Assembly: GCA_013619105.1 (NCBI GenBank)
Contig: JABXKU010000004.1
Coordinates: 40,468 to 104,467 of the forward strand
Length of the DNA: 64,000 nt
Reading direction: 5' to 3'
Source of the DNA: Desulfuromonadales bacterium
Lineage (GTDB): Bacteria; Desulfobacterota; Desulfuromonadia; Desulfuromonadales; Syntrophotaleaceae
Shown: in pieces, positions 1-64,000 of the stretch
How the letters are laid out: each line of letters begins with the position of its first letter
How positions within the stretch are numbered: the first letter of the stretch is position 1
The notes under the pieces: model-generated
Told to the model about the DNA's origin: nothing
What the model saw: the letters and a program-made list of their open reading frames with translations, nothing else
Databases searched by the model: none
Position numbers and translations under genes: made by a program

Positions 1-1986
1 CCAGCAAATCCGGTAGCCCGGCCAGACGTGGTTCTTGCGTTGCCAGTTCCCGGCGAATCTTGGCGAGGTCAACGGGTAGGTCGCAGAGTTTGGCTAGCAG
101 CGCCCAGGCTTGGCAAGGCAAAGCGCCGGGGGTAGTCGTTGAGAAGCTCCGGGGCGGATGATTGCCCTGGCTAGTAATGCGTAGGGGCTGCCCTGGACTG
201 AAGACTGGGGCAAAGGCCTGCATCCGACCCTCGTTGTTGATCAAGGTGCCGGCCCCTTCGGCCAGAGCCGTGGTTGGCAACAGCAGATCGGCTTTAGCGG
301 CGATCAGGCTGGGCAGATGGTCGAAGACAGCTAGAAAGTCTAGCTGCTCTAAACCTTGAAGCAACTGCTGCCGGTCTGGGCAGTCGGTCAGAGGGTCGGC
401 TTCCAGGCAAACTAGGGCTTTGATCCGGCCAGAGGCCATATCTGCCAGCAATTGTTCGAAGTCTGGGCCGTCGGCGGCTAGCAGGGCGGCGCCAAAGCTG
501 TTGGCTTCCGGTAGCAAGACCATAGCCAGACAGGAGCGGTCCTCACTATTTAACTTTTGCGCTGCGGCCAGTAGAGCAGTCGTGCCTTCGGCGCCTAGCA
601 GGTCGCCTCCGCCGATTAATACAGGGCGCTGAGCCAGCTGCAGAGCCTCTACCAAAGGTTGAAGCTTGGTCGGCAGAGTCTCGCCTAGCGATAGGGCGCT
701 GAGCAACTGGAGCAGCTCTTGTGGCTGGCAGGCTAGATATTCTGTGCTGCAGGGCAGTTCAACCGGCCGTGGGTCGCAGATCATCACCCGGCCTCCGTTG
801 CGAACCGCCTGACGAATGGCCAAGGCGAGCATAGGACCTTCAGCCAGCGGATCGGCTCCCGTTAGCAGTATCAGGTCGCTGTTGCGCACATCGGCTAGAC
901 TGGCACTTAGTTCTGTGGGCAGAGTGGTTGCAGCGCGAGCGGCTCGATCACGACCGGCATGACTGCCGTAAACGGGGGCGGCGCTGCCGAGCTGTTCGCT
1001 CAGGCGCTGCAATAGATAGTTGGCTTCCAAGCTGGCCCGGCCGGAACCTAGCAGGGCGATGGAATCGCTACCGTGACACTCGATTAGTTTTGTCAGGCGC
1101 TGTAGCAGAGTCTCAAGGGCCTCGTTCCAGGGGATTTCTTCACCGTGCAACAGGGGAGTCCGTGGGCGGTCGGAGTGGTTGACGTAGTCGTAGCCGAAGC
1201 GGCCCCGATCGCAGATGAAGCAGCCGTTGATCTCGGGGTTGTTGCCGGAACGAACGCGTTGCAATTCACGAAAGCGAGCACCGGGGATCGTTGCGCAGCC
1301 GAGGGAACAGTGAGGGCAGACCGAGGGAGCTTCCTGTAGATCCCAGAATCGGGAAGTAAAGCGGTAGGGCTTATTGGTCAGCACTCCCGTTGGGCAGAGG
1401 TCGATCAGGTTACCGGCAAAGGGGCTCTCCAGAGGCCCATCTTGAAAGCGTCCGAAATAGAGGCGCTGGTTGGAGCCGAGCACGCCGTAATCGGTGCCTC
1501 CGCAGTAATCCTGATAGGTGCGAACGCAACGGTAACATTGAATGCAGCGATTCATCTCATGATGGATGAAAGGCCCCAGGTCCTGGTTTAGGTAAGTGCG
1601 CTTTTTGCCCGTGTAACGCCGTACGCTGTGTCCGCTGGCCACAGTCATATCTTGCAACTGGCATTCGCCGCCTTCGTCGCAGACCGGGCAGTCGTGGGGG
1701 TGGTTAAGCATCAACCACTCGATGACCTGGCCACGATAAGCGACGGCCTCGGGGGCCTCTGTCGATACCACCATGCCGTCTTTGGCTTCGACCATGCACG
1801 ACATCTGCATGCCCTTGACCGGACCGTCGATAAATAGCATGGCGCACAGCCGGCAGGCACCGACGGCACCCAGGGCCTCATGGTAGCAAAAATGGGGCAC
1901 GACGATGCCGAGCTGTTGGGCAGCCTCCAGGACGTTGGTCCCTTCAGGCACGGTCACGCTCTGGTTGTCGATGATCAGAGTCGGCA
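1..1986 (-). CDS. nuoG: NADH-quinone oxidoreductase subunit G (truncated by window edge)
   Basis: Manual translation from the ATG at 1986 (MPTLIIDNQSVTVPEGTNVLEAAQQLGIVVPHFCYHEALGAVGACRLC...) shows the 2Fe-2S ferredoxin domain, Fe-S cysteine motifs and a molybdopterin-oxidoreductase-like region; downstream of nuoF. Not in the ORF track because it runs off the window. Confidence 0.9.
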
Positions 1987-1992
1987 TGGCGT

Positions 1993-3282
1993 TCAGGATT
2001 CCTTTAACGAGCTGTTGCGGGGCAAGGGGCAACGACCTTTTTTAACGTGATCGAGCACTTCTTCCTCAAATAGGCGTAGCAAGCCGTCGACCGGGCCCAT
2101 GGCACCGAGAGCCAGAGCGCAGAAAGAACGCCCGTTGATATGTCCCAGAAGTTCACGCAGCATGGCGACATCGTCGACAGTGCCCTGGCCGCTCTCGATT
2201 TTTTCCAAAACCCAGCAGACCATGGGCAGGCCGTCCCGGCAGGGGGTGCACCAGCCGCAGCTTTCCCGGGCGAAAAACCGCATTAGATTGAGGGTTGCCG
2301 CCACCATGCAGGTCTGGTCGTCAAAGACCACCAGGCCGCCGGTGCCGAGGCGGGTTTTGACCGCTTCGAGTGGGACGTAATCCATAGCCACATCCAAGTG
2401 GGCCGCGGTCAGGTAAGGGGTCGAGGCGCCGCCGGGTAGGCAGGCCTTGAATTTACGCCCTTGCCAGACTCCGCCGCCATGCTCCTCCACCAATTCGCCG
2501 ATGGTAACGCCCATGGGCAGTTCGACGCAGCCGCGGTTATTGAGATGCCCGGCTAGTCCGTAGAGCTTGGTGCCAGCACCTTCTTCGGTGAGGGCCAGAT
2601 CTGAAAACCATTGGGCACCACCGTTGACGATATGGGGAATATTGGCCAGGGTCTCGATGTTGTTGAGAACTGTCGGTTTGGCGAACAGGCCCTTAATAGC
2701 TGGAAAGGGCGGTTTGGAGCGGGGGTTAGGTCGCTTGCCCTCCAGCCCGTTGAGCAGGGCGGTTTCCTCGCCGCAGATGTAACGACCGGCGCTGCGGTGG
2801 ACATGCAGTTCAAAGGAAAAGTCGCTGCCGAGGATGTTGCGACCCAGGAGCCCTGCCTGTTTGGCTTCGGCAATGGCCCGCTGCAGGTTAGCGTAGCACT
2901 GGTCGTAGGCATAGCGCAGAAAGATGTAGCCGGTGGTGATGTTAAGAGCGTAGGCCGAGAGGACCATCCCCTCCACGAGCTGGTGAGGGTCGGCTTCGAG
3001 AAGTGCCCGGTCTTTGAAGGTGCCCGGCTCCATTTCGTCGCCGTTGCAGACCAGATATTTGTCTCCGGGTGCGTCGAAGGGGAAAAAGGACCATTTGAGG
3101 CCGGTGGAGAAACCGGCACCGCCGCGGCCACGCAGTCCTGACGCCTTGACCTCGTCACGGATTTGGGCTGGCTGCAGTTCGCGTAGTGCTTTCTCAAGAC
3201 CCTGATAACCGCCGTTCTGGCGGTATTCATCGAGCAGCACCGTGTGGTTCGGCCGACGGTTCTTGAATAGTAGCTGGCTCAT
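1993..3282 (-). CDS. nuoF: NADH-quinone oxidoreductase subunit F
   Basis: 429 aa; RGRGGAGFSTGLKW, GEETALLNGLEG, ESCGWCTPCRDG motifs of NuoF. Confidence 0.95.
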   Translation of the reverse strand: MSQLLFKNRRPNHTVLLDEYRQNGGYQGLEKALRELQPAQIRDEVKASGLRGRGGAGFSTGLKWSFFPFDAPGDKYLVCNGDEMEPGTFKDRALLEADPHQLVEGMVLSAYALNITTGYIFLRYAYDQCYANLQRAIAEAKQAGLLGRNILGSDFSFELHVHRSAGRYICGEETALLNGLEGKRPNPRSKPPFPAIKGLFAKPTVLNNIETLANIPHIVNGGAQWFSDLALTEEGAGTKLYGLAGHLNNRGCVELPMGVTIGELVEEHGGGVWQGRKFKACLPGGASTPYLTAAHLDVAMDYVPLEAVKTRLGTGGLVVFDDQTCMVAATLNLMRFFARESCGWCTPCRDGLPMVCWVLEKIESGQGTVDDVAMLRELLGHINGRSFCALALGAMGPVDGLLRLFEEEVLDHVKKGRCPLPRNSSLKES

Positions 3283-3782
3283 GCTTCAGTCTCCTGACGC
3301 TCATCGGCCAGAATAGTATTAACCCGCTCCACGGTCAGTTCACCGTACAATCGGTCGCCGATGCGCATGGCTGGTGACTTGTCGCAGGCACCAAGGCAGC
3401 AGGTCGGCAGCAGGGTGAAGCAGCCGTCGCTGGTGGTTTCACCGGGAACGATGCCGAGAACTTGTTGTAGGTGGCGATAGACCAGTTCAGTTCCGCGGGT
3501 CCAGCAGCAGATAGAGTCGCAGACGTGGATCACCTTGCGTCCCACCGGACTGCGGTAGATTTTATCGTAAAAGGTAGCGACCTCATCGACTTGCAGAGGC
3601 GACAGGCCGAGAAGCTCGGCGGCCAGTTTCACGCCGGCGTCGGGTACCCAGCCGTGACTCTTTTGCACCGCCTGCAGCACCTCGATGATGAGTTCGCGGG
3701 GTTCGTGCACGGCAGCTATCTGCCCTTTCAGCTCAATAATCTCTTCTGCAGACAGTAATTCGGCCATATCAGCGATCCACAT
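3279..3782 (-). CDS. nuoE: NADH-quinone oxidoreductase subunit E
   Basis: 167 aa thioredoxin-like 2Fe-2S protein, VCDSICCW...[11 protein letters not shown]; overlaps nuoF by 4 nt. Confidence 0.93.
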
Positions 3783-6156
3783 CAGCCAGGACGAAATCGA
3801 CCGAGCCGAGGTTGGTGATTAAGTCGGAAATCAGGCCCCCGCGGCTGAGCAGCGGCATGGCCTGAATGTGGGCAAAGGACGGGGTTCTGATGCGCATGCG
3901 GTAGGGGATGCTGGTGCCATCGCTGACCGCATAGTAGCCGCACTCGCCCTTGCTCGATTCAACGGCGCGGTAGCATTCGCCGACCGGCGGGGTCGGTCCT
4001 CGCGAGACATTAACAAAGTGGTGTATCAGGCTGTCGATATCCTGCAGGCCGTCCTCCCGTTGGGGATAGGAGTAGCGATAGGCATCATTCATCCAACGCC
4101 CACCCGGCATCCGTTCGGCTGCCTGGCGGACGATTTTCAGGCTCTGGCGCAATTCTTCAAGGCGCACCCGGTAGCGGGCGTAACAGTCGCCGCCTTTAGC
4201 GGTGGCGATGTCGAAGTCGAACTCCTCATAGCCACCATAGGGCATGCTTTGACGCAGATCCCAGGCCAGGCCCGTAGCCCGCAAATTGGGGCCGGTGAAG
4301 CCCCAGTCTATAGCGTCTTCCTGGCTGATGACACCAACTCCTTCGGTACGGGCGCGGAAAATCGGACCGTTGCTAAGTAGGCGGTCGAATTCGTCGATAT
4401 GTTTGTGGAAATCGGTGCTGAAGGCGGCCACTGCTGCTTGCCACCCTTCGGGTAGATCATCGGGTAGTCCACCGATACGGAACCAGGCCGGGTGCATGCG
4501 GCCGCCGGTAATCAATTCAACAATATCGAAAATCCGCTCGCGGATCTCAAAGGCGTAGAACACTGGAGTCATGGCGCCGACATCGTGAGCGAAGGAACCG
4601 AGCCACACCAAGTGACTGGAAATGCGGAACAGTTCGCCCAGCAGAATGCGCACGTAGCGGGCACGGGGTGGCACCTCCACTCCGAGCATGGTTTCGACGC
4701 TCTGCAGGTAGGCCAGGTTGTTGAGCGAGCCGGCCAGGTAATCGATGCGGTCGGTATAGGGCATAAACTGGGCCCAGTGCTGGCGTTCAGCGATCTTCTC
4801 GGCGCCCCGGTGGTGGTAGCCGAGATCGGCTTCGAGATCGACCACCTCTTCGCCGGCTAGCTGCAGGATCAGGCGTAACACGCCGTGAGTACCCGGATGC
4901 TGCGGGCCGAGGTTGAGGAGCATGGTCTTCTCACCGTCGACTAGCATCCGGCCCTTGAAGTAGTCCTCGGCCGGGCGAGGCTCAAGGGCAGCGATGTCCT
5001 CCCGAGTAAAAGGGGCCATCTCCGTAGCGCGGAAGGGCTGATCCTTGCGCAGCGGGTGACCCGACCAGTTGTCTGGCATGAGGATACGACGCAGATCAGG
5101 GTGGCCGTTAAAGCGGATGCCGAACATGTCGTAGGCTTCTCGCTCGTACCAGTTGGCCGATGGCCACAGCTCGGTGATGGAGGGAGCTTCAGGTTCCTCC
5201 CCGGTCAGCGGTACCTTGACCCGTAGATACCCGGGCTGGTCAAAGGACAATAGATGGTAAACCAGGGTGTAGTCATGCTCAGGTCGCTGGCGCCGAGCAC
5301 TTTCATCGACGGCGGTCAGATCTTCCAGGCGTTTATAGGGTTGCGGCGCGTCGTGTTTCAGGTAACGCAGCAGTTCTGGCGCATGCTCCGCGGCCACCTG
5401 CAGGGTCGGCATGTCCTTGGCCTGATCATCGATCTTTACCTGCTCGCCGAAGCGTTCTGCCACCTGTTGTTGCAGGTTGTCGCTGCCCGCGGGAAAGGTC
5501 ACTTTCGGTTGGCTGGGGCGCCACATGCCGTCGCTGCGTTGCTGCCAGAAGTTCGGCTGTTGCATGGAACTTCCGCGCAGCGGGGTGTTGCCATAGCCTG
5601 GCCCCCGTGGGTCGCGGCTCTTGCTTAAGCCATCGACCAGCCATGGGCCGCTGGTTCCCTCAGTGCCACCCTGTAGGCCGAGCACCGGGCGGGCCGGTCG
5701 CTCATTCCTGGCGATCTTGTCCTGCAGTAGCTGCAGACCCTGAATGAAGGCCTCTGGCCTTGGTGGGCAGCCGGGGATGTAGACATCGACGGGTAGGATT
5801 TGGTTGATACCCTGCATGACGCTGTAAACATCGTACATGCCGCCGGAATTGGCGCAGCTACCCATGGCGATGACCCATTTGGGGTTAGCCATCTGCTCGT
5901 AGACCCGCAGGATGGCCGGGGCCATCTTCTTAAAGGGGGTGCCGGCAATCACCATCAGGTCCGCTTCACGGGGCGATCCACGCATGACCTCGGCGCCAAA
6001 GCGGGCCAGGTCGAAACGGGGTGTCATGCTGGTCATCATTTCAACAAAGCAGCAGGAGAGACCAAAAAACATCGGCCAGAGGCTGTTTTTGCGGCCCCAG
6101 TTGATGGCGTCATCGAGGGTAGTGAGAAGAATGTTGTCGGGTAGGTCGCTGCTCAT
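3769..6156 (-). CDS. nuoBCD: NADH-quinone oxidoreductase fused subunits B/C/D
   Basis: 795 aa; N-terminal NuoB ([21 protein letters not shown]), middle NuoC ([12 protein letters not shown]), C-terminal NuoD ([16 protein letters not shown]) in one ORF. Confidence 0.95.
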
Positions 6157-6608
6157 CGGCCCTCCTTGGTTGCGTTGAGCCTTTGACGGGACGGACTCCA
6201 GTCAAGGGCCCCTTCGGCCCACAGGTAGATCAGGCCGAGAAAGAGGATGACGATAAAGAACAGGATCTGCAGAAAGCCGCTCCAGCCGAGCAGGTCGTAG
6301 GCCACCGCCCAAGAAGAGATAAAAACAACCTCTACATCGAAGACGATAAAGAAAATTGCCACCAGATAGAAGGGGACCGGCCGGCCCGGTTGTGCTGGAC
6401 CTGTGGGCTCAACACCCGATTCGTAGGGCTGGTCCTTGAGCTTTGAGTGGGTTTTTTGGCCGATCAGACGGCAGGCGATCAGCAGAAAAGCGATCAGTCC
6501 GACCGCCATGGCAACGTACAGGCCTAGAGACAGTAAGTTCTCGGGGGCCGGCATCAGTTGGCTGCTTGAGGTAGCGGCGGACGATATGGGGAAAGCCTCC
6601 AGAGGCAT
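6153..6608 (-). CDS. nuoA: NADH-quinone oxidoreductase subunit A
   Basis: [12 protein letters not shown]...[11 protein letters not shown] motif of NuoA; first gene of the operon. Confidence 0.92.
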
Positions 6609-6787
6609 GGGCCACTCACTGCGGTGCGAGAAATAAAATGCCGGAACGCTGCCGGCGACAGTCGGTTACTTGTCATGGCGGTCACAGGGACAAGCCTTTG
6701 AAAAGACACCGTTAAGGGTAAAACAATAGCATAAATTATTGGCAGAGCCAAGGGGGGCATGAATAACAGGGGCAGGGCGGCTTGGTG

Positions 6788-7237
6788 TTAGCTTCGACCT
6801 ACGGTGATGGCATCGCGGGCCAGTTCGTCGCATCGTTCGTTTTCCGGATGGCCGTTGTGGCCGCGAACCCAGCACCACTCAACCTTATGGGGAGCGCAGG
6901 ACGCTTGCAGTCGTTCCCAAAGATCGCGATTGGCGACCGGTTCCTTTTTAGAGTTCTTCCAGCCCTTCTTGATCCAGTTGTGGATCCATTCGGTGATGCC
7001 TTTATGGACATACTGGGAGTCGGTGGTAAGGCGGACCCGGCAGGGTCGCTTCAGAGCTTCGAGGCCGACGATAGCCGCCAGCATCTCCATGCGGTTGTTG
7101 GTGGTGTCGGGATCGTATCCCGACAGTTCTCTGGTCTGGTCACCCGAGCGCAACAGGGTACCGTAGCCCCCGGGGCCAGGGTTGCCCGAACAGGCGCCGT
7201 CACTGAAGATTTCTATCAGGTTGTTGTCTGTCGACAT
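6788..7237 (-). CDS. rnhA: Ribonuclease HI
   Basis: 149 aa; [45 protein letters not shown] catalytic motifs. Confidence 0.96.
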
Positions 7238-7277
7238 GGCTGGGCTCTCGGAAAAGTTTGGCTGGATTGATTGATCA

Positions 7278-7317
7278 GAAAAAGCAACAGCCCCATTACC
7301 GTGGGTAATGGGGCTGT
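7278..7317 (-). terminator. Intrinsic terminator of the tRNA-Lys/tRNA-Glu transcript
   Basis: Perfect 14-bp stem ACAGCCCCATTACC/GGTAATGGGGCTGT with 3-nt loop (7287-7317), followed on the minus strand by GCTTTTTCTG. Confidence 0.85.
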
Positions 7318-7324
7318 CAGTTGT

Positions 7325-7402
7325 TGGCGTCCCCAGGGGGATTCGAACCCCCGTCGCCGCCGTGAAAGGGCGGTGTCCTGGGCCAGGCTAGACGATAGGG
7401 AC
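7325..7402 (-). tRNA. tRNA-Glu (anticodon TTC), encoded CCA
   Basis: Reverse complement GTCCCTATCGTCTAG...CCTTTCACG...GGTTCGAATCCCCCTGGGGACGCCA; acceptor stem GTCCCTA/TGGGGAC. Confidence 0.95.
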
Positions 7403-7407
7403 TTATC

Positions 7408-7483
7408 TGGTGAGCCGCGTAGGGATCGAACCTACGACCATCTGATTAAAAGTCAGATGCTCTACCAACTGAGCTAGCGGCTC
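7408..7483 (-). tRNA. tRNA-Lys (anticodon TTT), encoded CCA
   Basis: Reverse complement GAGCCGCTAGCTCAGTTGGTAGAGCATCTGACTTTTAATCAGATGGTCGTAGGTTCGATCCCTACGCGGCTCACCA. Confidence 0.96.
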
Positions 7484-7632
7484 TTGCTCACAACGGAATG
7501 CAGTTATACTGAATCGGCCAAAAAGAGTCAACCCCTTTTTTTATATTTTTTCAGATCTTGGAGCATTTTAACAGCATGGCCTGTAAATACTAGCTGTGGT
7601 TAATTGTTAGGCAGCAATTGTTCGGTTGTGCT

Positions 7633-10243
<2,611 letters not shown>

Positions 10244-10329
10244 TGGTTTATCTTCCTTTGAAATTTATTCCGCAATGAGCGAGCGGTGTTTTCTGTTATT
10301 TGGTCGCTTGTATGGTTACCGTTGGCGAA

Positions 10330-11913
10330 TTAGAGACTGACCTGGACTGCCGAGATGATATGTGGGTTGGCTCGAAGGCGCTGTAGAACCTCTTCTGGGA
10401 TCTTGCTGTCCACCGTAATCAGGGAGATGGCCCGGCCCTGAATTTTGCGACGTGACAACCCCATCATGGCGATGTTAACGCCAGACTCCCCCAGAACCTG
10501 TCCGATGAAGCCGATCACCCCTGTGCAATCTTCATTGTGCATGATCAGGATGTGGCCATCGGGAACCGCTTCCACGTGGTGGTCGTTGACCCGAACAATA
10601 CGGTAGTCCTGGTCGCCGAACAGGGCGCCACTCACTGAGCTTTCACCGTTGTTGCCGGAAACGGTCAGTCGGATCAGGTTGGTGAATTCCTGGCTCATGT
10701 CGCAGCTGCGTTCCTCGATCTGGATGCCCCGTTCCCGGGCCAGATGAGGAGCGTTGACATGGTTGACCATGGGGCCGACAATCGGCTCCAGAAGGCCTTT
10801 GAGTAGTGCGTTGGTCAGGGGGCGGGACGGATGTTCGGTCACGCTGCCGGAATACTCAATGGTGATCTTTTCTAGAGCTTTAACTCCGCGCTGGGCCTGG
10901 AATTTGCCGAGGCGCTCGGCCAGTTCCATATAGGGGCGGATTTCGCTAAGACGCTCGGCGCTGATCGAGGGCATGTTTAGCGCATTGGTGACGATGCCTT
11001 TTTGTAGAAAATCGACAATCTGCTGGGCTATCTGAACGGTCACGTTGATCTGGGCATCGACGGTGGCGGTGCGCAGATGCGGGGTGCAGATGACCTGTTC
11101 CATGGCCAGCAGTGGATTGTCGGCTTTGGGAGGCTCATCGAGAAAGGCGTCTAGGGCGGCACCGGCCACCTGCCCCAGCTTAATGGCGGCGGCCAAGGCG
11201 GTTTCGTCGATCAGGCCACCCACTGCGCAATTGACGATTCGGCAGCCCGGCTTGACTCGTGCCAGTGCTTCTTCGTCAAGTAGGTTGGCGGTTTCCGAGG
11301 TCAGCGGAGCGTGCAGAGAGATAAAGTCGGAGCGGCTCAGCAGGGTCTCAAAATCGACCACTTCAGCACCCTTTTTAAGAATCACCTCTTCGGCCAGATA
11401 GGGGTCGTATACGATGACTCGCATCTTTAAGCCCAGCGCTCGTTCAATGACCAGGCCGCCGATTTTGCCGGCGCCAATTACGCCGAGGGTCTTGCCGTTG
11501 ATCTCGACGCCTAGAAAGCGCTGATTTTCCCAATGACCGTCCTTGGTGGAGCGGTTCGCCGCAGGAATCTGGCGGCTGAGGGCCAGTAGCATGGCAATGG
11601 AATGTTCCGCGGCGGTCGTAGTGCTGCCAAAGGGGGTGTTCATCACGATGACCCCTTTGCGATTGGCCATCTCTAGATCGAGGTTTTCGATGCCGATGCC
11701 GGCCCGCCCCACGACTCGCAAGTCTGGTGCTGCGTCGAATACTTCGGCGGTGATATGGGTGCCGCCCCGCACCACCAGAGCATCGACCTCTTGTACCGCC
11801 TGCAACAGTTCCTCGGAAGAGATGCCTGGACGGTAATCGAGTACGATGCCGGCGGTCTCTTCGAACACCGCCAGTCCTTCGGCGGGAAATATGTCAGAGA
11901 CCAGAACTTTCAT
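10330..11913 (-). CDS. serA: D-3-phosphoglycerate dehydrogenase
   Basis: 527 aa; NAD-binding GVIGAGKIGGLVIERA, VGRAGIGIENLD, C-terminal ACT domain. Confidence 0.95.
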   Translation of the reverse strand: MKVLVSDIFPAEGLAVFEETAGIVLDYRPGISSEELLQAVQEVDALVVRGGTHITAEVFDAAPDLRVVGRAGIGIENLDLEMANRKGVIVMNTPFGSTTTAAEHSIAMLLALSRQIPAANRSTKDGHWENQRFLGVEINGKTLGVIGAGKIGGLVIERALGLKMRVIVYDPYLAEEVILKKGAEVVDFETLLSRSDFISLHAPLTSETANLLDEEALARVKPGCRIVNCAVGGLIDETALAAAIKLGQVAGAALDAFLDEPPKADNPLLAMEQVICTPHLRTATVDAQINVTVQIAQQIVDFLQKGIVTNALNMPSISAERLSEIRPYMELAERLGKFQAQRGVKALEKITIEYSGSVTEHPSRPLTNALLKGLLEPIVGPMVNHVNAPHLARERGIQIEERSCDMSQEFTNLIRLTVSGNNGESSVSGALFGDQDYRIVRVNDHHVEAVPDGHILIMHNEDCTGVIGFIGQVLGESGVNIAMMGLSRRKIQGRAISLITVDSKIPEEVLQRLRANPHIISAVQVSL

Positions 11914-12077
11914 GGGAAAGTAGCCTGTATTCAGGTTAGTTGTTGCCTAGCTTCCAGTAAAGAGCCAAGCATTATGAAGAAAGTTGACGGACAAACAAAC
12001 AGTACAAAGTAGCAACAGCCCCTGAGGATGTCAAGGACTTGGGGGCCCCAGATCATCGACAGGTCTGCACCAAGTTA

Positions 12078-12106
12078 GTTTTCATCCGGAAACGTTGGAT
12101 GGACAC
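12078..12106. repeat. Dispersed repeat copy C (solo terminal hairpin)
   Basis: GTTTTCATCCGGAAACGTTGGATGGACAC; reverse complement GTGTCCATCCAACGTTTCCGGATGAAAAC matches the terminal hairpins of copies A and B; overlaps the pepA stop codon. Confidence 0.75.
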
Positions 12107-13611
12107 TCGTTGGGCTGGGCTAGGTGCTGGCTTAGATGTTCGATCAGCAAGCGTACGCCGAATCCGGTGCCTCCGGCGGGCCGATAGTCGGAGCCTTTTT
12201 CCTGCCAGGCCGTGCCCGCGATATCCAAGTGAGCCCAACGAAAGTCTTTGGCAAAATGCTGCAGAAAGGCGGCGGCGGTAATGGTGCCGGCAGAGCGGCC
12301 GCCGATGTTCTTTAGATCAGCAACGTCACTTTTGATTTGCTCGGCGTATTCATCCCATAGGGGCAGCTGCCAGCAGCGCTCGCCGCTTGCTTCACCCGCT
12401 CGCTGTAATTGACGCAGCAGGCCGTTGTGGTTGCCGAGGAGGGCCGCCGCATGGTGGCCCAGGGCGATAATGCAAGCGCCGGTCAGAGTCGCCACATCGA
12501 TAACCTCCCGCGGGTTAAAACGTTTGGCGTAGGTCAGGGCATCGGCCAGGATGAGCCTCCCCTCGGCATCGGTATTAAGCACTTCGATGGTGCTACCGGC
12601 CAGTGAGGTCAGTATGTCGCCAGGTCGAATGGCGCTGCCCGAAGGTAGATTCTCCACCGCTGGAATGATGCCGGTCAGGTTGATCGGCAATTTCAGCAGT
12701 GCGGCGGCCAGCATCGTACCGAGTACGGTCGCGCCGCCGGCCATGTCCATCTTCATCTGGCCCATATTTTCGCCGGGTTTCAGGGAAATGCCGCCTGAGT
12801 CGAAGACCACGCCCTTGCCGACCAGGGCAACGGGGCGTTCCTCGCCAGCGCCTTGGTAGTGCAACACGATCAGGCGTGGTTCCCGAATACTGCCTTGAGC
12901 CACGCCGAGCAGGGCACCGAAGCCTTCCTGCTCGAGAGCTGGCTGGTCCAGTATCGTGCATTGCAGGCCGACCTCTGCCGCGATGGCCTGCGCTTGCTCG
13001 GCCAGAAAGACTGGTGACTTAACATTGCCCGGCTCGTTGACCAGATCTCGGGCCAGCAGCACGCCGCGGCACAGTTTCTCGGCTCTCTGGACCGCTGCGT
13101 TGATGACCGGTAGGTTGCCTTTGCGGTCCGTCACTACATTCAACTGCTTTAGTGCAGGGGTTCGCTTCGGATCGGCACTGAGGTAGCGTTCGAAGCGGTA
13201 GTCGGCCAGGATCAGTCCCTCGATCCAGGCACTGGCCATGGCCTCGGGTGGCAGGCCGTGCAGGGGGCTGTCCGTCGGGGTCCATGTGAAATTCGTCAGT
13301 CGCCGCTGCCGCAGTTGCTCTGCTGCTGTGGCTCCCGCTTTGCGCAGGGTTTCCAGGGTAATGGCCTTTTCCTTGCCGAGGCCGATGAGTAGAATGCGCT
13401 CGGCTACCAGCTGGCTACTGCCGTGCAGCAGCAGAGTTTGTTGGGCGTTGCCGGAAAATTCCTGAGCCGTGACTGCGCGAGTAAGGGCTCCATCGAGAGC
13501 CTTGTCGATCTTTTTCAATAGCGGCGTGGCCAACTGATTAGCCACAACCCCTATCAGTAGACAAGGGGTGGCCTGTTTCAGAGTGGCGCCGTGAGTGACG
13601 TTAATGTCCAT
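12082..13611 (-). CDS. pepA: Leucyl aminopeptidase (M17)
   Basis: VALVGKGVVFDSGGISLKPGENMGQMKMDMAGGATV and NTDAEGRLILADALTYA signatures. Confidence 0.95.
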   Translation of the reverse strand: MDINVTHGATLKQATPCLLIGVVANQLATPLLKKIDKALDGALTRAVTAQEFSGNAQQTLLLHGSSQLVAERILLIGLGKEKAITLETLRKAGATAAEQLRQRRLTNFTWTPTDSPLHGLPPEAMASAWIEGLILADYRFERYLSADPKRTPALKQLNVVTDRKGNLPVINAAVQRAEKLCRGVLLARDLVNEPGNVKSPVFLAEQAQAIAAEVGLQCTILDQPALEQEGFGALLGVAQGSIREPRLIVLHYQGAGEERPVALVGKGVVFDSGGISLKPGENMGQMKMDMAGGATVLGTMLAAALLKLPINLTGIIPAVENLPSGSAIRPGDILTSLAGSTIEVLNTDAEGRLILADALTYAKRFNPREVIDVATLTGACIIALGHHAAALLGNHNGLLRQLQRAGEASGERCWQLPLWDEYAEQIKSDVADLKNIGGRSAGTITAAAFLQHFAKDFRWAHLDIAGTAWQEKGSDYRPAGGTGFGVRLLIEHLSQHLAQPNECPSNVSG

Positions 13612-13786
13612 GGAGCGATTCCTTTCTGCGTGAGAAAAGTGGGCGACGGACGGTTTGCCCGACCTATTGTAGCTTCTTCCTGGGTCTGTTTCAATGTTTT
13701 AGCCGCAGATAATTATTTGCCAGAATCTGTGTAATAATGCTATTTTGGCGCAGGTTGAATCGGTTTCAAAAGACTAGGAGCGTAGC

Positions 13787-14593
13787 ATGGAAGCAGCCTG
13801 TATGGAGGTCACCATACTTGGATCGGGCACCAGCACCGGGGTGCCGATGCTCGGCTGTTCCTGCGACGTCTGTCGTTCAACCGATCCCCACAACTGCCGC
13901 ACTCGCTGCAGTGCTCTGATCAGCTATCGCGGCCAGCAAATCGTCATTGATACCGGCACCGACTTTCGCCAGCAAGCCTTGCGTGAGGGCATCGGCCAGA
14001 TCGATGCGGTGCTCTACACCCATGCTCATGCCGACCATGTGCACGGCATTGATGATCTGCGTGCTTTCAATATGGCCTCCGGTGGCGCCGCCATTCCCAT
14101 CTACGGCTTGCCGTCCACCATGGATTTGATTCGGCGTAATTTCCGTTATATTTTTGGTGACGAAGTGGCATCCAAGTTTCGACCGCGGCTGGTTCCCTGG
14201 GACCTGGGAGGCAACTTCTCTCTCTGCGGTCTGCCCGTCGAGCCTCTACTGTTGCAGCATGGCCCCGGCAGTTCCTGTGGCTATCGCATCGGGTCCTTTG
14301 CCTATGTGACCGACTGCAACGGTATTTCCGAATCGACCATGTCCCGTCTGCAGCAACTCGAACTGTTGGTTATCGACGGCCTACGTTTTCGTTCCCACCC
14401 CACCCACTTTAGTATCGATGAAGCCATTGCCGTGTCCGCTCGGCTCGGTGCCCGGCGCACCGTTTTAACCCATATCTGTCATGAAGTCGAACATCAGCGG
14501 GGTACCGCCAAACTGCCCAGCGGGGTGGAATTTGCTTACGACGGCCAGCGTTTCACGCTGCCTTTGCCGCCCAACCATTCTCTGCAAGAATAG
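13787..14593 (+). CDS. MBL-fold metallo-hydrolase (PhnP-like)
   Basis: LGSGTSTGVPMLGCSCDVC, YTHAHADHVHGIDDLR metal-binding motif; AGGAG upstream of ATG 13787. Confidence 0.85.
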   Translation: MEAACMEVTILGSGTSTGVPMLGCSCDVCRSTDPHNCRTRCSALISYRGQQIVIDTGTDFRQQALREGIGQIDAVLYTHAHADHVHGIDDLRAFNMASGGAAIPIYGLPSTMDLIRRNFRYIFGDEVASKFRPRLVPWDLGGNFSLCGLPVEPLLLQHGPGSSCGYRIGSFAYVTDCNGISESTMSRLQQLELLVIDGLRFRSHPTHFSIDEAIAVSARLGARRTVLTHICHEVEHQRGTAKLPSGVEFAYDGQRFTLPLPPNHSLQE

Positions 14594-14636
14594 ATAGTCG
14601 CTCATTTGTTTGATTTCTTTCTGGAGGTGACAGGAC

Positions 14637-16706
14637 ATGGAACATCCGCCCCTGCATGCCATCCGAAATATCGGAATCATTTCTCATATTGATGCCGGCA
14701 AGACCACTGTCTCTGAACGGGTACTCTACTATACCGGCAAGAGCCACAAGATGGGCGAGGTGCATGACGGGGCGGCGGTCATGGACTGGATGGAGCAGGA
14801 GCAGGAGCGGGGTATCACCATAACCGCCACTACCACCAGTTGTCGCTGGCGGGACTACTGGATCAATCTCATCGATACCCCCGGTCATATCGATTTCACC
14901 ATTGAGGTCGAACGCTCTCTGCGGGTGCTCGACGGCGCCGTGACCGTCTTTAGTGCGGTGGAGGGGGTGCAATCGCAGAGCGAGTCGGTCTGGCATCAGG
15001 CTGATCGCTATCGTGTGCCGCGCCTCTGTTTGATCAACAAGATGGATCGCATCGGCGCCGACTATCGCCGGGTGCTGGAGCAGATTGCCCAGCGCTTCGA
15101 TGCACGGCCCGTATTGCTGCAGTTGCCCCTGGGGGAAGAGGGCGGCTTTGCCGGAGTGATCGATCTCATCGCCGAGCAATGTCTGCTCTTTAGTGAGGAT
15201 GATCAGGGGGCGACGGTGACTGCCGAGGCGGTGCCTGCTGGGCGTCTCGACGAAATGCGCCAGGCCCGCGAGGTTCTTGTGGAGACGGCCGCTGATTTTG
15301 ACGACCAGATCCTTGACGATTTTCTCGAAGGCCGCAGCATCGAGGCCCCTCGCCTGCAGGCTGCGCTGCGGCGCGGGGTGCTGGAATGCCGGCTGTTTCC
15401 GGTATTGCTCGGTTCGGCCTTGCGCAACAAGGGTATTCAGCCGCTGCTTGATGCCGTAGGCACCTTTCTGCCTTCACCGCTGGATGCGCCACCGGTGCGA
15501 GCCTTGGTCGAAGGGGACGGTCTGCAGGAGCGGTTTTTGAGTTGCGACCCCTCCGGACCCCTCTGTGTGCTGGCGTTCAAGGTGCTCTCCGATGCCGGGC
15601 GCAAGCTGACCTATCTGCGAGTCTACTCCGGTACGGTGCATGCCGGCGACGAACTGTTCAACGGTGCGCGCGGGCAGAAAGAAAAACTCTCCCGCTTGTT
15701 TCGTATGCACGCGCATAAGCGGGAGCGGATCGAAGAGGCTCGAGCCGGTGATATTGCCTGCGTAGTTGGCCTCAAAGAAGTCTTGACCGGTGATACGCTG
15801 AGCGCCGAACAGGAGCCGTTGCTGCTGGAAGGCTTGACTGTCCCCGAGCCCGTCGTCTCGCTGGCGGTGGAACCCAAACGCATTGACGACCGGGAGAAAT
15901 TGTTGCCGGCGTTGGAGAAGCTGCAGTGGGAAGATCCGACCTTCCTGGTGCGTGAGGATGCGGGGACCGGTCAGCTGATTCTTGCCGGCATGGGCCAATT
16001 GCATCTGGATATTTTGACCCAGCGGCTGTCCCGAGAATTTGGTGTCGAGGTGATTACCGGTCGGCCCCAGGTGGTTTATCGGGAGACACTGCGCCAGCCT
16101 GTGGAACATCGGGAAATATTTCACCGTGAAGCCGAGGGCAAGCTGCAGTGCGGCGAAATCTTGCTGTGTCTGAAGCCTTTGCCGCGGGGCGAAGGTCTGT
16201 TTGTGATTCTGCCACCAGAAGCAGAGACTGAGCTGCCTCTGGAATGGCGCCCCGCTCTGTTGGCTAGTCTTGAGCAGGGCTGCGCCGCCGGGGTTCAGGC
16301 TGGCTATCCCCTGACCGATCTGCAGGTTACAGTGGTCGAGTTGCCCTACGAGGCAGGTGTCACCACCCAAGCCGGTTTGTTGGCCGCCGCCCAGCGGGGG
16401 CTGGCCGTGGCTACCCGGCAGGGTCGACCGACCCTGCTCGAGCCGATCATGGCCCTGGAGTTGATGGTGCCGAGAGAAAGCGCCGGCAAGGTCCTTGGCA
16501 CCCTGCAGCAGAAGCGCGGTCGCATCGGCGGCATGGAAAGCCGAGGAGAGATGGAAATCATTCAGGCTCAAGTGCCGCTGACAGAGATGTTCGATTATAT
16601 GACCGAATTACGCAGCGCCACCAAGGGACGCGGCACCTTCAGTATGGAATTTTCCCAGTACGACCAAGCGCCGGACGAAGTCTTGCAGAAATTCAGTATG
16701 AAGTAG
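14637..16706 (+). CDS. Elongation factor G-like translational GTPase
   Basis: 689 aa; [31 protein letters not shown]-binding motifs and EF-G C-terminal domains. Confidence 0.92.
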
Positions 16707-16954
16707 TTTTCATCCGGAAACGGCCCTTTTCCCCAATCTCTGCGTCAAGCTGCCCACTTGCTTGTGACTCGGGCCATCCCTGGCCCTCGCCCTTCGGGCA
16801 ACCAGAGGCTGTCCCATTCCGCTGTCCTGCGGAATGGTGCGGCGTAAACAGCTACGCCTCCGCGCAAGTGATTGATTTCCTTGACCTTGGAAAAAATTGC
16901 TCGTTTCCCATATAAAAACTGCGCTGTGTCCATCCATAGTTCCCGGATGGACAC
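16706..16954. repeat. Dispersed repeat copy A (~249 bp)
   Basis: Begins GTTTTCATCCGGAAACGGCCCTTTTCCCCAATCTC, ends GTGTCCATCCATAGTTCCCGGATGGACAC; long blocks shared with 57040-57215 in inverted orientation; abuts the stop codon of the EF-G-like gene. Confidence 0.85.
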
Positions 16955-17110
16955 GAACTAGTACCTTGTAACTCATAAGATGTCGTGATCTTGCGCAGGA
17001 GTTTGGTGGGTCAACAAGGCATGATCAATGCTGCCTAACCGGTGCTAGTCAGCGTTGGTCGTAACGCAGTTGACGCGACAAAGAACCAGCAAGATGCGAT
17101 AGATGATGGT

Positions 17111-17476
17111 TTACTGGGTACTAGCCGGTTCCAGGCCGCGGCGGGATAACTCCAGACGAACCTGGTTGCGCCGCTGTTGCAGGGCTTCCGTTGTATATTC
17201 CCGCTCCGGCCCCTTGCTGGCGCCGAGACCCACCGAACTGTTACTGCCCAGTCCGATTCCGATCCCCAGCCCGAAGCCGAAACCGCCCCCTCCCGAGTTG
17301 GGCTCTTCAATCCCTTCGACCAATTGTTGATAGTGGCTAAGTAGCTCAGCATCCGTCATCTGAATGTAATCCTCTTGCAGCAGTTGCTTGGTGGTTGGCT
17401 GCGTCGATTGGCAGCCGACGTTCATCAAGAGTGTGCTTAGCAACAGGATCATCAGTCGGGCGATTTTTCGATTCAT
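17111..17476 (-). CDS. Putative lipoprotein with Gly-rich alternating segment
   Basis: MNRKIARLMILLLSTLLMNVGCQSTQ lipobox-like signal; GGGGFGFGLGIGIGLGSNSSVGLGASKG. Start set at 17476 (GGACC AGATG context). Confidence 0.6.
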   Translation of the reverse strand: MNRKIARLMILLLSTLLMNVGCQSTQPTTKQLLQEDYIQMTDAELLSHYQQLVEGIEEPNSGGGGFGFGLGIGIGLGSNSSVGLGASKGPEREYTTEALQQRRNQVRLELSRRGLEPASTQ

Positions 17477-17599
17477 CTGGTCCTCCCTGTTTGCGGTCAA
17501 CAGTCTGGCGCTGACGGTTCATTGTGCGTTCCTTTATTATATAACAACAACGCCAAACCGTTCGATTGTCACAAAAATGACAATTTCTCATATTTTTAC

Positions 17600-17628
17600 T
17601 TGCCAGCCGCTATTCCCTTTGCTATACA
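17600..17628 (+). promoter_or_regulatory. Candidate sigma70 promoter of the structured leader
   Basis: TTGCCA - 17 bp - TATACA. Confidence 0.55.
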
Positions 17629-17653
17629 ACGAAGGTCCAAGATTTAATTAAGA

Positions 17654-17845
17654 TGGGCTTCGCAGCCCGCTGACATAAAAGTCCACTCCGATTTAAGGCC
17701 GGCTAAGGCAATAGCTAAGCTACCTTGAACGATGGGTGTCCCTGGAAACGGTGGCGCCTCCCGCATTTGGAAAGGAGTCGACCTGCGAACGCGTATTCCA
17801 AGGTATATGGTGCGCTGGCGGGGTGACCCGTCAGCGCATTTTTTT
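17654..17845 (+). promoter_or_regulatory. Structured 5' leader, candidate riboswitch/attenuator, upstream of TonB-dependent receptor
   Basis: Hairpin GGGCTTCGCAGCCC; closing stem TACCTTG (17720)/CAAGGTA (17799); internal pairings GGTGTC/GGCGCC and CTCC/GGAG; followed by a strong terminator. Confidence 0.55.
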
Positions 17846-17846
17846 A
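17810..17846 (+). terminator. Intrinsic terminator inside the leader
   Basis: TGCGCTGgCGGGgtgaCCCGtCAGCGCA followed by TTTTTTTA. Confidence 0.85.
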
Positions 17847-17904
17847 TGTGCTGTATTGATAGGTACACATTTGATGGACATTTTTTTTCTTCAGGAGGAA
17901 TTTC

Positions 17905-19875
17905 ATGAACACAAGATTATTTACACCGCTGGTCTGGGTGTGCTTGTTGGCTTTGCTGCCGGCAATGCCAAGTTTTGCAGCTGACAGCGAAGTATTTTCC
18001 CTCGGCGAGGTTATCGTTACCGGTGAACAGCAGGTGGTCAATCTGGCTACTACCGTGACCGAGGTGACTGCCGAGGATATCGAGCAGCGCGGTGCGCGAA
18101 ATGTCGCTGAGGCCTTGGAGCAACTGCCCGGTGTTGATGTGCAGAAGGGCGGCAAAGGTCAGAGCTATGTCAGTATTCGTGGTTTTGAGCAGGGCGATCT
18201 GAAAATATTGATCGACGGCGTGCCGGTCTACGAGCAGTATTTTCGTAGTATCGACCTTGACCAGCTTCCGGTCGATTCCATTGCCAAGATCACCGTGACC
18301 AAGGGAGCTTCTTCGGTACTGTACGGGGCCAACACCATGGGTGGGGTCATCAATATTATCACCAAAAAAGCCGGCTCCAAGCCGAGCGCCACGGTGTCCG
18401 GTGCCTGGGGGGATTACGACACCCAACACTACGGCGTCAGTTTCAGCGCGCCCGCCGGCCCCTTCAATTACCGGCTGGGATACACCTATCGCCATTCCAA
18501 TGGCTGGCGCCTGTCCAGCGACTACGATGAGGACCACTGGGCGGCACAGTACAGTTCCTATACCCAGGATGACGGTGGCGCAATGGATGACACCGGTTAT
18601 CTTATGCACAACTTTAATGCCAAGTTTGGTTTCGAGCCCTCAGACAATACTAAGCTGTACCTGACTCTCGACGTGAACGACAACGAAAAGGGTATCCCCT
18701 CCAGAAACTGGTATTTCGAAGACTGGAAGCAATGGCAGGTGAGTCTGGTCGGGGAGCAGCGCATTAACGATGTTCTGCGGGTCAAGGCCCGGGCCTATTA
18801 TGTCGACCACGAGGATACCCTGCGTGATACCGACTGGACCGATCGGTCCTGGTTCTATAAGTCCGCTTACGATAACTATACCATTGGCGGCGAAGCCCAG
18901 GCGTTTATGGATTTCAGCGACTTAAGTTTCCTGAAGGTCGGGTTCAGCTTCTTGCGGGATAATTGTCAGCAAGAAGAAATGGAGGCTCCCGGAGCTTCCT
19001 GGGAAGATACCGGCGAGTACGAATCTGACACCTACTCGCTCGGTGTGGAAGACGAGATCAAGGTCAATGACTGGTTGGCCTTCACCGTCGGCGCTAGCTA
19101 CGATTACTTTGACCCTCGTGAGTCAGATGATCAGCCAGTGCCCGATAGCATCGGTTCCTTCAACCCCCAGGCCGGGGTGGTCGTAACCCTGTCGGACAGC
19201 ACCTTGCTGCACGGATCCGTCGGTAAAAAGATTCGCTTCCCCCATCTGAAAGAGTTGTACAGTGAGGCAACGGGTGGCAACCCCGACCTTGATCCCCAGG
19301 AGACCATCGCCTATGAAGTCGGTGTGACCCAGCAATTCTCGGATGCCGTCAACGGTTCGGTAGCCATTTTCTACAACGATATCAAGGACCTGATCGTGAA
19401 GGGCGAAGTCGCCGGTTACGATGACGATATTTATTACAATGTAGGTAACGCCAACATCTTCGGTGTCGAAGCCACTCTTGGGGCCGATATCACCGACCGT
19501 TTCTGGGTCGGTATCAACTATACCTACCTCAATACCGAAGACGAAGAGACGAATAAAGAACTGGAAGAGCGGCCCCGCCATCGGGCTAACCTCGACGCCC
19601 GCTATCGGTTCCCCTTCGGTCTCTCGATTTCGAGTCAACTCTCGATTACCGACCGCCAGTTTTATTCTAAGGAAGTCGCTCGCAGAAACTACGAGTGGAC
19701 CGAGAATGATGATTTTGTGTTGCTGAATGCACGGGTTGAGCAGAGTCTTGAAGCCTGGAAAATTACTGGCAAAGCTTTCCTCGAGGTGAACAACATCACC
19801 GACCGTGACTACACCGAAGGCGGTGACCTGATGCCCGGCCGTAACTTCATGGCTGGTTTGAACTTCACTTATTAA
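17905..19875 (+). CDS. TonB-dependent outer membrane receptor
   Basis: 656 aa; signal peptide, TonB-box-like GEVIVTGEQ, plug domain (ALEQLPGVDVQKGGKGQSYVSIRG, KGASSVLYGANTMGGVINIITKK), C-terminal beta strand ending in F-T-Y. Confidence 0.93.
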   Translation: MNTRLFTPLVWVCLLALLPAMPSFAADSEVFSLGEVIVTGEQQVVNLATTVTEVTAEDIEQRGARNVAEALEQLPGVDVQKGGKGQSYVSIRGFEQGDLKILIDGVPVYEQYFRSIDLDQLPVDSIAKITVTKGASSVLYGANTMGGVINIITKKAGSKPSATVSGAWGDYDTQHYGVSFSAPAGPFNYRLGYTYRHSNGWRLSSDYDEDHWAAQYSSYTQDDGGAMDDTGYLMHNFNAKFGFEPSDNTKLYLTLDVNDNEKGIPSRNWYFEDWKQWQVSLVGEQRINDVLRVKARAYYVDHEDTLRDTDWTDRSWFYKSAYDNYTIGGEAQAFMDFSDLSFLKVGFSFLRDNCQQEEMEAPGASWEDTGEYESDTYSLGVEDEIKVNDWLAFTVGASYDYFDPRESDDQPVPDSIGSFNPQAGVVVTLSDSTLLHGSVGKKIRFPHLKELYSEATGGNPDLDPQETIAYEVGVTQQFSDAVNGSVAIFYNDIKDLIVKGEVAGYDDDIYYNVGNANIFGVEATLGADITDRFWVGINYTYLNTEDEETNKELEERPRHRANLDARYRFPFGLSISSQLSITDRQFYSKEVARRNYEWTENDDFVLLNARVEQSLEAWKITGKAFLEVNNITDRDYTEGGDLMPGRNFMAGLNFTY

Positions 19876-19886
19876 TCATTTGCTTT

Positions 19887-19925
19887 GGGCTGTCCTAGAC
19901 CTAAATCTGTTGTCTAGGACAGCCC
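19887..19925 (+). terminator. Hairpin after the TonB receptor gene (possible terminator)
   Basis: 14-bp perfect stem GGGCTGTCCTAGAC/GTCTAGGACAGCCC; weak U tract (ATTTAGTTT). Confidence 0.55.
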
Positions 19926-19956
19926 ATTTAGTTTCCCTCCGCAAGGGGATTTAAGC

Positions 19957-20841
19957 ATGACAGTAACAACTGCCTCCTCTGTGTTATTTAATGTGGCTGC
20001 CGGTACCTATGCCGGCAGCCTTTTCTTCCATTTGCTGAAACGCCACCGCTTTAGCTGTTGGCTGCTGGGACTCGGTTTTGCCCTGCACACGGCCAGTCAG
20101 GTGAGTCGCTGCTGGCGCTGGGGTGTCTTCTCCCTCGACGGGGTGTTCAATGGCGCCCTGTTTCTGCCCTGGTGCCTGGCTTTTTTGGCCCTGTTCTGTC
20201 TGTGGCGGGGCCGACAGCAGGATGCGGCTTCGATGAGCTGGTTGGTCGCCCCGGCGATGTTCATCACCTTGCTCCTGCCAATCCAAATTCCTGCTCCCGG
20301 TCCCTTTACGGCCACTTGGTCGTCGCCCATGTTTTTCTGCTTGGAGGTGCTGGCTATCGCTTGCTTTCTGGCCAGTGGCTGGTTCGCCTGGCGTCAGCTG
20401 CGTCGCCGCGATGACGATCAGCTCTTTAACCAGTTGGCCATCTGGGGTTTTATCCTCTACAGCTTGGCTCAGGTGGTCGGGGCTGTCTGGAGTTATCTCG
20501 GCTGGGCCAGCCTTTTCCACTGGGGCGAGCGGCATCTGCAATCGGCGGCCATCTGGTGCCTTTATTGCGGTTATCTTCATACCCAATTCGACCGCTCTTT
20601 CGATATGCGCAAAAAGGCCCGCTGGGCTTTGACCAGTGCGCTGGTCGTGTTGCTCGTCGCCTATGCTCTGCAGGTAGCGGCTCATCTCACCGTGCTCAAT
20701 CCGGCTAAGGTTTCTGGCAAAGGATCTGGTAGAGGTGAGGCCCGAGTGACCGCTCAGGAGCAGGTGCACGTTGCCCTGCCCCATGGCGCCGTGCCAGGAG
20801 CCTGCCGTGATCCAAAACTGGCGGAGGAAAGCCATGATTAA
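19957..20841 (+). CDS. CcsA/CcmC-like multispanning membrane protein
   Basis: Multiple TM segments, QVVGAVWSYLGWASLFHWGERHLQSAAIW resembles a diverged CcsA tryptophan-rich region; next gene is ResB-like. Confidence 0.6.
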   Translation: MTVTTASSVLFNVAAGTYAGSLFFHLLKRHRFSCWLLGLGFALHTASQVSRCWRWGVFSLDGVFNGALFLPWCLAFLALFCLWRGRQQDAASMSWLVAPAMFITLLLPIQIPAPGPFTATWSSPMFFCLEVLAIACFLASGWFAWRQLRRRDDDQLFNQLAIWGFILYSLAQVVGAVWSYLGWASLFHWGERHLQSAAIWCLYCGYLHTQFDRSFDMRKKARWALTSALVVLLVAYALQVAAHLTVLNPAKVSGKGSGRGEARVTAQEQVHVALPHGAVPGACRDPKLAEESHD

Positions 20842-21601
20842 GTGTCTCTGGAAGGCTCTGGCCAGCATTCGCCTGACCCTATGGTTGCTCGTCTTGCTCA
20901 CTCTGAATCTGTTTGTCGGCAGCTTCTACGCTAAATTCATGCCGGTGTTCGGCGAATTGAACACCAAGCTCTTCCCCGTCTGGCTGATGACGCGCAGTGA
21001 CATCCACAGCTGGTGGATCTTCACTTTATTTGGCCTGCTAGCTCTGCTCTTTGCCAACACCTTGGCCTGTACCCTGGACCGGGTCCATTTTTTGTGGGGC
21101 AAGCGTCAACATCATCGCCGCAGCATCTTTTTTTTACTGCTGGCGCCTTCGATCATGCATTTCTGTTTTTTGTTTATCATCGGAGGACATGCCCTGACCG
21201 AATTTACCGGCAGCAAGGAGCGGCTGCTGGCTGTGGTTGGCGAACAGGTTAGTTTCGATGATCTGCAAGTCACCATGCTGGATCGGCACTACGATTACTG
21301 GCAGGCACCGGCACTTGAGGGGAAAATGCAGCAATGCACCGCAACCCTGGAGCTGAAAAGCGGCTCTAACGTCGAGCAGCGCCCAATCGCCATCCTCGAG
21401 CCCCTCTATTGGCAAGGCTACACCCTGCACCTCGGCATGGCTGGCAAACCCGGTATCGACGAACTGCCCCCGTTACAAATTACCGTTAAAAAGGATCCTG
21501 GGCTGTTGTTGATTTTGATCGGCAACACGGTGCTGTGTCTGCTGATGCTCTGGTACTTTCCGCAAATCCGTAAGATTCGCAACGGAGGACAAAAGCAATG
21601 A
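20835..21601 (+). CDS. ResB/CcsB-like cytochrome c biogenesis protein
   Basis: IKCLWKALASIRLTLWLLVLLTLNLFVGSFY N-terminus, multiple TM and a periplasmic domain; ORF track start 20771 is probably too early, start ATG at 20835. Confidence 0.75.
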
Positions 21602-23403
21602 GACGATTCGCCCAGCTGTTCAGTACGATGCTGGCCTGGCTGCTGCTCTGCAGCACTGCCCTGGCCATGACCAACCATGGCCCGCCTGCCGAACCGGTAC
21701 TGACCATTACCGGCAAGGTGACTAACCCTCTCAAGCTGACCGTTGCCGACCTGGCGCGTTTTCAGTCGGTGGAGATTCAGCTCAACGAGGTCGACCGTGA
21801 TCGTCAATTCCACGGTATCTACCTTCATCAGGCCGTGCCCCTGCGCACCCTACTGGATATGGCTGAAATCACCACGCAGAACCAACCGACTAAAAAGGGC
21901 ATCGAGTTAGCCATTCGGGTGACCGGTGTTTCTGGTAAGCAGGTGGTTCTCTCCTGGGGTGAAATCTATTACAGCAATGCAGCTGAATATGCGATTGCTT
22001 TTGCTGCGGCCCCCGTTAAGCCGATGATGACCGAGGCACGCTGCCTGAAATGCCACGGACCTGAAATCTATCAGTCGGCACTTGATCAGTATGAGCGGCC
22101 AGCACTGATGCCCAAATTGCTGATTCGTGGCGACTTCTATACCGATCGGTGTGTGGAAGGTGTCACCCGTATCGAGGTTATCGACATTTACCCAAAGCTC
22201 AAGAGCGATCGGTCACTCAAGCTTGAATCGAGCGAATTTCAAGTCACAGGTTTGGTCACCAAGGAGCTAAAGCTCTCCAGTCTCAAAGACTATCCTCAAA
22301 TGTCCATGTGGAAGAAGGTCGTGGGCCTGCATATGGGTTATCACGGTCTGCATCTTTATAAGGGGGTGTCCCTGGCTAAGGTGCTGGAAGCAGCCGGAGT
22401 CGGCGATGATCTGACCAAGGCGGTGATGATCTCCGCGCCGGATGGCTACCGGGCGCTCTTCTCCTTTGGCGAGCTGTTTCAGTCTTTTAAAGGGCGGCGC
22501 ATCATGTTGGCCGAAAGTGTTGATGGAAAGCCCCTTAAAGGGCAGCGCGGTGGAAAATACCGGATTATCGTTCCCGAAGAACTGGTTGATGATCGGGACG
22601 TATTGGCTGTCGATCGCATCGAAATTATCGACTTAAAACCTAAGGCGAAAATTTCGATTATTGGCGTCGGCCCTGGCGATACCGATCTTCTCACCCTGGA
22701 GGCCCTTAGCGCCCTGGCTCGTGCCGATGTGCTGGTGGCCCCAGAGGATATTGCCAAACGCTTTGCCCCTTACCTCGGCAACAAGCCGAACCTGTTTGAC
22801 CCGTTGCAGCTGATTAAGCACATCTACCGCAAGGCCCATCCGGACCTTAGCGCAGAGGAGTTGTCGGAGCAGGTCACGGTTGAACGGGACGCCGGTGTAC
22901 AGAAGATTCGTCAGGCTCTCGATGAAGGCAAGAACGTGGCCTTTCTCGATTGGGGCGATTCCCTCATCTACGGCAGCTCTCGCTGGATTCGTCATTACTT
23001 CAGCGACGATGAACTGGAGACGGTGGCGGCCCTGAGTTCCTTTAATGTCGCCAATGCCATGATTCAGCGCGATATCGGTGCCGGGGGATCTATTGTGATC
23101 ACCATGCCAAGCGGACTGAAAGAACATCCCCAGTTGCTTGAAGCGGTGGCCAAGAGCGGTGATACCCTGGCTATCTTTATGGGTTTGAAAGAATTTCAGG
23201 AACTGAAACCCCAATTCGATAACTACTATGCCGCCGATACCCCGGTGGCTCTGGTCTTCAGTGCCGGTGTGGCCGGCAGCGAACGGCTGGTGCGCACCAC
23301 CTTGGAGCAGGCAGTGGAAGAGCTGATGGCCGATTCGGAAAAATTCCTCGGTCTGATCTACATGGGACCGCGTCTCAATCAGCGTTCCAGCGAATGTCAG
23401 TAA
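21598..23403 (+). CDS. Exported fusion: two SufI/oxidoreductase-molybdopterin-like domains (one with CXXCH) plus tetrapyrrole methylase-like domain
   Basis: Signal peptide MRRFAQLFSTMLAWLLLCSTALA; repeated VTGxVTxxLKLxxLxxY-type domains; CLKCH; C-terminal ISIIGVGPGDTDLLTLEALSALARADVLVAPE typical of tetrapyrrole methylases. Confidence 0.75.
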   Translation: MRRFAQLFSTMLAWLLLCSTALAMTNHGPPAEPVLTITGKVTNPLKLTVADLARFQSVEIQLNEVDRDRQFHGIYLHQAVPLRTLLDMAEITTQNQPTKKGIELAIRVTGVSGKQVVLSWGEIYYSNAAEYAIAFAAAPVKPMMTEARCLKCHGPEIYQSALDQYERPALMPKLLIRGDFYTDRCVEGVTRIEVIDIYPKLKSDRSLKLESSEFQVTGLVTKELKLSSLKDYPQMSMWKKVVGLHMGYHGLHLYKGVSLAKVLEAAGVGDDLTKAVMISAPDGYRALFSFGELFQSFKGRRIMLAESVDGKPLKGQRGGKYRIIVPEELVDDRDVLAVDRIEIIDLKPKAKISIIGVGPGDTDLLTLEALSALARADVLVAPEDIAKRFAPYLGNKPNLFDPLQLIKHIYRKAHPDLSAEELSEQVTVERDAGVQKIRQALDEGKNVAFLDWGDSLIYGSSRWIRHYFSDDELETVAALSSFNVANAMIQRDIGAGGSIVITMPSGLKEHPQLLEAVAKSGDTLAIFMGLKEFQELKPQFDNYYAADTPVALVFSAGVAGSERLVRTTLEQAVEELMADSEKFLGLIYMGPRLNQRSSECQ

Positions 23404-23458
23404 CACTGGTTTGATGCAATGCGTTGAACTCGTGGCGCGTTGGTAAGATGGATACAAA

Positions 23459-23509
23459 GGGGCAGACTCGCAGTGGTGATGGAATTGTGCGAGTCTGCCC
23501 CTCTTTTTT
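23459..23509 (+). terminator. Intrinsic terminator
   Basis: GGGGCAGACTCGCA/TGCGAGTCTGCCCC stem (23459-23472 / 23488-23501) followed by TCTTTTTT. Confidence 0.9.
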
Positions 23510-23527
23510 GAAGGGAAAGAGCTTGTG

Positions 23528-24361
23528 ATGACACCTTGGTGGTATATGCGAAGCTTATTCTGTCTATTGGCCCTATGTCTCATCGTTTCAGGCCAGGCGT
23601 CGGCTGAGTCGGTAGTTACGGTGACAGGGCTGGTCAAGCATCACCAGCGTCTGACGCTGGAGGATCTGGCCAACTATCGATGTGAGGCGGTGCGTAGCAC
23701 AGAGGTCCGCAGTGATGGCACCTTTCAGGGTGTTTTTGCCTAATAGGGGGTGCCGCTACAGCACGCCTTGCCTATGACGCAGATAAAGGGAGCGGTTAAC
23801 GTGGCCCAGGTTGCCATGAGCGGCCTGTATGGCCCGGCTGTAGCCGGTTTGGTGTCGATACCGATCATGCTGGCCATTGCCGCTGGTATCAACGCCACGA
23901 TCCTTACAGGGGCGCGGGTTTCCTTCGCTATGGGTGAGGACGGAGTCTTCTGGGCTCCCCTTAAGAGGGTTCATGCATCTTACGGTACTCCGGCTTGCGC
24001 CGTGCTTTGTCAGGCGTTGTTGGCCTGCTTTCTGGTCGGGATTGGCACCTTCAACCAGTTGCTCGGTTACGTGGTCTTCGTCATGCTGCTTTCCAGTATC
24101 GCCAGCGTTTTGGCATTGTTTGTTTTACGTTGGCGGTGTCCGGAACTTGATCGCCCTTATCGTACCTGGGGCTATCCGCTGGTGCCGCTACTCTTTGGCG
24201 CCGCCTATTTGTGGATTGCGGTACAGATCGGCTGGGCCAATCCCCGGACATCTCTGCTGGGCATCTTGATTGCTTTGACCAGTTTGCCCTTTTATCTTTG
24301 CAGCCGAAGGAAGGTCCAAATTAAGGCTCTTCTGGCCGATTTTTTGAAATGGAGTCTGTAG
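23528..24361 (+). pseudogene. Chimeric pseudogene: SufI-like N-terminal domain joined in frame, through TAA TAG, to an APC-family permease C-terminal fragment
   Basis: GTFQGVFA**GVPLQHALPMTQIKG continues the domain in one frame; then AVNVAQVAMSGLYGPAVAGLVSIPIMLAIAAGINATILTGARVSFAMGEDG (APC permease) lacking its N-terminal TM segments. Confidence 0.7.
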
Positions 24362-24363
24362 GA

Positions 24364-25371
24364 ATGGATGTGCTGAAAATAGGCGCTTGGATGCTGCTCC
24401 TGTTGTTGTGGTTGGCAGGCCCCGTTAGTGCCCAATCGACTGAGGTGTTGTGGTGGGAGTTGGAAAACCCCGACCGATATGTCAATGGCTACAACGATCC
24501 CGATCGGGATATCTGGGAGGTGCGCAACGAGGCAGAGTTGCTGCGCCGGCGTCTCGGTCAGCCCAAGCGTTTGCTGCTGCACCAAGGCTCCTTTCCTGTT
24601 GCAGACGGGCAGGATGAGCGGAGCGCTGGTAAGCTGCGGCAGGTTCGCGCCTGTCTCATAGGGCCGGACGGCAGTCGCCAGGCTGTCCCGTTGCAGAAGG
24701 TTGGTGAGAGCATTGCCGTTGAAGTGCCGGAGGCAGACGCGGCCAGCGGGATCTATCTGCTCGGTGGTCATTTTGCTGCCGGTGCGCAGGATGTCGATGG
24801 AGACGGAGTGAGCGAACAGGTTCACTACTACGGCAAATTTCTGCTTCGGCATGGCAGCAATGACGTAAGCAACGGTGGTGAGCGGCAGGTATTTATTCAT
24901 GCTGAGGACATGCCTTTAGAGATCGGTCCTATTCAATCGAGCCGTTACAGCGGTACCATCCAGATCGCTCATCGCCCCCATACGATGGCAGTATTCTATC
25001 GGAGCCAGCCCTTGGCAGGTGCCGAGGTGACCATTTTCACCGAGCGTGGTTGGCAAAAGACTCTGTTAACCGATGATGAGGGTCGATTTGTGGTCGTGCC
25101 GACAGAGAGTCGTAGCGCTGAGCGCAACTGCGAACACTACCTCTATGTGGTGCAGTATCACGACCGGCAGCGGGGCGAATATCACTGTGCCAGTATGCCG
25201 ATGATTATAGATCCACCTTGGCCCGAGTGGTCTCATTATAATAGTACCTTCACTATCTGGATCTTGGTTGGCACCCTATTCGCCGCTCTGTTGGCTCTGT
25301 TGTTGATCAGTCGTCAGCGCCGCCGCAAACAGGCGCGCCTAGCCCGTTTTCGGGGGGCATCATGCGCGTAA
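24364..25371 (+). CDS. Exported/membrane-anchored DUF4198-like protein
   Basis: Signal peptide, MAVFYRSQPLAGAEVTIFTERGWQKTLLTDDEGRFVV domain, C-terminal TM helix. Confidence 0.6.
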   Translation: MDVLKIGAWMLLLLLWLAGPVSAQSTEVLWWELENPDRYVNGYNDPDRDIWEVRNEAELLRRRLGQPKRLLLHQGSFPVADGQDERSAGKLRQVRACLIGPDGSRQAVPLQKVGESIAVEVPEADAASGIYLLGGHFAAGAQDVDGDGVSEQVHYYGKFLLRHGSNDVSNGGERQVFIHAEDMPLEIGPIQSSRYSGTIQIAHRPHTMAVFYRSQPLAGAEVTIFTERGWQKTLLTDDEGRFVVVPTESRSAERNCEHYLYVVQYHDRQRGEYHCASMPMIIDPPWPEWSHYNSTFTIWILVGTLFAALLALLLISRQRRRKQARLARFRGASCA

Positions 25372-26324
25372 CTCGGTTGCGCTGGCTGGTGCTGGCCGTT
25401 TGTTTTGTCCTGCTGACCTTTGGCGGCCGGATGGGGGTCCACCTTGGCGCCTATCTGCCGACCTTTGCCTGCTATTTCACCGGTTTCGACAGTTATGGCG
25501 GTGCCTGTTTTTTGGCCCCCCTTCAGTTCGCTCTGGCCGCCGGCAGCGTAGACGGACTGCTCAAAGCTCTGCTTTATGTGGTGATCGCGATCCTGTTGAT
25601 CATTCCTCTTGGTAGTGCCTGGTGTGGCTGGGTCTGCCCCTTTGCCTTTGTCCAGGATGTCCTCGATCTAATACGCCGTAAACTCGGTCTCGGTTATCTG
25701 CGTTTTCCCGAGGGTCTGCGAGAAGGTTTGCGTCCGGCCAAGTGGGTTTTTCTGTTTATCATGCTGCTGCTGCCCTTGTGGGCCGCCTTTCCGATTCTTG
25801 TGCCATCAGTGGCCCGTCACCTGAATATCCCCTTCTGCGAGCTCTGTCCGGTACGTTACATCATGCCGATGTTGACCGGTCGGGCGAGCTACATGGGGGT
25901 GGATCTGGAGAATGCCACCACCATTATTTTGAGCGGTCTGGGAGTGTTTTTCGCCATTTTGACTCTGGTGTTGAGCCTGTTCAAACGGAGATTTTGGTGT
26001 GCGTATTGCCCGATGGTGCTGGTCCTGTCTTTTTTTCGCCGAATCAGCCTGCCAAAACTGAAAAAGGATGTGCAGAAGTGCACCCGTTGCGAGATCTGCT
26101 ACAACGTCTGCCCGATGGATGTCGAGCAAGTATTTAAGGAGCGGGAAAAGGAGAATGTGACTTTTCCCGACTGCGTACTCTGTCTGGCCTGCATCGAACA
26201 CTGTCCCGAAGATGACGCTCTTCGGGCCACCTGGGCCGGAAAAACCTTTTTTCGTTCGACCCGCAAGGGTTTTTCTCGGCGTCGAAAGATCGGTGTTGAT
26301 CGTCATAAGAACAAGGATAATTAG
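25362..26324 (+). CDS. NapH-like membrane 4Fe-4S ferredoxin
   Basis: WCGWVCPFAFVQDVLD, CAYCPM, CTRCEICYNVCPMDV, CVLCLACIEHCPEDDAL. Confidence 0.85.
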   Translation: MRVTRLRWLVLAVCFVLLTFGGRMGVHLGAYLPTFACYFTGFDSYGGACFLAPLQFALAAGSVDGLLKALLYVVIAILLIIPLGSAWCGWVCPFAFVQDVLDLIRRKLGLGYLRFPEGLREGLRPAKWVFLFIMLLLPLWAAFPILVPSVARHLNIPFCELCPVRYIMPMLTGRASYMGVDLENATTIILSGLGVFFAILTLVLSLFKRRFWCAYCPMVLVLSFFRRISLPKLKKDVQKCTRCEICYNVCPMDVEQVFKEREKENVTFPDCVLCLACIEHCPEDDALRATWAGKTFFRSTRKGFSRRRKIGVDRHKNKDN

Positions 26325-26326
26325 CT

Positions 26327-27604
26327 ATGGGAAAACGTAAACAGCGCCTGCTACGCGCTCTTGGCCGTTCGGCGGAGGGTGTATTGCGGGGTTTGGAAGA
26401 GGCTGCCGACCGACCGAAGCAGCTCGATTACTTTATCGAGGTGATGCGCGCCGCCTATGTTGACGATTGTTTGGCCGAGCGACTGGAGCTAAGTGAGCCT
26501 CGGCCCAAGGTGGTCGGTATCTATTGTGTCATGGCCCCCGAGGAGCTGGTCTACGCCGCCGGTGCGATTCCCCTGCGCCTGTGCGGTGGCAGTCACGAGG
26601 CTTCCTGTGCCGGCGACGAACTGGCGCCACGGGATGCCTGCCCGGTGGTCAAATCCGCTCTCGGCAGCACCGCTCTCGGTGCGCCCTCCCTCTATGAATT
26701 GTGCGATGTGGTGGTGGTGCCCACCACCTGTGACGCCAAACGAAAAATGGGTGAGGAGTTAGCGCAGCATACCGAGGTCTGGGTTTTGGACGTCCCCCAT
26801 GTTAAGGAGAGCGAGGGGGCCAGACGCCAGTGGCTGGAAGAATTGCACGGTTTCAAGAGAGACTTGGAGCGATTGACCGGTAATCGTATCAAGCGGCGCG
26901 CCCTTAAGGAGGCCATCGCCATGCTCGGTCGCGCCCAACACCAGGCGCGCCGTCTCTATCAACTGCGTCAGGCTCCGGTCCCTGTGGTGCGTGGCAGCGA
27001 AGCAGCCCTGGCCCTGCACGCCTTTGCCTTTGACCGGGCCGATAGTTGGACCGAGGCCATGACCCGCTTAAACGATGAGTTGGAAGAGCGTACTCGCCAT
27101 CAACAGCCCTCTCAGGGCGCACAACGTCCTCGCCTTATGCTGGCCGGGGCTCCGTCAATTTTTCCTAACTGGAAACTACCGAACCTCATTGAAGAGATGG
27201 GTGGCGCTCTGGTAACTGACGAGTCCTGTGTGGGCGACCGCTATCTGTACGATCCGGTTGGGGCGGTGGAAAACACCATGGAGGACATGATGGTGGCCCT
27301 GGGCTCTCGGTATCTGATGCCCTGTACCTGTCCGTCTTTTGCGCCCAATGACGATCGCCTGTTCCGATTGCGCCAGGCGGTGGAAGATTTTCAACTAGAT
27401 GGCGTGCTTTACCTCGTCCTCAAGGGTTGCGTCATCTACGATTTTGAACTGCAGCGGGTAGAAAAGCTGATGCGAGAATTGGGCCTTCCAGTGCTGCGCA
27501 TCGAAACAGACTACAACCCGGAAGACGTGGAGCAGTTGCGTACCCGAGTTGAGGCTTTTATTGAAATGATTCAGGAAAATACACAACTGGAGGTCGGCGC
27601 ATGA
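26327..27604 (+). CDS. 2-hydroxyacyl-CoA dehydratase D-family / double-cubane cluster protein-like
   Basis: VVGIYCVMAPEELVYAAGAIPLRLCGG, VVPTTCDAKRKMGE, LKGCVIYDFELQRVEK cysteine motifs; followed by its activase. Confidence 0.8.
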   Translation: MGKRKQRLLRALGRSAEGVLRGLEEAADRPKQLDYFIEVMRAAYVDDCLAERLELSEPRPKVVGIYCVMAPEELVYAAGAIPLRLCGGSHEASCAGDELAPRDACPVVKSALGSTALGAPSLYELCDVVVVPTTCDAKRKMGEELAQHTEVWVLDVPHVKESEGARRQWLEELHGFKRDLERLTGNRIKRRALKEAIAMLGRAQHQARRLYQLRQAPVPVVRGSEAALALHAFAFDRADSWTEAMTRLNDELEERTRHQQPSQGAQRPRLMLAGAPSIFPNWKLPNLIEEMGGALVTDESCVGDRYLYDPVGAVENTMEDMMVALGSRYLMPCTCPSFAPNDDRLFRLRQAVEDFQLDGVLYLVLKGCVIYDFELQRVEKLMRELGLPVLRIETDYNPEDVEQLRTRVEAFIEMIQENTQLEVGA

Positions 27605-28395
27605 GGGTTTTTGCCGGGATCGATGCCGGTTCCACCTATCTTAAAGCAGCGTTGGTAGACGACAAGCGCCAGTTGCTCGGTGTCAAGACGGCGCCAACGG
27701 GAATCGATGCTCGGGAAACGGCCAAGGAAGTGCTCGACGCTCTCTGCCTTCAGGTCGGGGTCGAGCCAATGGCCCTGGCGGCCATCACCGCCACCGGTTA
27801 CAGTCGGCGCCAGATCGATCTGGCTGGAGACAACGTCACCGAGATCAAGGCCCATGCTGCCGGAGCCCGCTGGGCTCTCGGAGCCGATAGTGAGGTACGG
27901 ACTCTGATTGACGTCGGTGGACAGGACAGTAAGGTGATTGTTTTTGATGATAACGGAGCGGTGAAAAATTTTGTCATGAACGACAAGTGCGCTGCCGGCA
28001 CCGGCCGTTTTCTTGAAGCCCTGGCCCGGGTGCTGGATGTGTCGGTGAAAGAAATCGGCCCTATGGCCCTGCAGTCGAAACTGCCCTGTGAGATTAATAG
28101 CATGTGCGTGGTGTTTGCCGAATCGGAGGTAATCTCTCTGTTGGCCCGTCGCCATGATCCCGTCGATATCGTCGCCGGTATCCATGTCTCCATGGCCAAG
28201 AGAATCGCAGTTATGGCTCGCAAGGCGGGGTTGAGCGGCGAAGTACTGCTCACGGGCGGCGGCGGGCTCAATCCCGGCCTGGTGGCGGCTTTTGAGGATG
28301 AACTGTTGTGTGATGTGCACATCGCTGAGCATCCTCAGCTTAACGGTGCCATCGGCGCGGCCCTGCTCGCGGGCCGTCTGGCTGCGGCGGCTTGA
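27601..28395 (+). CDS. Acyl-CoA dehydratase activase (BadF/BadG/HgdC family ATPase)
   Basis: GIDAGSTYLKAALVDD, IDVGGQDSKVI, MNDKCAAGTGRFLE; 4-nt overlap with upstream gene. Confidence 0.9.
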   Translation: MRVFAGIDAGSTYLKAALVDDKRQLLGVKTAPTGIDARETAKEVLDALCLQVGVEPMALAAITATGYSRRQIDLAGDNVTEIKAHAAGARWALGADSEVRTLIDVGGQDSKVIVFDDNGAVKNFVMNDKCAAGTGRFLEALARVLDVSVKEIGPMALQSKLPCEINSMCVVFAESEVISLLARRHDPVDIVAGIHVSMAKRIAVMARKAGLSGEVLLTGGGGLNPGLVAAFEDELLCDVHIAEHPQLNGAIGAALLAGRLAAAA

Positions 28396-28404
28396 GGTCA
28401 TATC

Positions 28405-29082
28405 ATGGTTATTGACTCCCTGACAGTATACGGCTCTGCCCTGACCATCGGTCTGCTGGCCGGTGCCACCCATTGCACCCTGGTCTGTACGCCCCTGATG
28501 ACTACAATGGTCCTGGGACGAGGAGAGGGGGCTCGTGATGGTCTACTGGCCTGGCTGTGGTTAGGTTGCGGTCGTATTATCGGTTGTAGTCTGCTGGGGG
28601 CGATCAGCTACGGCTGCGGTCAGTTGCTGGGTGAATTTGGGGTTTCTCTCTGGTGGCGGCACGGGGCGGTTGGCGGTCTGCTGCTGGTTCTGGCTCTGAT
28701 GATGTTCCGTTCAGCCAATGCCGTTGCTAGTGGCCATCAAGGCTGCGGCAAACACAAGCAACGAGCAGCGACTACCGGGTTGCGCTGGCCGATGCTCTTA
28801 GCCGGTGGGGTATTGGCCACGGTCCCCTGTCCGCCGCTGCTGGGGGTGCTGGGCCTCGGCCTGAACAGCCCGTCGGCATGGCAGGGTGCGTTGCTGCTTG
28901 CCATGTTCGGCCTCGGTTCTACCCTGTCTCCGATGCTGGTATTGTGCGCCGGGGCTGGCTGGTTCGGGCGGCGCTTGCACCGAGCGGCTCCCCACTATCG
29001 GCCACTGTTTCGCCGCACTGCCGGTACGGTGCTGCTGCTGCTCGGCCTCGGCTGGCTGCTAGCCGGGCTGCTGGCGGCTTAA
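28405..29082 (+). CDS. SafE/TauE-like sulfite exporter / urease-accessory-type membrane protein
   Basis: GLLAGATHCTLVCTPLM and GGVLATVPCPPLLGVLGLG inverted TM halves. Confidence 0.7.
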   Translation: MVIDSLTVYGSALTIGLLAGATHCTLVCTPLMTTMVLGRGEGARDGLLAWLWLGCGRIIGCSLLGAISYGCGQLLGEFGVSLWWRHGAVGGLLLVLALMMFRSANAVASGHQGCGKHKQRAATTGLRWPMLLAGGVLATVPCPPLLGVLGLGLNSPSAWQGALLLAMFGLGSTLSPMLVLCAGAGWFGRRLHRAAPHYRPLFRRTAGTVLLLLGLGWLLAGLLAA

Positions 29083-29191
29083 ACCGGGCCTGGGCTACCG
29101 TTGCTGTGGGGTGCTCCCTGTCTGGCGACAATTCGACCTGGCCCGAAGGACCGCCGTGGCAGGCCATAGAATGTCCCTCGTCTGATCCCCG

Positions 29192-30004
29192 TCAGGCGTA
29201 TTGACGGGCCAGCAGGGCGGCTACGTCGGGATCGAGCAGGTCCCGGCGTCGTACACGATCAAAGGCGTTGAGCAGATCGGCGACGCGGACGCTGGCCTTG
29301 CGCTGGGCGCCGTACTGCTCGATGATCCGGCCCTGGTGCATCATGACGATGTGATCGGGCAACTGTACCGCCTGCTGCATGGAGTGGGTCACCATCAGGG
29401 CGGTGAGGTTTTCCCGCTCGATGATCTCCTTGGTCAGGGCGGCCACCTGGGCGGCACTTTTTGGATCGAGGGCCGCGGTGTGCTCGTCCAGCAGCAGCAG
29501 CTTGGGACGCTGCCAGGTGGCCATCAACAGGGTCAGGGCCTGGCGTTGCCCCCCGGAGAGGGTGCCGATGGGGTTATCTAGGCGATCTTCGAGTCCCATA
29601 TTGAGCGTTCGCACCCGGGCGCGAATCTCCTCTCGCGCTTTGCGGCTGACTGCCCTGCGCAAGCCCTGCCGCTGGCCGCGCCGCATGGCGAGCACGATAT
29701 TCTCCGCGATACTCATGCCGGCGGCGGTGCCGGCGAAGGGATTCTGGAACACCCGACCGATCTGCCCGGCTCGCCGGTACTCCGGCTGGCCGGTGATATC
29801 GACCCCGGCTAGTTCGATCGATCCGGCATCCGCCTGGAACGCCCCGGCGACGGCGTTGAGCAGAGTACTTTTGCCGGAGCCGTTGGTGCCGATGATGGCG
29901 GCGAAGCAGCCGTCCTCGATGTCTAGATCGATATCGCGCAAGGCGGTGACTTCGTTGGCCGTGCCGGGGAAAAAGGTTTTGGCAAGATTTCTTATTTTAA
30001 GCAT
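29192..30004 (-). CDS. ABC transporter ATP-binding protein
   Basis: Walker A GTNGSGKSTLLNAV, signature LSGGQRQALTLL, Walker B LLLLDEHTAALDP. Confidence 0.92.
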   Translation of the reverse strand: MLKIRNLAKTFFPGTANEVTALRDIDLDIEDGCFAAIIGTNGSGKSTLLNAVAGAFQADAGSIELAGVDITGQPEYRRAGQIGRVFQNPFAGTAAGMSIAENIVLAMRRGQRQGLRRAVSRKAREEIRARVRTLNMGLEDRLDNPIGTLSGGQRQALTLLMATWQRPKLLLLDEHTAALDPKSAAQVAALTKEIIERENLTALMVTHSMQQAVQLPDHIVMMHQGRIIEQYGAQRKASVRVADLLNAFDRVRRRDLLDPDVAALLARQYA

Positions 30005-30938
30005 AGTGGCGTCCTCCCAGCATTTTTCGGACCAGCTGCTTGCCGTAGCGGGGCAACACCAGCGCGGCGAAGACGAAGGCGGCCGTCACCAGTTTGAGAT
30101 CGTTGGGATCGAGCCCCCAGCGCAGGGCGATGGCCACCAGTAGACGAAACAGCACCGTGCCCATCATGGCGCCGACGATGGCCAAACCGACCCCCGTCTT
30201 GCCGACCAGCGCTTCGCCAATGATAATGCTGGCCAACCCCCAGACGATCATACCGATACCCATCTGCACATCAGCGAACCCCTGGTATTGCGCCAGCAAC
30301 GCTCCAGCCATGCCGACCAGGCCGTTGGAGCAGGCCAGACCGAAAACCAGCATGTTCTGGTTGTTGATCCCTTGGGCCCGGACCATCTGCGGATTTTCTC
30401 CGGTGGCGCGCATGGCGGTGCCGAACTGGGTCAGCAAAAAGCGGTGCAGCAACCAGGCAACCGCAGCCGTCACCAGAAACGCGGTCAGCAGCATGGCCAT
30501 GTCCTGCACGGGAACCCGCCAGCCCGCCAGATGTAGCGCCTCGCCGTCTTCGACCAGGGTTGCCAGCACGCCAGCCAGCGGGGCGGCAATATCCCGGGTA
30601 TCTAGCAACGGCACGTTGCTGCGCCCCATGACCCGCAGATTGACCGAATATAGAGCAGTCATGACCAGAATTCCGGACAGGATTTCCTGGATGCGAAACC
30701 GGGTGTGCAGGATACCGGTGACGAAACCGGCTAGGGCACCGGCGGCGGTGGCAGCCAGGGTGGCGACCCAGGGGGCATGCCCCTGTACCAGCAGCACCGC
30801 CGCGACGGACGCCCCCAGGGTGATGGTACCGTCGACGGTAATATCGCAGAAGCGCAGAATGCGAAAACTGATGAAAACCCCGATGGACAATAAGGACAGG
30901 ATCAAACCGATGGTGAATGAGCCGATTACCAGTGTCAT
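29997..30938 (-). CDS. ABC transporter permease (branched-chain-type, BPD_transp_2)
   Basis: Multiple TM helices, RILRFCDITVDGTITLGASVAAVLL, QGINNQNMLVFGLACSNGLVGMAGALLAQYQGFADVQMGIG; overlaps the ATPase gene. Confidence 0.88.
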   Translation of the reverse strand: MTLVIGSFTIGLILSLLSIGVFISFRILRFCDITVDGTITLGASVAAVLLVQGHAPWVATLAATAAGALAGFVTGILHTRFRIQEILSGILVMTALYSVNLRVMGRSNVPLLDTRDIAAPLAGVLATLVEDGEALHLAGWRVPVQDMAMLLTAFLVTAAVAWLLHRFLLTQFGTAMRATGENPQMVRAQGINNQNMLVFGLACSNGLVGMAGALLAQYQGFADVQMGIGMIVWGLASIIIGEALVGKTGVGLAIVGAMMGTVLFRLLVAIALRWGLDPNDLKLVTAAFVFAALVLPRYGKQLVRKMLGGRHYA

Positions 30939-32185
30939 GCTTCCGTAACCTCCTTGTCATCCAGGGCCGCACACCAGCAAGCCCCCCGTACAAAAGCGCT
31001 CTGGCCCAGCCCCAGAGCGGGCCGATCATCTTCCAGTAAATGCATAATCGCCTTGGGCCCCCCTGACTCGAAGAGCTTCCTCACCCACTGCTGCGGATCG
31101 ATCTTTCCTTGGGGCAAAGGGCTAAAGGGAAAGACCGCGGCGTGGGCATGGCAGTGTAAACCTGCTTGCGAGGGCACCGGGGGTAGCCACTGGGCCACGG
31201 GATGATCAGGCTGCCGGCAGGCCACCCCGACCACCAGCGCCTGCTCGGTGCTGTGCGCCCGTTCCCCGCTGAAGGTGAGCCAGTCGCGTATGTCAGGGAA
31301 TCGGCCCGCCTCCGTGTCGGCCTCGATCAAACCCGGCGAACGGGAAAGAGCGGCACCGACCAGACCATCGATTTCGGCGATCATTAAAAATCCCATGGTG
31401 TCGGTTTGCAGCTGATCCATGGCGCAGGCCGTCAAGCGGCTTAGCGGCAAGCAGGCGCCCGGCTGTTGCGGTCCGAAGCGCAGCAGGTGGGAAAACTCTC
31501 CATCGCAGATCAAGGCGTCGAGCAGCCCCAGCTTGGGTACGAACTGCTGCGCGCCGAGCAGGTAGTCCGGCGCTTCAAAGCCGTCGCCCGGCAAATAGGC
31601 GACACAGCCTGCGGCAGCGACGAATTCTCCCAAGCGCTGCCGCAAGCCATCGGTTTCGCTGCCCGGCGCGCCGATGCCCAGGGCAAAGCGCGATCCGGGA
31701 AACGCCATTTCCTGGCAGCACCCCGCAGCCACCGGCTGCCAGGGTTGCCAGCCGCCCACCCGGCGCAGTGCAAGTTTGGCGGTGGGTGACAACAGCAGGG
31801 TTTCGATGGCCATCCCCTCCTGTATATCGACCTGAGCCGATGCGGCGTCAGGTAACGGTCGCCCGTGGTCGCCGGTTGCGGTCTCTTCGGTGTCCAGCAA
31901 CTGGCCGAAACCGGACATCCTCAAGGCTTCGCTGACAAAGGGGACCGCGCGCTGGACTTTGAAGGAACCGTCTACGGCGGTCAATTCCCGATGGATTTGC
32001 AGCAACGAACGAATCCCCGCGGAACTCAGATATTCCAGCGCCGCCGCATCCATGCGGATATGATGTTGGCCGTCGCGCAGAATATTGCGCAAAGCGTCGA
32101 GAAACGGCTCAGCCCAGGTGGCGTCGAGACGCCCTGCAACGGTCACCTCCATAAAATGATCACAAGGATTAAAGGAGATCTTCAT
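30935..32185 (-). CDS. STAS-domain protein fused to an uncharacterised ~300 aa domain
   Basis: N-terminus VTVAGRLDATWAEPFLDAL...DAAALEYLSSAGIRSLLQIHRE is a STAS domain; C-terminal region unassigned by eye. Confidence 0.8.
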   Translation of the reverse strand: MKISFNPCDHFMEVTVAGRLDATWAEPFLDALRNILRDGQHHIRMDAAALEYLSSAGIRSLLQIHRELTAVDGSFKVQRAVPFVSEALRMSGFGQLLDTEETATGDHGRPLPDAASAQVDIQEGMAIETLLLSPTAKLALRRVGGWQPWQPVAAGCCQEMAFPGSRFALGIGAPGSETDGLRQRLGEFVAAAGCVAYLPGDGFEAPDYLLGAQQFVPKLGLLDALICDGEFSHLLRFGPQQPGACLPLSRLTACAMDQLQTDTMGFLMIAEIDGLVGAALSRSPGLIEADTEAGRFPDIRDWLTFSGERAHSTEQALVVGVACRQPDHPVAQWLPPVPSQAGLHCHAHAAVFPFSPLPQGKIDPQQWVRKLFESGGPKAIMHLLEDDRPALGLGQSAFVRGACWCAALDDKEVTEA

Positions 32186-32227
32186 AGTAACCTCTTCCGT
32201 TCATATAAAAGATGCAGTGGCCGAGAT

Positions 32228-35200
32228 TCACGAACCCGCCTGTGAAGTTGAGATGACCTGCGCCTCCTGCAAAAGATCTTCGGGCACAACCAGCCCGAAA
32301 CGTCTGGCCGCTTCGATATTGATTATGAATTTTTCGGTGCGGGTATTGGTAAAGGGAATATCCGCGGGGTTGGCACCGCGCAGCACCCGTGCCGCCATGT
32401 CTGCGCTTTCCAGCCCGGCGTTGTAATAGTCGCGGGCCAGGATCACCGTCGCCCCCTCCCGAGCGGCGCCACTGTCGAAGCAGAATACCGGCAGCCCCCT
32501 GGTCGCCGCCTGCCGGGCGATCTGGCCGAACCCGGGTCGGGTGGCGTTGTCGGCGATCTGGCACACGGCTTGGATGTCCTCGCGCAACAAAGCTGCCGCC
32601 CCAAGGGCCGTTTCCGCCGTGGACATGACGGGAATGGCGACCAGCTCGATACCCTGAGGCCGTAGCGCCTCAGCCAACCAGTCTTTGTACAGTACGCTGT
32701 TGATTTCGGACGGGGTGAAGAGAGTGCCGACCCGTCGGACGCCGGGCAACATTCGGGGCAGCAGGCGCGCCATGCCTTCAAAGGGTGAACGGGTGGTGAT
32801 CCCGGTGACATGGGGTCGATGGTCGGTGACCGACTTGCCCGCACCGGCTCGCACCCCGTCGGCTACACAGGTAAAGACGATGGGTGAATCCCCGCCCTGA
32901 CGCAGGGCCGCCTGCAACACCGGGGTGGAAATAGCCATCAGCAGATCGACCTGTTCGGCGCGGATCGAGGTCATGATGCTGGACAGGGTGGCGATGTCGC
33001 CCTGGGCATTGAACTGACGCACCTCGAAGTCGCGCCCCTCCACTAGCCCCTGTTCTTTCAAGCCATCCAGAATGCCGTCGCGCCCGGCTTCGGCGAAATG
33101 CGCATCGTTAAAAGCCACGATCCGCACCTGCTGCGGCTGATTCGCCAGCGGAACCTTTTGCTCCGCTTTTTCCCCTAACCAGGGGGCGACCGTGCGCTGC
33201 ACGCGGGTCTTTTCGATGGGCAAGGCGCTCGGCGGCACCCCGGCCAGCACCCGCGCGGCCAACCGTCCCGATTGGGCTCCCCAGGCCTGATAGTCGTCGC
33301 CGATGGCGCCGGTTGCCCCCTGCTCCACCAATGCCGGTTCGGTGACGAACAGCGGCACCGCGGCTGACCGGGCAGCGCGGACGATCGCCGCAAAGCCGGT
33401 GAACACCAGGTTGTCCGCCGACAGCAGGATAGCGTCGGCCCCCTGCTGGAGGACAGCCTGAACCGCGGCCGGCAGATCGGATACGTTCGAAACGGCGGCT
33501 TCAGCCAAACCGATGCCCCGTTGTCGGCAGGCGCTGCGTAGTTTGGAGACCGAAATCAAGGCATTGGACTGGGCGGGATCGTAGAGAATGCCGACCTTTT
33601 TCAGGTGGGGATTGTGACGATGGGCCATGTTGAGTAGGGCCCCCAACGGTGGATCGTCATGCACGCCGGTGATGTTGGCGGGACGGCCCTGCTCGAAAAG
33701 CCCCAGATGCTCCGGGTCGCTGGCCACTGTAAAGACGATGGGGATATCGACGATCTTGCGGGCGGCGGCCATCAGAACCGGCGTCGAAACCGTGACGATC
33801 AGATCGGGGTCTTTGCTTTTGGCGGCATCCAGCAGTTGCGGTAGCTGCCCCATATCGCCCTGGGCATTGAGGCGTTGGACGGTAAAATCCCGGCCTTCCT
33901 GCAAACCCGCCGCCACCAGTCCCTGCACCACCCCGCGATCCGCCGCCTGCAAGCCGGAATTGTCCGCCACGGTCAGCGTCACGACCCGCAGCGGGCGGCC
34001 GTATCGTTCATGCAGATTCAAAAAAACATCGGCCTTGTGCAGCAGCTCCGCCGGCAAGGTTACACCGAGATGCGCGGCCGCGGCCAGATCCACCACCGTC
34101 TCGCTTCCCCGGCTTGGCTCGAAAGGTATGTCCACCGGCGCCGCACCGAGCAATACCCGGGTCGCCATCTGCGCCACATGGCGACCCTCGATGACGGGGC
34201 TGGCGCCCACCGAGAGCAGCGCACCGCTGCCCATGAGACTTCGATCATCGGCAATCAGCGGTATACGATGTTTGCGACAGGCAGCGGCGACGGCGCTGAA
34301 GGAGCTGACCACCGTATTGTCCGCCATACCGAAAACCGCATCGACACCGGTGGATAGTAGCGATTGTAGGGCCTGGCTTATCTCGCTGGAATTGCCGATG
34401 GTGCGCGTTTCGGCCGTCATGCCAAGAGTGGCCAGCATCTTGCGGGTTATTTCAAGTTCGCGGCGCGAATTGGCTTCCGATGCATTGTAAATGATCCCTA
34501 CTCGGCGACAGTCGGGATAGAGTTTCTTCAGCCACACAAAGGCGTCTCTATGCGGAGCGGTCCAGACAGCACCGGTAACGTTGGGCCGGTGCCGCTCGAA
34601 ATCGTCTCCTGCACCGGCTTCGATGGGAGCGGAAACCACCCCGAAGACCACCGGGAGATCCTTCACCAGCGCGCAAACACTCGCCAGGCAGGGCGTGGAC
34701 AAGGGAATAATCAGATCGCATCCGGAGTGCGCTAAGTCGCGTGTCACCTGGGGCAGCAAAGACATGTCACCGTTGGGATGCACCTGCTTCAGCTCGAGAT
34801 TCTTCCCGACGATAAAACCGGCCTCGGCAAGTCCCGCGACGATCCCCTCGGTAGCCGTTTCAAAAATAGGGTCGGGGCCAAAGGCCAATATCCCCACCTT
34901 ATAGGTTCGGCCCGCTTGCGGGCGAGCGGGAAGATCAGCCGGTACAACGGCCGACGCCGCGGCCATGCGCCGCACCTCGTCCGGCACCGTCCAGCCGTTC
35001 TTGAGGTTGTCGGCCAGCGCTTCATTCAGGGTCAGAACCTGCGGCGCGAGGTCTTCGATGCGGTACTGCGCCGGGCTTGTACCGCGCAGGATCTCCGCTG
35101 CCATGGTTCCGCAGGTCTCGCCGACGACACGGTAGGACGCGCCGATGGCAAACAGGGCGCCAAGGGACGTATCGTTGGGGTCGTTGGTAAAGACCGGCAC

Positions 35201-35974
35201 ATTGGCTGTTGCTGCGGCCGAAAGAACGGCAGCGATGGCGCTCATGGCCACTGTGTCGCCACCGACCCAGACCGCTTGAGCACCCCGAGCCAGAACGGAA
35301 CGGACCGCGTCGGCTGCCTCCGAAGTGTTGCCGGCATTGGCTTCGATCAATTGTATGCCCAGTCGTTGGCAGACGGCTCGGGCCTTGAGCACACAAGCCT
35401 CGGAGTTGTGTTCGCCTGGATTCCAGATGGTCCCGACCCTGACCAGCTCTGGAAACATTTTACGGGCGGTCTCAAAAGACGCCGCTACCGGTTGAAAGGT
35501 GCCGACCCCGGCCAGGTGGGGGGGGTGCTGACTCGGCTCGGGACCGGTAATGCCTACCCCGGAACCGTAGGGGTCGGTGACCGCACCGAACACATGGGGG
35601 ATTTTGCTGTCGCGGTTAACCTTGGCCATGACCTGCAGGGCCGGGGTGCTGGCCGTCATGATCAGATCAAAGCCGCCGCTGGCGATATCCCGCGCCATGG
35701 TATTGGCGGTGGCGTAATCGCCGGAGGCATTGAACACCTTGAGCTGTACGTTGCGGCCCTCCTCCAATCCGGCATTGCGCAAGCCCTGGCGCATGCCCTG
35801 AACCGTATCGTCCAGCAACGAGGTGGCGGCGAATTGCATGAGGGCGATGCGCGGTATGCGGCGCTCCCGCGAAGCGCTGCCGCTGCGGTGATTGAGATCG
35901 GAAAACAGCAGCACAGCCGAGGCGGCTGCGATCAGGCCCACCCCCAGCGCAAGGTGCTTGAATATTTTCAGCAT
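32228..35974 (-). CDS. Giant ABC-type substrate-binding protein with four tandem ABC_sub_bind-like modules
   Basis: 1248 aa, N-terminal hydrophobic segment then four repeats of the pattern (I/L)..F....(G)...GL...G...G....(N)..GD...L......(D)L(I)...STP.L (starting near IALMQFAATSLLDD, VGILAFGPDPIFE, VVTLTVADNSGLQ, RIVAFNDAHFAEA). Confidence 0.88.
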   Translation of the reverse strand: MLKIFKHLALGVGLIAAASAVLLFSDLNHRSGSASRERRIPRIALMQFAATSLLDDTVQGMRQGLRNAGLEEGRNVQLKVFNASGDYATANTMARDIASGGFDLIMTASTPALQVMAKVNRDSKIPHVFGAVTDPYGSGVGITGPEPSQHPPHLAGVGTFQPVAASFETARKMFPELVRVGTIWNPGEHNSEACVLKARAVCQRLGIQLIEANAGNTSEAADAVRSVLARGAQAVWVGGDTVAMSAIAAVLSAAATANVPVFTNDPNDTSLGALFAIGASYRVVGETCGTMAAEILRGTSPAQYRIEDLAPQVLTLNEALADNLKNGWTVPDEVRRMAAASAVVPADLPARPQAGRTYKVGILAFGPDPIFETATEGIVAGLAEAGFIVGKNLELKQVHPNGDMSLLPQVTRDLAHSGCDLIIPLSTPCLASVCALVKDLPVVFGVVSAPIEAGAGDDFERHRPNVTGAVWTAPHRDAFVWLKKLYPDCRRVGIIYNASEANSRRELEITRKMLATLGMTAETRTIGNSSEISQALQSLLSTGVDAVFGMADNTVVSSFSAVAAACRKHRIPLIADDRSLMGSGALLSVGASPVIEGRHVAQMATRVLLGAAPVDIPFEPSRGSETVVDLAAAAHLGVTLPAELLHKADVFLNLHERYGRPLRVVTLTVADNSGLQAADRGVVQGLVAAGLQEGRDFTVQRLNAQGDMGQLPQLLDAAKSKDPDLIVTVSTPVLMAAARKIVDIPIVFTVASDPEHLGLFEQGRPANITGVHDDPPLGALLNMAHRHNPHLKKVGILYDPAQSNALISVSKLRSACRQRGIGLAEAAVSNVSDLPAAVQAVLQQGADAILLSADNLVFTGFAAIVRAARSAAVPLFVTEPALVEQGATGAIGDDYQAWGAQSGRLAARVLAGVPPSALPIEKTRVQRTVAPWLGEKAEQKVPLANQPQQVRIVAFNDAHFAEAGRDGILDGLKEQGLVEGRDFEVRQFNAQGDIATLSSIMTSIRAEQVDLLMAISTPVLQAALRQGGDSPIVFTCVADGVRAGAGKSVTDHRPHVTGITTRSPFEGMARLLPRMLPGVRRVGTLFTPSEINSVLYKDWLAEALRPQGIELVAIPVMSTAETALGAAALLREDIQAVCQIADNATRPGFGQIARQAATRGLPVFCFDSGAAREGATVILARDYYNAGLESADMAARVLRGANPADIPFTNTRTEKFIINIEAARRFGLVVPEDLLQEAQVISTSQAGS

Positions 35975-38373
35975 GAACCCTCTTCTCCTGTCGATTCTGC
36001 TTCGCGCCGCAGTAGAGACAGGGTAACGATATTGCGGTTCTGCTCGCGACGGTAGTTGAAGTCGTCCATGGTCTGGCGGATGAAATGGATACCCAGGCCT
36101 CCGACCTGACGATCTTCCAGCGCCGCGCCGGTATCGACTTCACCCCGGGCGGTGGGATCGAAGGGCTGGCCGTCGTCTTCCACCTCGATACGCAGTCGTT
36201 GCGCATCGGCCCACAGCCGCAGGTTGATGAGATGTTCGTGATCGTCGCAGTAGCCGTAGGAGATGATATTGACCAGCCATTCCTCCAGGGCCAGGTTGAG
36301 ATGCATGGCAGCCTGCGCGGGCAGGCCGAAGGCCTGCGCCTGTTCTTTGACCCAGCCCGTCAGTCGCGCCAGTTCCGGCAGGCGGTTAAGCAAGCTCAAT
36401 ACGGCAACGGGAGGATCGGCACCCGCCTCGCCGGCAACGACCGCCCGGCCGGATTCGACTCGATAGCGAACGGCCAGCAGGGTGAGATCATCGGATTGGT
36501 CGGCGCTACCAGCATGCTGGCGCACCGCAGCGTCCACCGCTTCGATCAGCGATCGCGCCGGGACGTCCCGGTGGCCGCGGGCCGTCTGCAGCAGCCGCTC
36601 GTCACCGAACAGCTTGTGTTCCGGGTCCATCGCTTCGGTCACGCCGTCGGTATAGAGCAGCAACAGATCGTCGCCGGCCAGCTGCATGCTGCAGGATTCA
36701 TAGCAGCCGCCCGCCATGGCCCCCAGAGCCGGTCCGGGCGGCGCCTCCAGCATGGTCACGTCCTGGCCGCTCCGTAGCAGCAGCGGCGGGTTATGGCCGG
36801 CATTGGCGTAAATAAGATCGCCACTTTGCAGATTCAGAATGCCGCAGAATGCGGTGATGAACATGCAGGAATCGTTATCCTCGGCCAGCTCGTCATTGAC
36901 CTGCTTCAGTGCTTGGGCCGGGTCGCGAACCGTCTGTATAACCGACTTGAGCAGGGTTTTCCCTACCGCCATCATCAGCGACGCCGGCACTCCCTTGCCC
37001 GAAACGTCACCAATGGCGATATAGAGGTGGTTATCGTCCAATAGGGTGAAATCGTAAAAATCGCCGCCGACCTCCAGGGCGGGAACCAGCCTAGCGTACA
37101 GGTCCAGATCGGAACGGTTGGGGAAAGCCGGGAACAATTTGGGTACGATCCCGAGCTGAATTTCGCGGGCGATGGCCAGCTCGCTGGCGATCTTTTCCTT
37201 GGCCGCCGTGGTGGCCGTCAACTCCGTGATGTATCGCCGCAGATCGACGCGCATCCGCGCGAAGGAGTCGTTCAGCCGGCCGACCTCGTCTCGGCTACGA
37301 ATGGCGGGCAGGGGCGCGTCAAAATCCCCCTGGGCTAACCGATCGGCTGCCGTCGCCAGCTTTTTGAGGGGCCTAGCTACGGACCAGCCAACCCCCAGGG
37401 CGGCTATCAGTAGCAGGCTCATGCCGCCCAGGCCGACCAGGCCGTTGATACGGTTCAGCCGGAGGGTGGTCGCAATAACTTGCTGTTCGGGAATCACCAC
37501 CCCCAGCGCCCAACCGGAAGAGGGCACGGGACGGTAATGCAGAAACGCCGGCCGATCATCCAGCGGGCGGCGGTAGGATAGCTGCCCCGGTTGCCCAAGC
37601 AACATGCGCCGGCCGATGTCCGCCATGGATTTGCGGGCTGCGGGCGTCGCTAGCGATTCGGCGAGGCTGAATACGGTTTCGCGCATTTCCAGCTCACGCA
37701 CCGGGTGCGAAATATAATGCCCCCGTCGGGACAACAGAATGGCCAGCCCCCCCGCTCCCAGGGGCAGTTCGTCCAACATGTTGCGGATCCACTCCAGGGA
37801 GATGTCACCGCTGACGACCGCCCACACCTGCCCCTGTCTCAGTATCGGCACGGCATAGGTGACCATCGTCGCCTCTGTCTGGTTATCGTAATACGGTTCG
37901 GTCCAGACCGGGCGTTGCAGATAGTAAGGAAGATAGAACCAGTCCTGCTGAAAGCTGTTGCCGGGCAGATCGTCCTGCCGCAGCAAGATGGCCGAATCCC
38001 TCCGCCAACCGCTGAACATGCGATGGTCCGACCGGGGTGCGCCGCTGGGCGCTAGGGCGATGGTCATGCCAGAAAGACCGGTGTGGTCTGCCAGCGAGGC
38101 GCGGATCAACGCCTGGGCTTGATCACGGCCTTCGGCCAGCAGCGCAAACGCCGCGGCAGCCTCGCGTACGGTGGCTTCGGCACGCCCCATCCGACTTTCG
38201 ATACGATTGACCGCCGACCGGGTCAGGATATCCCCCCGCTCATGAACCTGTTGCACAAAGAGCCGACGAAGGGAGACATGACTGAAGGTGAGAACGACCA
38301 GCAGCACCAGCCCGGCCCCCAGCACGATCAGTATGGCGAGGCGCACGGCCAGAGATTGCTTAAAGTGGCCCAT
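35968..38373 (-). CDS. Sensor SpoIIE/PP2C-type serine phosphatase with periplasmic sensing region, HAMP and C-terminal RsbW-like HATPase
   Basis: 801 aa: TM, ~280 aa extracytoplasmic region, TM, HAMP (SVARPLKKLATAADRLAQGDFDAPL), PP2C (EVGGDFYDF, GDVSGKGVPASLMMA, LYTDGVTEA), HATPase (LNLALEEWLVNIISYGY, VGGLGIHFIRQTMD). Confidence 0.9.
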   Translation of the reverse strand: MGHFKQSLAVRLAILIVLGAGLVLLVVLTFSHVSLRRLFVQQVHERGDILTRSAVNRIESRMGRAEATVREAAAAFALLAEGRDQAQALIRASLADHTGLSGMTIALAPSGAPRSDHRMFSGWRRDSAILLRQDDLPGNSFQQDWFYLPYYLQRPVWTEPYYDNQTEATMVTYAVPILRQGQVWAVVSGDISLEWIRNMLDELPLGAGGLAILLSRRGHYISHPVRELEMRETVFSLAESLATPAARKSMADIGRRMLLGQPGQLSYRRPLDDRPAFLHYRPVPSSGWALGVVIPEQQVIATTLRLNRINGLVGLGGMSLLLIAALGVGWSVARPLKKLATAADRLAQGDFDAPLPAIRSRDEVGRLNDSFARMRVDLRRYITELTATTAAKEKIASELAIAREIQLGIVPKLFPAFPNRSDLDLYARLVPALEVGGDFYDFTLLDDNHLYIAIGDVSGKGVPASLMMAVGKTLLKSVIQTVRDPAQALKQVNDELAEDNDSCMFITAFCGILNLQSGDLIYANAGHNPPLLLRSGQDVTMLEAPPGPALGAMAGGCYESCSMQLAGDDLLLLYTDGVTEAMDPEHKLFGDERLLQTARGHRDVPARSLIEAVDAAVRQHAGSADQSDDLTLLAVRYRVESGRAVVAGEAGADPPVAVLSLLNRLPELARLTGWVKEQAQAFGLPAQAAMHLNLALEEWLVNIISYGYCDDHEHLINLRLWADAQRLRIEVEDDGQPFDPTARGEVDTGAALEDRQVGGLGIHFIRQTMDDFNYRREQNRNIVTLSLLRREAESTGEEGSC

Positions 38374-39433
38374 TCAGCGCCTCCGTCCTGACAAAGTCTT
38401 GGTAGGCCGGCGGTGAATCGATACGCCCCTGGCGCTGTAAAAGCTGGGTCGTTTCCCGATAGGACTGACGGCTGAGAACCCCGAAGGTCCAGGGGTCATC
38501 GTTGGTGGGGAAAATGGATTTCAGGATTTCATCGAGCATCCACGCCATATGCGGCCGGTTGGTGGGTAGCTTTTCCTGCTCGATATAGCGCATGACCACC
38601 TCCAGGGTTTCCTGGCGATGGTCCCGCGCATACCTCCAGCCTTCCAGCGTCGCCCGCACGAACCGGCGAGAGGCTTCCGGGCGCCGCCGCCAGGTATCCG
38701 CCAGGGCATACAGCCCGTCCTCCGGCAGGTTGATACCCAGCTCCCAGAGATTGAAAACGGTCAGTTCATCCGCCGAAACACCATTTTGCAGCAGAGTATG
38801 GTACCCGTTGTAGCGCATGGTGGAGCAGGCCACCACGCCCCGATGCAAAAACAGCGACAGGGAATAGTATTGCGGCAGGATCTCGGGCCGCGCCCCCCAG
38901 CCCCTGAACAAGGCCAGGTAGGGGGAGCGAAAGTCCTGCTCCCAGACCGTAACCCGGCGGCCGCTCAAATCGGCCGGCTGAACAACGGGGGTGCCGTCGC
39001 TGCCGTCGGGATGCTTCCAGGCCACCAGCTGAAAATTACCGCGATTGACCAACTGGGCCAGCAAAACCAGTGGCAAGCCGTCTCTTCTCATCTCCAGCGC
39101 GGTGGGCAACATGGCACTGATGAAATCGGCCCGCCCTTCGGCCAGGAGCCGATCGGGACGAACATCGGAACCGCCCCGGATGATCGTGACCTCCAGTCCG
39201 GCGTCCTTGTACAAGCCCTTTTCCAAAGCCATATAGTAACCGGCGAACTGGGATTGATGATGCCATTGCAAAACCAGGGTCAAGGCATCCGGGTTATCAT
39301 CCCCCGCCGCGCCTGCTGGGTTAACGGTCACGGCGAGAGAACAGCACAAAACGAGCGTCACCAGCAACGGCCAGCGTTTCGAAACGGACCACAGCAGCAC
39401 TATTCTCCTCCTAAGGTTGAATTTCGGTACCAA
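38360..39433 (-). CDS. NMT1/THI5-like periplasmic binding protein
   Basis: LTLVLQWHHQSQFAGYYMALEKGLYKDAGLEVTIIRGGSDVRPDRLLAEGRADF; overlaps flanking genes. Confidence 0.88.
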   Translation of the reverse strand: MVPKFNLRRRIVLLWSVSKRWPLLVTLVLCCSLAVTVNPAGAAGDDNPDALTLVLQWHHQSQFAGYYMALEKGLYKDAGLEVTIIRGGSDVRPDRLLAEGRADFISAMLPTALEMRRDGLPLVLLAQLVNRGNFQLVAWKHPDGSDGTPVVQPADLSGRRVTVWEQDFRSPYLALFRGWGARPEILPQYYSLSLFLHRGVVACSTMRYNGYHTLLQNGVSADELTVFNLWELGINLPEDGLYALADTWRRRPEASRRFVRATLEGWRYARDHRQETLEVVMRYIEQEKLPTNRPHMAWMLDEILKSIFPTNDDPWTFGVLSRQSYRETTQLLQRQGRIDSPPAYQDFVRTEALNGPL

Positions 39434-39743
39434 AATCCGGAATCGAATCGGTCAGTTCCAAGATGGCATCAAATCCGGCCATTTTAAAAACCTCGGCAAC
39501 TTCCGGTTTCATGCAGGCCAACATCAGGCGACTGCCGAGGGCCCGTTGGCTCTTGGTGAGCAGCAGCATCACCCTTAACCCGGCACTGGAGATATAGACC
39601 GTATCCGAGAAATCGCAGACCAGCATTTCCGTCCCCTGCGCTACTATGTCCCGCAGGTCCTGCTCGACCTGCGGCGTGCTGACCGCGTCCATTCTGGACG
39701 GCATACTCCGCACCGTCCCCTTTGATCTGCCCGTATCGCCCAT
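39411..39743 (-). CDS. STAS-domain anti-sigma-factor-antagonist-like protein
   Basis: VCDFSDTVYISSAGLRVMLLL with conserved SSAG; start at 39743 chosen for AGAAGGGG upstream. Confidence 0.85.
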   Translation of the reverse strand: MGDTGRSKGTVRSMPSRMDAVSTPQVEQDLRDIVAQGTEMLVCDFSDTVYISSAGLRVMLLLTKSQRALGSRLMLACMKPEVAEVFKMAGFDAILELTDSIPDFGTEIQP

Positions 39744-39767
39744 GAAAACCCCTTCTTGCATAATAAA

Positions 39768-39793
39768 ATAGGTCATTCAATAGAATGACCTAT
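39768..39793. promoter_or_regulatory. 26-nt perfect inverted repeat, candidate operator
   Basis: ATAGGTCATTC-AATA-GAATGACCTAT (11-bp arms), just upstream of the STAS start codon. Confidence 0.6.
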
Positions 39794-39818
39794 GTATAAA
39801 AAACCGGCGAAATAATCT

Positions 39819-39870
39819 ATATGGTCCCTCCCATTGCAACACTTCATATGGTCCCTCCAATTACAACACT
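39819..39870. repeat. Tandem 25-bp direct repeat (27-bp period) upstream of the STAS/ABC operon
   Basis: ATATGGTCCCTCCCATTGCAACACT and ATATGGTCCCTCCAATTACAACACT, two mismatches. Confidence 0.8.
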
Positions 39871-40535
39871 CACAAATCGCGCAAATTTTTGCACCTGGAG
39901 TCATTCATGTCAATCATTTTAGACCGCAGTGTCCGGGGTGGAAGTTGCACGGGCGCCGATATACAGATCAATGATGTCTGGTGGTGGCTCCAGCCTGGGA
40001 AGTCCTTGGCAAGGGGAAACTTTGCGGTGGCCTGGTTCTGGAGATGTTGGTAGCCATGTACCATCTGCTCCAGGCCCCGCGAATGGATTGCCCTGAAGAA
40101 GGCATTTTTCTGGATGCCACCGCATCCCGGCTGTTTGCCAGGTAAAAATTGGCATAGAATGCCGCTTTGTATATTGTTTTTGGCAACTCATCGAACTGCA
40201 AAAACCTAACCGGACACGACTGGGCTGAAAAAGTGGCTACGAAGAGCCGTGCATTAAGTTGAATTGAACGGAATGGAGGGCTCTAGCTGCCGGGGTGAGG
40301 TCGGAGCAGGCCCTTATTATCCGGGTTTAGGGGAACTTATTGGCCGTAGATCGGGGGCCGGGCACAGGATCTTTTTCATTGTCGACCTAATAAAGGGGTG
40401 GTAATGTACTTCACTGCTGATGCGGGCGGCACTGGCCCTTGTTTGCAGGCGCCTGCAGGGCATAGATTTGTGAAGATTTTGAGGCGGTCGCCGGGATGGC
40501 GGGCCGCGATGCAAGCGGAATAAGGAGAGTCGGGC

Positions 40536-40862
40536 ATGCAGATGGTTCAGGAGCAGCGGGGAGACAGTACGTTGATTACCCTTGGGGGCAGGCTGGATGT
40601 GACCACGGCGCCCGAGTTCCAGAAGATGTGCGTCGGGTTGGCCGATTCGGGGGGTACCGATGTGGTGGTCGATATGAGTGACCTGGAGTATATCAGTTCC
40701 GCCGGACTCCGCAGCGTGTTGTTCTCGGCCAAGAAGCTGCGCGGTAAGGGCGGCGACTTGCGGTTCTGCGGGATGTCGGGCATGGTCGAGGATGTGTTCC
40801 GCGTATCGGGGTTCCAGGGCCTGTTCACCATTTTCCCCACCGTGGAGGGCCTGCTGGGCTGA
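40536..40862 (+). CDS. STAS-domain protein (anti-sigma factor antagonist-like)
   Basis: ITLGGRLDVTTAPEFQKM...VVDMSDLEYISSAGLRSVLFSAKKL. Confidence 0.88.
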   Translation: MQMVQEQRGDSTLITLGGRLDVTTAPEFQKMCVGLADSGGTDVVVDMSDLEYISSAGLRSVLFSAKKLRGKGGDLRFCGMSGMVEDVFRVSGFQGLFTIFPTVEGLLG

Positions 40863-40873
40863 TTTAGGTAGGG

Positions 40874-41839
40874 GTGATCCGGGCCGGGTTCATGTCCGTT
40901 GAATGTTGCCGTGCCGGCGATCACCTCCCCGGCTCTTGCCGTTTGCAACGCTTGGCTTTCCTTAACCGGTTCCGCTTTTCAGGCGGCCACCGGTCTGCTC
41001 GCCCCCCCCCCCCCCCCCTTTTGGCCATCGTGGTCCTGTGTCTGACTTTCCATTCCGCGTGGGCGGCAGAGTCCACGGGTCGCCAGATCATGGAACGGCA
41101 AAAAGAGTTGCACGAGGCGGCTAGTGAGCGTTCGTCGCTGGTGATGGTCCTGGTGGACCGCAAGGGCGGCAAGAAGACGCGCGTGGTGCGAAGCTTCAAG
41201 AAGACCCTGGGCAGCGGCCTGGCGCGTTCGCTGATGGTGTTCACCGAGCCTGCGGACCTGGACGGCACCAGCATCCTTTCGGTGGAGACCGAACCGGGCA
41301 AGGGCTCGCAGTGGATCTATCTGCCCGCCTCCAAGAAGCTGCATCGCCTCGCCTCGCGCGCCAAGACGGACTATTTCATGGGTACGGACCTGACCTACGA
41401 AGATATGGAGACCGACGACCTGGAGAGCTTCGAGCTGAAGCTCACGGGTTCGAGCCAGGTGGACGGCCAGGACTGCTGGGTTGTCGAGGCCGTTCCCGCC
41501 ACGGACGCCAAGCGCAAGAAGAGCGGCTATTCCAAACGCATCTTTCACGTGCGCAAGGACATCACGTTCACCCTGAAGGTGGAATTCTTCGACCGGCGCG
41601 GACGCCCGGTGAAGACGCAGACCAGCCACGCCCTGGAGAAGGTGCGCGGCAACATGTGGGTGGCCAGGAAGGTGCTCGTCGACAACAGCCGCTCCAAACA
41701 CAAGACCCTGCTGGGCCTTGCGACGTTCGAGGTGGACGTGGATCTGCCCGACGAGATCTTTACCGAGCGGTTCGTTGCCGCAGGCCGCAGGCCGCAGGCC
41801 GTAGTAGGCGCGGGGGCTCCCGGTATCCATGCGCCATAA
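40874..41839 (+). CDS. LolA-like outer-membrane lipoprotein-sorting protein
   Basis: LLAIVVLCLTFHSAWAAES signal; EPADLDGTSILSVETEPGKGSQWIYLPASKKLHRLASRAKTDYFMGTDLTYEDME typical of LolA-like/DUF1329-type partners of RND exporters. N-terminus uncertain because of the C17 tract. Confidence 0.8.
   Translation: MIRAGFMSVECCRAGDHLPGSCRLQRLAFLNRFRFSGGHRSARPPPPPLLAIVVLCLTFHSAWAAESTGRQIMERQKELHEAASERSSLVMVLVDRKGGKKTRVVRSFKKTLGSGLARSLMVFTEPADLDGTSILSVETEPGKGSQWIYLPASKKLHRLASRAKTDYFMGTDLTYEDMETDDLESFELKLTGSSQVDGQDCWVVEAVPATDAKRKKSGYSKRIFHVRKDITFTLKVEFFDRRGRPVKTQTSHALEKVRGNMWVARKVLVDNSRSKHKTLLGLATFEVDVDLPDEIFTERFVAAGRRPQAVVGAGAPGIHAP
41002..41018. repeat. Homopolymeric C tract (17 C)
   Basis: Direct reading: ctcg-CCCCCCCCCCCCCCCCC-ttttgg within the 5' coding part of the LolA-like gene. 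Confidence 0.95.
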
Positions 41840-41872
41840 ATCCATCCATATCTCTTCGCTCCGGAGGCGCCC

Positions 41873-44650
41873 ATGCAGTGGTTGATGCGCTTCGCCTACC
41901 GCAACCCCTGGATTGTGCTGGTGGTTTTGGCACTAGTTACGGCCTTAGCCGTGCCCCTGGCCAAGGACATCCGCATCGAGGCGTCGGTGCAGGGCATGAT
42001 GACCGACGATCCCCTGGCGCGGCGCATCTACGAGCAGACCATCGAGGCCTACGGCACGGACCAGGTGACGGTCATCTATCTGGAGAGCGCGGAGCTGTTC
42101 ACGCCGGACAGGCTGGCCGACGTCGAGGATCTGGCGTATCGGCTTGAGGAATTGCCGGGCGTGGTGCGGGTGGAGAGCCTGTATTCGGTTCCGGACTTCA
42201 GGGGCGAGGACGGCATGCTGCGCTCCGGGCCGCTCTTGCAGTGGCCGCCGGAATACCAGGACGAGGCCGACGAGGTGCGCCGGCGCGCCCTGGCCAACAG
42301 CATGATCGCCGGGCATCTGATCGCCGGAGACGGCACGGCCACGGCCATCAACGTCTTCGTGGAGCCCGACCCCGACGATCCGGACTACTACGCCAACCTC
42401 GCGGCGCAGATCGAGCAACTCGTTGCGCCGCTTCAGGGCAGGTTCGACAAGGCCTTCCAGCTGGGCAACCCGTTCTTTCGCATCGCCATTGCCGACACCA
42501 TGATGCAGGACCAGTTGCGGCTGGTGCCGCTGTCCGTGCTGGTGTTGGTGTTGACGCTGCTGGTCATGACGCGCTCGGTCTCCGGCGCGGTACTGCCGCT
42601 GCTCACGGCGGGCACCAGCGTCGTCTGGACGGCCGGGTTCATGGTCCTGGCGGGCATCCCGCTGAACATCCTCACGGTCATCGTCCCCTCGCTGATAATC
42701 GTCATCGGTTCCACCGAGGACATCCACCTGTTGAGCGAATATCTTGAGGGCGTGAATGAAAAGGGCACGCGCGAGCTGGCTATCGAGTTCATGATCTCCA
42801 AAATGGGCATCGTGATCCTCATCACCGCCCTGACCACTTTCCTCGGCTTCGCCTCCATCAGCATAAACAAGATCTCCATTCTGCGCCAGTTCGGCATGGC
42901 TGCGGCCTTTGGGCTGTTCGTGAACCCGCTGATCACGGCGCTGCTGGTGCCCGTCTACCTGCGCTTCTTCGGCCCTCTCAAGGGCGTGGACAAGGGCGTG
43001 GACGCGGATGCCGAAGGGGCCGAGGCTCCCAAGGCCGCTCCCTTCACGTTCGACTCCCTGGCCACCGTTATTACCCGCCTGGTCAACGCCCACCGGAAAA
43101 AGCTCATCATCGGCCTCATGGGCGGCGCTCTGCTCATCGGCCTAGCCGGGCCCTCCGTGCGCCTTGACAACGATATCCTGGGCGTATTCAAAAAGTCCTC
43201 GCAAATCCGCCAACGCACGGACATGGTGGCCGAAAAGCTCCCCGGCGTGCAGACCTTTTACATCCGCATCACCGGAGGCCATGCCGACGCCTTCCGTGAA
43301 CCCGAAAACCTGCGCCAGATAGCGGCGGTGCAGGACTATATCGCCGAGTCGGGCGTGTTCGACACCTCCTACTCGCTGGTGGACACCCTGCGCTATGTCA
43401 ATCGCGAGATGAACCAGGGCGACCCCAAGGCCTATGCAGTGCCCGACACCCCGGAGCTGGTGTCGCAGTACCTGCTCTTCATGCATGACGACGATGTTGG
43501 GCGCTACGTGAAGAGCGACTTCTCCGAGGTCAACATCCTCGTGCGCCACAACATGAGCTCCAGCCAGGAACAGCAGCGCGCGCTGGACGACCTGGGAGCG
43601 TTCATGGACCGCACCCTGAACCCGCACTTCATTCGCCACTTCACGGGCGAAGGCATTCTGATGCTCAAGGGCGCCGACTCCATCGCCGAGGGTCAGGCCA
43701 AGTCCATCGGGCTGCTGCTGATCATCATCTTCCTGATCATGAGCCTGCTGTTCGTGAACTTCAAGGCGGGCTTGCTGTCGCTCATCCCCAACGTCTTCCC
43801 GGTACTGATCCTGTTCGGGACCATGGGGCTGTTCAACATCCCGCTGAACATCGGCACAGCCATGGTCGCGGCTATTGCCATCGGTATCTCGGTGGACGAC
43901 ACCCTGCATTTCATGATCCGCTACAACAAGGAGATGTTGCGGCTGAAGGACCAGGAGCGGGCCATGGAGGTCTGCATTCAGGCCGAGCTGCGTCCCGTGG
44001 TCTCCACGTCTCTGGCGCTGTCCCTGGGCTTCGGGGTGCTAGCCTTCTCGCAGTTCACCACCATCGCCCAATTCGGTCTGCTTTCCGTGCTGGTCATGGC
44101 CGCCGCGCTGGTGGGCGATCTGTTCCTCACCGGACCGCTCATGGCCACCACCAAGCTGCTCACCCTCTGGGACATGCTCTCGCTGCACGTGGACCCCAAG
44201 ATCATCGAGCAGTCGGAGTTCTTCCGCGACCTGCGGGTCTGGCAGATCAAGCGAATCATCCTCATGGGTCGCATCCTCGAATTCAACGATGGGGAGACCT
44301 TCTTCGAGGAATGGGACGAGGGTGACAGCATGTTCCTGGTGCTCGACGGCACCGTCAACGGGCTCAGCGTGGACGAGGCCACGGGCAAGGAGGTCGAGTA
44401 CGCCGTGTTCGGCGTGGGCGACGTGGTGGACCCCACCACCATGCTCGATCCCGGAATGCGTCCCTTCACCGCCCGCGCCGCCTCGGACATCCACCTGGTG
44501 GAACTCTCCCAGGATGACTTCCGTCGTCTGCAGCGACTGCACCCGCGGTTGTCGGCTAAAGCCCACAAGAACCTCGCGTGCATCCTCGGCCACCAGTTGG
44601 TCATCGCCAACATCATGTACCGGCAACAGGCCTGGCAGGCCTCGGAGTAG
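41873..44650 (+). CDS. RND/MMPL-family exporter with C-terminal cyclic-nucleotide-binding-like domain
   Basis: 925 aa; MMPL TM blocks (VIVPSLIIVIGSTEDIHLLSEY, IAIGISVDDTLHFMIRY), C-terminal EFNDGETFFEEWDEGDSMFLVLDGTVNGLSVDEATGKEVEYAVFGVGDVV Crp-like fold. Confidence 0.88.
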   Translation: MQWLMRFAYRNPWIVLVVLALVTALAVPLAKDIRIEASVQGMMTDDPLARRIYEQTIEAYGTDQVTVIYLESAELFTPDRLADVEDLAYRLEELPGVVRVESLYSVPDFRGEDGMLRSGPLLQWPPEYQDEADEVRRRALANSMIAGHLIAGDGTATAINVFVEPDPDDPDYYANLAAQIEQLVAPLQGRFDKAFQLGNPFFRIAIADTMMQDQLRLVPLSVLVLVLTLLVMTRSVSGAVLPLLTAGTSVVWTAGFMVLAGIPLNILTVIVPSLIIVIGSTEDIHLLSEYLEGVNEKGTRELAIEFMISKMGIVILITALTTFLGFASISINKISILRQFGMAAAFGLFVNPLITALLVPVYLRFFGPLKGVDKGVDADAEGAEAPKAAPFTFDSLATVITRLVNAHRKKLIIGLMGGALLIGLAGPSVRLDNDILGVFKKSSQIRQRTDMVAEKLPGVQTFYIRITGGHADAFREPENLRQIAAVQDYIAESGVFDTSYSLVDTLRYVNREMNQGDPKAYAVPDTPELVSQYLLFMHDDDVGRYVKSDFSEVNILVRHNMSSSQEQQRALDDLGAFMDRTLNPHFIRHFTGEGILMLKGADSIAEGQAKSIGLLLIIIFLIMSLLFVNFKAGLLSLIPNVFPVLILFGTMGLFNIPLNIGTAMVAAIAIGISVDDTLHFMIRYNKEMLRLKDQERAMEVCIQAELRPVVSTSLALSLGFGVLAFSQFTTIAQFGLLSVLVMAAALVGDLFLTGPLMATTKLLTLWDMLSLHVDPKIIEQSEFFRDLRVWQIKRIILMGRILEFNDGETFFEEWDEGDSMFLVLDGTVNGLSVDEATGKEVEYAVFGVGDVVDPTTMLDPGMRPFTARAASDIHLVELSQDDFRRLQRLHPRLSAKAHKNLACILGHQLVIANIMYRQQAWQASE

Positions 44651-44655
44651 ATCTC

Positions 44656-46179
44656 ATGAACAAACCTATCACCATCGTAGTGGCGCTCGCCTTCCTGCTG
44701 CTGGTCGTGTCCGCAACGCACGCCTCAGACGACATGGACCTGCTTCAGGCCCTGGATGTCGCCATGGAGGCCGAACAGGAGAAGGTCGCCCAGGAGGAGG
44801 ACCGCTCCTTCATGGTCCAGGCCGTGCGCAACAGTGAATCGTCCGTGCGCCTGCGCGGCTACCACACGTTCCGGGGCGCGCAAGGTCCCGACGCAACCGC
44901 GGGCCTTGACTCCGACCTGTCCTACGATACTAAGGACGACTACGGCGAGATCAAGGTCTCTTTCGGCACCAGCTATGAGAACGATCTCGTACGCATGGCC
45001 GCGGCAGGCTGGCTGGAGCACGGCAACCAGGACGACACCTACCGCGGCAACGTGGGACTGTGGCAGGACGCGGACCGCCGCCGTAATTTCCTGGAGATCA
45101 ACGAACTCTACGTGACGCTCCTGGGTGACAAGGCGGATCTGACGCTGGGCAAGCGCCTCATTGACAACAGCATTTCCCCGACGTTCTCCCCCGGCGACCG
45201 CTACAGTTCTTTTGACCTCAACGATCCGCTGGACCCGCGCCGCCTCGGCACCTGGCAGGTCGCGCTGGAAGGTGACGCCATGGACGTGTCCTGGGTGGTG
45301 GCCGTGCTGCCGGTGTTCCAGGCCCCCAGAACCCCCAGCCCCGCATCACACTGGACCGCCAACGGCGCCGCGAGCGAGGAACTCTTTTTTTTCGAGCCGC
45401 TCATCTACGGCGGATCCGGTTTCAGCGACTGGCTCATCGGCATCTTGGACGATCTCTTTGACTGGCCTTCCGCGCAAGTTCCGCAGGTGACGGTGGAGTA
45501 CGACGTGCCCGAGCCCGGCAGCATCGAAGCCACCGGCGTCTTCGGCCAGGCCAAGATCAGTGTTGCCGATTTCGACGTCCTGGTGTCTGTCTACCGCGGC
45601 CCTAGCCTGTATCCCGTGCTGCGGGTCGATTTCGACCGCGCCACCCCCGCCGCGCATCTGGTGGTGGAACATCCCACGGTCAATCAGTTCACCGGCGGCG
45701 TCTCCACCCCCTGGAAGGGCGTCACCTGGCACGCTGAGGCCATTTACAGCCACAGCGAGGCGGGCAAGGACGACAGTTACGTGCAGTACGCCGTGGGCGC
45801 GACCCGCAGCGAAGAGGCCTTGGCCCAGGCTGTCGGTCTGTGGCGCATCGACGTGGGGCTGCAATACGCCGGGGAGTGGGTCACCGACACCCAGGATGCG
45901 GCCGGCTACGCCATCAGTTCCAACGAGCTGCGCGTGGGCAAGAACGATCTCATGTCTGCGGTTACGGTCCATTGCACCGAGGACGTACGTCTGCATTATC
46001 TCGCGATCCTGCAGCTCGACCATGGCGCGGCCATGAACCGCGTCGGCGTGGAGTGGGACGTCACGGAACATCTGGCGAGCGACGTGTCGCTGGAGTTTTT
46101 CGACGGGCCGTTGGATTCGTATTTCGGCTGGTGGAGGGATCGGGACCGGGTTGTCGCCACGTTGACCTATACGTTTTAG
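44656..46179 (+). CDS. Outer-membrane beta-barrel protein (DUF1302-like)
   Basis: Signal peptide, alternating beta-strand pattern, RLRGYHTFRGAQ..., C-terminal VVATLTYTF; linked to MMPL and LolA-like genes. Confidence 0.65.
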   Translation: MNKPITIVVALAFLLLVVSATHASDDMDLLQALDVAMEAEQEKVAQEEDRSFMVQAVRNSESSVRLRGYHTFRGAQGPDATAGLDSDLSYDTKDDYGEIKVSFGTSYENDLVRMAAAGWLEHGNQDDTYRGNVGLWQDADRRRNFLEINELYVTLLGDKADLTLGKRLIDNSISPTFSPGDRYSSFDLNDPLDPRRLGTWQVALEGDAMDVSWVVAVLPVFQAPRTPSPASHWTANGAASEELFFFEPLIYGGSGFSDWLIGILDDLFDWPSAQVPQVTVEYDVPEPGSIEATGVFGQAKISVADFDVLVSVYRGPSLYPVLRVDFDRATPAAHLVVEHPTVNQFTGGVSTPWKGVTWHAEAIYSHSEAGKDDSYVQYAVGATRSEEALAQAVGLWRIDVGLQYAGEWVTDTQDAAGYAISSNELRVGKNDLMSAVTVHCTEDVRLHYLAILQLDHGAAMNRVGVEWDVTEHLASDVSLEFFDGPLDSYFGWWRDRDRVVATLTYTF

Positions 46180-46200
46180 CAGACCGTTGAAAACCGCCTT

Positions 46201-46225
46201 CCGCTTAGGAGGGAAAGCGCACGCC
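46201..46225. repeat. 25-nt fragment matching the cheV terminator hairpin
   Basis: CCGCTTAGGAGGGAAAGCGCACGCC vs CCGCTTAGGAGGGAAAGCAGCACGCC at 53091-53116. Confidence 0.75.
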
Positions 46226-46445
46226 CGAGCTGTCATCGGCGCTTCTCATCGAATGGGCCGGCCAGGCCCTGTATCGGGCCAAGCAGCAGGGACGCAACCG
46301 GGTGGACGCTGTCGCCCCGGTATGCGAGCTGGGCGATGGTCCCCATTTCCCGCGCATCTCTAGATTCCCCTCCCATGACCGGGCAGTGCTCGAACCGTTT
46401 TCCTCCCCCCTTTTAAAAGCCTGGTTCCCGTCTAGAATTAAATAG
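46209..46445 (+). pseudogene. C-terminal remnant of a GGDEF (diguanylate cyclase) protein
   Basis: In-frame TPELSSALLIEWAGQALYRAKQQGRNRVDAVAP after a TAG at 46206; matches the GGDEF C-terminal ADxALYxAKxxGRNRV consensus; stop TAG 46443-46445. Confidence 0.7.
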
Positions 46446-46455
46446 TGGTACCATT

Positions 46456-48267
46456 TTGCGAATGCCCCCGGTTGCGGAGAAGTGCATGCTCGCTCCTGTT
46501 TTTATACCCGATGTGTTGCGGACTGTAGGGTTGTTGCTGATCCTGGCACTTTTAGCAGTTTCTTGTCCCGTTCTGGCCGCCGAGCCGTTGCGTTTTGAAA
46601 TTGAAGGTGTGGACGGCAAGCTGCAGAAGGATCTTAACGACAGCCTGGTCGTGCCCCCCGGCCTACTACGAAATGATGAAATCGATCAGCGCTGGTTGCA
46701 GCGTTTTGTCGACCAGGTGCCGACGACGCTGCGCAAGGCCCTTCAACCCTTTGGTTATTACCGGCCGACTATTGAAACAGAGTTAAAAGAAATCGATGCG
46801 GCCAGTTATGTGCTCATAATCCGCATCGAGCGGGGCTCAGCCATTCGATTGAAAAGTCTGCAGCTCGACTTGGCGGGCAGTGGCGCGCAATATGACAAGC
46901 TTAAGTCCTTGCTAGCGGAGTTTCCCTTGCAGCAGGGCGATGTGCTCCATCAAGGACTCTACGAGGGAGGCAAGGCTGCCCTTAAGCGAAAGGCGCAGGA
47001 TCTGGGCTACCTCGATGCTGACTATGTTGTGCATGAAATTCGTATTGATGTTGATCGGGCTACGGCTGCTATTGAACTGCTGTTGCAGACCGGTCCTCGT
47101 TACCGGTTTGGCGAGGTAACCTTTTCGGGGGCGGATCAATATCCCGAGTCCTTCTTGCGCCGTTACCTGTTTTTCGACTCCGGAGATGTCTTCTCCTACG
47201 CCCGTCTTGGCGAGACCCAACTCAATCTTCTCGATGCCGATCGTTTCGAAGAGATTCGCCTAATTCCCGATCGAGCGATGGTGGTTGCTGAGCAGATCCC
47301 CGTCGAAGTGGCCCTGACTCCCGCACCGACTAAACGGCTACGGCCAGGCATCGGTTATGGTACCGACACCGGTGCTCGTTTTTCCCTGCAGTTCGATCAT
47401 CTCAATATGGTCGAACGAGGCCATCATCTGACTTTGCAACTCAACCTCTCTCAGGTGCGGCAATCGGCGGTGGCGTCCTATACCATGCCTGTTACCAAGA
47501 ACCTGAACAGTGCCAATGTTCTTCGTGCCGGATACGAGCGCGAAGAGGTCGATAGCTTCGATACGGAGAAGCTGACTGTCGAGGTAGAGCGAATGCAGGA
47601 CTTTGGTCGTGGCCGCAAGGGGTCTCTTTATGTGCAGTTCTTCCAGGAAAAATACACTGTTGGCGATGTGACCGATATCGCGAGGATGATTGTGCCGGGG
47701 GTGCGTTACTCTCGCCGTCGGTATCGTGATCTGGTGCGCCCCCGAAAAGGCCATCAATACTCTCTGGAGATGCGCGGCGCCCATCAGTGGCTCGGTTCCG
47801 ATACCGGTCTGTTTCAGGTGCTGGCTGCCGGCAATCTGTTGAAGCCCCTACCGGGGCGCCTGACCCTCTTTACCCGGGTCGAAGGGGCGTTCACGGCCCA
47901 GAACGAGCCCTTTGCGGATATCCCCGCCTCGTTGCGTTTTTTTGCCGGTGGCGATCAAAGTGTGCGGGGCTACGCCTACCAGTCTCTGGGCCCGGAAGAC
48001 GACGATGGTGAGGTGATCGGTGGCAAGCATCAGCTGGTAGGCAGTATCGAGCTGGAGCGGGCTCTGGGCGAAAAGTGGGGGGTGGCGCTGTTTTATGATG
48101 TCGGTAATGCCTTCAATGACTTTAACTCGATGGATTTGCAGCAGGGGGCGGGGCTCGGTATTCGTCGTTATACCCCTATTGGCCCGGTGCGGGTCGATTT
48201 GGCTCGCCAGTTTGGCGTGAATAACCCCGGGTTTCGGGTTCATTTCAGTATAGGTTTCGGATGGTAA
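46456..48267 (+). CDS. tamA: Omp85-family translocation/assembly outer membrane protein (TamA)
   Basis: POTRA-like N-terminus, Omp85 barrel with FFAGGDQSVRGYAYQSLGP motif; followed by TamB. Confidence 0.88.
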   Translation: MRMPPVAEKCMLAPVFIPDVLRTVGLLLILALLAVSCPVLAAEPLRFEIEGVDGKLQKDLNDSLVVPPGLLRNDEIDQRWLQRFVDQVPTTLRKALQPFGYYRPTIETELKEIDAASYVLIIRIERGSAIRLKSLQLDLAGSGAQYDKLKSLLAEFPLQQGDVLHQGLYEGGKAALKRKAQDLGYLDADYVVHEIRIDVDRATAAIELLLQTGPRYRFGEVTFSGADQYPESFLRRYLFFDSGDVFSYARLGETQLNLLDADRFEEIRLIPDRAMVVAEQIPVEVALTPAPTKRLRPGIGYGTDTGARFSLQFDHLNMVERGHHLTLQLNLSQVRQSAVASYTMPVTKNLNSANVLRAGYEREEVDSFDTEKLTVEVERMQDFGRGRKGSLYVQFFQEKYTVGDVTDIARMIVPGVRYSRRRYRDLVRPRKGHQYSLEMRGAHQWLGSDTGLFQVLAAGNLLKPLPGRLTLFTRVEGAFTAQNEPFADIPASLRFFAGGDQSVRGYAYQSLGPEDDDGEVIGGKHQLVGSIELERALGEKWGVALFYDVGNAFNDFNSMDLQQGAGLGIRRYTPIGPVRVDLARQFGVNNPGFRVHFSIGFGW

Positions 48268-51200
48268 CGCGTCGCTGGAAATATATTCTTGCCGGTTTGC
48301 TGCTGGTGCTTGGTTTGGCTGTGCTGGCCAGCTATTGGCTGCTGGCTACGACTGCCGGGGCTCGCTGGGTGAGCGCTGAACTGGTCCGGCGCAGTTCCTT
48401 GCCGTTAGTGGTGGGGAAGGTTGAGGGTCGCCTGTGCGACGAGTTGCGTCTGGAAGAGGTGCGAGTCGAGTGGCCAAGTGGATCGCTTACCACCGAGTCA
48501 TTCAGTTTTGCCTGGCGGCCGACCGCATTGCTGCGTGGCAAGCTGCTGGTTACGGCGCTGACAGCGCAGGGAGCAACGTTGAGCACCGTTGCCGGAGTCG
48601 AACCGCCCATTGAACCGGCACAGACTTTGTCCCTGTGCTGGCCGGAACGGCCCGGTTGGCTGAAATGGCTGCGGGTTGAGTTGCGCCAGCTGCGGTTGGA
48701 GGCGGTGCAGTGGCAGCGGCCTGAACAGCCACCGCTGGAATTGGATCGATTCACGGGCCGCCTGCGCTGGACGGGCCGTCGTTTGAAACTGACTGCCTTA
48801 GAACTGATCGCGCCGCAAGGTACCTTGAACGCGAGCCTAGAGGCTCGCTGGGGGCGTCCTGCTTTGACACTGGAGGCCACTGCCGAAATCGCTGAGCTGG
48901 CAGGCGAGAAGGCCCGTTTGCAGCTGGCTCTGCAAGTAAAGCCTGGTGAGGCCCCAGAATCCCTACAGGGAAAGTTGAACCTGACGGCCAATAGTGCTCC
49001 GACCGGTAAGCTGACGCTGGCCAGTGGGCTGCATCTGGATGCCGAAACCCTCGATTTGACTGCCTTCCAACTGGCTCAGGCAGATCTGGCGGGCCGGGTG
49101 AACGGCAGCGCCAAACTGCATTATGCAGCCGAGGCGCCGCAGCTTGAATGTAAGGCGGCCATGACTCGCTGGGATCTGGCCCAAATAGCAGGGACGGCCA
49201 GCGATCTCAACGGCACGGTGCAACTGGCCGGCGGCTTGGATGACTATCGCGGCGTCTTTGATCTCAATAACCAGGGCCCGGGTTGGCAGGCGTTGCAATT
49301 GGCCAGTCCCTTTGCCGGCAACCTTCAGCAGATCGCTTTCACGCAACTGCAGGCGCAGGCTTTTAAGGGCAAGATTAGCGGCGATCTGACCGTTGGCTGG
49401 CAACCGTTGCTAGAGGTGAGCGGTAGCCTGGTTGCCGAAGGTCTAGATCCGGCGATGATTCAACCGGATTGGCCGGGCTCTATTGGTTTGCAGGCGGAAG
49501 GCTCTTGGCGGCAGCCGGCAACGGGGCCTTTCGAAGCGGCCCTCCGTGGCCGATTGTTAGATAGCACTCTGCGCGGTTACAGTCTACGCGGCACCGTTGA
49601 CGGTCATTTGTTGGGCGCCGATTTGGAGTTGGCCGCTCTCGAATTACAGGGGCAGGGCGTGTCTTTGAGCGCCAAGGGAGAGCTGGGCAAACGACTTAAT
49701 GTTCGCTTTGAGTCCAGTGATTTAGCCCGCTTGTTGCCCGGTGCGGCGGGGGCGCTGCAGGGCAGTGGTTGGTTGCGTTGGCGTGATCAGCAGCTGGCTG
49801 GGGCCATGAGTGGCCGCGGCAGTCGATTGCGCTACGGTGAGCATCGGTTGGCGGGCGCTGATTTTAACTTGTCTCGGCCAACCGGGGGGGATGATGCAAC
49901 CCTGTCTCTCGACCTGCGTAGACTGCAAAGCGCTGGAGTGCCCCTTGTCGATGCAACTTTTCAGGGGACAGGCTTGCCTGAAAGGCACCGCCTTGCGGGG
50001 TCCTTGCAGCTTGATTCTAGAGCACAGCTCGAATTGGCCATCGCGGGCGGATACAGCGAAGGAGGCTGGCAGGGAACCTTGCAGAGGTTGATGATAAAAG
50101 ACGCCATTGGTCCCTTGAAACTGGTTAAGCCGGTGCCCTTGGTTCTGTCGGGTGACATGGTGCAGGTGCAGGATCTGATGTTTCAGGGAGCTGGAAGCGA
50201 AGAGCTGCAGGCAGCGGCTGATCTGCGATTGCAACCCTTTTCCGGCCAGTTGGATGCCGACTGGCGAGAGTTTAATCTGGCCCGGGCCAATCTCTGGCTG
50301 AAGGGTATCCATATGACAGGCCGCTCCTCTGGCAGTACAGCAATAAAGTGGCCGGTTGACGGGCAGCGTGATGTCGTCGCTCAACTGGAGTTGTCCGGAA
50401 GCTTGAAGCAGGATGAAACAACGGTTGAGCTGCGCCATTTGAACAGTCAGTTGACCTGGAACCGCAGCGGCCTACAAGGCGATGTAGAGGTTGAGTTGGC
50501 TGGGGGTGGGCGGTTCCAGGGCAGTGTCCGGTCGGTTGAGGGGCCTTCATTGGCTCTGCCGCAAGGGGGCGATTGGCAATTGACCTGGGGGGATCTTGAA
50601 TTGCAGCCGTGGCTGGTCGATCTTCTGCCCGGATTGATTGTTGAAGGTCGGGCGTCGGGTCACAGCAAAGGGAGCTGGGCTCCTGATGGCCAGATGGCGG
50701 TCACCGGTCAGAGTAGCATCGCTGGCGGCCGCTTGGCGGGGAAGGCCCACGATGGCCTGCTCTCCTTTGTGCTGAAATCGGCTACGGCTTCTTGGGATTG
50801 GCACGGTGAGCAGTTAAGGGGTGAAACGTCTTTGGTGTTGGAAGAATACGGCCGTCTCGATGGCAACTTTCGCCTGCCGGTGCCAGCCCGACTGCCCCTT
50901 GCGCCCAAGCCGGGCGGTCAACTCTTCGGGCGGCTTACCGGCCAGATGCAAGAACGGGGACTGGTGGCCCTGTTGCTGCCGGGAGTGGTGCAGGAGAGTC
51001 ACGGTAGCCTGGTTGTCGATTTGATTGCCGGTGGAGAATGGCAACAGCCGTCTTTGACAGGACGGCTGAAGCTGGCCGAAGCGGGGGCTTATCTGCCCGC
51101 TGCCGGCATCGAACTTAAAGATCTGGGGGTCACGGCTGACTTTAGCGATGATCGAATGCAATTTTCTGAGCTGGTTGTGCATTCCGGTCCGGGCCAACTG

Positions 51201-52193
51201 CGGGGCAGTGGCTTCATTGGCCTGAAAGATTGGCGTATCGCTGATTATCAGGCCAAGTTTGTCGGCGAGAAGTTTCAAGCCGTCGATTTGCTGGAATTGC
51301 AGGCACAGATCGATCCCGACTTGACGTTGGCGGGTACCCCCTCTGAATTACGTGTGGACGGACGGGTTAGCATAAATGAATTTTTGTTACGGAAATTGGA
51401 CACTTCCTCGACGCTTAAAGTGAGTGAAGACGTCGTGCTGGTGGGTAGCGAAGGCGAAACCGCTGAACCTGCGATTCCTCTGGCGGTAAACGCCAATATC
51501 GACCTGATCCTTGGCGAGCATGTGTTGGTGAAAGCTGCAGGCCTTGATGCGCGCTTAGAAGGGAAGATGAAACTTAACGTGGCTCCAGGAAAAGATCCGA
51601 CCGGTACCGGCCGAATTAGCGTCGCAGAAGGTGCCTACAGCGCCTATGGCGCCAAGCTAAATATCGAGCGGGGCCATTTGCTGTTCAGTGGTGGTCCGGT
51701 GCAGGAGCCGACCTTTGATATCCTCGCATTGCGTACCGTGGGCAAGGTTAAAGCTGGCGTGCGGGTCGCTGGCACCCCTCGCGCGCCCAGGCTCGAACTC
51801 TATTCAGAGCCGCCCATGGGCAACAACGACCGGCTGGCTTATATCGTCCTTGGTCGTCCCGTCGCCAGCACCAGTGGCGACGCCGATTTGCTCATGACAG
51901 CGGCAGGCGCTCTTCTGTCGCAGGGGGAATCGGTGGTGCTGCAGGATCAGATCAAGCGACAACTCGGCGTCGACGTGCTCGGTTTCGAGGCTGGGGACGA
52001 CGATGTGTCACCCTCAATGTTGACCGTAGGCAAATATCTGAGCCCCGCCCTTTATGTGAGTTACGGCAAGTCGCTGTTTGCCGAAACCAGCGAATTTCGT
52101 ATGCGCTATAGTCTCGGTGAACACTTGGAGCTGGAATCGAAGACCGGTACGGAGAGCGGTGTTGATCTCTACTACAAGGTTGAGTTTCGCTAG
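48261..52193 (+). CDS. tamB: Translocation/assembly module inner membrane protein (TamB)
   Basis: 1310 aa, N-terminal TM, beta-helical repeats, C-terminal DUF490-type region (SVAEGAYSAYGAKLNIERGHLLFSGGPVQEPTFDILALRTV). Confidence 0.9.
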   Translation: MVTRRWKYILAGLLLVLGLAVLASYWLLATTAGARWVSAELVRRSSLPLVVGKVEGRLCDELRLEEVRVEWPSGSLTTESFSFAWRPTALLRGKLLVTALTAQGATLSTVAGVEPPIEPAQTLSLCWPERPGWLKWLRVELRQLRLEAVQWQRPEQPPLELDRFTGRLRWTGRRLKLTALELIAPQGTLNASLEARWGRPALTLEATAEIAELAGEKARLQLALQVKPGEAPESLQGKLNLTANSAPTGKLTLASGLHLDAETLDLTAFQLAQADLAGRVNGSAKLHYAAEAPQLECKAAMTRWDLAQIAGTASDLNGTVQLAGGLDDYRGVFDLNNQGPGWQALQLASPFAGNLQQIAFTQLQAQAFKGKISGDLTVGWQPLLEVSGSLVAEGLDPAMIQPDWPGSIGLQAEGSWRQPATGPFEAALRGRLLDSTLRGYSLRGTVDGHLLGADLELAALELQGQGVSLSAKGELGKRLNVRFESSDLARLLPGAAGALQGSGWLRWRDQQLAGAMSGRGSRLRYGEHRLAGADFNLSRPTGGDDATLSLDLRRLQSAGVPLVDATFQGTGLPERHRLAGSLQLDSRAQLELAIAGGYSEGGWQGTLQRLMIKDAIGPLKLVKPVPLVLSGDMVQVQDLMFQGAGSEELQAAADLRLQPFSGQLDADWREFNLARANLWLKGIHMTGRSSGSTAIKWPVDGQRDVVAQLELSGSLKQDETTVELRHLNSQLTWNRSGLQGDVEVELAGGGRFQGSVRSVEGPSLALPQGGDWQLTWGDLELQPWLVDLLPGLIVEGRASGHSKGSWAPDGQMAVTGQSSIAGGRLAGKAHDGLLSFVLKSATASWDWHGEQLRGETSLVLEEYGRLDGNFRLPVPARLPLAPKPGGQLFGRLTGQMQERGLVALLLPGVVQESHGSLVVDLIAGGEWQQPSLTGRLKLAEAGAYLPAAGIELKDLGVTADFSDDRMQFSELVVHSGPGQLRGSGFIGLKDWRIADYQAKFVGEKFQAVDLLELQAQIDPDLTLAGTPSELRVDGRVSINEFLLRKLDTSSTLKVSEDVVLVGSEGETAEPAIPLAVNANIDLILGEHVLVKAAGLDARLEGKMKLNVAPGKDPTGTGRISVAEGAYSAYGAKLNIERGHLLFSGGPVQEPTFDILALRTVGKVKAGVRVAGTPRAPRLELYSEPPMGNNDRLAYIVLGRPVASTSGDADLLMTAAGALLSQGESVVLQDQIKRQLGVDVLGFEAGDDDVSPSMLTVGKYLSPALYVSYGKSLFAETSEFRMRYSLGEHLELESKTGTESGVDLYYKVEFR

Positions 52194-52385
52194 CCTGGTT
52201 TAAGCCTTTGGATAAAAGTGTTGGCTCAAGAAGGTTCATCGAGGGCAACGAGCAAGCCGCTGGATTTTTTGCTTTCTGAATTTGTTGCAGGTCGGAAGCG
52301 AACTTAATCCAACTTCAGCAGGCAGCATTGAAGGACCTGGCCCTTGCGGAGCATAATGATACGGCTATCGTCAGCGCACAAAACA

Positions 52386-52898
52386 TCAGTCGATCACTGT
52401 GATCTTTTCAATGATGACCGGTTCTTGCGGCACATCGTCGTAATCTGCGGAACTGCCGGTAGCCACCTGTTCGATGGTATAGACGACGTCCATGCCGTCA
52501 ACTACCTCGCCGAAAACCGCATAGCCGTAGATCTCCGGTTTAGATCCAGCATGGTCCAAAGATTTGTTGTCAGCGGTGTTGATGAAGAACTGGGCTCGGG
52601 CGCTGTTAACCTCGACAGTGCGGGCCATGGCAATGGTGCCAGTTTTGTTTCTGAGCTTGTTAGGCGCTTCGTTTTTGATCGATTCAACCGTCGGCTTTTC
52701 TGCCAGATCCGGGGTCAGGCCACCTCCCTGGATCATAAAGTCTTTAATCACCCGGTGAAAGATGGTGCCATCGTAATGGCCGGCTCGAGCGTAGGCGATA
52801 AAGTTAGCTACGGTAACAGGGGCTTTGGCCGCGTTGAGTTCAAAAATGATTTCGCCCAGGGATGTTTCCACCTGGATCATGGGATTAGAGGCGCTCAC
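52386..52898 (-). CDS. Cyclophilin-type peptidyl-prolyl cis-trans isomerase
   Basis: MIQVETSLGEIIFELNAAKAPVTVANFIAYA, GTIFHRVIKDFMIQGGG; GTG start at 52898 with AAGGAG upstream preferred over 52994. Confidence 0.92.
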   Translation of the reverse strand: MSASNPMIQVETSLGEIIFELNAAKAPVTVANFIAYARAGHYDGTIFHRVIKDFMIQGGGLTPDLAEKPTVESIKNEAPNKLRNKTGTIAMARTVEVNSARAQFFINTADNKSLDHAGSKPEIYGYAVFGEVVDGMDVVYTIEQVATGSSADYDDVPQEPVIIEKITVID

Positions 52899-53079
52899 GG
52901 TAATACTCCTTGTCGAATTCAATAAATGTGACAGATGTTTATAGCGGCGATCAACAGGTCGAGAAATTATAGAGATCGTGGGGAATTCAGGCAAGGGAGA
53001 AGTGAGCTCGTTCAGAGCATGCCAGGGCCACTGGCGTTGGTTGTTGTGATTCGATCAGAGACTATAGCGAGACGCAAAA

Positions 53080-53116
53080 AAAATGGCGTGCCGCTTAGGA
53101 GGGAAAGCAGCACGCC
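53080..53116 (-). terminator. Intrinsic terminator downstream of cheV
   Basis: Minus strand GGCGTGCTGCTTTCCCTCCTAAGCGGCACGCCATTTTTTTT. Confidence 0.8.
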
Positions 53117-53220
53117 GAAAGTGTGGAAGGGGGTTTTGTCTTCTGTACTATTCAGATCGACTCAATGACGAAAAAGCTTTAGAGTTGATTGGTTAGCTCC
53201 TCTGAACAGCTGTGGTGCAA

Positions 53221-54186
53221 TTACAGGCAGAACCGGTCGATCATCTCTACCAGTTCCGGTATCTGCGGTTTGCTGATCGAGCCGTTTGCTCCTACCGAGG
53301 TGCACTTGGCGGCCATCTGGTCGGTAATCAGTGAGGAGAACATGATGATCTTGAGATTTTTCAGACCAAGCTCCTCGCGAACTTTGCGGCACAGGGTCAG
53401 GCCGTCCATCTTCGGCATTTCGATGTCGGTAATCAGTATGTTCAGCTGTTGCAGGAACTCTTCTTCTGAGTCGACCTGCTCATGGATTTTTTTCAGAGCC
53501 TGGTAGCAGTCGTCTCCGTCAATGAAAGTGGTTAGCTGAGTGTATCCAGAGTTGGTCAATACTCGCTCAATACCGGTGCGAATAATGGCCGAATCTTCGG
53601 CCATCATAAGTTTGATCTGTTGGCGCTGTTCAGTTTTGCTCAGGCCTTCTGCCGAAGTGTCCTGTTTCTCAACCGCCGATCCTGCAAAAACCTTACTCAA
53701 CTCAGGGTCGAGTTCGGTGAGAATATGTTCCAGGTCAACGAGCAGGATTTCTTTGCTGCCGACATTAATGCTGCCGGTGAAGCGGGGTTTGAACTTATCG
53801 ATAAAGGGAGCCATCGGCCGGACATCCTCCCAGCTGACGCGGTGAATCTGATTGACGTCGTCCACCAGAAAGCCCGTCACCTTGCGGTTGAACTGGCAGA
53901 CTAGCACCACGGGTCGTTCTGGGCCATCGTCGTTAGGCTGCTGGGGGTTGAGATGTTTGTTCAAGTCGATTAAGGATATGGATTGACCCCGCACCAGATA
54001 GGTTCCCAGCACCGATGGTTCACTCTGCGGCAGGGTGGTGGTTTTTTCGGGTTCGTATTGAATGATCTCTCGTAGCTTCTGGACGTTGATACCAAAGGAC
54101 TGCTCTCCCAGATAAAATTCCAGGATCTCCATTTCATTGGTGCCGCTTTCCAGCAAAATCTCTTGGCTGGGTCTGTCTTCCATCAT
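53221..54186 (-). CDS. cheV: CheV-type chemotaxis protein (CheW plus receiver domains)
   Basis: N-terminal CheW domain, C-terminal receiver (IKLMMAEDSAIIRTGIERVL, ILITDIEMPKMDGLTLCRKV). Confidence 0.9.
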   Translation of the reverse strand: MMEDRPSQEILLESGTNEMEILEFYLGEQSFGINVQKLREIIQYEPEKTTTLPQSEPSVLGTYLVRGQSISLIDLNKHLNPQQPNDDGPERPVVLVCQFNRKVTGFLVDDVNQIHRVSWEDVRPMAPFIDKFKPRFTGSINVGSKEILLVDLEHILTELDPELSKVFAGSAVEKQDTSAEGLSKTEQRQQIKLMMAEDSAIIRTGIERVLTNSGYTQLTTFIDGDDCYQALKKIHEQVDSEEEFLQQLNILITDIEMPKMDGLTLCRKVREELGLKNLKIIMFSSLITDQMAAKCTSVGANGSISKPQIPELVEMIDRFCL

Positions 54187-54926
54187 TGCTTTCGCTCCGT
54201 ATAAAAGATAAAAACTGCACTATTTCAATTCAAAGTCGATAAACGGGTCATTATCCTGACGCAAAACAAAGGTGCAATAGTACGTTGCGTCAAAATATTG
54301 GTTGCTGTCCAAACGTCTGCACGGTGTCAGGTATTTGCTATGAGAGTACTGCACAAACTGTGACAATGTCTGCTCAAGGCAGAAGTAAAAATGTGAAATG
54401 TCTGAAAAATTGAGTCCACGGAGGGGCTGGCGAGGGCATGGATAGTCTATGTCAGCCTGTGTCGCCGCGCCTAGATCTTTAGAATGACTTGGTTTTTCAT
54501 GCTTTGAGTCGGTCTCTCTCGATTTTTCCATCATCCTGAAGATTGAGAGTGTTTTTCACTATAGTGAAGACCTCTTTCAGTCAATAAGTCCCCCGATTAT
54601 AAATGTATTTTTACCTCATTGTGTTGCCTTGAAAGCCCCATGTGCCCCACTTGTGAGGCGTATTCTGCCACACCTGTGACCCGGTTTTTGGTTGCCACGA
54701 CGAATAATCACGATTATCTTTTGTTTTTGGAAAAAATCTTTGGGAAAGAGTTTGCTCGATTCGGGCGCCTTATTTGAAAAGGTGGAGTCGATCGGCAAGT
54801 TGTTCTTGACTGGTAAACAGCCGCGTCACCCTGACGGCCGACGGACCTGTGCTGAAAAGGGTCAAGGCCAACCGACAGGTAACCGCCGATATCTGATTCT
54901 ATAATCGTAAAAGTACCGTAGAGAGA

Positions 54927-55790
54927 TTGACAATGGACTCAGTCATTCGAGTAGAAAAGGTCATTCAAGACTTCTGGACAACTTCTCCAAGTAACAGTCT
55001 GCATCTTGGAACCGGCGAGAAGGCTTGGGCAATGCCGCATGTCGCGATAGCTCGGGGGGATGACCCTCTGTTCCTCCGTAACAAAGAGATGATCGGCCCT
55101 TTCCTCTGGACGCCTGAAGAGGCCTACGCTCTTGCCTTCCCCGAGACCCCGGCGCCAGCCTGCGAACTGCGGGTCATCAGCTATGTGCTGCCGCAGACCC
55201 CGGAAACCCGTGCCGATCAACGTCTGGAGAAGACCATGCCAACCGAACGCTGGGCGCGTTCGCGATTTCATGGCGAAGAGTTTAACTGCGACCTGCGTCT
55301 CCACCTAGCCGAGACACTCAACCGGGCCGGGCATCCTTCTGTGGCGCCCGAGCGTTTACCCGATTTTGGTTGGCAGCAATCTGAACGATTCGGCTTTGCC
55401 TCCAACTGGTCGGAACGACATGCGGCCTTCGTCGCCGGCCATGGCACCTTCAGCCTCTCCGATGCACTGATCACCCCCTGGGGGCAGGCCGTGCGCTTGG
55501 GCTCAGTGGTGTCGCGCATCGACTTGCCGGTTACAGGGCGCGTTTACGGCGATGACCATCACGCTTGGTGCCTCTGGTACGCCAAGGGGATCTGCGGCGC
55601 CTGTGCAACACGCTGCCCGGCTGACGCCATCACCACCGGCGAGGGGCACGACAAGCAGGCCTGTATGACTTATATCCTGGACACAACCGCGCCTCACGCC
55701 ACCAAGACCTACGGCACAGGCGCTACACCCTGCGGGCTGTGTCAGGTCAAGGTGCCCTGCGAAGCCCAGGTGCCACAAGAGTTGCTTTAA
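54927..55790 (+). CDS. 4Fe-4S protein related to epoxyqueuosine reductase-like proteins
   Basis: CLWYAKGICGACATRCPADAITTGEGHDKQAC...CGLCQVKVPCEAQVP. Confidence 0.7.
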   Translation: MTMDSVIRVEKVIQDFWTTSPSNSLHLGTGEKAWAMPHVAIARGDDPLFLRNKEMIGPFLWTPEEAYALAFPETPAPACELRVISYVLPQTPETRADQRLEKTMPTERWARSRFHGEEFNCDLRLHLAETLNRAGHPSVAPERLPDFGWQQSERFGFASNWSERHAAFVAGHGTFSLSDALITPWGQAVRLGSVVSRIDLPVTGRVYGDDHHAWCLWYAKGICGACATRCPADAITTGEGHDKQACMTYILDTTAPHATKTYGTGATPCGLCQVKVPCEAQVPQELL

Positions 55791-55840
55791 AAACGTTACG
55801 CCAGGCTCTGGCGCAACCATTCATAGTATGGGGAGAAGTC

Positions 55841-57028
55841 ATGCATGTTCCGTTAAGCGAATTGCAGCAGCGGCTGAACTGTTTCCGTAACCAGATGGAT
55901 CGCACCGATCCCGAATGGCAGGCAGCGGTCATCTTCGGCAAGGTCAATCAGTACTATTTTACCGGCACCATGCAGGACGGCTTGTTGTGGGTTCCCCGCC
56001 GAAACGAAGCGACCTATTGGGTGCGCAAGAGTATCGAACGGGCCAAGGATGAATCACTGTTTCCACGCATCGAGCCTATGAATAGCTTTCGTGATGTCGC
56101 TGCGACAGTCGGAAAACTACCTGCCTGTCTTCACCTTGAGTGCGAGCTGGTGCCCCTGGCTATGCTGCGTCGCTTCCAGAAACACTTTCCCGTCAACGAT
56201 ATCCGCTCCCTCGATGGGACCATGGCGGCTGTTCGGGCGGTTAAGAGCGAATACGAGTTGAATATTATGGAACGTTCCGGAGAGATACATCGCCGCATTT
56301 TGGAGGAGAGGGTGCCGGCCATGCTCAGGGAGGGTATGAGCGAAGCGGAGTTTGCCGCAGCGCTCTATCCTGTGATGGTCGAAGAGGGCCATCACGGTGT
56401 GGCCCGATTCGGCATGTTCCAGACCGAAATGGCCCTGGGCAATATCTGCTTTGGCGAAAGTTCGATCTATCCCAACTACTTCGACGGCCCGGGTGGAAGT
56501 TACGGCCTGCATCCGGCCGTGCCCCTGCTTGGCAGTCGCACCTGCAAGCTGGCTAAAGGCGATTTGGTCTTTGTAGATATTGGTTGTGGGGTGGACGGTT
56601 ACCATACCGACAAAACTCAAACCTATATGTTTGGCGGGCCGATTGCCGACAAGGCGATTGCCGCCCATCACGAATGCGTGGCGATTCAGAATAGAATCGC
56701 CGAGCAGCTTCGTCCAGGCGCTATCCCTTCGGAAATTTACAAGCAGCTTATCGATAGCCTGAGCGACGATTTTCTGCAAAATTTTATGGGATATGGCGCC
56801 CGCCCGGCCCGTTTTCTCGGCCACAGCATCGGTTTACAAATTGACGAGGCTCCGGTCATCGCCAAGGGATTCGATGAACCGTTGCAGGAAGGAATGGTGC
56901 TGGCTCTGGAACCTAAAAAGGGCGTCGAAGGGATAGGTATGGTTGGTATCGAAAATACGTTCATTGTGACCGCTGAAGGGGGGCGCTCTATCACCGGGAC
57001 ACATCCAGGATTGATGAAAATATATTGA
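55841..57028 (+). CDS. M24-family Xaa-Pro aminopeptidase-like protein
   Basis: Creatinase N-domain, DIGCGVDGYHTDKTQTY, GHSIGLQIDEAP, ALEPKKGVEGIGMVGIENTFIV; start with GGGGAGAAG RBS. Confidence 0.9.
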   Translation: MHVPLSELQQRLNCFRNQMDRTDPEWQAAVIFGKVNQYYFTGTMQDGLLWVPRRNEATYWVRKSIERAKDESLFPRIEPMNSFRDVAATVGKLPACLHLECELVPLAMLRRFQKHFPVNDIRSLDGTMAAVRAVKSEYELNIMERSGEIHRRILEERVPAMLREGMSEAEFAAALYPVMVEEGHHGVARFGMFQTEMALGNICFGESSIYPNYFDGPGGSYGLHPAVPLLGSRTCKLAKGDLVFVDIGCGVDGYHTDKTQTYMFGGPIADKAIAAHHECVAIQNRIAEQLRPGAIPSEIYKQLIDSLSDDFLQNFMGYGARPARFLGHSIGLQIDEAPVIAKGFDEPLQEGMVLALEPKKGVEGIGMVGIENTFIVTAEGGRSITGTHPGLMKIY

Positions 57029-57039
57029 TCGTCTAGCTA

Positions 57040-57215
57040 GTGTCCATCTGGAAACTTTGGATGGACACAGTGCAGTTTTCATATGGGAAACGAGCAATTT
57101 TTCCCAAGGTCAAGGAAATCAAGTGCTTGCACGGAGGCGTAGCTGTTTACGCCGCACACGCAAGGGCGCGGATTGACATCGAGATTGGGGAAAAGAGCCG
57201 TTTCCGGATGAAAAC
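57040..57215. repeat. Dispersed repeat copy B (~176 bp, inverted relative to copy A)
   Basis: GTGTCCATCTGGAAACTTTGGATGGACAC ... GGGGAAAAGAGCCGTTTCCGGATGAAAAC; 12 nt after the M24 peptidase stop. Confidence 0.85.
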
Positions 57216-57358
57216 TAGGTAAGCTTTACGTGACGCTTGTTCGAATTGAAGGTGCTGGCCATGAAGCGTAGTGCGTAACTGAAAATCGAGGCGATATAAT
57301 TGGCCAAGCCGGAATGGCGGCAAAAAGTACCGCCCGGGCAATGACACAGGAATTGCAC

Positions 57359-57397
57359 ACAAAAAGAAAAAGGGGTTACGTCTATTGACGTAACCCC
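57359..57397 (-). terminator. Intrinsic terminator of tRNA-Phe
   Basis: Minus strand GGGGTTACGTCAATAGACGTAACCCCTTTTTCTTTTT, perfect 11-bp stem. Confidence 0.9.
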
Positions 57398-57407
57398 TTG
57401 ATTTCTT

Positions 57408-57483
<76 letters not shown>

Positions 57484-57655
57484 AAGTTGAGCTCCGTTTA
57501 TAGATGAAATTCCCCGTGTCTGTCAAGCAAAAATCAACAGCCTGTCCGAGTTGGGTCGGCCATCGCTTTTGTCTATTTGAAGCCATGTGTTATTCTTACA
57601 CATATTGAAATCTACATTGGTTTTCCGGATGACCCACCGCATCAGGAGTATAACC

Positions 57656-58342
57656 ATGAGCGAAAGTACAGTCGATCCCGTTGAGGCTATCCCCTTTGCC
57701 GTGCGTGATTGCGCCCTGATTTCCCTGGCTACGGGTCTCAAGGCACAGAATCTACGGGAGTTTTGCGATATCCTCCAACGTGTCCCGCTGGAGAGTATTG
57801 AGCATCATTTATGGGGGCGCCTGTTGCAGCCCCGCTTCGATGAGCCGGAATATAACAACGATTTTGCTTCCTGGGCCTATCACGGTTTGCACGATAAGAC
57901 TTTGGCCGAACGGCTGAGTATGGTGGTTCCCACCGATTTTGCCGATCAGGAGGCCCTGCGCCAAGAGCTGATCGAAGTTCTTGAGGAGCGCCTTGACCAG
58001 TGTGAAATGGTGCCCTGGGCGAAAAAGGATCAGCAGTTCCATTTCTTGCGTTCGCAGATCGTTGTCTTTGACAGTGGCCTGCGTTTCTCCCGCCCTGTCG
58101 ACTTGATCCCTTATCTGGCACACCTGTCCACGGGTAGCGTCTATTACCATTTTATCGATGCTCGCAACCGCACGACCGATCGCTGCGACGATTTCAGTGC
58201 CTGGCTGGCCGGTTGTGGCCCTGCTTATCAGCCTCTGCGCGAGAGGCTGTGTGGTGTCGACCCCTATTTTTCCTCGCTGCAGAACCTTCGCCAGATTGTC
58301 ACCGCCCTTTTTCAAAGTTTTTTCGAGGAGGCGGCCCAATGA
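57656..58342 (+). CDS. DUF5752-like protein
   Basis: IPFAVRDCALISLATGLKAQNLREFCDILQRVPLESIEHHLWGRLLQPRF; upstream of glycosyltransferase and OtsA. Confidence 0.65.
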   Translation: MSESTVDPVEAIPFAVRDCALISLATGLKAQNLREFCDILQRVPLESIEHHLWGRLLQPRFDEPEYNNDFASWAYHGLHDKTLAERLSMVVPTDFADQEALRQELIEVLEERLDQCEMVPWAKKDQQFHFLRSQIVVFDSGLRFSRPVDLIPYLAHLSTGSVYYHFIDARNRTTDRCDDFSAWLAGCGPAYQPLRERLCGVDPYFSSLQNLRQIVTALFQSFFEEAAQ

Positions 58343-59601
58343 GTTGTACTGACACCAATGGCAGCCTATTGCTCGATCGCTACGCCGAGGTGACCGGCCG
58401 TGAGGTTATTCATCACCTGCAGCAGTTGGCGGCGCCCCTTAAGGGGGCCAAGGTGGTGCATGTCAATTCGACCCGCGAAGGGGGCGGGGTGGCGGAAATC
58501 CTGCAAAAGCTGATTCCTCTCAAAAGGGCTCTTGGTATCGATGCCAGCTGGGAGGTCATTCAGGGCAGTCCGATGTTTTACGAATGCACCAAGGGCTTTC
58601 ATAACGGTCTGCAGGGCATGGGCAGTCCGATTCCGAAACAGTTGTTGGCCGAGTATGAAAAGGTCAACGCCGAAAATGCCGAGGGGTTACGCAGCACTCT
58701 GGAAGAGGCCGACTTCGTGGTTATTCACGACCCGCAGCCGGCGCCGTTGCTGAGTCACTGCCCTGAGCGTCGCGGGCGCTGGCTGTGGCGTTGTCACATT
58801 GACGCCAGTCATCCCTATCGTCCGGTGTGGAAATATCTGAGGCAGTGGGTCATTCCCTACGACGCCAGTATCTTTTCCATTCCCCAGTTTGCTCAGCCGC
58901 TGCCCCATCCTCAGTACATTGTTGCGCCAAGCATCGATCCGTTGAGCGAAAAAAATCGCGATTTACCTTTGGATGAGCTGCAGGGCGTCCGCGAGCGTTT
59001 TAAGCTTGATCCGGATCTGCCGATGATGTTGCAGGTCTCCCGTTACGATCGTTTCAAGGATCCATTGGGGGTGGTGCAAGCCTGCCAGTTGGCGGGAAAG
59101 CTGACCCCTTTGCAGCTGGTGCTTGCCGGTGGGGGGGCCAGTGACGACCCCGAAGGCGAGGCGGTGTTGGAGGAGGTACGTCAGGCCGCAGCTGGGGATT
59201 CGCGCATTCAGGTTCTGTTGTTGCCGGCAGATGCCCACCATACGATCAACGCCTTGCAGCGGACCGCCGATATTGTGCTGCAGAAGTCGATTCGCGAGGG
59301 CTTCGGTCTGACTGTGGCCGAAGCCATGTGGAAGGGAAAGCCGGTGATCGGCGGTGACACCGGCGGCATTCGCCTGCAGGTCTTCGACCACTACACCGGT
59401 TTTCTGGTGCGCACCCCGGAGGGAGCGGCACTGCGTATCCGTTATCTGCTCCATCGCCGTGAACTGCTCAAGGAAATGGGGCGGCGGGCGCAGCGCTTTG
59501 TCGGCGAGAATTTTCTTATTACCCGCCATCTGCGGGAGTATCTGACCATGTTGCTGGGGCTGCAAAGCGGAACCCAAGGCCGCATGGAACTCGGTCTGTA
59601 G
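58339..59601 (+). CDS. GT4 glycosyltransferase, trehalose synthase (TreT)-like
   Basis: VVHVNSTREGGGVAEILQKLIPLKRALGIDASWEVIQGSPMFY, KSIREGFGLTVAEAMWKGKPVIGG; ATGA overlap with upstream gene. Confidence 0.82.
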   Translation: MSCTDTNGSLLLDRYAEVTGREVIHHLQQLAAPLKGAKVVHVNSTREGGGVAEILQKLIPLKRALGIDASWEVIQGSPMFYECTKGFHNGLQGMGSPIPKQLLAEYEKVNAENAEGLRSTLEEADFVVIHDPQPAPLLSHCPERRGRWLWRCHIDASHPYRPVWKYLRQWVIPYDASIFSIPQFAQPLPHPQYIVAPSIDPLSEKNRDLPLDELQGVRERFKLDPDLPMMLQVSRYDRFKDPLGVVQACQLAGKLTPLQLVLAGGGASDDPEGEAVLEEVRQAAAGDSRIQVLLLPADAHHTINALQRTADIVLQKSIREGFGLTVAEAMWKGKPVIGGDTGGIRLQVFDHYTGFLVRTPEGAALRIRYLLHRRELLKEMGRRAQRFVGENFLITRHLREYLTMLLGLQSGTQGRMELGL

Positions 59602-59641
59602 TTCATGCCCATACAATTTTGGCGAGACAGGAGACAATAGT

Positions 59642-61069
59642 ATGTCCCAAGAGCAAAAAAGGCGTTTGCTGGTAGTGTCCAATCGTCTGCCGGCGGTTGT
59701 TGAGTCTCGGGGGGAAGAATGGCACATCACCCCCGGAAGCGGCGGGCTGGTGACGGCCCTGGCTCCGGTTATGCGGCAGCAGCAGGGGTTGTGGATCGGT
59801 TGGCCGGGTTGCGGCGATGAGGCTCCACTGGGTCAGCTGTTGACCGGTTTTGCTCAGGACCATGGCTATTCTCTGGCGGCGGTGCCTCTTTCGGCCGATG
59901 AGGTGGAAAAGTATTATCGAGGATTTTCCAACGAGGCCTTATGGCCGCTGTTTCACGATCTTCTCGGCTTCTGTCGTTTTTCTTACGACAATTGGCAGGT
60001 TTATCTCGATGTCAACCGCCGGTTCGCCCAGGTCGTGACCGAGCATGCCAAGGCTGATGACCTGATCTGGGTTCACGACTATCAGTTGATCGGAGTGGGA
60101 GATCAGTTGCGGGCTCTGCAGATGCCCCAACCTCTCGGCTACTTTCTGCACATCCCCTTTCCGGCTCCGGACCTCTTTCGCCGCCTGCCGTGGAAGGACC
60201 AGTTAATTCGTTCGCTTCTGGCTTACGACCTGCTCGGTTTTCAGACCCTGCGGGATCGGCGTAATTTTGTTAACACCGCGATCTCCCTGCTAACCGAGGT
60301 CGAGGTGGTCAGTCGCAAACGGCAGTACGATTTATTACGCTTCGAAGGACGTACGGTGCGAGTTGGGCATTTTCCGATCAGTATCGATTTTGACGAATTT
60401 GATAGCGGCGCACGGTCCAAAGAGGTGGAGGACGCTGCCTGGTATCTGCATGAGAACCTGCATGGCCGGCAACTGATGCTGGGGGTCGACCGGCTTGACT
60501 ATACCAAGGGGATACCTGAGCGATTTTTGGCCTTTGAGCGGGCGTTGGAGAAATACCCCGAGCTTATTACCAAGATCAGCCTGATGCAATTGGTGGTACC
60601 GAGCCGTACCCTGGTGCCTGACTATCAGAATCTCAAAGAGACCCTAGATCAGCTGGCTGGCCGCATTAATGCCCGTTTCGGTGAGTCGATGTGGAACCCT
60701 ATTTATTATGTTTTTCGCAGCCTCGATCGCACCCAGCTGCTGGCTCGTTATCGGACCTCGGAGATTGCCCTCATCACCCCACTGCGAGACGGCATGAATT
60801 TGGTGGCCAAAGAATATTGTGCCAGTTCGGTGGAGAACAACGGCGTGCTGATTCTCAGCGAGTTTGCCGGAGCGGCGGATCAGCTCGGCAAGGGGGCACT
60901 GCTGGTCAATCCTTATGATATTGAAAGTACCGCCGACGCTATTTATCAGGCTTATGTCATGGCTCCGGACGAACGCCGCAGACGGATGAAGCTGTTGCGT
61001 AACGAAATTCGGAGAAATGATGTGCATCGCTGGCTGGATAGCTTTACTCAAGCCCTATATTCCAGTTAG
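59642..61069 (+). CDS. otsA: Alpha,alpha-trehalose-phosphate synthase-like GT20 enzyme
   Basis: [66 protein letters not shown]. Confidence 0.9.
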
Positions 61070-61136
61070 CGCTCATCCACAGACCCCGGGGCCTGCGGTG
61101 CCTCTGGCTCAGGCTCAGGCAGAGACCGTGCGGTCC

Positions 61137-61165
61137 TTGCTATTCGACAGTAATTCTGCTAGAAG
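61137..61165 (+). promoter_or_regulatory. Candidate sigma70 promoter of the aroF leader
   Basis: TTGCTA - 17 bp - TAGAAG, about 33 nt before the leader peptide ATG. Confidence 0.45.
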
Positions 61166-61197
61166 AAAAGAGTATGTAAATTCACGGAGTGTTGACG

Positions 61198-61290
61198 ATG
61201 CAGTTTTGTTGCGAGTTTTTTAACGGTTTTTCCTTTTGGCGCGGCTTCTTTTTTAGGCCGTCTGCCCAGGGTGAAGGTCCGTTGACGTAA
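61198..61290 (+). CDS. Phenylalanine-rich leader peptide (attenuator), 30 aa MQFCCEFFNGFSFWRGFFFRPSAQGEGPLT
   Basis: 8 Phe in 30 codons including FFF; GGAG 8 nt upstream of ATG; followed by an antiterminator/terminator arrangement before aroF. Below the ORF-track length cutoff. Confidence 0.8.
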   Translation: MQFCCEFFNGFSFWRGFFFRPSAQGEGPLT

Positions 61291-61319
61291 CTGACAGTCG
61301 TCAATCAACCGATTAACAC

Positions 61320-61369
61320 AAACCACGGGCAGACCAAACTTCGGCCCCGTGGTTTTCTTTTTGTTTTTT
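61320..61369 (+). terminator. Attenuator terminator upstream of DAHP synthase
   Basis: AAACCACGGG (61320-61329)/CCCGTGGTTT (61346-61355) followed by TTTTCTTTTTGTTTTTT; GTCTGCCC (61260-61267) can pair with GGGCAGAC (61327-61334) as antiterminator. Confidence 0.85.
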
Positions 61370-61467
61370 ATCGGCGAAAAGGGTGCGGCTGGGGCGAATG
61401 GAAAGCCACAACTCGCGTCTCGAAGTCAGACCGCTTGGCTTGAAGGCGCCGTCAGAAGGAGACAAAG

Positions 61468-62487
61468 ATGATCATTGTTATGAAGCAGGGGGCCAGCCAA
61501 GAGCAGTTGCTGGAGATCAAACAGCGCATATGCGATCTTGGCTATAAACCCCACGTGATTCACGGAGCGACCCGCAATGTCATTGGTGCCATAGGGGATG
61601 AACGGGGCAAAGCGGTCCTGCAGTCTATCGAGTCGATGGAGGGTGTCGAAAATGTGATGCCGATTCTGCAGCCCTACAAATTGGCCAGCCGCGAAGTCTG
61701 CCCTGAGCCGAGTATCATCGAGCTGGCGCCCGGTCTAACCATCGGCGGCGAGCAGCTGATAGTGATGGCGGGTCCCTGTTCCGTGGAAGGGGAAGAGCAG
61801 CTGATCGAGACCGCCCGCGCAGTCAAAGCGGCCGGGGCTACGGTACTGCGGGGCGGCGCGTTCAAGCCTCGTACCAGCCCCTATGCTTTTCAAGGCCTAG
61901 AAGAAGAAGGGCTGCGACTGCTCGACCTGGCTCGGCAGGAAACTGGCCTGCCCATTATTACCGAGGTGGTCAACCCGCGGGATGTAGAACTGGTAGCCCG
62001 CTATGCCGATATTCTGCAGGTCGGGGCGCGCAACGTGCAGAACTTTCCGCTGCTCAAGCTGCTGGGGCAGCAAGACAAACCGGTGCTTCTCAAGCGCGGT
62101 ATGGCGACCACCATCAAGGAATTTCTGATGAGCGCTGAGTATATCCTGTCCGAAGGCAATCGGCGGGTCATTCTCTGCGAACGAGGTATTCGTACCTTCG
62201 AAACGGCGACCCGCAACACCCTCGACATCTCCGCCGTGCCGGTGCTTAAAGAGCAGACCCACCTGCCGGTGGTGATCGATCCATCCCATTCCACCGGACA
62301 CGCCAGTTTGGTGCCGTCCATGTGTTATGCGGCGGTGGCGGCCGGTTGTGATGGGTTGCTGGTCGAAGTCCACAACAGCCCCGAAACCGCCTCCTGCGAT
62401 GGACCCCAGTCGCTGCGTCCGTCAGAATTTGACGCTACCATGGACAAACTGCGCAAATTCGCCGCGGCTGCCGATCGAAAGCTTTAG
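61468..62487 (+). CDS. aroF: 3-deoxy-7-phosphoheptulonate (DAHP) synthase, AroF/AroH-type Ibeta with N-terminal ferredoxin-like domain
   Basis: [63 protein letters not shown]. Confidence 0.93.
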
Positions 62488-62635
62488 GACCTGCAGAAAG
62501 CGGCCGTTTGAGCATAAAATGCTGTATTGCCCTTCGCAAGAAAATACCGGGGGAAGGCTGCTATGTTGTCAGCTGCTTCCTGTTAATTATCATTCGTCAT
62601 ATACGTCAGAAGCATATTGCTACAGGAGTCAGTAG

Positions 62636-62935
62636 ATGTTTTTTCTTCCCTTAAATCAGCCGGAAAGCGTTGCCCTGGTCATTCATTCGTTGCGGGTGGC
62701 CGGCGGCGAAGCCGATTGCTCCACTTGCCCGGTGCGGCGGGTCTGTATGAAACAGTGCCTGACCATTGCAAATTCTCTGCAGCAGATGATCGATGAAGGT
62801 AACTTGCCCTCTTTGGAAGAAGATTCCCTGCCTGAAGAGGCCCCAGTGGAAGCGGCCCCAGTGGAAGCGGCCGCCGAATTATCTGAAGCTCCGCAACCGC
62901 CTCAAAAGGGCAGCCACCTAAAAATCATCAAATAG
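62636..62935 (+). CDS. Small Cys-rich uncharacterised protein
   Basis: 99 aa, CSTCPVRRVCMKQC motif; C-terminal low-complexity acidic/Pro-Ala tail. Confidence 0.5.
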   Translation: MFFLPLNQPESVALVIHSLRVAGGEADCSTCPVRRVCMKQCLTIANSLQQMIDEGNLPSLEEDSLPEEAPVEAAPVEAAAELSEAPQPPQKGSHLKIIK

Positions 62936-63017
62936 TTCGGCTGCGCCCTTCGGTTCAACATATTGAACACAAACACAAAAAGCTGTCCCGCAAGGACCGC
63001 CTCAGAATGTTGACAAA

Positions 63018-63044
63018 GTCCTCGCCTTCGGGCGGGGATTTTGT
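63018..63044 (+). terminator. Candidate intrinsic terminator
   Basis: AAAGTCCTCGCCTTCGGGCGGGGATTTT hairpin with TTCG loop. Confidence 0.55.
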
Positions 63045-63098
63045 GCTATTTGTAGGGGAGACTTCAGGTTTTGCACTTTGCGTTGAGGATGAATTCCC

Positions 63099-63542
63099 AT
63101 GACTATTGATATCACCACTCCGGCCCTGTTGTTCCCGGCTATTTCGTTGCTGTTGCTTGCCTATACCAATCGGTTTTTGGCGGTTGCACAGGTCATTCGA
63201 TCCTTGGCCGGGCGATTAGCCGAGAGTGAAGACCTTGATGTGCGCCGACAGGTCAATAACTTGCGGCTGCGCGTTCGGCTTATCAAATGGATGCAGGGGG
63301 CTGGAATTATAAGTATTCTGCTCTGCATGGTGTCGATGGTCTGTCTGTTTGTTGATCAGGAATACTGGGCACGTTTTGCCTTCGTCATCAGTCTGGCATT
63401 GATGATATGTTCCCTGTTACTCTCCTTCTGGGAAACCCTGCTTTCCGGTGAAGCGCTGAAATACGAGCTGCATCGCTGCGAACGTCTGCAGCGTTTGCAC
63501 CGACTGCAGCAGCGCCAGCAACGTAAGGCAGAGAAGTCTTAG
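63099..63542 (+). CDS. DUF2721-like membrane protein
   Basis: TTPALLFPAISLLLLAYTNRFLAVAQVIRSL with 3 predicted TM helices. Confidence 0.7.
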   Translation: MTIDITTPALLFPAISLLLLAYTNRFLAVAQVIRSLAGRLAESEDLDVRRQVNNLRLRVRLIKWMQGAGIISILLCMVSMVCLFVDQEYWARFAFVISLALMICSLLLSFWETLLSGEALKYELHRCERLQRLHRLQQRQQRKAEKS

Positions 63543-63719
63543 TTGTTACGCTGGGTCTTTAGCAAACCAAAGACGCTGGAGCAGATCCTTTGCCGCAGAG
63601 AAAAGAAAACGCTTAAGGAGTGGTTGCCCCTGCTTATGCGGTGAAGAATTTTGGCTATTTAGATAGGGGGCTTTGGCGTCTACTTGCGCCATGAGATGCT
63701 CTGCGTGTCAAAAAAAACC

Positions 63720-63747
63720 TTGACAGACTAGACGACCGGTCTAATAA
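63720..63747 (+). promoter_or_regulatory. Promoter overlapping a TetR-type operator
   Basis: TTGACA-16 bp-TAATAA with inverted repeat TAGAC-GACCG-GTCTA in the spacer. Confidence 0.65.
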
Positions 63748-63755
63748 TGAAAGCT

Positions 63756-64000
63756 ATGGAAAAACGCGATACGCGAAATGACATTATCAAGGTCGGCATG
63801 GAACTGATCTCCACTCAGGGGTACAGTGCCACCGGAATCGGTGCCGTGCTGCAGCTGGCCAAGGTCCCTAAGGGGTCCTTTTATCATTACTTTCCCAGCA
63901 AGGAAGCATTCGGTCTGGCGGTTATTGACCGTTTTGCCGAAGGCTATGAGCGGTTTGTCTGTGCCTTTTTGCAGGAACCGGGGGTGGCGCCTCTTGAACG
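63756..64000 (+). CDS. TetR-family transcriptional regulator (truncated by window edge)
   Basis: Manual translation MEKRDTRNDIIKVGMELISTQGYSATGIGAVLQLAKVPKGSFYHYFPSKEAFGLAVIDRF: TetR HTH. An in-frame upstream ATG exists at 63747. Confidence 0.9.
   Translation, partial: MEKRDTRNDIIKVGMELISTQGYSATGIGAVLQLAKVPKGSFYHYFPSKEAFGLAVIDRFAEGYERFVCAFLQEPGVAPLE

Follow-up and report, generated by a model that had tools for sequence, protein, structure and literature searches.

The TP_methylase (TPM) fold normally methylates vitamin-B12 precursors in the cytoplasm. Within the stretch of DNA analysed here, a window of 64,000 nucleotides from a Desulfuromonadales bacterium, one gene joins a predicted export signal, two further domains, a CXXCH motif and a TPM domain in a single chain, and the question is whether this chain is a genuine exported protein and what a methylase fold would do outside the cytoplasm.

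The protein and its domains

The gene is one uninterrupted open reading frame whose ATG overlaps the stop codon of the preceding gene (Table 1). Signal peptides were assessed by hydropathy, and the export signal noticed in an earlier sequence-only reading of this DNA holds: its conserved hydrophobic segment, MRRFAQLFSTMLAWLLLCSTALA-M, has a 12-residue Kyte-Doolittle mean of 2.1, and no other membrane-like segment was found in the protein (best 19-residue mean 1.35). That reading had also described two related SufI-like domains. Their relatedness was borne out, with a profile-profile probability of 99.6% between domain 2 and a second PF00174-like copy at residues 30-205; the SufI label was not, since Pfam gives PF00174 (E 3e-13) and no cupredoxin family, and the assignment is corrected to the sulfite-oxidase (SUOX) fold. 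The CLKCH motif is present in domain 1 (residues 149-153, nt 22042-22056), and the alignment holds no conserved Cys in either SUOX domain outside CXXCH, hence no Mo-ligating Cys. CXXCH is retained in most fused SUOX-TPM relatives and missing from some. As an exported CXXCH protein it is a candidate c-type cytochrome, and haem attachment is predicted. The full-length AlphaFold2 model from a 55-sequence alignment reached pLDDT 91 and pTM 0.85, compared with a weaker model (pLDDT 78) from a 12-sequence alignment.

Table 1. Features of the operon and its leader region, in window coordinates
Feature	Position	Strand	Evidence
Aptamer of the Mo/W-cofactor riboswitch (RF01055), lacking the P3 arm	17674..17793	+	63.2 bits, gathering 36, E 7e-15
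Intrinsic terminator with a 14-pair stem and trailing T run, past the aptamer and ahead of the first gene	17809..17840	+	formed in predicted fold
TonB-dependent outer-membrane receptor	17905..19875	+	PF00593 150 bits, PF07715 102 bits
CcsA-like membrane protein, divergent WWD-like segment	19957..20841	+	PF01578 36.1 bits
ResB-like membrane protein, short, 255 aa	20834..21601	+	relatives next to CcsA-like genes at further loci
Exported SUOX-SUOX(CXXCH)-TP_methylase protein, 601 aa	21598..23403	+	
Signal peptide, residues 1-24	21598..21669	+	hydropathy; AF2 helix 2-26
SUOX-fold domain 1 with CLKCH	21670..22212	+	profile match to domain 2; CXXCH alignment
SUOX-fold domain 2	22213..22638	+	PF00174 50.1 bits (cut-off 24), E 3e-13, residues 213-345
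TP_methylase (CobM/CbiF-like) domain	22645..23400	+	PF00590; Foldseek
Second, CXXCH-less SUOX-TPM paralogue, remnant	23525..23764	+	two in-frame stops; matches start of L006 8504-10168
APC-family permease remnant (C-terminal part)	23765..24361	+	92% identity to L006 permease residues 258-454

The C-terminal methylase fold was likewise confirmed, with a PF00590 match of 130.3 bits against a cut-off of 27.8 (E 1e-37; residues 351-572, model positions 1-211 of 212). Foldseek placed the domain closest to the precorrin-4 C11-methyltransferases 3ndc (E 1e-16), 4e16 and 1cbf, and target TM values of 0.79-0.82 indicate that it is complete; the CobM/CbiF equivalog of NCBIfam was not reached (72.6 vs 259.65 bits). 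As to the SAM-binding residues, which the sequence-only reading had proposed to check, the GDP and PG-S motifs, which we take to hold the SAM contacts, are kept across the exported family (G453 in 77, D454 in 75, P455 in 72, P477 in 63 and G478 in 68 of 78 aligned domains), and the window protein departs slightly from them at S455 and A477-A478 (GDS, VAALSS). The sister copies in L006 and G003 carry PALSS, and GDP is present in G003. Moreover, the exported family has an additional motif of its own, FNAANA, and some exported subclades have lost GPGD (GPAGP). Retention of GDP and PG-S makes a nucleoside-like ligand or true catalysis possible; binding of a tetrapyrrole without catalysis, as suggested earlier for this domain, is also possible.

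Integrity of the gene and selection

Eight further genomes of the family (G001, G003, G004, G005, G006, G010, G011 and G013) hold full-length, stop-free orthologues, which share the whole architecture at 54-93% identity. Between the window and close relatives, dN/dS of the methylase domain is 0.09-0.15, which indicates strong purifying selection; the SUOX domains are about equally low, and only the signal peptide is higher. A frameshift, merged genes and an internal cytoplasmic start for the methylase, the three outcomes named in the sequence-only reading as fatal to it, all failed on examination, and an artefact is practically excluded: the same fusion recurs in many separately assembled genomes, the one feature found in its favour is an in-frame TTG near residue 337 whose Leu is not conserved in the orthologues, and an internal start is rejected because stand-alone TPMs of other families in the order carry their own signal peptides. 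In the G004 copy (L008, 1838-3625) the gene is chimeric, with a 5' part from the CXXCH-bearing paralogue 1 and a 3' methylase part from paralogue 2, apparently through recombination between the tandem copies.

Exported methylases in the phylum

A profile of the exported TPM domains was run against 244 genomes sampled from the class and 395 sampled from the phylum of the source genome, several of the genomes used being metagenome assemblies, and a score gap set the exported-type group apart from ordinary CbiF/CbiL-type proteins (109 bits or less in the class sample). Matches at E 1e-35 or better were found in 42 of the 395 phylum genomes, about one in ten. Among the 73 proteins of the 62 loci retrieved, 71 have a signal-like hydrophobic N-terminus, compared with none of 41 cytosolic controls; the two others are a split gene (L141) and a protein with an unclear start (L161). 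The architectures comprise SUOX-SUOX-TPM, TPM alone, TPM-TPM and DUF4198-TPM, and the signal peptides of the stand-alone members strongly support export of the methylase-fold domain itself. DUF4198-methylase fusion and exported tandem methylases were seen at L155 (2416-3975), L157, L162, L164, L165 and L166.

In a tree from a quick search, with long branches, a single branch (SH-aLRT 71) separates all 78 exported domains from the rest, a weak support with which a single origin of the exported forms is consistent, not proven; the SUOX fusions form one group with support 99. None of the eight exported members scanned reached a full-length NCBIfam equivalog cut-off, and the tandem protein of L162 passes the short CbiE domain model alone (96.7 vs 92.9 bits), by summing its two copies. 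A plasmid search beyond the phylum for exported relatives returned ordinary cob genes. In the literature, we found no account of a tetrapyrrole methylase with a signal peptide or in the periplasm, nor of FmdE with TonB.

Gene neighbours

A TonB receptor accompanies the exported methylase in 51 of the 62 loci, compared with a chance expectation by our own arithmetic of a receptor within 7 kb at about 4% of places (114 plug domains in ten genomes, ~40 Mb); the 62 loci are related by descent, and all neighbour counts are thus from non-independent loci. At the level of sequence it is established that the window gene encodes a single conserved product with a signal peptide, and that its methylase domain belongs to an exported family travelling with TonB receptors. 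ExbB is found in 18 of the 62 loci and CcsA-like genes in up to 19. An APC permease is present in 35, its gene often overlapping the TPM gene (L030, L113, L116, L108, L110), and the nearest NCBIfam models are L-type and related amino-acid transporters, all under cut-off. No APC homologue was found in the one-contig genome G003 and that of the window is truncated, on which grounds the permease was rejected as an essential SAM supplier here.

In some loci, FecCD-type ABC genes are accompanied by FmdE (PF02663) and by DUF364/DUF4213 genes ('heavy-metal chelation'), in others CbiM-like or DUF4198 genes are present; these neighbours, which include the metal-linked families PF10670, PF02663 and PF04016, point to metals. 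At L109, L111, L115 and L146, SUOX-TPM genes stand beside FecCD-type ABC, FmdE and DUF364/DUF4213 genes in a possible metal transporter cluster. Exported FmdE-like proteins with CXXCH near the N-terminus adjoin exported methylases at L029 (9827-10585), L113 (2691-3425) and L163 (8354-9037), and may carry haem separately on behalf of methylases that stand alone.

In the window operon, the nearest NCBIfam model of the receptor is TonB-hemin (185.4 bits, under the cut-off of 316.85), no NCBIfam subfamily cut-off for a known substrate was reached, and no tungstate permease lies within the operon. The CcsA/ResB-like pair is indeed placed directly upstream, as had been noticed. Its CcsA-like member scores 36.1 bits with PF01578 (cut-off 29.9) and 43.6 against 187.6 with TIGR03144, with a divergent WWD segment, and the ResB-like member has no Pfam match, PF05140 included. 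The proposal that the pair is a dedicated haem-attachment system is not supported, since pair and CXXCH do not co-occur: fused proteins with CXXCH have no such pair nearby at L109, L111, L114, L115, L138 and L140, fused proteins without CXXCH have one at L139 and L144, and a canonical ResB is encoded elsewhere in the genome (contig C167).

Downstream, a deletion has fused about 80 first codons of the second SUOX-TPM paralogue to about 200 last codons of the APC permease (23525-24361); L006 keeps the two genes intact, and G003 has lost them by a different route. Further on (24349-28395) lie a signal-peptide protein, a NapH-like ferredoxin, a double-cubane anaerobic reductase (NF040772, 352.9 vs 350 bits) and an activase, and a similar set adjoins a SUOX-TPM locus in G010 (L036).

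Riboswitches

The RF01055 aptamer ends 112 nt upstream of the receptor start, and G003 (69.2 bits) and L006 (67.9 bits) have a counterpart in the matching place, with the terminator conserved as well. P3-less aptamers accompany tungsten-cofactor genes (PMC2408646), and to judge by its sequence the window aptamer is a tungsten riboswitch variant (Tuco-type, P3-less). The three other RF01055 copies of the genome precede two AOR-type genes and one moeA-like gene, names given by eye from the sequences and from the P. carbinolicus paper (PMC3543383). The switch was seen at this operon in three genomes of this genus (g1), whereas the operon of g2 and g3 relatives gave no match to it, so tungsten control may be local rewiring. 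In G413, a cobalamin riboswitch is directly followed by the genes of a TonB receptor and of a TPM-TPM protein, so that two different cofactor switches head such operons; cobalamin riboswitches also occur near L112 and L151. The window genome has a separate TonB receptor gene with a cobalamin riboswitch, away from the operon, and a B12 receptor identity for the operon's receptor was rejected for this reason.

Elsewhere, L068 (G000:C33, 2123-6569) runs from a Mo/W riboswitch through an AOR-type gene and a MoaD/ThiS-like gene to a TonB receptor preceded by a cobalamin riboswitch, and similar clusters with two cofactor switches occur in G003 (L071) and G006 (L185). An RF01055 copy near the end of contig C167 of G004 was considered as the switch of a broken-off receptor, a view that the alignment does not support.

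Function of the exported methylase

The reading that we prefer, with slightly less than an even chance in our estimation, is that the protein works in the periplasm as the partner that handles the ligand of a TonB-dependent metal or cofactor uptake system, and the metal handled in the window operon is probably tungsten or molybdenum. We hold it because of the excess of TonB receptors beside the exported methylases, the RF01055 switch upstream of the operon and the AOR-type and moeA-like company of its other copies, the intact orthologues with signal-like N-termini, purifying selection and a confident model, the cobalamin riboswitch of the G413 operon with the metal-linked neighbours, and the assignment of the genome's cobalamin-switched receptor to a separate gene. 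Against tungsten or molybdenum uptake stand the likeness of the receptor to haem receptors, below cut-off, and an operon without a tungstate permease. During a shortage of the tungsten (or molybdenum) cofactor, the switch would permit read-through into the operon and the receptor would carry a metal complex into the periplasm. There the cleft of the methylase fold, whose ancestor would be a corrin-ring methyltransferase, would hold this complex or the organic portion of it. The SUOX domain's c-type haem might then pass on electrons, perhaps supplied by the CcsA/ResB-like membrane pair, and the metal would be reduced and released, CXXCH being the one feature that suggests this step. Different lineages would use this module for cobalt/corrinoid or for further metals, as the cobalamin riboswitch and the CbiM, DUF4198 and FmdE/DUF364 neighbours suggest.

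More speculatively, the exported corrin-methyltransferase branch may keep a working SAM/adenosyl pocket, either as a periplasmic methyltransferase using exported SAM or as a binder of TonB-imported metal cofactors that are adenosylated or bear a nucleotide, and each lineage would have its own specificity, for W/Mo, Co or other metals; we regard this proposal as doubtful.

Scavenging of tetrapyrroles is unlikely, in our view, to be the main role. Here the receptor would import haem or a corrinoid, the methylase fold would bind the ring in the periplasm and metal control would be secondary, which agrees with a receptor nearest TonB-hemin, a methylase nearest the corrin-ring enzymes CobM/CbiF, the cobalamin riboswitches upstream of the G413 operon and near L112 and L151, and, as a possible parallel, periplasmic chelatases such as CbiK-P of Desulfovibrio. 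However, the window switch is of the Mo/W and not the cobalamin class, and the receptor with a cobalamin switch lies elsewhere in the genome.

It is rather improbable that the protein is a working periplasmic methyltransferase, methylating a tetrapyrrole or some other compound after its import and receiving SAM across the inner membrane, possibly through the APC permease. The pocket motifs retained in 63-77 of 78 domains, the permease found in 35 of 62 loci and the strong purifying selection on the domain all fit such an enzyme, yet the methylase stays conserved where the permease was not found (G003) or is truncated (window), the permease is nearest to amino-acid transporters, below cut-off, GPGD is lost in some subclades, and we know of no SAM pool in the periplasm.

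A role in the biosynthesis of a novel porphyrin, as suggested by Aklujkar (2012) for what is probably this locus, would place the enzyme in the cytoplasm, as is usual for this pathway. It is very improbable given the signal peptides on fused and stand-alone members and the presence, within one chain, of CXXCH and SUOX domains of periplasmic type.

Comparison with known systems

The window locus probably corresponds to Pcar_0191/Pcar_0192 of Pelobacter carbinolicus, to judge by the account in PMC3543383, which mentions a TonB channel (Pcar_0195), 'molybdopterin-binding' proteins and a tetrapyrrole methyltransferase described as a c-type cytochrome as well. The two sentences given to that locus suspect metal transport and propose the biosynthesis of a novel porphyrin (Aklujkar, 2012; PMC3543383); they do not discuss export, wider distribution, stand-alone forms or the Mo/W switch. 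As far as we found, what is new to the literature is the export, the size of the family, the existence of stand-alone members and the riboswitch of this operon. An exported methylase family that is sizeable in the phylum breaks the rule of a cytoplasmic location for these enzymes. Furthermore, we know of no TonB receptor established for tungsten or molybdenum, and an operon with a tungsten-type switch and a TonB receptor makes the passage of these metals across the outer membrane a testable question.

With the precorrin-4 C11-methyltransferase CobM/CbiF, the protein shares the fold over the entire methylase domain (target TM about 0.8 in Foldseek) and the SAM-pocket motifs, whereas it is exported, falls far below the equivalog score, has its own FNAANA motif and lies outside a cob/cbi cluster. 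Both N-terminal domains have the fold of the sulfite-oxidase family (PF00174), but they lack its conserved Moco-ligating Cys, and domain 1 carries CXXCH. TonB-dependent metal and cobalamin uptake loci (BtuB, FecCD ABC, CbiM-DUF4198) resemble these loci in the receptor, in ExbBD/TonB in many loci and in a riboswitch in some; in the window operon, the usual binding protein is missing and the periplasmic part is instead a methylase-fold protein. The periplasmic cobaltochelatase CbiK-P is a tetrapyrrole-pathway enzyme that has been exported and redeployed, and both proteins are exported forms of folds from that pathway, CbiK-P having the chelatase fold and the window protein that of the methylases.

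Follow-up and report, generated by a model that had tools for sequence, protein, structure and literature searches.

The leader region upstream of aroF

The window, i.e. the whole stretch of 64,000 nucleotides analysed here, contains the gene aroF on the forward strand (61468–62487). It encodes a class I-beta DAHP synthase with an N-terminal ferredoxin-like domain (TIGR01361, NF006421, PF00793, PF18152). DAHP synthase is the first enzyme of aromatic amino acid synthesis. The genome of the window encodes another DAHP synthase (L003, 51% identical), which has no leader-like arrangement upstream. On the other side of the leader, a glycosyltransferase family 20 gene of the trehalose-phosphate synthase type ends at 61069. 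This gene belongs to a block which lies between the leader and a divergent tRNA-Phe (GAA) gene on the reverse strand (57408–57483). Elsewhere in the window, a molybdenum/tungsten cofactor (Moco) riboswitch is located at 17674–17793 on the forward strand (Rfam RF01055, 63 bits). A plasmid search gave no match.

The aroF leader contains a short open reading frame, MQFCCEFFNGFSFWRGFFFRPSAQGEGPLT, of 30 codons on the forward strand, with an ATG at 61198 and a TAA stop at 61288–61290 (61198–61290 including the stop), which is kept in relatives. It comprises eight Phe codons, compared to 2.75 expected from shuffling (P = 0.00035), and one Trp codon located in the critical zone. It is the only one with at least seven Phe residues among the 439 ORFs of 20–45 aa in the window. 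A Shine-Dalgarno-like GGAG (61186–61189, forward strand) is positioned 8 nt upstream of the ATG, and a purine-rich site is found there in most relatives. The leader RNA folds 4.15 s.d. below shuffled sequences.

The probable leader promoter, on the same strand, consists of a −35 box TTGCTA (61137–61142), which follows the pattern of the relatives, and an extended −10 element TGC TAGAAG (61157–61165), separated by a 17-nt spacer; most of the relatives also have a TGn before the −10 box. The TTG–17 nt–TA pattern is present in 33 of 34 cases at a near-constant distance upstream of the leader ORF, although 25% of shuffled sequences also contain such a pattern. Transcription of the leader would start about 25 nt upstream of the ORF.

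Conserved and mutually exclusive RNA helices

The same layout was found 5′ of aroF in 33 relatives, and the resulting alignment of 34 leaders (the window and these 33) was used for the helix statistics. The left strand of the antiterminator, GTCTGCCC (segment 2, 61260–61267), is complementary to GGGCAGAC (segment 3, 61327–61334), and the latter overlaps the left arm of an intrinsic terminator (61320–61369, −15.8 kcal/mol). The terminator (3:4), situated between the leader ORF and aroF, is formed by AAACCACGGG (61320–61329) and CCCGTGGTTT (61346–61355) and is followed by the U-rich tail TCTTTTTGTTTTTT. Through this overlap the antiterminator and the terminator exclude each other. A further hairpin (1:2, 61242–61260) can be formed by CGGCTT (61242–61247) with AGGCCG (61255–61260), and this pairing is seen in relatives as well. 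All of these elements are on the forward strand. In a mechanical terminator scan with a loop limit of 8 the terminator of the window was not detected, because its loop exceeds this limit.

The antiterminator 2:3 is paired to 95.4% over the 34 leaders, with double-sided compensatory changes at seven of nine pairs, and the terminator 3:4 to 96.5%, with double-sided changes at four of ten. Hairpin 1:2 (80.9% of cells paired, double-sided changes at 4/6 pairs) is conserved less well than these two. When the partners are slid by 1–3 columns, the pairing of 2:3 and 3:4 drops to 27–56%. The covariation score of the antiterminator was reached by none of 500 shuffles; such controls ignore relatedness, but the separate compensations are nonetheless numerous. 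In four loci (L011, L014, L016, L019) GTCTGCCC/GGGCAGAC is exchanged for CATCGACCC/GGGTTGATG with the pairing left intact.

Several elements had already been proposed in a sequence-only reading of this DNA: the ORF with eight Phe codons, a segment just after the FFF run able to pair with part of a terminator, this terminator with its U-run before aroF, and the layout of ribosome-mediated attenuation as a whole. The letters and coordinates of the ORF, the stem arms and the tail were confirmed, and the Trp codon comes in addition. Phe codons and pairing segments, whose conservation that reading had named as a check, are both retained, with compensatory changes, not only in the 33 relatives but also in most genomes of the class.

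It might be argued that the hairpin is a mere terminator of the glycosyltransferase gene, downstream of which it lies and whose read-through it would block, and that the Phe-rich ORF is fortuitous. However, a promoter is present between this gene and the leader. In relatives, leader, antiterminator and terminator persist even though a divergent tRNA-Phe gene often stands upstream in place of the glycosyltransferase gene. An upstream-gene terminator also leaves the compensation in the antiterminator and the selection for Phe codons unexplained, and this explanation is regarded as extremely improbable.

Control codons and the folding switch

The position of the control codons was analysed by placing a ribosome at each codon of the window leader and folding the free RNA at equilibrium. 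In this model the probability of the antiterminator exceeds 0.85 only with the A-site on F11-S12-F13-W14-R15-G16-F17, i.e. on the control codons FSFWRGF (61228–61248, forward strand). With the A-site on F18 antiterminator (0.49) and terminator (0.36) are about equal, and at all other codons the antiterminator stays below 0.05 and the terminator wins. With footprints reaching 6–14 nt beyond the A-site codon the switch zone moves by about 1–2 codons, so the result is robust. A stalled ribosome is thus predicted to free segment 2 and a ribosome further on to mask it.

In the 34 leaders, the share of aromatic codons is 47–97% at each codon offset from −15 to −3 relative to segment 2, with the exception of offset −6 (9%), and averages about 1–2% from offset −2 onward. 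The aromatic codons fill the switch zone of the model, so that the putatively sensed codons are in the right place for sensing. Phe makes up 26% of the 968 residues of these leaders. TTT (188) and TTC (65) stand against TTA (0) and TTG (18), the former replacing the latter across relatives; judged from the sequences, this is selection at the codon level.

Because conserved, compensated helices come together with a folding switch that coincides with the zone of aromatic codons, the aroF leader is very likely a ribosome-mediated transcription attenuator, which would sense scarcity of charged tRNA-Phe, and probably of tRNA-Trp, via the FSFWRGF codons. If one of these charged tRNAs is scarce, the ribosome would stall on these codons and leave GTCTGCCC uncovered to pair with GGGCAGAC, whereby the terminator would be blocked and RNA polymerase would continue into aroF. 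With plentiful charged tRNAs the ribosome would clear the control codons and cover segment 2, or hairpin 1:2 would hold it; segments 3 and 4 could then pair and transcription would end at the U-run before aroF. The basis of this assignment lies in the sequence, namely in the parts, their conservation and mutual exclusivity, the compensatory changes and the match between codon position and folding switch; from it we infer termination in vivo, a response to aminoacyl-tRNA and the co-sensing of Trp.

A switch driven by another signal, such as a protein, a small molecule or a T-box, with the ORF being secondary, appears very improbable, since the leader matches no Rfam family, T-box and riboswitches included, and the switch in folding falls on the aromatic codons.

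Distribution and target genes

Searching 85,462 species genomes with the aroF protein yielded 80 loci. Among the best matches, most of which carry the label Desulfuromonadales, the arrangement of the window recurs upstream in nearly all cases. A covariance model built from the leader and used for genome surveys matches 253 of 277 genomes and 80 of 82 genera of the class to which the window belongs. Just one copy was found in the genome of the window (other matches E >0.6), and aroF is the next gene in 39/39 loci checked from separate genomes of the class. In 13 other genomes from the aroF scan, where no leader was visible, no match to the model was better than E = 0.14.

Of 15 relatives examined, 12 (L018, L021, L022, L024, L029–L034, L037, L038) have a divergent tRNA-Phe(GAA) gene directly next to the leader; in 5 of 40 further loci (L222, L224, L233, L234, L236) it lies at most about 350 nt away. 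The gene of the sensed tRNA is thereby linked to its sensor.

Across the wider phylum, the model matches 86 of 396 genomes sampled. About 20 of the 40 loci inspected outside the class precede aroF-type DAHP synthases; the other targets are class I-alpha DAHP synthase, 2-amino-3,7-dideoxy-D-threo-hept-6-ulosonate (ADH) synthase, phenylacetate-CoA ligase and branched-chain-type ABC substrate-binding proteins. ADH synthase, the first enzyme of the archaeal-type aromatic route, is preceded by mixed Phe/Tyr leaders (L174, L189, L192, L196, L204). One further locus (L201) lies before a 2-isopropylmalate synthase gene and is without a clear aromatic leader. The codons of the leaders amount to F92:Y68:W24 before aroF, F20:Y19:W3 before ADH synthase and F55:Y5:W3 before phenylacetate-CoA ligase; of the transporter groups, one has F19:Y2:W1 and another Y10:F3. 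From these sequences the codon make-up seems to follow the target gene, which is a lead and not a proof because the groups are small and the leaders related.

In seven loci (L167, L171, L177, L178, L182, L185, L191) genes or operons of phenylacetate-CoA ligase (PaaK) are preceded by near-pure-Phe leaders with the same RNA architecture, which suggests that anaerobes salvage phenylacetate into Phe under the control of Phe. In two loci (L200, L203) branched-chain-type ABC substrate-binding proteins, which may belong to aromatic amino acid transporters, are preceded by Tyr-rich leaders of the YYYYGYLRRSA type.

Inspection by eye also revealed aromatic leaders and matching terminators before aroF in several genomes of Rokubacteria/Methylomirabilota, Nitrospirae and Nitrospinota, of which the covariance model reaches just 1/10. 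Switchable hairpins are found in leaders of Rokubacteria (L059, L063, L074, L076, L082), Nitrospinota (L057) and Nitrospirae (L056, L060, L067). In the Rokubacteria leaders only the second hairpin has a U-tract, the first has none.

Phenylalanine or aromatic amino acids

The sequence-only reading had also proposed that Phe-tRNA levels set transcription into this DAHP synthase. The dominance of Phe codons agrees with it, but Phe alone is probably too narrow. Phe codons are present in every leader, the relatives having 6–11 and usually a Trp in addition. A Trp codon occurs in 32 of the 34 aligned leaders and in 39/39 leaders of the class loci, a Tyr codon in 24/34 and 37/39, respectively, and the common core of the leaders in the class is FYFWYGFYFRPSA. 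The window leader has Phe and Trp but is without Tyr. Most of the Trp and Tyr codons of the relatives lie where ribosome stalling would make the antiterminator available. As the Trp codon is near-invariant and Tyr is added in relatives, the leader family probably reads aromatic amino acids with Phe dominating, as far as this can be deduced from codon content.

It is possible but rather unlikely that the attenuator responds to Phe-tRNA alone, with the conserved Trp and Tyr codons arising as side effects of drift or of constraints on RNA structure. Such a pure Phe attenuator would fit the high share of Phe residues, the lack of Tyr in the window's own leader and the linkage of the leader to a tRNA gene for Phe in many relatives. 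However, in most leaders the Trp codon lies 7–8 codons upstream of segment 2, within the switch zone and outside the core of the 1:2 stem, and it is retained throughout the class loci. Moreover, the phenylacetate-CoA ligase leaders are nearly pure in Phe whereas those before aroF in the same phylum are mixed; therefore Tyr and Trp are not obligatory for the structure. Regarding the mixed reading, DAHP synthase serves all three aromatic amino acids, so that a mixed sensor makes sense. For the window, the switch very probably lets the cell sense a shortage of Phe, and Trp is probably co-sensed.

A second terminator in relatives

In many relatives (L012, L013, L017, L020, L021, L023–L027, L029, L030, L032–L042, L057, L059, L063, L074, L076, L082) the first terminator is followed by another hairpin upstream of aroF, and most of these second hairpins carry a U-tract. 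Segment 4 can pair with the left arm of this hairpin (segment 5). In a hand-delimited set the mean energy of the own 4:5 pairing is −15.7 kcal/mol versus −14.1 kcal/mol for swapped partners (0/5000), a test that is confounded by shared ancestry and by the similarity between the first and the second hairpin but better than an automated finder. For loci up to L040 the values are −14.0 and −13.0 kcal/mol (8/5000). The automated finder of tandem hairpins gave p < 0.05 for 4:5 in 15 of 30 and serves only as a rough check because it picked wrong hairpins in several loci. These data suggest a relay in which stalling leads to 2:3, segment 4 is thereby freed to pair with 5, and 5:6 is prevented.

No second terminator was found at 61370–61467 of the window; the window and its close relatives L007–L010 have only the first one. 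Downstream of it, GAAAGCCAC (61397–61405) is complementary to the right arm of the terminator, GTGGTTTTC, and may be what is left of segment 5 in a lineage that lost its second terminator.

Taken together, it is reasonably probable that the window leader is a member of an undescribed, phylum-wide aromatic attenuator regulon. Phe, Tyr and Trp codons would be integrated before genes of the common pathway (class I-beta and I-alpha DAHP synthases and the archaeal-type ADH synthase), with nearly pure Phe before phenylacetate-CoA ligase and Tyr before some ABC transporters. Many members would switch two tandem terminators via a 2:3-then-4:5 relay, reduced to one terminator in the lineage of the window.

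Relation to known attenuators

The pheL-pheA and pheST attenuators of Escherichia coli combine a Phe-rich leader with an antiterminator/terminator switch and sense Phe-tRNA. The window leader resembles them in layout and in its predicted sensing of Phe-tRNA, but their targets are an enzyme of the Phe branch and the Phe-tRNA synthetase, whereas here it is DAHP synthase. The E. coli trpL leader has four segments (1:2, 2:3, 3:4) and control codons just upstream of segment 2; this logic is shared, although trpL uses Trp codons only and has another target. In the enteric his leader six segments form either 1:2, 3:4 and 5:6 or 2:3 and 4:5. Its topology resembles that of the two-terminator relatives and not the window with its single terminator; in contrast to the his leader, the first hairpin (3:4) of the relatives usually has its own U-tract.

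A known precedent at a DAHP synthase is the aroR-aroF system of Corynebacterium glutamicum, where a leader with Phe-Tyr-Phe is reported to control the DAHP synthase by ribosome-mediated attenuation, with induction under Phe limitation (Neshat et al. 2014, as summarised in PMC11802643, which also cites E. coli pheL-pheA and pheST); the aroR leader is also found in PMC4046766. Both systems have an aromatic leader peptide before a DAHP synthase gene and would share ribosome-mediated attenuation. The likeness concerns the functional layout. C. glutamicum belongs to another phylum, and the leaders presented here have 6–11 Phe and usually Trp. The amino acid leader families of Rfam 15 (for Phe, Trp, His, Leu and Thr) and the T-box gave no match in the window at E up to 5, and at the gathering threshold no leader family matched in the window and 20 related loci. 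No description of the leader in Desulfuromonadales or in the phylum was found in the open literature searched. The mechanism is classical and the leader family apparently unnamed, and in most of these genomes its peptide ORFs probably lack an annotation.

The natural variation of the leader codons with the target gene offers a ready test of whether one attenuator integrates several amino acids. In nearly the entire class of these anaerobes, a classical attenuator would be the conserved control of the first step into aromatic synthesis.
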